Positions 1 to 20,527 of a DNA stretch of 20,527 nt are shown one piece after another. The DNA is from a virus. Both the position numbers and the translations under genes were made by a program. Location: IMG/VR virus record IMGVR_UViG_3300028802_000064, positions 1-20,527 of that record, one strand, 5' to 3'. The notes below the pieces were generated by a model. The model searched no databases, was not told the DNA's origin, and saw only the letters and a list, made by a program, of their open reading frames with translations. The stretch's first letter is position 1; each line of letters begins with the position of its first letter.

Positions 1-518
1 GCCACCAACGGCAAGCTAGCGGTGTCGGTGAGGCTCGCAACCTTGCCTGCGGTATAATTGTAGACAAAGCTCGTACCTGTATATGCGCCGGTAAAGGTGA
101 TCGGCCTACCACGATACAGATCCGCCGTAGCCACAGCAGTTGCACCCAGTGTAGCAGTTGTTGTTGTACCACCCGCCGCCAAAGCTTCCGATGTAATTGC
201 TGTCGGGATTGATTCAGCGAAGCCACACGCCTTGAGGATCTTACTCCATTCCGGGGCAACCCCCGGAGCCGTACTCCCCTTCAGATAACAATCGAATTCG
301 ATACTCACCGAAGTACCACCGACGATCGGATCGAATGAATCTAGAGATGGTGTAACTTCGGTGGTATCAATAACATTCGGATTGAATGTTATCCGCAAGG
401 GTTGTTCAACAAGGACGCCATCCGTAGCCGGTGACGGGTTTTGATCGATACCTTCCTGAGCAGACCCCACCTCAAGTTTAAACAGCACCGCTGCACGGCG
501 CGTCAACAACGTAGGCAT
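1..518 (-). CDS. Phage tail tube protein (N-terminal part; runs off the window)
   Basis: The first 172 codons are present; the 3' end lies beyond base 1. The protein would polymerise into the hollow tube of a non-contractile tail. The N-terminus starts MPTLLTRRAAVLFKLE and continues with a segment reading VEQPLRITFNPNVIDTTEV, then FDPIVGGTSVSIEFDCYLKG and WSKILKACGF. This N-terminal pattern is typical of the tail tube proteins that follow the tail terminator gene in many proteobacterial siphophages. The start is ATG at 516-518, preceded by a GAGGGGAG-type ribosome site about 8 bases upstream. It is the most downstream gene of the operon visible here and follows the Ig-domain gene by 38 bases. 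Its position right after connector, gp10-like and terminator genes supports the call. The C-terminal half cannot be assessed. Confidence 0.8.
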   Translation of the reverse strand, partial: MPTLLTRRAAVLFKLEVGSAQEGIDQNPSPATDGVLVEQPLRITFNPNVIDTTEVTPSLDSFDPIVGGTSVSIEFDCYLKGSTAPGVAPEWSKILKACGFAESIPTAITSEALAAGGTTTTATLGATAVATADLYRGRPITFTGAYTGTSFVYNYTAGKVASLTDTASLPLV

Positions 519-556
519 TTATTTACTCCCCTCTATGTGGCGCGCCACGCACCAAC

Positions 557-1087
557 TTACGCTACAACCACAGCATTAGACGGCGGCGCAGTAGCAGATC
601 CGGTAGCATTGGTTGCGGTCACCACGCAAGTAATCGACTTTCCGGAATCAGATCCCGCAACCATGTAAGAAGCGGTTCCTGTACCTACTGGACTACTATC
701 ACTTTGCCATTGGTATGTATAGTTAGTAGGTTCACCGTTCCAATTGCCCATAGTACAATTCAAAGTTTGACCCACCGATGCCGATGTAAGACCATCCGGT
801 CCCGATACCGATGGCGTATCAACCACGGTTGGCGCTACCGGAGGTCCACCTTCCGGTGGTGGCGCGCCGCCATCAATTATCGCATCAGGGTGAAGCTCCC
901 AGGCGTCCCCCGCCTCATTCATAATATACGTCTGCGCATGCCACGTTGTAACGGTTACGCGCGCGGGTATCTCCTCTTCACCCTCACGCGGTTGAATGGT
1001 TTCCTGACGAGCCTGGGCTTCCCTGGACTGCTGTTGCTGACGGCTTACGTCTTCCCGAGATCTCATTATCGGCCTACGATCAGACAT
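557..1087 (-). CDS. Virion protein with C-terminal Ig-like domain (decoration candidate)
   Basis: A 176-residue protein. Residues 1-45 are Arg/Gln/Glu-rich and probably disordered or helical. Residues about 47-80 (VTVTTWHAQTYIMNEAGDAW) form a short beta-type segment. Residues about 100-176 form an Ig-like domain with a paired-cysteine pattern, C in NCTMGNW and C in SITCVVTATN, plus a YQWQ core strand. The same domain ends the protein at 13131-13811. I chose ATG at 1085-1087 over the longer frame reaching 1162. It has a near-perfect AGGAGGG site 4 bases upstream, and the longer frame would overlap the tail terminator gene for 61 bases. Ig-like domains of this kind commonly decorate phage capsids or tail tubes, where they bind surface carbohydrate weakly. 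Its place between tail terminator and tail tube genes suggests a tail-associated role, which is inference. Confidence 0.72.
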   Translation of the reverse strand: MSDRRPIMRSREDVSRQQQQSREAQARQETIQPREGEEEIPARVTVTTWHAQTYIMNEAGDAWELHPDAIIDGGAPPPEGGPPVAPTVVDTPSVSGPDGLTSASVGQTLNCTMGNWNGEPTNYTYQWQSDSSPVGTGTASYMVAGSDSGKSITCVVTATNATGSATAPPSNAVVVA

Positions 1088-1091
1088 TTTA

Positions 1092-1098
1092 CCCTCCT
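1092..1098 (-). promoter_or_regulatory. Ribosome binding site deciding the start at 1087
   Basis: The minus strand reads AGGAGGG, followed by four bases (TAAA) and ATG. This is the strongest Shine-Dalgarno in the left third of the window and fixes the start of the Ig-like protein gene. Confidence 0.75.
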
Positions 1099-1101
1099 GT
1101 G

Positions 1102-1539
1102 TTAAGACATCCCATCGAGACTGGAAATCGAACTCGATGTGCGGAACAACATCTGATGCCAAAGCCGCGAACGATCAAACCCGACATGATCGTCCCGCAC
1201 AAACACCAGAGAGTTATGGGTGCCGTTATCGATCCACCCCAATAAGGCTTCCAGCACTTCTTCATACACCGGGGCAAGATTGTCTTCTGCTGGTTGCCCG
1301 GTTGTACTCACGCTATTGTCGATAGCGAGAACGATCGCGAATTCCTCGGTGAGCATCTGGACAACCTCGCCAAGCGTATCGGCATCCGACGCTTCTCCAC
1401 TCGACCGCATAACAAAGGCACACGGCAGTCCCAAACGAACCGCCTCAACCTCCGCATTAAAGTCTGCCGCGCCAGCTACCCGTCCACCCAGGATCGGCGC
1501 AGCCTCGATAAGCCGCATGATGATTGGTGTTGTCTTCAT
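1102..1539 (-). CDS. Tail terminator / tail completion protein
   Basis: A 145-residue protein that would cap the tail tube and join it to the neck. It opens with IIMRLIEAAPILGGRVAGAA and contains LGLPCAFVMRSS, then EEFAIVLAIDNS and APVYEEVLEALLGWI. This is the usual layout of the lambda gpU / tail terminator-type proteins in proteobacterial phages: N-terminal helix, LP-A-V strand, E-F-V-L-I strand, and a helix of the R/V-x-x-V-x-x-ALLGW type. Length fits the family (about 120-150). Its ATG overlaps the stop of the gp10-like gene by one base (TGATG), which implies coupled translation. Order connector, closure, gp10, terminator, tube is classical, so the assignment rests on both sequence and context. 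Confidence 0.78.
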   Translation of the reverse strand: MKTTPIIMRLIEAAPILGGRVAGAADFNAEVEAVRLGLPCAFVMRSSGEASDADTLGEVVQMLTEEFAIVLAIDNSVSTTGQPAEDNLAPVYEEVLEALLGWIDNGTHNSLVFVRDDHVGFDRSRLWHQMLFRTSSSISSLDGMS

Positions 1540-2018
1540 CAGGATGTACTTTGCTTAACCGCGATATCGATCGCCGCCTGGACCCGAGCAATAAAATTAG
1601 CGGTATGTCTTGCTCGCGCCGGCACCAGAAACGGACGAGGCGCTATCGCCCTAAGACCCTTTGTCCCGCTCTCCAACATAAACCCATAAAAAGCAAACTT
1701 GACGGTATTCACCCCCACTTTGCCGGATTGTACATAAGCAACCTCGCCCTTCTTTCTTTTATTTCGCCCGATCGTAATCTGGAGGGACCGCAACAGAAAC
1801 CCGGTTTCCCTTGCCGGTGGTTGATTGGCAATAGACCGTGGCGGGCCTTGCCGGCTGATGGTTGCCGCCGCATCCCTCCGCACCTCTTCCGCCGTCACCC
1901 GAACGGCATTGCGGATCGGCTCATGAACAATGTCTGCCCAATCTTGTATTCTCAATATGCCGCGCTCTGCGGCTGTGAAATCGATCGTAAATGCTGGGCC
2001 TCGCCCGCCACTAAGCAT
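1539..2018 (-). CDS. HK97 gp10-like neck / tail completion protein
   Basis: A 159-residue protein with the features of the HK97 gp10 family. It has an N-terminal segment with FTIDFTAAERGILRIQDWAD, a basic helix (VRVTAEEVRRDAA), a LLRSLQITIG strand, and the C-terminal AFYGFMLESGTKGLRAIAPR motif followed by PFLVPA and a long terminal helix. The family typically shows a YA..vEyGT..m.a.PFlrPA pattern, which is matched. I start it at ATG 2016-2018, which has AGGAG ten bases upstream; a GTG at 2036 is in frame but would put that AGGAG inside the gene. It overlaps the preceding head closure gene by 8 bases and the tail terminator by 1 base. The role is head-tail joining in the neck. Confidence 0.8.
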   Translation of the reverse strand: MLSGGRGPAFTIDFTAAERGILRIQDWADIVHEPIRNAVRVTAEEVRRDAAATISRQGPPRSIANQPPARETGFLLRSLQITIGRNKRKKGEVAYVQSGKVGVNTVKFAFYGFMLESGTKGLRAIAPRPFLVPARARHTANFIARVQAAIDIAVKQSTS

Positions 2019-2355
2019 TTTTCTCGATCTCCTCACACAGGTATTGCATAAACCGAATATCCGATGGGCCTATCGTCCGCATCCGTTGCACCCGCATCCG
2101 GCGCACTCCATACGTTATATACTCAGCCGTTTCGGCACCGGCAAAGTTACTGATCGTAATCAGATGCGTGGCTCCCTCCTCAACCTGCTCCGTGCCGGAA
2201 TGCAACGTACCAACCTCAACCACCTTCGCCATCAGTCCGGTGGCAAATGCCGTGTAGCTCTCAATGATCGTACCAACACCGCTTGCCGTGTCAGTACGCT
2301 TCTCCAGATTGACCGGCTCACCGCAGCGGGCATACAATCTATCAGCGATCGTCAC
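2011..2355 (-). CDS. Head closure / head-tail joining protein
   Basis: A 114-residue protein resembling the SPP1 gp16 / phage head-tail joining family. It begins with a DRLYARCGEPVNLEKR segment, passes through VGTIIESYTAFATGLMAKVVEV (the usual typically W-containing strand region), and ends with a beta strand series around EGATHLITISNF and a C-terminal YGVRRMRVQRMRTIGPSDIR stretch. Proteins of this family sit below the connector and close the filled head. The start is a GTG at 2353-2355, two bases after the connector stop, with GGAG about ten bases upstream inside the connector gene. No better ATG exists near the N-terminus. Length (about 110) is normal. Assignment leans on position between connector and gp10 genes. 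Confidence 0.68.
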   Translation of the reverse strand: MTIADRLYARCGEPVNLEKRTDTASGVGTIIESYTAFATGLMAKVVEVGTLHSGTEQVEEGATHLITISNFAGAETAEYITYGVRRMRVQRMRTIGPSDIRFMQYLCEEIEKNA

Positions 2356-2357
2356 GT

Positions 2358-3005
2358 TTAAACGCTCCAGAGTCGGTAACTATTGAGGATTTGCTGCACC
2401 TCGTTTGGCATTGCCGCCGATTGTGTAGTCATATCCATACCGAAATAGGTTTCCGCGACCACATCCGGAATGGTCTGCGACTTCAGCATTGGATTGTGCC
2501 CACGGGTAGTCCACCGGGAGGACAGCCACTGAAGGCACGCTCCCTGGACATCCTCCGGGATAAGCTCAAACCCGGCCTCGTAATCGACCACCACCAAAGC
2601 GCCGGCCCAAGCCGCTGCGGCACTGCCTCCATTCAATCGGTACAGATGCCCCGGATGGGAATACACCTCCCACCCGGTGATCGAAGATCCATCCTCGATC
2701 ACAGTAAGGATCGGGACACCAGCCACCATCACGATCGGGCGCTGTCGGGTTACCAATGGCTCGCCCGCCCCCAACCAATTAGATGGCATGCGGAACTGGT
2801 CGCGATAGCTCTGCCGCACAAACACCCGATCGCAATAGGTATTGATGGCGGCGCTAACCTGGGCGATCTGCACCCCGAGCGTGCCGTCCTGTGACGTATC
2901 ACTCGCCGGGATTTGCAGGAAATCCTTTGCCATCTCGACCGACACCAGGGCAAAGGTTGCCGCCGGCTCGATCACGGTGGAGATATGATAGTTTAACGGT
3001 GGCAT
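2358..3005 (-). CDS. Head-tail connector protein (gp6-like)
   Basis: A 215-residue protein of the phage gp6-like connector type, expected to form a ring beneath the portal. Features seen: an early VSVEMAKDFLQIP segment (the typical l-s-leeaK-hLri motif), D-x-x-L-x-x-x-I-x-x-A-x-x-x-I-x-x-Y helix (DGTLGVQIAQVSAAINTYCD) then VFVRQSYRDQFRMP, the conserved ending of the family's N-terminal domain. A beta-rich middle (IVMVAGVPILTVIEDG) and a YEAGFELIPEDVQGACLQW segment with a helical end follow; these match the longer alphaproteobacterial variants of about 200 residues. ATG at 3003-3005 overlaps the previous stop (TGATG). Strong assignment. Confidence 0.85.
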   Translation of the reverse strand: MPPLNYHISTVIEPAATFALVSVEMAKDFLQIPASDTSQDGTLGVQIAQVSAAINTYCDRVFVRQSYRDQFRMPSNWLGAGEPLVTRQRPIVMVAGVPILTVIEDGSSITGWEVYSHPGHLYRLNGGSAAAAWAGALVVVDYEAGFELIPEDVQGACLQWLSSRWTTRGHNPMLKSQTIPDVVAETYFGMDMTTQSAAMPNEVQQILNSYRLWSV

Positions 3006-3355
3006 CAGTTAACCGTGCGTTTGGAGATCGTGATCAACCCGCGCATTACCGTAGCCTCATTGCCGGCAGCTTCAGTCACAATCAATTCATGCTCGCAAGT
3101 CAGCGCACCAAGAACCTCGGTGTCGGGAGCCTCGACATAGATTGTCAACAAACCCTCGCCGATCGAGGTCACCTCAATTTGAGTAGGGTCCGTACTCGAC
3201 TTATTAATCAGCTGCACCACCCCCTGCTTACTGACGATCCACTCAACGATGGTATCGAGAAGGTTCAACGGGGTTGTGTTATCAGCTTCAAACAATGCGA
3301 CTGCCAATTGGTAATCGCGTCCTGCGTCGATCGTAAAATCCTGCCGAGAAGTCAT
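3005..3355 (-). CDS. Small beta-rich virion protein, BppU N-terminal-like
   Basis: A 116-residue protein of predicted beta-sandwich type. The opening FTIDAGRDYQLAVALFEADN followed by TTPLNLLDTIVEWIV resembles the fold pattern of baseplate/upper-protein N-domains: a GD/RDY turn, then p-l-L, then a v-w-v strand. The end, with CEHELIVTEAAGNEATVMRG and LITISKRTV, fits the closing strands seen in that pattern. I cannot name a precise family. ATG at 3353-3355 overlaps the previous stop (ATGA), and its own stop overlaps the connector start, so it is translationally coupled on both sides. Such small proteins next to connectors are often anchor or decoration subunits for fibres in the same operon; that role is inference here. 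Confidence 0.6.
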   Translation of the reverse strand: MTSRQDFTIDAGRDYQLAVALFEADNTTPLNLLDTIVEWIVSKQGVVQLINKSSTDPTQIEVTSIGEGLLTIYVEAPDTEVLGALTCEHELIVTEAAGNEATVMRGLITISKRTVN

Positions 3356-3798
3356 AATCCCAGCCCCCTCCGCTCCTTTTGTCGCGCTTCCAACATACGC
3401 TGGCGTACCTTTTCCGGTTCGTCACTATGACCGTCCGCGTAGGCTTCCAATACCGCTTGCTCCATTGCGGTCTGGATAGCGTGCTTGACCACCGGGTATT
3501 TCGAGTTCACCGATATACCGACTGACTTTTCCACCTTTGGGTACAGTCTCTCGGCACGCGACTTTAGATGATCGGGCAGTTGCGATGGATACCCCTGGTC
3601 AATCAGCCATCGATGCGAATAGGACCGCAACCTGAGCGGCACAGTCGCCGCTGTGGTACGAGCCATATGCAATGCCACCAAGACCTCGCCACGAGTAGCC
3701 GGCACCGGCAAACCGGGCCACATCCGCCCCCAGGCACGCACCATCCCCTCGATGTCGAGTTCGATCAGACAGCGCCTTATCTCATCGGAAACAAGCAT
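3352..3798 (-). CDS. Unknown phage protein between fibre and connector genes
   Basis: A 148-residue protein that I do not recognise with confidence. It is mostly helical and charged: MLVSDEIRRCLIELDIEG at the start, WGRMWPGLPVPATRGEVLVALHMAR in the middle (not longer than shown), and a basic C-terminus with EKVRQRMLEARQKERRG. Similar soluble helical proteins occur in structural modules of proteobacterial prophages, without known function. I start it at ATG 3796-3798, seven bases after the stop of the tail-fibre-type gene. An in-frame GTG at 3816 would give six more residues but overlaps that stop, and neither start has a strong ribosome site. Its stop overlaps the next start (ATGA), so it belongs to the operon. 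Confidence 0.6.
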   Translation of the reverse strand: MLVSDEIRRCLIELDIEGMVRAWGRMWPGLPVPATRGEVLVALHMARTTAATVPLRLRSYSHRWLIDQGYPSQLPDHLKSRAERLYPKVEKSVGISVNSKYPVVKHAIQTAMEQAVLEAYADGHSDEPEKVRQRMLEARQKERRGLGL

Positions 3799-3805
3799 GC
3801 AGTAA

Positions 3806-4240
3806 TCAGTCCACACTCAGAGTCGTTGCAACCGTGAGATGCGGAGTTACCGCCGACCCACAGACAATACTTGGAGTAATTGAACCGTACATAAATATAA
3901 TAGCCGCACCACCACCAGTCTTTCCTGTACTAAAATCCGTAGCAGTACCCGAACCTCCGGTCCCGGCTGGAAAATCAATTTGTGCCGCCGGAGAAATCAC
4001 TCCAGTGGTCGCAGTTGTCCATCCAGTAGACCTAGCCACATTGACGCGCGCATATGAAGAATAGGCGATCTCGTTGGTTGACATAGTGCCAGCGTCAGCT
4101 GGGCCAGGAGTAGAATGCAGAGCAACGTGAATATTCGTGAGTGGAGTACCTGCGGCGTTGTCAGCTACGTTGGCCCACGCCGTGGCACTATAGATCAGGT
4201 TGAGCAAAGAATTCTCTGCACTGTCGCTAAATCCAGGCAT
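3806..4240 (-). CDS. Small phage tail-fibre-type protein
   Basis: A 144-residue protein resembling the small proteins annotated as phage tail fibre protein in many proteobacterial phages. The pattern is MPGFSDSAENSLLNLIY, then a T.IHVALHSTPGP strand, EIAYSSYARVNVAR, IDFPAGTG and a GGGAAIIFMYGSIT strand. The family pattern reads N-x-L-L-D then y-v-aLst-p-D-G then Y-a-R-v-v then F-p-a-a then G-n-l-l-y-g-L. The C-terminus AVTPHLTVATTLSVD is also typical (a final weakly hydrophobic strand). It starts at ATG 4238-4240. A GGAGAG site inside the last codons of the giant upstream gene serves it, with a one-base gap between the genes. It probably works with the giant protein as a fibre subunit or cap, which is inference from adjacency. 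Confidence 0.65.
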   Translation of the reverse strand: MPGFSDSAENSLLNLIYSATAWANVADNAAGTPLTNIHVALHSTPGPADAGTMSTNEIAYSSYARVNVARSTGWTTATTGVISPAAQIDFPAGTGGSGTATDFSTGKTGGGAAIIFMYGSITPSIVCGSAVTPHLTVATTLSVD

Positions 4241-4241
4241 T

Positions 4242-4424
4242 TTACTCTCCGATATTGCCAGTTAGATCGACTTTGGCCGTTCGATTGCCGGTGAGCGAGA
4301 TCACATTATCCCGTTCTCCTGTCAATTTCGTGACAGCCGGCAGATTTCCCTTAAGCGTAACTTCGGGATTATACTGCCCCACCAAGGAAATCGGAACCGG
4401 CAGATACCCACGCAGATCGATTGT
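4242..4424 (-). repeat. Six C-terminal ten-residue (xLxG) repeats of the giant protein
   Basis: Residues 1882-1941 read as six units, TIDLRGYLPVP, ISLVGQYNPE, VTLKGNLPAV, TKLTGERDNV, ISLTGNRTAK and VDLTGNIGE. Each has a hydrophobic-x-Leu-x-Gly core. The regular ten-residue step suggests a short beta-solenoid or stacked-strand cap. The composition differs sharply from the Ala/Gly repeat before it. Confidence 0.75.
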
Positions 4425-7400
4425 CTTGACGATCGAACCGGGTTCGACCGAAAAACTGACCCCCTGCCCATGTGCCGCCGAAATCGCGACCGACCCGACA
4501 TCCAGCACCCCCGCCGCAATCCCGACTGCGGTTCCCGCTGCAATACCATCACTACGGGCATCCGATCGTCCAGCAGCTGTAGCGGTCGAGGTAGCGATCC
4601 CGCTACCGATAACCAGTACAACCGCGCGGCCAAACCCAGTACCAAGTGCTACACCGTCAGACCGGACATCCAGCCTGCCAGACCCAATGGCTACACTTAT
4701 CCCGACTGCATCGCCGGCTGACCGGACATCTGTCCGACTGCTGGCAACAACTGTAGCTACACCTGTCGCCGACCCTATTGGGATCGCATCGGATCGGCCA
4801 GTTGACTGGGTTGTGCTGGTCGCTACCGATGCAGCTGTACCTGTACCATCCCCTTGGCCGGTCGCAGCCGCAACACCTGTCCCCGCCGCTAAACCAGCTA
4901 CCCGGCTATCACTGCGCCCAGTTGCCGTTGCCGCGCTGGTAGCTGCGGCGTTCCCTTCAGAATACCCGACATCGGCCAGACCAGTGCCGCTACCGATCGC
5001 TACCGCAGATCCGGTAGCAACCCCATCCCCGCGACCTGTTGCCGTAGCTGCGCTAGCTGCCAGGACCGCACCAACCGCAGTCCCATCTCCGCGACCTGTC
5101 GCTGCCGCCACACCGACAGCTGCGGCATGCCCTTCCGAATACCCGACATCAGCCAGACTAGCGGCATTGCTGGTTGCTACCGCAGACCCGGTGGCAACCC
5201 CATCCCCTCGACCAGTTGCCGTAGCTGTACCAGCCGCCAGGACCGCGCCAACCGCAATCCCATCCCCGCGACCTGTCGCTGCGGCAATCCCTGCCCCAGT
5301 TGCCGCACCCGCCCCATAAGCGTCCAGGCTGGAGGTGGATGCACCCGTAACTGTCGCAACCGCAGCCGCCAATCCGGCAACAACAGCGTCAGCCCGTCCG
5401 GTAGCACCCGCAGTACCCAACCCGGCAGCGGCACCCACAGCAAACAGATCAAGCTGTGAGGATGAAGCACCGACCGCAGCACCAAGTCCGAATGCTGCAC
5501 CGACAGCCGGTATATCACTACGCCCGCTCGCGGTTGCGGTACTAACCGCAGCGGCTGAACCAGACCCCGAATGATCGATCTGAAACGTTGCCGATCCAGT
5601 TACGGTCGCGACACTTACTGCCGCCCCCACAACCACTGTATCGGCCCGCCCAGCGGCACCAGACGCACTTAACGCTGATGCCGCACCCTGACCTACCCCG
5701 TCGCCCCGACCAACCCCCAGAGCCACCGCTGTGGCATCTGCTTGACCTTGGCTAAACCCAACAGCCGCTAAACCAACTGCCTCACTGGTCGCGGCGGCTG
5801 ACCCGGCCCGCGCAACATCGCTGCGGGAACTTGCGCTAGCGGTCCCAACCGCTGTTGCCGTCCCAGCCCGAACCTGCCCGGTTGCACTGATACTCGCCGC
5901 TTGACCAACAACCGCAGCTAGACCCTGACCAGTTGCATCACTTCGACCGCTTGCGGTAGCAGTACTAGACGCTGTTGCCGTACCAGCCCGGTTCAACCCG
6001 GTCGATGCACTCGCAACAGCTGCACCTATCGCTGTCGCTGCACCAGCACCCGAGACATGAAGCTCTGAGGTCGATGCGCCAGTTGCCGTCCCGGTTGCAG
6101 CAACTAGACCCTGACCACCTACATCACTGCGACCACTTGCGCTAGCGGTGCTAGTCGCTGCCGCAATACCCTGACGAACCTGCCCGGTCGATGTCGTACC
6201 AGCTGCCAGCGCAACCGATGCGGCTGATCCGGGCTGTCTTACATCACTGCGACTACCGGCACTCGCTGTACCAACCGCTGCCGCGATACCCTGACGAACC
6301 TGCCCGGTCGAAGCAGCACCAGTTGCTAGCGCAACCGATGCGGCTGACCCAGGCTGTCTTACATCACTGCTACCCCCGGCTGTTGCCGTACCAACCGCTG
6401 CCGCAATACCTGGGCGATTTTGCCCGGTGCGACCAGTTGCGGCAGCATTCGCGATGGCGGCAGCTGTACCAGCCCCAGAAACATCTGTACCAGCCGGTGA
6501 AATACCCGTCGCGGTAGAAACAGCCGATGCCGTTCCGACCCCGGTGTCAGTGACAGCAACATAAGGCTTAAACGCAAATATATTAGTGGCGACTTGATTG
6601 GCACCACTGGCAGTCCAAGTAGCCGTTACCGTGGCAAGCGACGGTTGAACTTTATATGCCGACGCTGTAGTAAAATTAACCGCACCGACACCAGCACCGG
6701 ATGCTACAATATTGAGGCCGCCGGTAACGGACGTAAATAAAAGCGGGTTATCACCAGCAGCCGTGCTGATGACCAACTCATTCGCTTGATCTGTTGTTAA
6801 ACTTGCCCCTACCGGGTTTGCACCTGTTGCCCCCTGTATTTCATCGAACGTCCAAGGGCCAGCAATAGAAAATGCTAATAACTCAGCGGAGCAGTAAGTG
6901 TCTAGACCACTATATGTAACCGAATGTCCTGAACCAACATTAGGCGTTTGAGAGTTGACGTAATAGACATAATCGCGAATTGAACCATTGTCTGTGTGAC
7001 CGAGAACCGTCCAAGTATTGCCTTTGCTATCACTTATTGTGGGAATGTTGAAATTGGTGACATGCAAAACTAAAAGATTAGCGCCGGTTGTATCTGCTGA
7101 GTTGGTAGCGCCACCATTCTGACCACCATAGCCTTGGGCGTGGGCTACAAGGCGAGTGCCTGTAAGACCAAGATCAAGACCGACATACGACTCATTTTGA
7201 ACAGCACTCTGTGACCAAGGACCACCAGCAGGACTATAGGCAGCAGCAACGTCAGTAGTACCCGCAATTAGTGTTACGGGTCCAGAATCAGCCCATAATT
7301 GACCACCAGATACAACAGAAGCTACCACTAGATAGCTGGTAAGATCACTTAGTATAATCTCCGGTATTTCGGCGTAATACCAATTACCTGCCGTACTGCC

Positions 7401-10067
7401 GGTTAAATCAATATCAACCCCACGGATCGGCGTGCCTATCGGGGTGCCATCACCTCCTGTAAAATAGTGAAGACCAACCGTGTGAAGACCAGTGTTACCG
7501 GATTCAGCACGAATGCCCATCCGATTATAGCGATGTTCGGTGATAGTGTCGGTTCTAAACTTGAAACCAAAATACCCATTGAAAGAATTGGTAGGTGCCC
7601 CCGGAGTATAAGCACTAACCAGATGAGACATCGCAGATACTGCAACTGGCGAAACACCAATTGCTGTACTCGTAGCCGATGCAGTCCCTACTCCTGTATT
7701 AGTTGTTGCTAAACCTACGCCACTCGCAACACCTAAAGCTGATGCAGTCCCAGTTCCGGTATCAGCAGCGGCAGCGGGCGCGACACCAACAGCAGAACTG
7801 GTCGCACTCGCTGTACCAACTGACGCATTAGCATCAAGCCAAGTACCAATGTATCCTTGAGTGGTGACGCCAGCGTTGCCCGACCCAAACCACCAAGGTT
7901 CTAAAGTTCCAGCCGAATGCCGTATAAAATACGCGACTGACGTAGCGTAATTATTTGCACCCGGCCCAATGGTATTTAAGATCGTAGTACCAGCTTCTAC
8001 CCCCGCCGGACTAGAAGCACCGGAGAATGAAGTAATGATCAATTCGTCTGGAAAGTACTGAGTAATAGGTCCGCCGCCGTGCGGTAATGCACCTTGCCCG
8101 ACCCCAAGCTGGTCGAAGCCTACGCCCGTGCTACTCCTCCAGGCCAGGAACTGGATCGCGATCTTGCCGCCAGCACCAAGTACGGTAACGGTATGACCCG
8201 GCCCAACCTTGATACCACTAAGGGCGGCGTTGTATGTACGCTCCCGGCAAACCGCACCGGATGCAGCATCGCTTATCGGAGTATTGATAAGCCAGTTATT
8301 GCCTTTATTGTCCGATACGGTAAAGAAGTTTACAGCGACATCGTGCGAGAAATGCAGAAACAGCATATTCGCGCCCGACGTATCTATCGGATCGGTAGTA
8401 CCTCCATCAGCAGTTGGAAACGCTTTATTCGATTGCGCAATCAGACCAAGCGGATACGGTGCAGACCGCGCGTATCCAGTACTAGTCGCGCGTGCTGTGC
8501 CGACAGAGGCATTATCATCAATCCAGACACCACTAAGAGCCTGGGTAATTACCGCCGCGTTGCCGGTGGCAAGACCATCAACACCACCAGTCCAAATTGG
8601 ATTAACATTACCGGAACTGGATGTGGTATAAAAAGCGTAAGCAGCCCCCCAACTTTCACCAACCGGAAGATTAGAAGCGATAAAACCAGAACTAACAGAA
8701 AATATATTGTTAGTACCACCTACCCCGGTGATGATTAAATCACCGGCATTTGCAAAGAAAGGGGTAGTACCATGCGGTAATGCACCTTGCGCTACCGCTA
8801 TACTTCCGTAAGAAAAAGTCCCCGCGTACCTAAAAGCAGAAACCTGAATTGAAACATTTGAATTTACGCTGGTAACAGTAAATGTATGATTAGGCCCAAC
8901 TTTGGCACCGCCGCCGGTAAAAGGGCTAACGCTATAAACTCGGAGACGTAAATTCGGTCCAGACGCAGCATTTGTAACCGTGTTATCAAACTGCCAGGTA
9001 TTACCTTTATTATCGCTGACGCTAAAAACCCCAGCAGCTATATTTTCGCTTGTTTGTAAAAGGATAAAATTCGCTCCCGACGTATCAATCGGGTCTGTTG
9101 TACCTCCATCGGGAGTAGGAAATGTTTTGCTAGTTCGCGCAATCAGACCTAAAGGATAAGCACCGGCTACCGTTGAACCTGTTGCGGTAGCCACGCTAAT
9201 AGCGGTGGCTGATCCAACACCGTATATATCTGCTGTTGCCAGCCCTTCGGCTGCTACAGTGCCAACGGCAGTTCCGGAACCAGATCGAGAAGTATCACTA
9301 GATCCTCGACCGTCAACCGCCCCAACAGCCGCCGCAGAACCGACGATACGTTTGCCGGTATTACCGCCGGCTGTTACCGTACTGGTCGCCGTAGAAACAG
9401 CCCTGGCTGTATCAATAACACCTTGTCGAAAAGTAGCTACGATCTGCACACCGCCGGTAATTGTACCGGATGAAGCAAAGACCGGCGTAACGGAAGTGGT
9501 GGCAGCAACTACCTGATACCCAATCGTAGACGAACAGGCGTTGTTAGTGTTAGCAGCCGCCGATAAAGTATTAATAGCCAGCGTATTCGGCGAGGTAGCC
9601 GTTGCCGTCTGGCATCGGATCAACCCAAGACCAGCAACGATAAGCTCGTTAGCTTGCGACAGAACGGTTGTCGCAGCACAAGTGTAAGGTGTTGCCGCAT
9701 CGACAGTGTTAGCGGGAGCGCGATCTAACGGTGTGCTGGTAAACGGTCCTTCATAAACCGCGACCGAAATTGCGTGGTCATTTGAAGAACTGGTCATGAC
9801 ACAACTGACCTGGGTCAGTGTGCCGGCGACCGTTACATATCGGTAATACCCTCTAAGACCAACACTAGAAAGCGTGCCGGCATTTATTGCGGTGTAAGTT
9901 TGTCCGAGATTGTCGGTAACCGTTGTAACGGTATTGGCCGCTGCTTCGGCAACCATCACAACAATAAGATCTTGTATGCTTACCGCAACACTACCATCAG
10001 CCGTTTCCGGCGTAACAATGCTAGTACCGAACCCTGTTAATGTACCTCTGAGTCCACCGAACGCCAC
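4242..10067 (-). CDS. Giant 1941-residue multidomain repeat protein (putative fibre/adhesin)
   Basis: No full-length family is recognised. Residues about 1-217, 303-520, 537-750 and 972-1168 are four related beta-sandwich-type domains. Each carries a (V/I)(S/T)D(N/S)xG(N/Q)(T/N)(W/Y) turn (TDNLGQTY, SDNKGNTW, SDNKGNNW, SDSKGNTW) and a later (D/N)ELI(V/I)-like strand. Residues about 813-968 form a different beta domain (GYFGFKF, TVGLHYF, YLVVASVV), like the non-enzymatic beta-jelly modules of surface proteins. Residues about 1174-1860 are ~34 Ala/Gly/Ser repeats of about 20 residues with GR(S/G)D turns; short runs of similar sequence also link the earlier domains. Residues 1882-1941 are six ten-residue units ending xLxG. 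There is no signal peptide, membrane segment or enzyme motif. The start is GTG at 10065-10067 with GGGGA upstream, 6 bases after the collagen gene stop. A virion fibre or host-surface adhesin is the best guess. Confidence 0.75.
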   Translation of the reverse strand: MAFGGLRGTLTGFGTSIVTPETADGSVAVSIQDLIVVMVAEAAANTVTTVTDNLGQTYTAINAGTLSSVGLRGYYRYVTVAGTLTQVSCVMTSSSNDHAISVAVYEGPFTSTPLDRAPANTVDAATPYTCAATTVLSQANELIVAGLGLIRCQTATATSPNTLAINTLSAAANTNNACSSTIGYQVVAATTSVTPVFASSGTITGGVQIVATFRQGVIDTARAVSTATSTVTAGGNTGKRIVGSAAAVGAVDGRGSSDTSRSGSGTAVGTVAAEGLATADIYGVGSATAISVATATGSTVAGAYPLGLIARTSKTFPTPDGGTTDPIDTSGANFILLQTSENIAAGVFSVSDNKGNTWQFDNTVTNAASGPNLRLRVYSVSPFTGGGAKVGPNHTFTVTSVNSNVSIQVSAFRYAGTFSYGSIAVAQGALPHGTTPFFANAGDLIITGVGGTNNIFSVSSGFIASNLPVGESWGAAYAFYTTSSSGNVNPIWTGGVDGLATGNAAVITQALSGVWIDDNASVGTARATSTGYARSAPYPLGLIAQSNKAFPTADGGTTDPIDTSGANMLFLHFSHDVAVNFFTVSDNKGNNWLINTPISDAASGAVCRERTYNAALSGIKVGPGHTVTVLGAGGKIAIQFLAWRSSTGVGFDQLGVGQGALPHGGGPITQYFPDELIITSFSGASSPAGVEAGTTILNTIGPGANNYATSVAYFIRHSAGTLEPWWFGSGNAGVTTQGYIGTWLDANASVGTASATSSAVGVAPAAAADTGTGTASALGVASGVGLATTNTGVGTASATSTAIGVSPVAVSAMSHLVSAYTPGAPTNSFNGYFGFKFRTDTITEHRYNRMGIRAESGNTGLHTVGLHYFTGGDGTPIGTPIRGVDIDLTGSTAGNWYYAEIPEIILSDLTSYLVVASVVSGGQLWADSGPVTLIAGTTDVAAAYSPAGGPWSQSAVQNESYVGLDLGLTGTRLVAHAQGYGGQNGGATNSADTTGANLLVLHVTNFNIPTISDSKGNTWTVLGHTDNGSIRDYVYYVNSQTPNVGSGHSVTYSGLDTYCSAELLAFSIAGPWTFDEIQGATGANPVGASLTTDQANELVISTAAGDNPLLFTSVTGGLNIVASGAGVGAVNFTTASAYKVQPSLATVTATWTASGANQVATNIFAFKPYVAVTDTGVGTASAVSTATGISPAGTDVSGAGTAAAIANAAATGRTGQNRPGIAAAVGTATAGGSSDVRQPGSAASVALATGAASTGQVRQGIAAAVGTASAGSRSDVRQPGSAASVALAAGTTSTGQVRQGIAAATSTASASGRSDVGGQGLVAATGTATGASTSELHVSGAGAATAIGAAVASASTGLNRAGTATASSTATASGRSDATGQGLAAVVGQAASISATGQVRAGTATAVGTASASSRSDVARAGSAAATSEAVGLAAVGFSQGQADATAVALGVGRGDGVGQGAASALSASGAAGRADTVVVGAAVSVATVTGSATFQIDHSGSGSAAAVSTATASGRSDIPAVGAAFGLGAAVGASSSQLDLFAVGAAAGLGTAGATGRADAVVAGLAAAVATVTGASTSSLDAYGAGAATGAGIAAATGRGDGIAVGAVLAAGTATATGRGDGVATGSAVATSNAASLADVGYSEGHAAAVGVAAATGRGDGTAVGAVLAASAATATGRGDGVATGSAVAIGSGTGLADVGYSEGNAAATSAATATGRSDSRVAGLAAGTGVAAATGQGDGTGTAASVATSTTQSTGRSDAIPIGSATGVATVVASSRTDVRSAGDAVGISVAIGSGRLDVRSDGVALGTGFGRAVVLVIGSGIATSTATAAGRSDARSDGIAAGTAVGIAAGVLDVGSVAISAAHGQGVSFSVEPGSIVKTIDLRGYLPVPISLVGQYNPEVTLKGNLPAVTKLTGERDNVISLTGNRTAKVDLTGNIGE
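4954..5310 (-). repeat. 177-base duplicated block (three protein repeat units) in the giant gene
   Basis: The plus-strand motif CCTTC(A/C)GAATACCCGACATC occurs at 4954 and again at 5131, and the sequence following it stays alignable. The encoded unit is 59 residues: GRGDG(I/T)AVG, GRGDGVATGSAVA and ADVGYSEG(H/N) in that order, present twice. Confidence 0.7.
6121..6430 (-). repeat. 120-base tandem duplication inside the giant gene
   Basis: On the plus strand ACATCACTGC recurs at 6121, 6241 and 6361, and TGCCCGGT at 6181, 6301 and 6421. The spacing is exactly 120 bases with high identity between copies. This equals two 20-residue protein units (a GQVRQG unit plus an RSDVRQPG unit), which points to recent unequal recombination in register with the reading frame. 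Confidence 0.75.
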
Positions 10068-10073
10068 GGGATG

Positions 10074-11795
10074 TTATCCCCGGTCTTCATTATACTGCGC
10101 AAAACACTCTCTCAGATCGAGCGATGGGCCTAACGTGCCGTCGCTCATTACCGGCACAGCCTGATACCCCTTCACCTCCCAATCGGCAATTGTCAAAGCT
10201 GGCGCACCGGGTAGCCCTCTATCACCCCGCTCACCCTTCTCGCCTTTATTCCCCCGCTCTCCTTTCTGTGCCGACAAGGCCCAACCCTCACCAGGGAGAT
10301 CGCCGGGGTCATCCTGCTTGGCGCGCCACTCAGCTCCGTTCAAAACAACAATATCGAACTTCCGGTACTTTCTGCCGGTCTTGTACAGACCGCAGACATC
10401 GCCGGCATACGGGGTTTCCCCCGCTTCACCCTTAGAGGCGATTAGGAGCCAATCCTCATGAGGCGGCTCTTCACCCGTATCTCGTGCGGCGCAATAGGTC
10501 GAACCCTGATGCATCACCAGATCGGATTCGTAATGCACCCCGCGCCGCCACAACCGCAATGCACTAAATTTACCGGGCACACCCTCTGGCCCAATATCCC
10601 CACGTTCGCCCTTAGCCCCAGGCTCACCCCTCTCACCGGGGTCACCTTTCTCTGCCGGCGGCAACGCATTGACCGCATCGACAACCGCATCCACCACCAG
10701 CTGTTGAACCACATACTCATCGGGCAATGGTCCCTGCGGACCTACCGGCCCAATCTCCCCCGGATCACCCTTCTCTCCGCGCTCGCCTGGAAGACCGGGT
10801 TCTGCCGGCGGCAATCGGGAAACTGCCCGTTCAACCGCTTCAGCGAGTAGCTCCTCATCCGGGGCCGGTCCCATTGGCCCAGGATCGCCTCTTTCACCTT
10901 TCGGGCCTATCGGCCCCGCAATACTCTCCCCTGGCTCGCCCGGCTCGCCACGCTCGCCCTGCGGACCAACAATGCTATCTCCCGGCTCGCCCCGCTCACC
11001 CTGCGGGCCAACAATGCTCTCTCCCGGCATCCCAGGATCGCCACGCTCACCCGGCTCCCCACGCTCGCCCTGCGGGCCAACAATGCTCTCTCCCGGCTCC
11101 CCAGGCTCACCCCGCTCCCCAGGATCGCCGGGTGGGCCGACAACACTTTGCCCGGGCACCCCTGGTTCGCCCCGCTCCCCCTGCGGACCAGCAGGACCGG
11201 CGGGACCAATCACACTTTCGCCACGTTCGCCCTGCGGGCCATCCTTTCCCGGCAATCCCTGGGGGCCAAGAGGACCGGGTGGACCCAGATAACCTAAACC
11301 CGGCTCTCCAGGCTCGCCACGTTCGCCCTGTATACCGGGATCACCGATCGCCCCCCTCTGTCCCGGCGCTCCAGGCTCACCCCTCTCTCCTGGCGGGCCA
11401 GCAGGACCGATCGGTCCTACAATGCTTTCCCCCGGATCGCCCCGCTCACCTTGCGGTCCTATTTCCCCCGGCGACCCCGGTAACCCATCCTTGCCATCAA
11501 TACCGTTTAAACCGTCCTTACCATCTTGGATGATCGCCAGCTTCTCGGCATACATCTGATGGATCTGTAGCGTCAGATTAGCAACCTTAGCTTCAAGCTC
11601 CGCAATCGCTCGCCGGCTCTCCACTTGAGCTAATTCTCTCTCCGATCGCCATTCATGCCGTTGCTGCGCCAGGACTTGTCCCAACGCATCGGCAAAGGCG
11701 TCAGGTAATGTGCCGTTTGGCATCAAATCGGTCAGCGGCATGGATGATCTGGCCGATCCATTGCTCCTGTTGTTTTTCTCCTGGCTGACCGTCAT
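10074..11795 (-). CDS. Collagen-like virion protein with two chitin-binding-type modules
   Basis: A 573-residue protein. Residues 1-40 are polar, and 40-88 form a probable coiled coil ([20 protein letters not shown]). Gly-X-Y triple-helix blocks lie at about 92-310, 334-356, 383-409 and 512-530. Two acidic helical breaks lie at 311-332 ([19 protein letters not shown]) and 357-382. Residues about 413-455 and 466-511 each show the CBM5/12-like pattern: (R/K)xG.xY...D.V...G..Y/W.A..D, then P..GW/DW.L.A.KG. The C-terminus ends [20 protein letters not shown]. It should form a trimeric fibre whose end binds polysaccharide. I start it at ATG 11793-11795 because AAGGAG lies 9 bases upstream. That puts its first 95 bases inside the portal gene. 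ATGs at 11741 and 11723 lack a ribosome site. The frame extends to 11885 but with an implausible His/Arg-rich lead. Confidence 0.82.
10866..11522 (-). repeat. Main collagen Gly-X-Y tract with spaced interruptions
   Basis: About 219 residues of Gly-X-Y, rich in GERGEPG and GPQG, with seven breaks of the form G(E/Q/D)S(I/V)(V/I/A)G. At DNA level, GC-rich near-repeats of about 50-70 bases recur across the tract. Confidence 0.85.
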
Positions 11796-13131
11796 CGGTA
11801 CTATCTCCTTCCGGTCCCGATGCCGGCGGTGATGAAGGTGGAGCGTCTGGTGCTGGTGTGGCGGGCGGGGCTTGCGCCCAAGCACTCAAAGGTACAACCT
11901 GTTGTTGTACTCTTGGTTCATCCCCAAACGGCATTGCAGGCAGATCTTCTTTAGCCCTCGCTTCGTTAGGACTATAGATCCCGCCCTGGACACCCCGCGC
12001 TAATGCCTCAACCCGATCTTTGAAGTTAGCTCTTAGCAATGCTTCCAGATCGAGTTCAACATAATCATCCGGCCAACCGGCCAACTGAAACAATCGACCA
12101 ATGGCATCTTCGATAAGGTTGGCGGCAAAACCAAGACCCGTGCTGACCCAGAACGCCATCAAGCTCTCGGTCGAACCCTGCGGCCCCGCCGCCGATTGCA
12201 AACTCAGCAATGCCAGCGGCACCCGATATGCCGTTGCCACCCGTTGATCGGAGATCTGAAGGAATTCGGCTAGTTGCTGATCTCGCGAAGTCACAATCGC
12301 GGATGACCACTTCAACCCGGCTGTCAGGATCGGTGTGCCGCCCTGGTTCGCCCCGGCAGTCTGGGCATTCCACATCCGCCGCACTTCCGCGACAGCCTCA
12401 CGGTCGAGCTTCAGATCGGTTTCAATGACCCCGGAAGGACGCCCTTGATTAGAGGCATATGCCAAAGCCTGGGCGATCATCGAATTCGATGCCGCCACCT
12501 CCATCAAGGCCGCTTGCAATGGCGGCACCCCGATCAACGGATTGCGCTTATCCGGCAGACGCACATGCAATACATCTCTGGCCGGCACCGCACTCAACAG
12601 ATCGAGATTACCAGCGAACTTCCGCTCGACAATCTCGCTACCGGACATGTAGTAGAACAATTCCCCGGTGGTCGAAATTCTCGGATAGCATAACCGGGGG
12701 TCCATCAGATGGATTTCGGTGATCTCAAACCGGGCATTACGCAATGCCAACCCGAAAGCCTCACCCTCGCCATATAAACAATCGGTCAGATATAAAAAGA
12801 AGTCAGCTGTCGATTGGTATGAATTGGGTTTACGCAACACCCGACACAATGCCGATGTAGTATAACGTTCGCGCCCACCCTTACCATCGCTCTCCCAATG
12901 AGTGGGAGGACACATCGCGATGGTTTGCGAATAGGCGTTCTGACAGGCATAGACAACCGCCGACCCGCCACTGGTGAGCGGATCGCGTCCGGTCTGCCAA
13001 AAATTGAGCGGCCAATCGCTGGGAACAACCCCGCCGGTAAACGGCAACGAATGCCCCAACTGCTTTGGAATGCCGCGAAAGGGGCGAACCAGTGCCGCCC
13101 CTGCCCGCGAGATAATGCCGGGAACAGGCAT
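11701..13131 (-). CDS. Portal protein, HK97 family
   Basis: A 476-residue portal of the HK97 gp3 type, forming the dodecameric ring at the capsid vertex through which DNA is packaged. Recognisable features in order: GGSAVVYACQNAYSQTIA near residue 55 (family: A-v-x-aci-xxia-x-va), a P-N-x-x-x-t-x-x-F segment (LRKPNSYQSTADFFLYLTD), GEGEAFGLALRN, HVRLPDKRNPLIGVPPLQAA, then GRPSGVIETD, the DQQLAEFLQISDQRVATAYRVP segment (shown in two parts: DQQLAEFLQ and ATAYRVPLALL), and GIYSPNEARAKEDLPAM. The tail after about residue 420 is Pro/Ser-rich and disordered, and its last 31 codons overlap the collagen-like gene. ATG at 13129-13131 overlaps the previous stop (TAATG). It lies downstream of the capsid gene instead of between terminase and protease, an unusual order. 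Confidence 0.92.
   Translation of the reverse strand: MPVPGIISRAGAALVRPFRGIPKQLGHSLPFTGGVVPSDWPLNFWQTGRDPLTSGGSAVVYACQNAYSQTIAMCPPTHWESDGKGGRERYTTSALCRVLRKPNSYQSTADFFLYLTDCLYGEGEAFGLALRNARFEITEIHLMDPRLCYPRISTTGELFYYMSGSEIVERKFAGNLDLLSAVPARDVLHVRLPDKRNPLIGVPPLQAALMEVAASNSMIAQALAYASNQGRPSGVIETDLKLDREAVAEVRRMWNAQTAGANQGGTPILTAGLKWSSAIVTSRDQQLAEFLQISDQRVATAYRVPLALLSLQSAAGPQGSTESLMAFWVSTGLGFAANLIEDAIGRLFQLAGWPDDYVELDLEALLRANFKDRVEALARGVQGGIYSPNEARAKEDLPAMPFGDEPRVQQQVVPLSAWAQAPPATPAPDAPPSSPPASGPEGDSTDDGQPGEKQQEQWIGQIIHAADRFDAKRHIT
11805..11810 (-). promoter_or_regulatory. Ribosome binding site for the collagen-like gene, inside the portal gene
   Basis: The minus strand reads AAGGAG, nine bases, then ATG at 11795. 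It lies in the coding sequence of the portal C-terminus and is the reason for choosing the overlapping start. Confidence 0.7.
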
Positions 13132-13811
13132 TACCGCTTCGGTGCCGTTGGAACCGTGCGGGTTTGATAGCCTGGGGTGTTTTCGCCGGCAGTTATCTCA
13201 CGCTCACGAACCGCGCCACCAGCAGCTTCAACAGTCACAACATTCGATACCGGAGCCACAGTTGACCCCAGCGCGTTGAAGGCGGTTACGATGCAGGAGA
13301 TTCCCTTACCGGCATCGCCAGCCGCGACAACGTAAGTTGAACCCGTGGCAGTATTAGACGAACCGTCCGTCTGCCAATCGTATGAATAATTGGTAGGCTC
13401 GTTCTCCCAATTACCCATAGTACAAGTAAGTGCAGATCCAACAGTCCCGGCACCACTGACATGCGGCACATCACGATTGACCGGCGGCGCAGCTGGACCT
13501 TCCGGCAACTCTGAACCCGGCGGCTCAGTCGGCACCGCTTGGTCTAGCAATGCTTGCTGAACCTCAAGCGGCGGCATAGTCGGAACGTCATGTACTTCCT
13601 TTTCGTCAAAAGTGATTTCACCCAGGATGAACTTATCGACATCAGCCGCTGTCGGGGTTGGCACTGTGGTGTTCATCACCGTTTCGGCTTCTAGGTTAAG
13701 CGCCGCACGCACCTGTTCCTCGGTAAACTCTTCATCCGCCTCGTATGCCGTCTGCACCTCTCGCAAGGTCATCTGCTTCTCTTCTTTAACTTCTTGCTCA
13801 CGCGCCCGCAT
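13131..13811 (-). CDS. Virion protein with Ig-like domain and charged N-terminal arm
   Basis: A 226-residue protein. Residues 1-15 are highly charged, 15-60 look helical (LREVQTAYEADEEFTEEQVR), 60-115 are Pro/Glu-rich. Residues about 118-195 form an Ig-like domain with LTCTMGNW, YSYDWQTDG and GISCIVTAFNALG. This domain closely matches the one at the end of the 557-1087 protein, including the paired cysteines. The final 30 residues form a basic tail. ATG at 13809-13811 has a full AGGAGGA site four bases upstream. It sits directly before the portal gene and overlaps it by one base. Likely a capsid or neck decoration protein; the copy near the tail tube probably decorates a second site. That role is inference from domain and position. 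Confidence 0.7.
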   Translation of the reverse strand: MRAREQEVKEEKQMTLREVQTAYEADEEFTEEQVRAALNLEAETVMNTTVPTPTAADVDKFILGEITFDEKEVHDVPTMPPLEVQQALLDQAVPTEPPGSELPEGPAAPPVNRDVPHVSGAGTVGSALTCTMGNWENEPTNYSYDWQTDGSSNTATGSTYVVAAGDAGKGISCIVTAFNALGSTVAPVSNVVTVEAAGGAVREREITAGENTPGYQTRTVPTAPKR

Positions 13812-13815
13812 ACCA

Positions 13816-13822
13816 TCCTCCT
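13816..13822 (-). promoter_or_regulatory. Strong ribosome binding site before the Ig-like gene at 13811
   Basis: The minus strand reads AGGAGGA, then TGGT and ATG. The site overlaps the last base of the preceding gene's stop codon and suggests strong translation, as expected for an abundant virion protein. Confidence 0.7.
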
Positions 13823-14220
13823 CAGAACTGCGCCCAATAGAAAGTCGAGGTCAACGTCGCCCCCGCAGCACCCCAAGTTTGCAAACACACAGCATCGCCA
13901 AGAGCAGTATATTCCCCAGCCCCGGCAAATGGCTGTCGATTAACAATACCACTAACCGGAACCCCGGTGCGTGGAATCAATATCTTGAAGTCAGTGGCGC
14001 AATTAACCCCTTTACCGGCAGAAAGTTCAAACTCCAGATCATTCGCTCCACGATTAATGGAATAACCACAAATATAGATTTTCTTATTAGCAACCCCAGG
14101 AACCCGCTGCGTTACCGGCATAGGTCCGGTAGTAATTGCCGCATTAAACTTATCGCACGTTGTCTGCGCCACTGCGCCGGAAGAATAAATAACCAGCAAG
14201 ACAGCTAAAATCCATCTCAT
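13822..14220 (-). CDS. Small exported four-cysteine protein of unknown function
   Basis: A 132-residue protein with a clear N-terminal signal peptide: MRW, a hydrophobic core ILAVLLVIYSSG, then AVAQ with probable cleavage after A-x-A near residue 18. The mature part has four cysteines (TTCDKF, YICGYS, NCATDF, VCLQTW), enough for two disulfides, and predicted beta strands ending in TSTFYWAQF. The pattern K-I-Y-I-C-G-Y-S, then G-x-x-C-A-T, then L-C-x-x-x resembles a small secreted protein that I recall in alphaproteobacterial phage modules, with no known function. ATG at 14218-14220 is preferred over a TTG at 14238 since it follows the previous stop by one base and gives a normal signal peptide. 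An export signal inside a capsid operon is odd; possible roles are superinfection exclusion or cell-surface modification, both speculative. Confidence 0.7.
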   Translation of the reverse strand: MRWILAVLLVIYSSGAVAQTTCDKFNAAITTGPMPVTQRVPGVANKKIYICGYSINRGANDLEFELSAGKGVNCATDFKILIPRTGVPVSGIVNRQPFAGAGEYTALGDAVCLQTWGAAGATLTSTFYWAQF

Positions 14221-14221
14221 T

Positions 14222-14899
14222 TCACCCGCGCTCCCCAATGGTTACTACAGTAACCGGAAAGTCTGAGAAGCTTTCGACCGCAACCCCACCAGCACTGCGC
14301 AACCAACTACTTGTTGGCGTCAGATAAGACACATTACATACCCCAGCCCCGCCAGACATACTCTGGCTAACCGTCAACCGAATGGTTGTCGAATTAAAAA
14401 ATATTATCTCACTCGTAGCTCTGTCAGAATTATTGTAACTAACCACAAACGAAGTCGCGACAGGCATCACGGTTTGATCAAGAGGCATGCTAAATACGAC
14501 ATTAACCGTCCTAGTGTCCATAAGCTGGGCGCTGGACACAACCGGAGCTTCTGTAGGAAACGGTGTAGTAACCACTACCGAAAATTCACGGTCTGCCTCT
14601 TGCACAGTCGGACTCCCGGCTGTCCCCGATCTTACTTTAAGAAAAGCAACGGCTTCACCCCATTTACTTTCAAGAATGACTGTCGCGTTAGGAGTTACGT
14701 TAATAGCGATCGCATCACCCTTGTAATCATGTACGTCATGATAAAATCCACCATCGGTGGAAACTTGAAACGTCAATAGAGCTGGCGTCCAATCGGTTGG
14801 CATCGTGATCCGCACCGGGTGCCCAACCGTGCAATCGATTGGACTAGAGAGCGACTCCCCTTGCGGAATACGCGGCCCGCTCAAGATGACCATTACCAT
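14222..14899 (-). CDS. Two-domain beta-rich protein with SwmB-like C-terminal domain
   Basis: A 225-residue protein. Residues about 10-112 form one beta domain (PVRITMPTDWTPALLTFQVS, GGFYHDVHDYKG, VAFLKVRSGT). The hydrophobic CTVGHPVRITMP start is usual for phage decoration or fibre-associated proteins. Residues about 120-215 resemble the SwmB/Ig-type repeat: VSSAQLMDTRTVNVVFSMPL, then ATSFVVSYN, TTIRLTVSQSM and VCNVSYLTP. There is no signal peptide. The start is ATG 14897-14899 with GAGAGG about 10 bases upstream; a second ATG two codons in is possible. It follows the glycosyltransferase gene by 14 bases. A capsid or fibre surface protein is likely, and it could be the substrate of the glycosyltransferase next door, which is speculation. 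Confidence 0.65.
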   Translation of the reverse strand: MVMVILSGPRIPQGESLSSPIDCTVGHPVRITMPTDWTPALLTFQVSTDGGFYHDVHDYKGDAIAINVTPNATVILESKWGEAVAFLKVRSGTAGSPTVQEADREFSVVVTTPFPTEAPVVSSAQLMDTRTVNVVFSMPLDQTVMPVATSFVVSYNNSDRATSEIIFFNSTTIRLTVSQSMSGGAGVCNVSYLTPTSSWLRSAGGVAVESFSDFPVTVVTIGERG

Positions 14900-14913
14900 T
14901 AGTGTATTCCTCT

Positions 14914-16242
14914 CTAACTACCGAACCCCGCCTCCTTAAAGTCACCCTTAATCACCTGATAACTACCATCCAGATTGTCGATAACCCTAACCTCCTGCCG
15001 CGACACCAATCCGACAAACTCAAAGTAATCATCAACCTGCTTCTGATACGCCGCCTTTAACCAACACAACTTGTCAAACAAATACGGATCGCAACCCAAC
15101 GGCTGCGCCGTCACCTTTAAGGGCGATACCCCTTGCTTCCCTGGAATTGTTCCAATCTGATATGTCAAAGCGTCGATCTGCGACACCATGTAGGAGTAAC
15201 GATTGCGCGTATCATTAAGCACATGATAGAAGGCGCGATCCGCCATTTCCTGCATCGCCGACACATCGAGAATGCGCTTTAGCACATCGTCAACATTGGA
15301 ATAGTCAGGATTAATCGGAACGTAATGTTCTTCCGGTTCTACCACCCCGGAATAGTTCCCCCTCAATAACGCCAAAGCGGTCTTTTGTGCAACCGCCTCA
15401 AATATACGAGCCGACACCTGACCCATATCGTGAGCAACTTCATACGGCAATAATTCATCCCGTACTTCTTGATACGGTAACCCCGGCTTCGCATTCCATC
15501 TCTCGGTCATCCGGCAATCCAGACTGCCGTCAAAATCAAACACATTCGCGCCAGATGGCGTACCCAGATGGACCCGGCAATTGCGAACAAACCCCAGCCA
15601 CGCCTCGCCAGTAAACCGCTTCTCTTCATCCACCTCGATGTCGCACACCACCCCAGCCCTGGCGCAAGCCCGTTTAAACTGATCGGCAATCTCGGTCTTA
15701 TGCCACCCCAAATCACCCAACCGATACGGTAACGCGCGACCCCGGTAACCCAACGCGATCGGGCGCTCTGCCAATGGCAGAATTTCCGCCGGATCAACCG
15801 CCATCAATTCATCCGACAAATATGCCGTTTGTATCGTGCGCAAGTAGATCCGATCAAATTCCGGCTCAGAATAAATGTCCCGCACCCCAACCTGCGGCAC
15901 ACACGTTAAAACCGCATCAACCCCGATCTGCAATAAGAAAACCTTAGTCCGATTGACGAAATCATATTCATCCTGCACCGACGCTATCTTAACGCCGCCA
16001 TATCGCCGCAACCCCGAAATCAGCAACATCATAAAAGGTGGCGGGTCTATCCGATTAACGCTAACCACACAGTAATTAATATAAACAGCATCGTAAGCGG
16101 AGAAGTCCAACTTACCGCCATATGACTGATCCACGTTAAAATAATCAACATCAAAAGCGGAATAACGACTAATAGCCGAAAGATAGTGATGGACTGTCGG
16201 CGTATAAGTAAAGCCAGCATGATAAAGCACGAGAAGACGCAT
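14914..16242 (-). CDS. Glycosyltransferase, GT-B fold (CgeB / Glyco_trans_1_2-like)
   Basis: A 442-residue protein. Residues 1-150 form an N-terminal Rossmann-like half (RLLVLYHAG; YDAVYINYCVVS; VKIASVQDEYDF). Residues 161-350 form the nucleotide-sugar half: RPIALGYRGRALPYRLGD, then RNCRVHLGTPSGANVFDFDG at 220-239, then ARIFEAVAQKTALALL at 278-293 and YSGVVEPEEHYVPI at 297-310, ending with an R..Y.Y clasp (NRYSYMVSQID). The RxxEA-G/K-x-x-L then P-x-x-H-Y/e-i-x-V sequence is the hallmark of the glycosyl-transferase 1 C-terminal type used by CgeB-like proteins. It is expected to move a sugar from a nucleotide sugar to an acceptor; the substrate is unknown. ATG at 16240-16242 with a weak GGTGAG site. 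It follows an intrinsic terminator after the capsid gene, so it is probably expressed at a lower level. Confidence 0.72.
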   Translation of the reverse strand: MRLLVLYHAGFTYTPTVHHYLSAISRYSAFDVDYFNVDQSYGGKLDFSAYDAVYINYCVVSVNRIDPPPFMMLLISGLRRYGGVKIASVQDEYDFVNRTKVFLLQIGVDAVLTCVPQVGVRDIYSEPEFDRIYLRTIQTAYLSDELMAVDPAEILPLAERPIALGYRGRALPYRLGDLGWHKTEIADQFKRACARAGVVCDIEVDEEKRFTGEAWLGFVRNCRVHLGTPSGANVFDFDGSLDCRMTERWNAKPGLPYQEVRDELLPYEVAHDMGQVSARIFEAVAQKTALALLRGNYSGVVEPEEHYVPINPDYSNVDDVLKRILDVSAMQEMADRAFYHVLNDTRNRYSYMVSQIDALTYQIGTIPGKQGVSPLKVTAQPLGCDPYLFDKLCWLKAAYQKQVDDYFEFVGLVSRQEVRVIDNLDGSYQVIKGDFKEAGFGS

Positions 16243-16250
16243 TGGCTCAC

Positions 16251-16286
16251 CAAAAAGCGCCGGCAGAGCGGGTGACTCTGCCGGCG
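16251..16286 (-). terminator. Intrinsic (rho-independent) terminator after the capsid gene
   Basis: On the minus strand an 11-base perfect stem (CGCCGGCAGAG, 7-base loop TCACCCG, CTCTGCCGGCG) is followed by CTTTTT. The stem arms are 16276-16286 and 16258-16268 and the T run is 16252-16256. It sits between the capsid stop at 16314 and the glycosyltransferase start at 16242, which is the only gap above 40 bases in the operon. It probably ends most capsid transcripts and lets only part read through. Confidence 0.85.
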
Positions 16287-16313
16287 TAAGGAGGAGGAGA
16301 CTTAGCCCTCAGA

Positions 16314-18275
16314 CTACCAAGTGACAGTCTGAGTCCACGCGACAACACCAGTGCGCCGCATGTCCCAAGAAATATCGAGCATCATCCGCACCGCAATGCT
16401 GTCGGTCTGCCACAGCGAACGCACCGGGGCAGCGACCGTATTGGGAGTACCAACTGAGGCGATCGCAGTTGGAGTAGTGTCTTCCATATGCAGAGTCGCC
16501 TGATCGGAAACACTGAACTGCGGCTCGTCACCCGTCGCTGAGAAGAAGTCAGCCGCATCAATCAAGATCACCATCTTCGCCGGCATGGTGGTCGATTGAA
16601 TAATCGGATAACCCTGCAAGCGACCCCCGTTGGCTTCAATCTGGAACGGGAAATCACCGCCGGCATTCTGGGTCAAAGTAAGACTCAGAACATCGACCGG
16701 GTTCATGATCCAGACCGGACTGCGCAACGAATTCGACGCTGCCAAGACACCAACCAGATTTTTGATATCCCCGACCAGTGCATTGAACCCGCCGCCAGCC
16801 GTGGCAGTGGTCGCAGCCACATTGTACCGCAACCCAGGAGGACGCAATGTGCTGCCGATCGTTGCATCAAGCAGCACAGTGTCCAGCGCCACAGCCGTAT
16901 CATCCTGCATCATCTGCCGGATCTGCTGTTCGATCGCGGGCGTGCTGTGTTCCATGATCTGACGGGTGAAGGTCGAAATAACACCCATCTTCCTGGGGGT
17001 CAGCGTGATCGCCGAGAAGGCACCCTGACGCACCGGAATAGCCGCACCTTCCGCCACAAACGCACCCGCGAGATTGGGCGTGGGATTGCGGCGTGGCAGG
17101 CTAACCACACCATTGCGGCCAAAGGTGAACCGCCCACCCCGAGCCGACAGCGCCGGATAAACCGATGACGGCATCAGGCTATCGATAAAGTCACCAATCG
17201 CCGTCTGCACCAGTTCCGCTGCCCACCCCACCATCGTAGTGGTCGCCGGCACCGATGCAGCCCGCAATACCGTGGCATTCGCGACAACACGGGTAGGCTC
17301 ATCATCGCCATACTGCTCACGCAGTACGTCCGGAATGGACTTGTGCGTGATATGCGACATCAAAGCCGCCGTCAGCCCCCGGTACACATAATCGACCGGC
17401 TTAACTTCCTTCTTCGGCAAAGCAAAAGGCCGGCGGGTTTCACCAGCCCGTTGGACCGCTTTGTCGATAGTCGTAGTGATAGCGTCGCTCTTGGCCCCCA
17501 TCACCGCCTCCGACGCCCTAAGCATATCGAGATGCCGAGCTTCGGTGGTCAACCGCAAATTCAACTCCTCACCAACCGTGAGGTGCTGTTCGTCAGGAGC
17601 ATCATCACCAAAATCTTTGCCGTTATGAGCCGAGATTTTGTCCTTAAGATCGTTTACGCGAGTTTGAGACTGTTCAATCTTCTCCGAGAGAGACATGTTT
17701 CGTTTCCCGACATTCGGGTGATCTTCGGCAGACTTGCCAGATAGGTCGCGGTGGGTTACCTCATCGTTATCGGCGGTCTTGCCAAAGATAAGGTTAATCG
17801 TTTCACGAGATATATTCAGATTCTTAGCGATCTGAATGGCGTTGGGATTAGCTGGAACGGCAACAATCGAACATTCAACAAGCTCATGCTCGATGAATCG
17901 ATAGCCACCCTTCTTGCTATCCGGTAATGGTTCATACTTAAGCGGCTTAAAGCCGACTGAAACGGCACGCAGCACCCCGCCCTTCACCGCTGCGTGGATC
18001 TCTTGCAGCCTGGGTGATACCGGCGGCAACAACTCAAGCGTGCCGCGCAATTGGTTGCCCTTGACCTTTACATCCCTCCACTTCCCCACCGGGAAGTGCG
18101 AGTCATGGCCGAACAACGCGATCGGGTTCTTCTCGAAATTGACCAGCTGCCACCCAGCTTGATCGATCATGTCCCCCAGACGATCGATCGAATCATCCGA
18201 CATGATATATTCAAGGTTGTCCCCATCCGGGGCAGGCGCAGCGGCGATTTTATTGACAATCTCCAGATTTCTCAT
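16314..18275 (-). CDS. Fused prohead protease / scaffold / major capsid protein, HK97 type
   Basis: A 653-residue fusion. Residues 1-150 are the HK97 prohead protease: RLGDMIDQAGWQLVNFEKNP, catalytic His57 in LFGHDSHFPVGKW, catalytic Ser106 in AVSVGF, and ELVECSIVAVPANPNA at 131-146 with an acidic residue as the likely third catalytic member. Residues about 194-285 form a coiled-coil delta/scaffold domain (EKIEQSQTRVNDLKDKI). Residues about 290-653 are the HK97-fold capsid protein: VAEGAAIPVRQGAFSAITLT at 407-424, KMGVISTFTRQI at 429-440, then a spine helix and the P-domain. The protease would cut the scaffold at assembly and also itself free. ATG 18273-18275 overlaps the large terminase stop (ATGA) with GGAG ten bases upstream. 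An internal ATG at 17696 could give a separate capsid product but has a poor ribosome site. Confidence 0.9.
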   Translation of the reverse strand: MRNLEIVNKIAAAPAPDGDNLEYIMSDDSIDRLGDMIDQAGWQLVNFEKNPIALFGHDSHFPVGKWRDVKVKGNQLRGTLELLPPVSPRLQEIHAAVKGGVLRAVSVGFKPLKYEPLPDSKKGGYRFIEHELVECSIVAVPANPNAIQIAKNLNISRETINLIFGKTADNDEVTHRDLSGKSAEDHPNVGKRNMSLSEKIEQSQTRVNDLKDKISAHNGKDFGDDAPDEQHLTVGEELNLRLTTEARHLDMLRASEAVMGAKSDAITTTIDKAVQRAGETRRPFALPKKEVKPVDYVYRGLTAALMSHITHKSIPDVLREQYGDDEPTRVVANATVLRAASVPATTTMVGWAAELVQTAIGDFIDSLMPSSVYPALSARGGRFTFGRNGVVSLPRRNPTPNLAGAFVAEGAAIPVRQGAFSAITLTPRKMGVISTFTRQIMEHSTPAIEQQIRQMMQDDTAVALDTVLLDATIGSTLRPPGLRYNVAATTATAGGGFNALVGDIKNLVGVLAASNSLRSPVWIMNPVDVLSLTLTQNAGGDFPFQIEANGGRLQGYPIIQSTTMPAKMVILIDAADFFSATGDEPQFSVSDQATLHMEDTTPTAIASVGTPNTVAAPVRSLWQTDSIAVRMMLDISWDMRRTGVVAWTQTVTW

Positions 18276-19786
18276 CCGATTAAAGCTCCAATATCAATTT
18301 CAGCTTCGGACTCCATCGGAGCCACGCCCATTGCCATCGCGAGGCTGACCATCCCATCGATCCGCCCTGGCGAGATGTCTTTCGCCAGTTTGCGATTGCC
18401 TGCCGGATCGGTTTTAATAACCGCGTGCTGCGCGCACATCTTGAGGACCGGATGATCCCCATGCGCGATACGCTGATTCAGGATCTCGCTCTCAAGATCA
18501 CGCAAGGCCGGCGAGATCGATTGATACCCTTGCCCGAACTCTACAAACTTCTCTTCCAGTTCGTACTCACTAAAGCCAGCCTTCACCAGCCAAGGGCGAA
18601 GATGCCGAAACCCCCACCGATCAAAAGCAAGCTTACGAATATCGTAGCGATCGAAACACCCACGCAGATATTCTGCGACGAATTCGTAGTCAACCGACTT
18701 ACCGGGGGCGGCTTGGAGATATCCGTCTCTGTACCAAACATCATATAAAGCTCTGTCCTTCCGCGCCTTCTCAGTAAGCCCTTCACCGGGTAACCAAAAA
18801 GTTGGATGGACCTGCCAGACATTGTCGATACGTCCCATCAACACCAAAGCAGTAAGGTCGTTAACCGCCGACAAATCCAACCCGCCATAAACAGGAACAT
18901 CATCGATCGGCAGAGGCGGATCGGCACATGCCGCCCACACACTACCGGATACAAATGGCGAATTGGATTCAACCCGGCGATTACATACATAATTCTCAAA
19001 CTCAGCCTGACGCGACGGCATGCGTTTGGCATCCGCCGCCATAGCCATAACTTCCTGCTTGTTCATAAATACGTCGAACGCAGGGTTGGCTTGGCGAATA
19101 GCTTCCTCAGTGAATGGATCGAGGCTCAGATCTGCGGTCTGGAACCGCAGGATGGTGCGCGGATCGTACCCGCCAGCTGCGTCATCAATCAGCACCGACA
19201 GGAGATCCGTATCGGTGGGAGCCTGCGTGCTGATGATGATCGACAGCGGATCGGACTGTGCCGCTGTGGCCGTCTCCAGCGCCTCATAGAGGCTAAAACG
19301 CGGTCCCCTGACCTGCCCTAGCTCATCATGGATCACCAGTACCGGCGACAAGCCGAACGCGGTACTGGCATCGGCAGAAAGCGCCCGGTACAGCGTCCCC
19401 AGGTCAGGACAAAACAACTGTTTCGCATTATCGCGAACAACAACATTATCGTCCAAGAGCGGCGACATACGCACCATTTTTGCCGCCAGTGCAAACAACA
19501 CACCGGCCTGATCTCGCGATTGTGCCGCGCTGAATAGTTGTGCATTTGGGCGAGCCTCTCTGCCGCACAGATGCAACAACAATATCATTGCACTTTCGGT
19601 TGTTTTCGCGTTCTTTCGTCCCCTTGAGATAATTGCCCGTCTTGTACCGTTAGGATTATCGTAGATCGCGCGGAAATCATCCTTCATGAACTCAGCCATT
19701 TTTAATGGCTTACCAACATACATACCTTCCGGAATGCGGAGGTGATCCTCGCACCACTTAATATTTTTCTCGGCGCGGGTGAGCAT
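18272..19786 (-). CDS. terL: Terminase large subunit (HK97/P27-associated type)
   Basis: A 504-residue packaging motor and nuclease. The N-terminal ATPase has the Walker A-type SRGRKNAKT at 54-62, Walker B VLVIHDE at 149-155 (Asp154, Glu155), and the coupling motif ISTQAP at 185-190. The C-terminal RNase H-like nuclease shows GGLDLSAVNDLTAL with Asp304 and Asp310, AFDRWGF with Asp389, and a final acidic SPGRIDGMVSLAMA with Asp477. The 500-residue length and all motifs are intact. ATG 19784-19786 has GGAG seven bases upstream, lying across the end of the previous gene, two bases after its stop. The overlap at the 3' end with the protease-capsid gene is four bases. The annotation is firm. Confidence 0.94.
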   Translation of the reverse strand: MLTRAEKNIKWCEDHLRIPEGMYVGKPLKMAEFMKDDFRAIYDNPNGTRRAIISRGRKNAKTTESAMILLLHLCGREARPNAQLFSAAQSRDQAGVLFALAAKMVRMSPLLDDNVVVRDNAKQLFCPDLGTLYRALSADASTAFGLSPVLVIHDELGQVRGPRFSLYEALETATAAQSDPLSIIISTQAPTDTDLLSVLIDDAAGGYDPRTILRFQTADLSLDPFTEEAIRQANPAFDVFMNKQEVMAMAADAKRMPSRQAEFENYVCNRRVESNSPFVSGSVWAACADPPLPIDDVPVYGGLDLSAVNDLTALVLMGRIDNVWQVHPTFWLPGEGLTEKARKDRALYDVWYRDGYLQAAPGKSVDYEFVAEYLRGCFDRYDIRKLAFDRWGFRHLRPWLVKAGFSEYELEEKFVEFGQGYQSISPALRDLESEILNQRIAHGDHPVLKMCAQHAVIKTDPAGNRKLAKDISPGRIDGMVSLAMAMGVAPMESEAEIDIGALIG

Positions 19787-19788
19787 TG

Positions 19789-20013
19789 TTATGCTCCGCA
19801 GTATTCAGCGTCAGGCCATTCGGTACGCCCACCGATCAATGGCTTAAACTGAACCATATTTTGCTTTATAAGCATTGGTCTTATTGATCCTGTCGTTGCT
19901 GCATTCCACAAAGCCTTCAACCTTTCACGCTCGTCATCCGATAGCCGATGAGAAGTCGTTAATACCAAACCCGGCCCAGGCACCGGATCACATATCAGCG
20001 GTATTGGTATCAT
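19789..20013 (-). CDS. 74-residue unknown protein between small and large terminase genes
   Basis: A short protein starting MIPIPLICDPVPGPGLVLTT with a helical, charged middle (SHRLSDDERERLKALWNAAT) and ending PLIGGRTEWPDAEYCGA. No family is recognised and there is no signal peptide or membrane helix. It starts at ATG 20011-20013, three bases after the small terminase stop, and ends two bases before the large terminase start. The tight fit and lack of any other use of this stretch support it as a real gene. Small helical proteins at this position sometimes help the terminase; this is only a positional suggestion. Confidence 0.65.
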   Translation of the reverse strand: MIPIPLICDPVPGPGLVLTTSHRLSDDERERLKALWNAATTGSIRPMLIKQNMVQFKPLIGGRTEWPDAEYCGA

Positions 20014-20016
20014 GCT

Positions 20017-20445
20017 TTACTCAACCTCTTCCTTCTCTTCCCAAGGCACTTTTTTATGCGTTAAACCCGGCATCTTATGCCCGTGATATGTTGAGGTTGA
20101 AGCTGGAGTCATACGCAACTTGGTTGCAAGCATAGAAATAGATTTGCTTTCGCGGTCCTGCATACGAAGCAGCAAGTCAAGTTCATCCACCGCTGCCTGA
20201 TCGATCGACTGCTCAATCAGCTCCGCAACCCGCTTCGCCAGGATCGTGTGACGGCAGAATTGGGCAAGCATAATCGCGCTTCCGCCAGCAGCAAACTGAT
20301 CCGCTGGATGAGAATCGACACACATACGCCAGATCTCGCACTCCTCATCACTTAAGTAATGCGGAGGACGTATTCTTTCGATTACTTGTGCTTCCGGTCG
20401 CATTGTTGCAAGCGATACGCCGGACTCTCTTCCGCCACCTTTCAT
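20017..20445 (-). CDS. terS: Terminase small subunit (P27-like)
   Basis: A 142-residue DNA-recognition subunit of the packaging terminase. It has the typical P27-type arrangement: RPPHYLSDEECEIWRMCVDS near residues 26-45, ADQFAAGGSAIMLAQFCRHT, a helical AKRVAELIEQSI segment, and MQDRESKSISMLATKLRMTP, the conserved r-E-s-r-a-i-a-x-L-a-t-x-L-R-l-T motif. A charged tail (KKVPWEEKEEVE) follows. ATG 20443-20445, preceded by a weak AAAGGCG site. It is the first gene in the window on the transcribed strand. The 82 bases upstream to the window edge hold no gene that I can support. Confidence 0.83.
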   Translation of the reverse strand: MKGGGRESGVSLATMRPEAQVIERIRPPHYLSDEECEIWRMCVDSHPADQFAAGGSAIMLAQFCRHTILAKRVAELIEQSIDQAAVDELDLLLRMQDRESKSISMLATKLRMTPASTSTYHGHKMPGLTHKKVPWEEKEEVE

Positions 20446-20486
20446 TACTTCGCCTTTACTGCTAACTACAAACTTTGGATATAGTA

Positions 20487-20509
20487 CAAGAATTAGTTCA
20501 AGATTCTTG
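20487..20509. repeat. Small inverted repeat upstream of the small terminase gene
   Basis: CAAGAAT at 20487-20493 and its complement ATTCTTG at 20503-20509 flank a nine-base loop, about 42-64 bases upstream of the terS start. It may be an operator-like site or a weak hairpin; the AT-rich stretch just inside (TACTAT on the minus strand at 20481-20486) resembles a -10 box but lacks a well-spaced -35. Confidence 0.3.
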
Positions 20510-20527
20510 GTCGAATACCAGCTACTA

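Follow-up and report, generated by a model that had tools for sequence, protein, structure and literature searches.

Organisation of the P0001 locus

Within the window, i.e. the whole 20,527-nt stretch of viral DNA analysed here, a minus-strand open frame with a GTG start (4242..10067) encodes P0001, a protein of 1,941 residues, in agreement with the preliminary description. The start is kept in relatives on other contigs, whose N-termini lie at the same residue and read MAFGxL. The phage carries an HK97-type head and siphovirus-like connector genes, with the P0001 gene sitting between the portal and head-tail connector genes. P0001 matched no family in Pfam, Collagen included (collagen-type fibres being built of G-X-Y triplets), and none in PHROGs, and its single match in NCBIfam was irrelevant, falling far under the cut-off and over the repeat array described below. 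A tblastn search with the whole protein found no direct relative in cultured phages. Unlike P0001, the neighbouring gene at 10074-11885 has a Pfam Collagen match.

The next gene downstream (3806..4240, minus strand) encodes a 144-aa bead protein of the Gp80 family (Pfam PF23140; E 8e-11, 42.8 bits versus a cut-off of 27), which also matches phrog_240 (E 7e-7), a family annotated as 'head protein'. Beside it lies a gene for a 154-aa cassette protein (3352..3816, minus strand); its homologues occur in 75 loci, all of which have a Gp80 gene, 42 of them with the homologue at position +1 from Gp80. A 116-aa protein (3005..3355, minus strand) matching phrog_1084, both in the window (E 1e-6) and in the related locus L043 (E 2e-16), is a candidate fibre-to-virion adaptor. 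It could replace the 93-aa adaptor of GP4-type fibres (family of chain D in PDB entry 8JOU), which was found in 25 other Gp80 loci and was not found in the window, a 20.5-kb fragment. In relatives, the cassette lies by eye ahead of tail-fibre-like genes (L043) or of an endolysin-like gene (L042/L044), and in Lacusarx it occupies a tRNA region; the cultured Sinorhizobium phage PBC5 carries it as well. Together, the neighbours, the relatives and the adjacent fibre gene lend good support to the earlier designation of P0001 as a virion-type protein and a bead-on-string adhesion fibre.

Four copies of one domain and a fifth, unrelated domain

Four copies of one beta domain had been proposed at residues 1-217, 303-520, 537-750 and 972-1168 of P0001. 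Profile analysis placed these SDNKGNTW-family blocks at closely similar limits, namely block 1 at residues 8-220 (9408..10046), block 2 at 304-516 (8520..9158), block 3 at 538-742 (7842..8456) and block 4 at 969-1175 (6543..7163), all on the minus strand. Judged by BLOSUM62 local scores against the best of 300 shuffles, blocks 2-4 are clear homologues, with scores of 427 (best shuffle 73) for blocks 2 and 3, 192 (86) for blocks 2 and 4, and 202 (77) for blocks 3 and 4. By the same measure the relationship of block 1 is weak, with scores of 85 (75) to block 2, 75 (71) to block 4 and no significant score to block 3. We therefore used a profile without any block 1 row, against which the block 1 of the window scored 50.7 bits (E 1.8e-15 in a set of 207 sequences) and the best of 200 shuffled block 1 sequences 2.9 bits. 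On this leave-out profile, block 1 is a diverged fourth copy of the domain, which upholds the proposed count of four.

Block 1 is set apart from blocks 2-4 by being far more conserved between phages: ropes of this subfamily share it as their N-terminal domain, and it is the sole globular domain common to all P0001 relatives. Its identity to the L042-L044 counterparts is 60-64%, and to that of L003 it reaches 95% at the amino-acid level, with a dN of 0.062 and saturated synonymous sites. This combination rules out a recent transfer and argues for long purifying selection. An insert in L003 (L003:5772-6434) resembled a SPRY domain by eye, an idea that found no support in Pfam and PDB sequence searches.

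The globular domain preceding block 4 (residues 807-968; 7164..7649, minus strand) scored no higher against the blocks than shuffled sequences did and was likewise separated from them by profile, as had been suggested for residues 813-968. It has no Pfam match and no relative in viral contigs, and a sequence search of the PDB gave nothing better than E 0.1.

Fold and relatives of the SDNKGNTW domain

Structure prediction, proposed earlier as a check, gave a confident all-beta AlphaFold2 model of block 3 (pLDDT 90.4, pTM 0.89), and block 2, in a second AlphaFold model, showed the same strand order. A fold search of block 3 against the PDB returned no match at E 0.001 or better; in Foldseek, the model resembled phage minor tail proteins instead. 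Models of Mycobacterium and Gordonia minor tail proteins, such as those of Tweety (A5YJY9) and Tonenili (A0A1C9EHB2), appear to adopt a similar fold (Foldseek E 3e-5 to 2e-3, with a TM by query of 0.64-0.66 for the two named), at 8-16% sequence identity. The domain had been called apparently uncharacterised and free of known fibre domains, and both statements hold: neither Pfam, PHROGs, NCBIfam nor the PDB yielded a match, be it to a described fibre or adhesin family or otherwise.

A profile search detected the domain in 39 other viral contigs, whose proteins belong to the same family as the P0001 blocks and differ from P0001 in usually having one domain, often N-terminal, within ~220-1,300 aa. 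In some of them the domain is fused to, or lies beside, a GDSL lipase, a SASA esterase or LamG, and in one it lies at the C-terminal end of a tail protein of the Phage-tail_3 type; no family common to 36 of the relatives was found. We counted this company, along with the minor-tail-like fold, in favour of a fibre. In tblastn searches, blocks 2-3 had no relatives in cultured phages or plasmids and block 1 none in cultured phages, and two scans covering 84,980 genomes of bacteria and archaea found nothing related to block 1 or to a single-domain relative, and so pointed to no host.

A 20-residue repeat that accompanies Gp80 genes

The C-terminal part of P0001 is a low-complexity array (A 27%, G 18%) on the minus strand at 4515..6557, with 33 tandem 20-residue repeats at residues 1191-1851, or 35 under a looser whole-protein fit from residue 1171. 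The consensus is TGRSDVxxxGxAAAVGTATA, with G10 conserved in 32, A12 in 29 and D5 in 23 of the 33 repeats, and the spacing is exactly 20 in 23 of 32 cases. YadA-type repeats span 14 residues; they were ruled out for this array, since its strongest lags are 40 and 20. The linkers between the domains had been likened to the array. This is true of the first (residues 218-302), where three array-type repeats lie at residues 234-295 (9183..9368, minus strand; score 38.8, shuffle maximum 15.3); as a lone chain, this linker is predicted with a pLDDT below 40. For the linker between block 3 and the fifth domain (residues 743-806; 7650..7841, minus strand), of rope-like composition, the fit is suggestive only, its score of 22.6 lying below the shuffle maximum of 24.5. 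The C-terminal tail (residues 1863-1941; 4245..4481, minus strand) reads as short strand-like repeats of the xLTGN or xLKGN type, and ropes of cultured phages end in comparable short repeats.

Across loci, this period goes with Gp80. We scored open reading frames no more than five genes from Gp80 for local periodicity (z of at least 4), comparing lags 15-26. A lag-20 partner was present in 78 of 126 non-redundant Gp80 loci, the other lags reaching 2-13 loci each; at a z of at least 6 it was present in 57 loci, the others reaching 0-8. Such a partner occurred in 92 of 156 Gp80 loci versus 3 of 36 loci without Gp80 (Fisher p 1.5e-8). The 48 of 126 loci with no lag-20 neighbour may reflect truncation, divergence or a different partner.

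Comparison with known fibres and interpretation

Bead-on-rope fibres are already known. Fibre I of the Ralstonia podophage GP4, said to have been described by Zheng et al. in J Mol Biol in 2023, reportedly consists of Gp80 dimers linked by a 'rope protein'. The corresponding PDB entry, 8JOU, holds 10 Gp80 chains and 3 adaptor chains. As in the window, a Gp80 bead gene adjoins the gene of a 20-residue-repeat protein. We counted 11 repeats in BcepIL02, 10 in DC1, 11 each in JC1, Itty13 and POI1126, and 7 in Migl, each fit exceeding its four shuffles; the 10-11 repeats of the first five, all relatives of GP4, are close to the 10 Gp80 chains of the GP4 entry. In BcepIL02, the annotation places the Gp80 protein gp55, the rope gp56 and the adaptor gp57 among the virion-associated proteins, and gp56, a 'virion structural protein' by PHROG annotation, matches the GP4/Bcep22 rope family phrog_19041 at 3.5e-158. 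P0001 has no phrog_19041 match and no detectable sequence similarity to GP4-type ropes, only period and gene order being alike. The GP4-like ropes measure ~280 aa and lack large heads, whereas the giant rope of the window spans 1,941 aa and combines at least 33 repeats with four SDNKGNTW domains and one unrelated domain; the window also differs in its HK97-type head and siphovirus-like connectors, and the 93-aa adaptor was not found in this fragment.

Two further systems invite comparison. The gp34-gp36 module of Alishewanella phage LSH1, which has a counterpart in Slicko01 (PMC13243795), combines three proteins: an adhesin or payload protein carrying long, unusual spacers, a dimeric fibril protein resembling Gp80, and a small one of Ig-like type. 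The likeness extends to the exact period in the large Slicko01 protein WGH49683 (z of 6.3 and 6.0 at lags 20 and 40, at most 2.8 elsewhere), whose gene adjoins a phrog_240 gene and which keeps period 20 despite a composition quite different from that of P0001; the available text of that paper mentions no 20-residue repeat. The payload domains of the module are described there as beta-helical and polysaccharide-lyase-like, in contrast to the SDNKGNTW domains of P0001. The neck fibre gp82-gp81-gp80 of Anabaena phage A-1(L) (PMC10966104) is likewise a side fibre with a row of small beads and a larger distal protein; the likeness is one of architecture, and the gp81 trimers that serve as its beads are linked directly to one another, head to tail, with no rope. 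Its head did not bind the host, so the heads of P0001 need not be primary receptor binders.

We consider it probable that P0001 is a rope with fused adhesive heads in a tailed-phage side fibre of the bead-on-rope kind, similar to GP4 fibre I. In this model the repeats would make up a stretched-out chain with one docking strand per 20-residue unit for a Gp80-family bead subunit from the next gene, and repeat number would set bead number (~33 in the main array and some more in the linkers). All five globular domains, the four of SDNKGNTW type and the unrelated one, would serve as heads that most likely bind glycans or surfaces, and a small adaptor would probably hold the fibre at the neck or portal vertex. 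Physical docking, the ratio of one bead per repeat, the virion site, the distal end and receptor binding are what we infer. The bead-on-string adhesion fibre of the preliminary description survives as a fibre, in which the beads would be mainly separate Gp80 subunits and the blocks extra heads; its view of the repeat as a spacer accounts less well for a periodic array of the type that goes with Gp80 beads, next to a bead gene.

A single-protein tail fibre or adhesin, with heads on a Gly/Ala/Ser/Thr spacer that is flexible or folds by itself, and with Gp80 present by coincidence or used elsewhere in the virion, would suit the low-complexity composition, the predicted disorder of the lone linker and the tail-protein-like heads. 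We regard it as unlikely, for a spacer has no need of an exact 20-residue period, which moreover recurs beside Gp80 in most loci, is rare elsewhere and persists in Slicko01 with its different composition. Somewhat less likely still is a self-folding trimeric or monomeric beta-solenoid shaft with Gp80 at one end only: the alternating small residues at repeat positions 10-20 suit beta structure, and low-confidence beta-helix models exist for the equivalent LSH1 stretch, yet their own authors call these possible hallucinations (PMC13243795), and the near-equality of the 10-11 repeats in GP4-type ropes and the 10 Gp80 chains of the GP4 entry speaks against such a shaft. That P0001 is a head decoration or capsid protein seems very improbable; its gene position and the phrog_240 label would fit, whereas the cassette is placed elsewhere in relatives and both the Pfam name and the PDB entry put Gp80 in a fibre.

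Returning to the bead-on-rope fibre, we lean slightly towards a broader view in which Gp80 beads of unrelated tailed phages all dock by one general code, the 20-residue unit, kept while its sequence has nearly all changed, with repeat number as a length ruler for the side fibre and interchangeable heads (SDNKGNTW, LamG, lyase-like beta-helices); the rope in the window would then rank among the longest and most richly decorated. If the exact period marks a Gp80 partner, ropes would be recognisable irrespective of composition, the gene would allow fibre length to be predicted, and heads could be singled out for receptor-binding tests. It would also offer an answer to the published question of why adhesin domains of the LSH1/Slicko01 type lie beside long stretches that defy structure prediction. 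The long partners are mostly annotated as 'hypothetical' and evade sequence search, and Gp80-family beads are common, with at least 566 relatives confirmed in one narrow-pattern scan and 343 in another.

SDNKGNTW domains in P0001 and beyond

The main genes of the 20,527-base record, which comes from a public viral-contig collection, all lie on the minus strand in the order large terminase, fused protease-capsid, portal, collagen-like fibre, P0001 (1,941 residues; 4242-10067), Gp80-family, 154-residue and 116-residue proteins, then head-tail connector and tail genes, which were named by eye. The terminase is closest to those of Klebsiella phage KPP5665-2 and Pseudomonas phage PAJU2 (~62% identity).

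Alignment confirmed that P0001 carries four copies of one domain (residues 8-220, 304-516, 538-742 and 969-1175), with boundaries that the preliminary description had placed correctly to within ~10 residues. The kinship of copies 2, 3 and 4 was beyond doubt in pairwise alignment; copy 1, weak by this measure, was clear at 50.7 bits against a profile built without it (no shuffled copy exceeded 2.9). Residues 807-968 form a domain different from the four blocks, as had also been described, and a search for its relatives found none. AlphaFold2 modelling of block 3 from a 45-row alignment gave an all-beta fold (mean pLDDT 90.4, pTM 0.89) without a PDB counterpart at E 0.001; at that level, a viral model library held 34 matches, the named ones being tailed-phage proteins, several of them 'minor tail protein'. 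Residues 1-530 were modelled as well, less confidently (mean pLDDT 67): the linker came out unfolded, and blocks 1 and 2 showed much the same strand order as block 3. Because of this similarity, blocks 1-3 appear not to fold differently from one another, the outcome that had been named as counting against a shared domain.

Scanning viral contigs with copies 2-4 returned 39 loci with the domain, and iterated profiles defined a family of ~190 residues with the consensus ...TTGAxLLV...SDSKGNTWTxLT...VGxGHTFT..., present in one to four copies in proteins of ~220 to 1,900 residues. No Pfam or PHROG family covered it in any consistent way. Elsewhere, the domain is fused C-terminally to a Phage-tail_3 tail protein or stands beside LamG, GDSL lipase, SASA esterase or PASTA domains, company that speaks for surface binding without proving it. 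In one locus (L029:9947-13192), dozens of short RWSVRTxxGDQED-type repeats come after it, forming another kind of repeat array, and no Gp80 gene was found there. A further phage, which has Gp80 and a protein with a single SDNKGNTW domain, also encodes in its structural region a protein that is sulfotransferase-like by eye (SYPKSGNTWIRMF motif; L031:2053-2949).

A 20-residue period beside Gp80 genes

The gene next to P0001 (3806-4240) matches Pfam Gp80, 'Podophage GP4 fiber I protein gp80' (42.8 bits, cut-off 27). In GP4, five Gp80 dimers are reportedly linked by a rope protein. PDB entry 8JOU contains 10 chains of Gp80 and three of a 93-residue protein (chain D). In the GP4-like phage BcepIL02, the Gp80 homologue gp55 is followed by gp56 (285 residues; ~11 repeats of near 20 residues) and gp57 (92 residues), which matches chain D at E 2.9e-20; all three are annotated as virion-associated. 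Counts of 10-11 units, about the number of Gp80 chains in 8JOU (10), were obtained for the ropes of GP4-like phages; BcepMigl, whose arrangement differs, has seven.

Should a 20-residue unit carry the Gp80 beads, one would expect that period beside Gp80 genes generally. The main array of P0001 (residues 1191-1851) comprises 33 tandem units, spaced by exactly 20 residues in 23 of 32 cases and with glycine at position 10 in all but one. Two further scans, each fetching up to 80 loci, yielded 126 non-redundant Gp80 loci having five or more neighbours on the same strand, in which we computed identity autocorrelation z scores at lags 15-26. At lag 20, 78 of the 126 loci had a neighbour within five genes with z ≥ 4, versus 2-13 loci at each other lag; with z ≥ 6, the counts were 57 versus 0-8. 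Genes farther from Gp80 gave the signal in 7 of 50 loci. A lag-20 partner was present in 92 of 156 loci with Gp80 and 3 of 36 without (Fisher p 1.5e-8, an optimistic value as the loci are partly related). The Gp80-less loci were mostly fetched for the SDNKGNTW domain, and their lag-20 count was no higher than that at lag 21; the contrast between lag 20 and neighbouring lags is drawn within the same loci. Over a third of Gp80 loci had no lag-20 partner, and no common sequence was detectable among the ropes, which have the period alone in common.

A separate case is Slicko01, whose large protein WGH49683 we take, by size and neighbours, to be the gp34-like protein of the authors who described Alishewanella phage LSH1. 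Its z score peaks at lag 20 (6.3) and lag 40 (6.0), staying at or below 2.8 at the other lags between 10 and 44, and it is the sole Slicko01 gene with a lag-20 signal of at least 4, apart from an antisense shadow. The residues abundant in its units are Asn, Ser, Ile and Asp, not Gly and Ala. Nearby lies a protein of phrog_240, the PHROG of the window's Gp80, with a weak Pfam Gp80 match (18.1 bits, below cut-off). In LSH1, gp35 resembles 8JOU Gp80 and the gp34 adhesin spacers modelled poorly; the authors saw no obvious cause and suggested a repetitive motif as a possibility (PMC13243795). For Lacusarx, two virion proteins of unknown function, unnamed in the paper's text, map to a region with a Gp80-like gene and an adjoining repeat protein (PMC5648845).

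Homologues of the 154-residue protein occurred in 75 loci, all 75 with Gp80, and form a constant part of one cassette branch. One such homologue and a Gp80 gene adjoin a 1,574-residue rope (L169:9432-14156) whose N-terminal region is rich in glycine and into which two SDNKGNTW-like domains are inserted, weakly matched by profile at 389-524 and 657-854.

P0001 as a probable giant rope with heads

The best interpretation of P0001 is a giant rope bearing heads, in which each 20-residue unit would bind one Gp80 subunit. The 33-35 units of the main array, with a few more from linker 1 (residues 218-302), would leave room for ~3 times the beads of GP4 fibre I. The 154-residue protein may help assembly, and the 116-residue phrog_1084 protein could be an adaptor. 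The bead-on-string adhesion fibre proposed earlier holds in outline, as a fibre of the Gp80 kind; the spacer role given to the repeat appears mistaken, in view of the 20-residue period beside Gp80. That kind of fibre is already known; this variant has an uncharacterised head domain and brings a proposed 20-residue rule for Gp80 partners, which is simple, general and testable. Since the distal protein of the analogous A-1(L) neck fibre failed to bind its host (PMC10966104), Gp80-type side fibres may, by analogy, have a role other than primary recognition.

The P0001 architecture recurs, with another inserted domain, in two near-identical loci (L003 and L004). In L003, block 1 retains 95% amino-acid identity to that of the window while synonymous sites are saturated (pS 0.76); its dN is 0.062, whereas block 4 gives 0.25, Gp80 0.27, the 154-residue protein 0.35, and the linker and block 2 together 0.57. 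Three more distant loci (L042, L043, L044) keep block 1 at 60-64%, followed by a repeat array; no further SDNKGNTW block was detected in them, and L043 has an inserted domain read as LamG-like. Being kept in near and distant relatives while the rest differs, block 1 is marked by sequence comparison as the constant element and the remainder as exchangeable. Ordinary tail fibres are anchored by their N-terminus. In the published LSH1 model, by contrast, the payload is the N-terminal domain (PMC13243795). Block 1 may act as an anchor or as a tip recognising a shared receptor. In the same phage pair, block 4 (6543-7163, minus strand) has a dS of 0.79 against L003, well below the saturated values of block 1, Gp80 and the 154-residue gene, which suggests that this head was exchanged later.

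Other genes of the window

A single 653-residue frame (16314-18275, minus strand) fuses head maturation protease and major capsid protein, a phrog_80 region preceding phrog_617/phrog_10. The 442-residue protein encoded between the capsid and portal genes (14914-16242, minus strand) matched no Pfam or PHROG family and is glycosyltransferase-like by eye; MW202711 and POI1126 also have genes annotated as glycosyltransferases near Gp80. The listed start of the collagen-like fibre gene (10074-11885, minus strand) overlaps the portal gene by ~185 bases, the real start probably being an internal ATG, and residues 501-533 of its product give a sub-threshold CBM_5_12 match. Two separate proteins (557-1162 and 13131-13811, both minus strand) carry the same type of Ig-like domain, with matches to phrog_12736, phrog_26223 and phrog_36166 in common.
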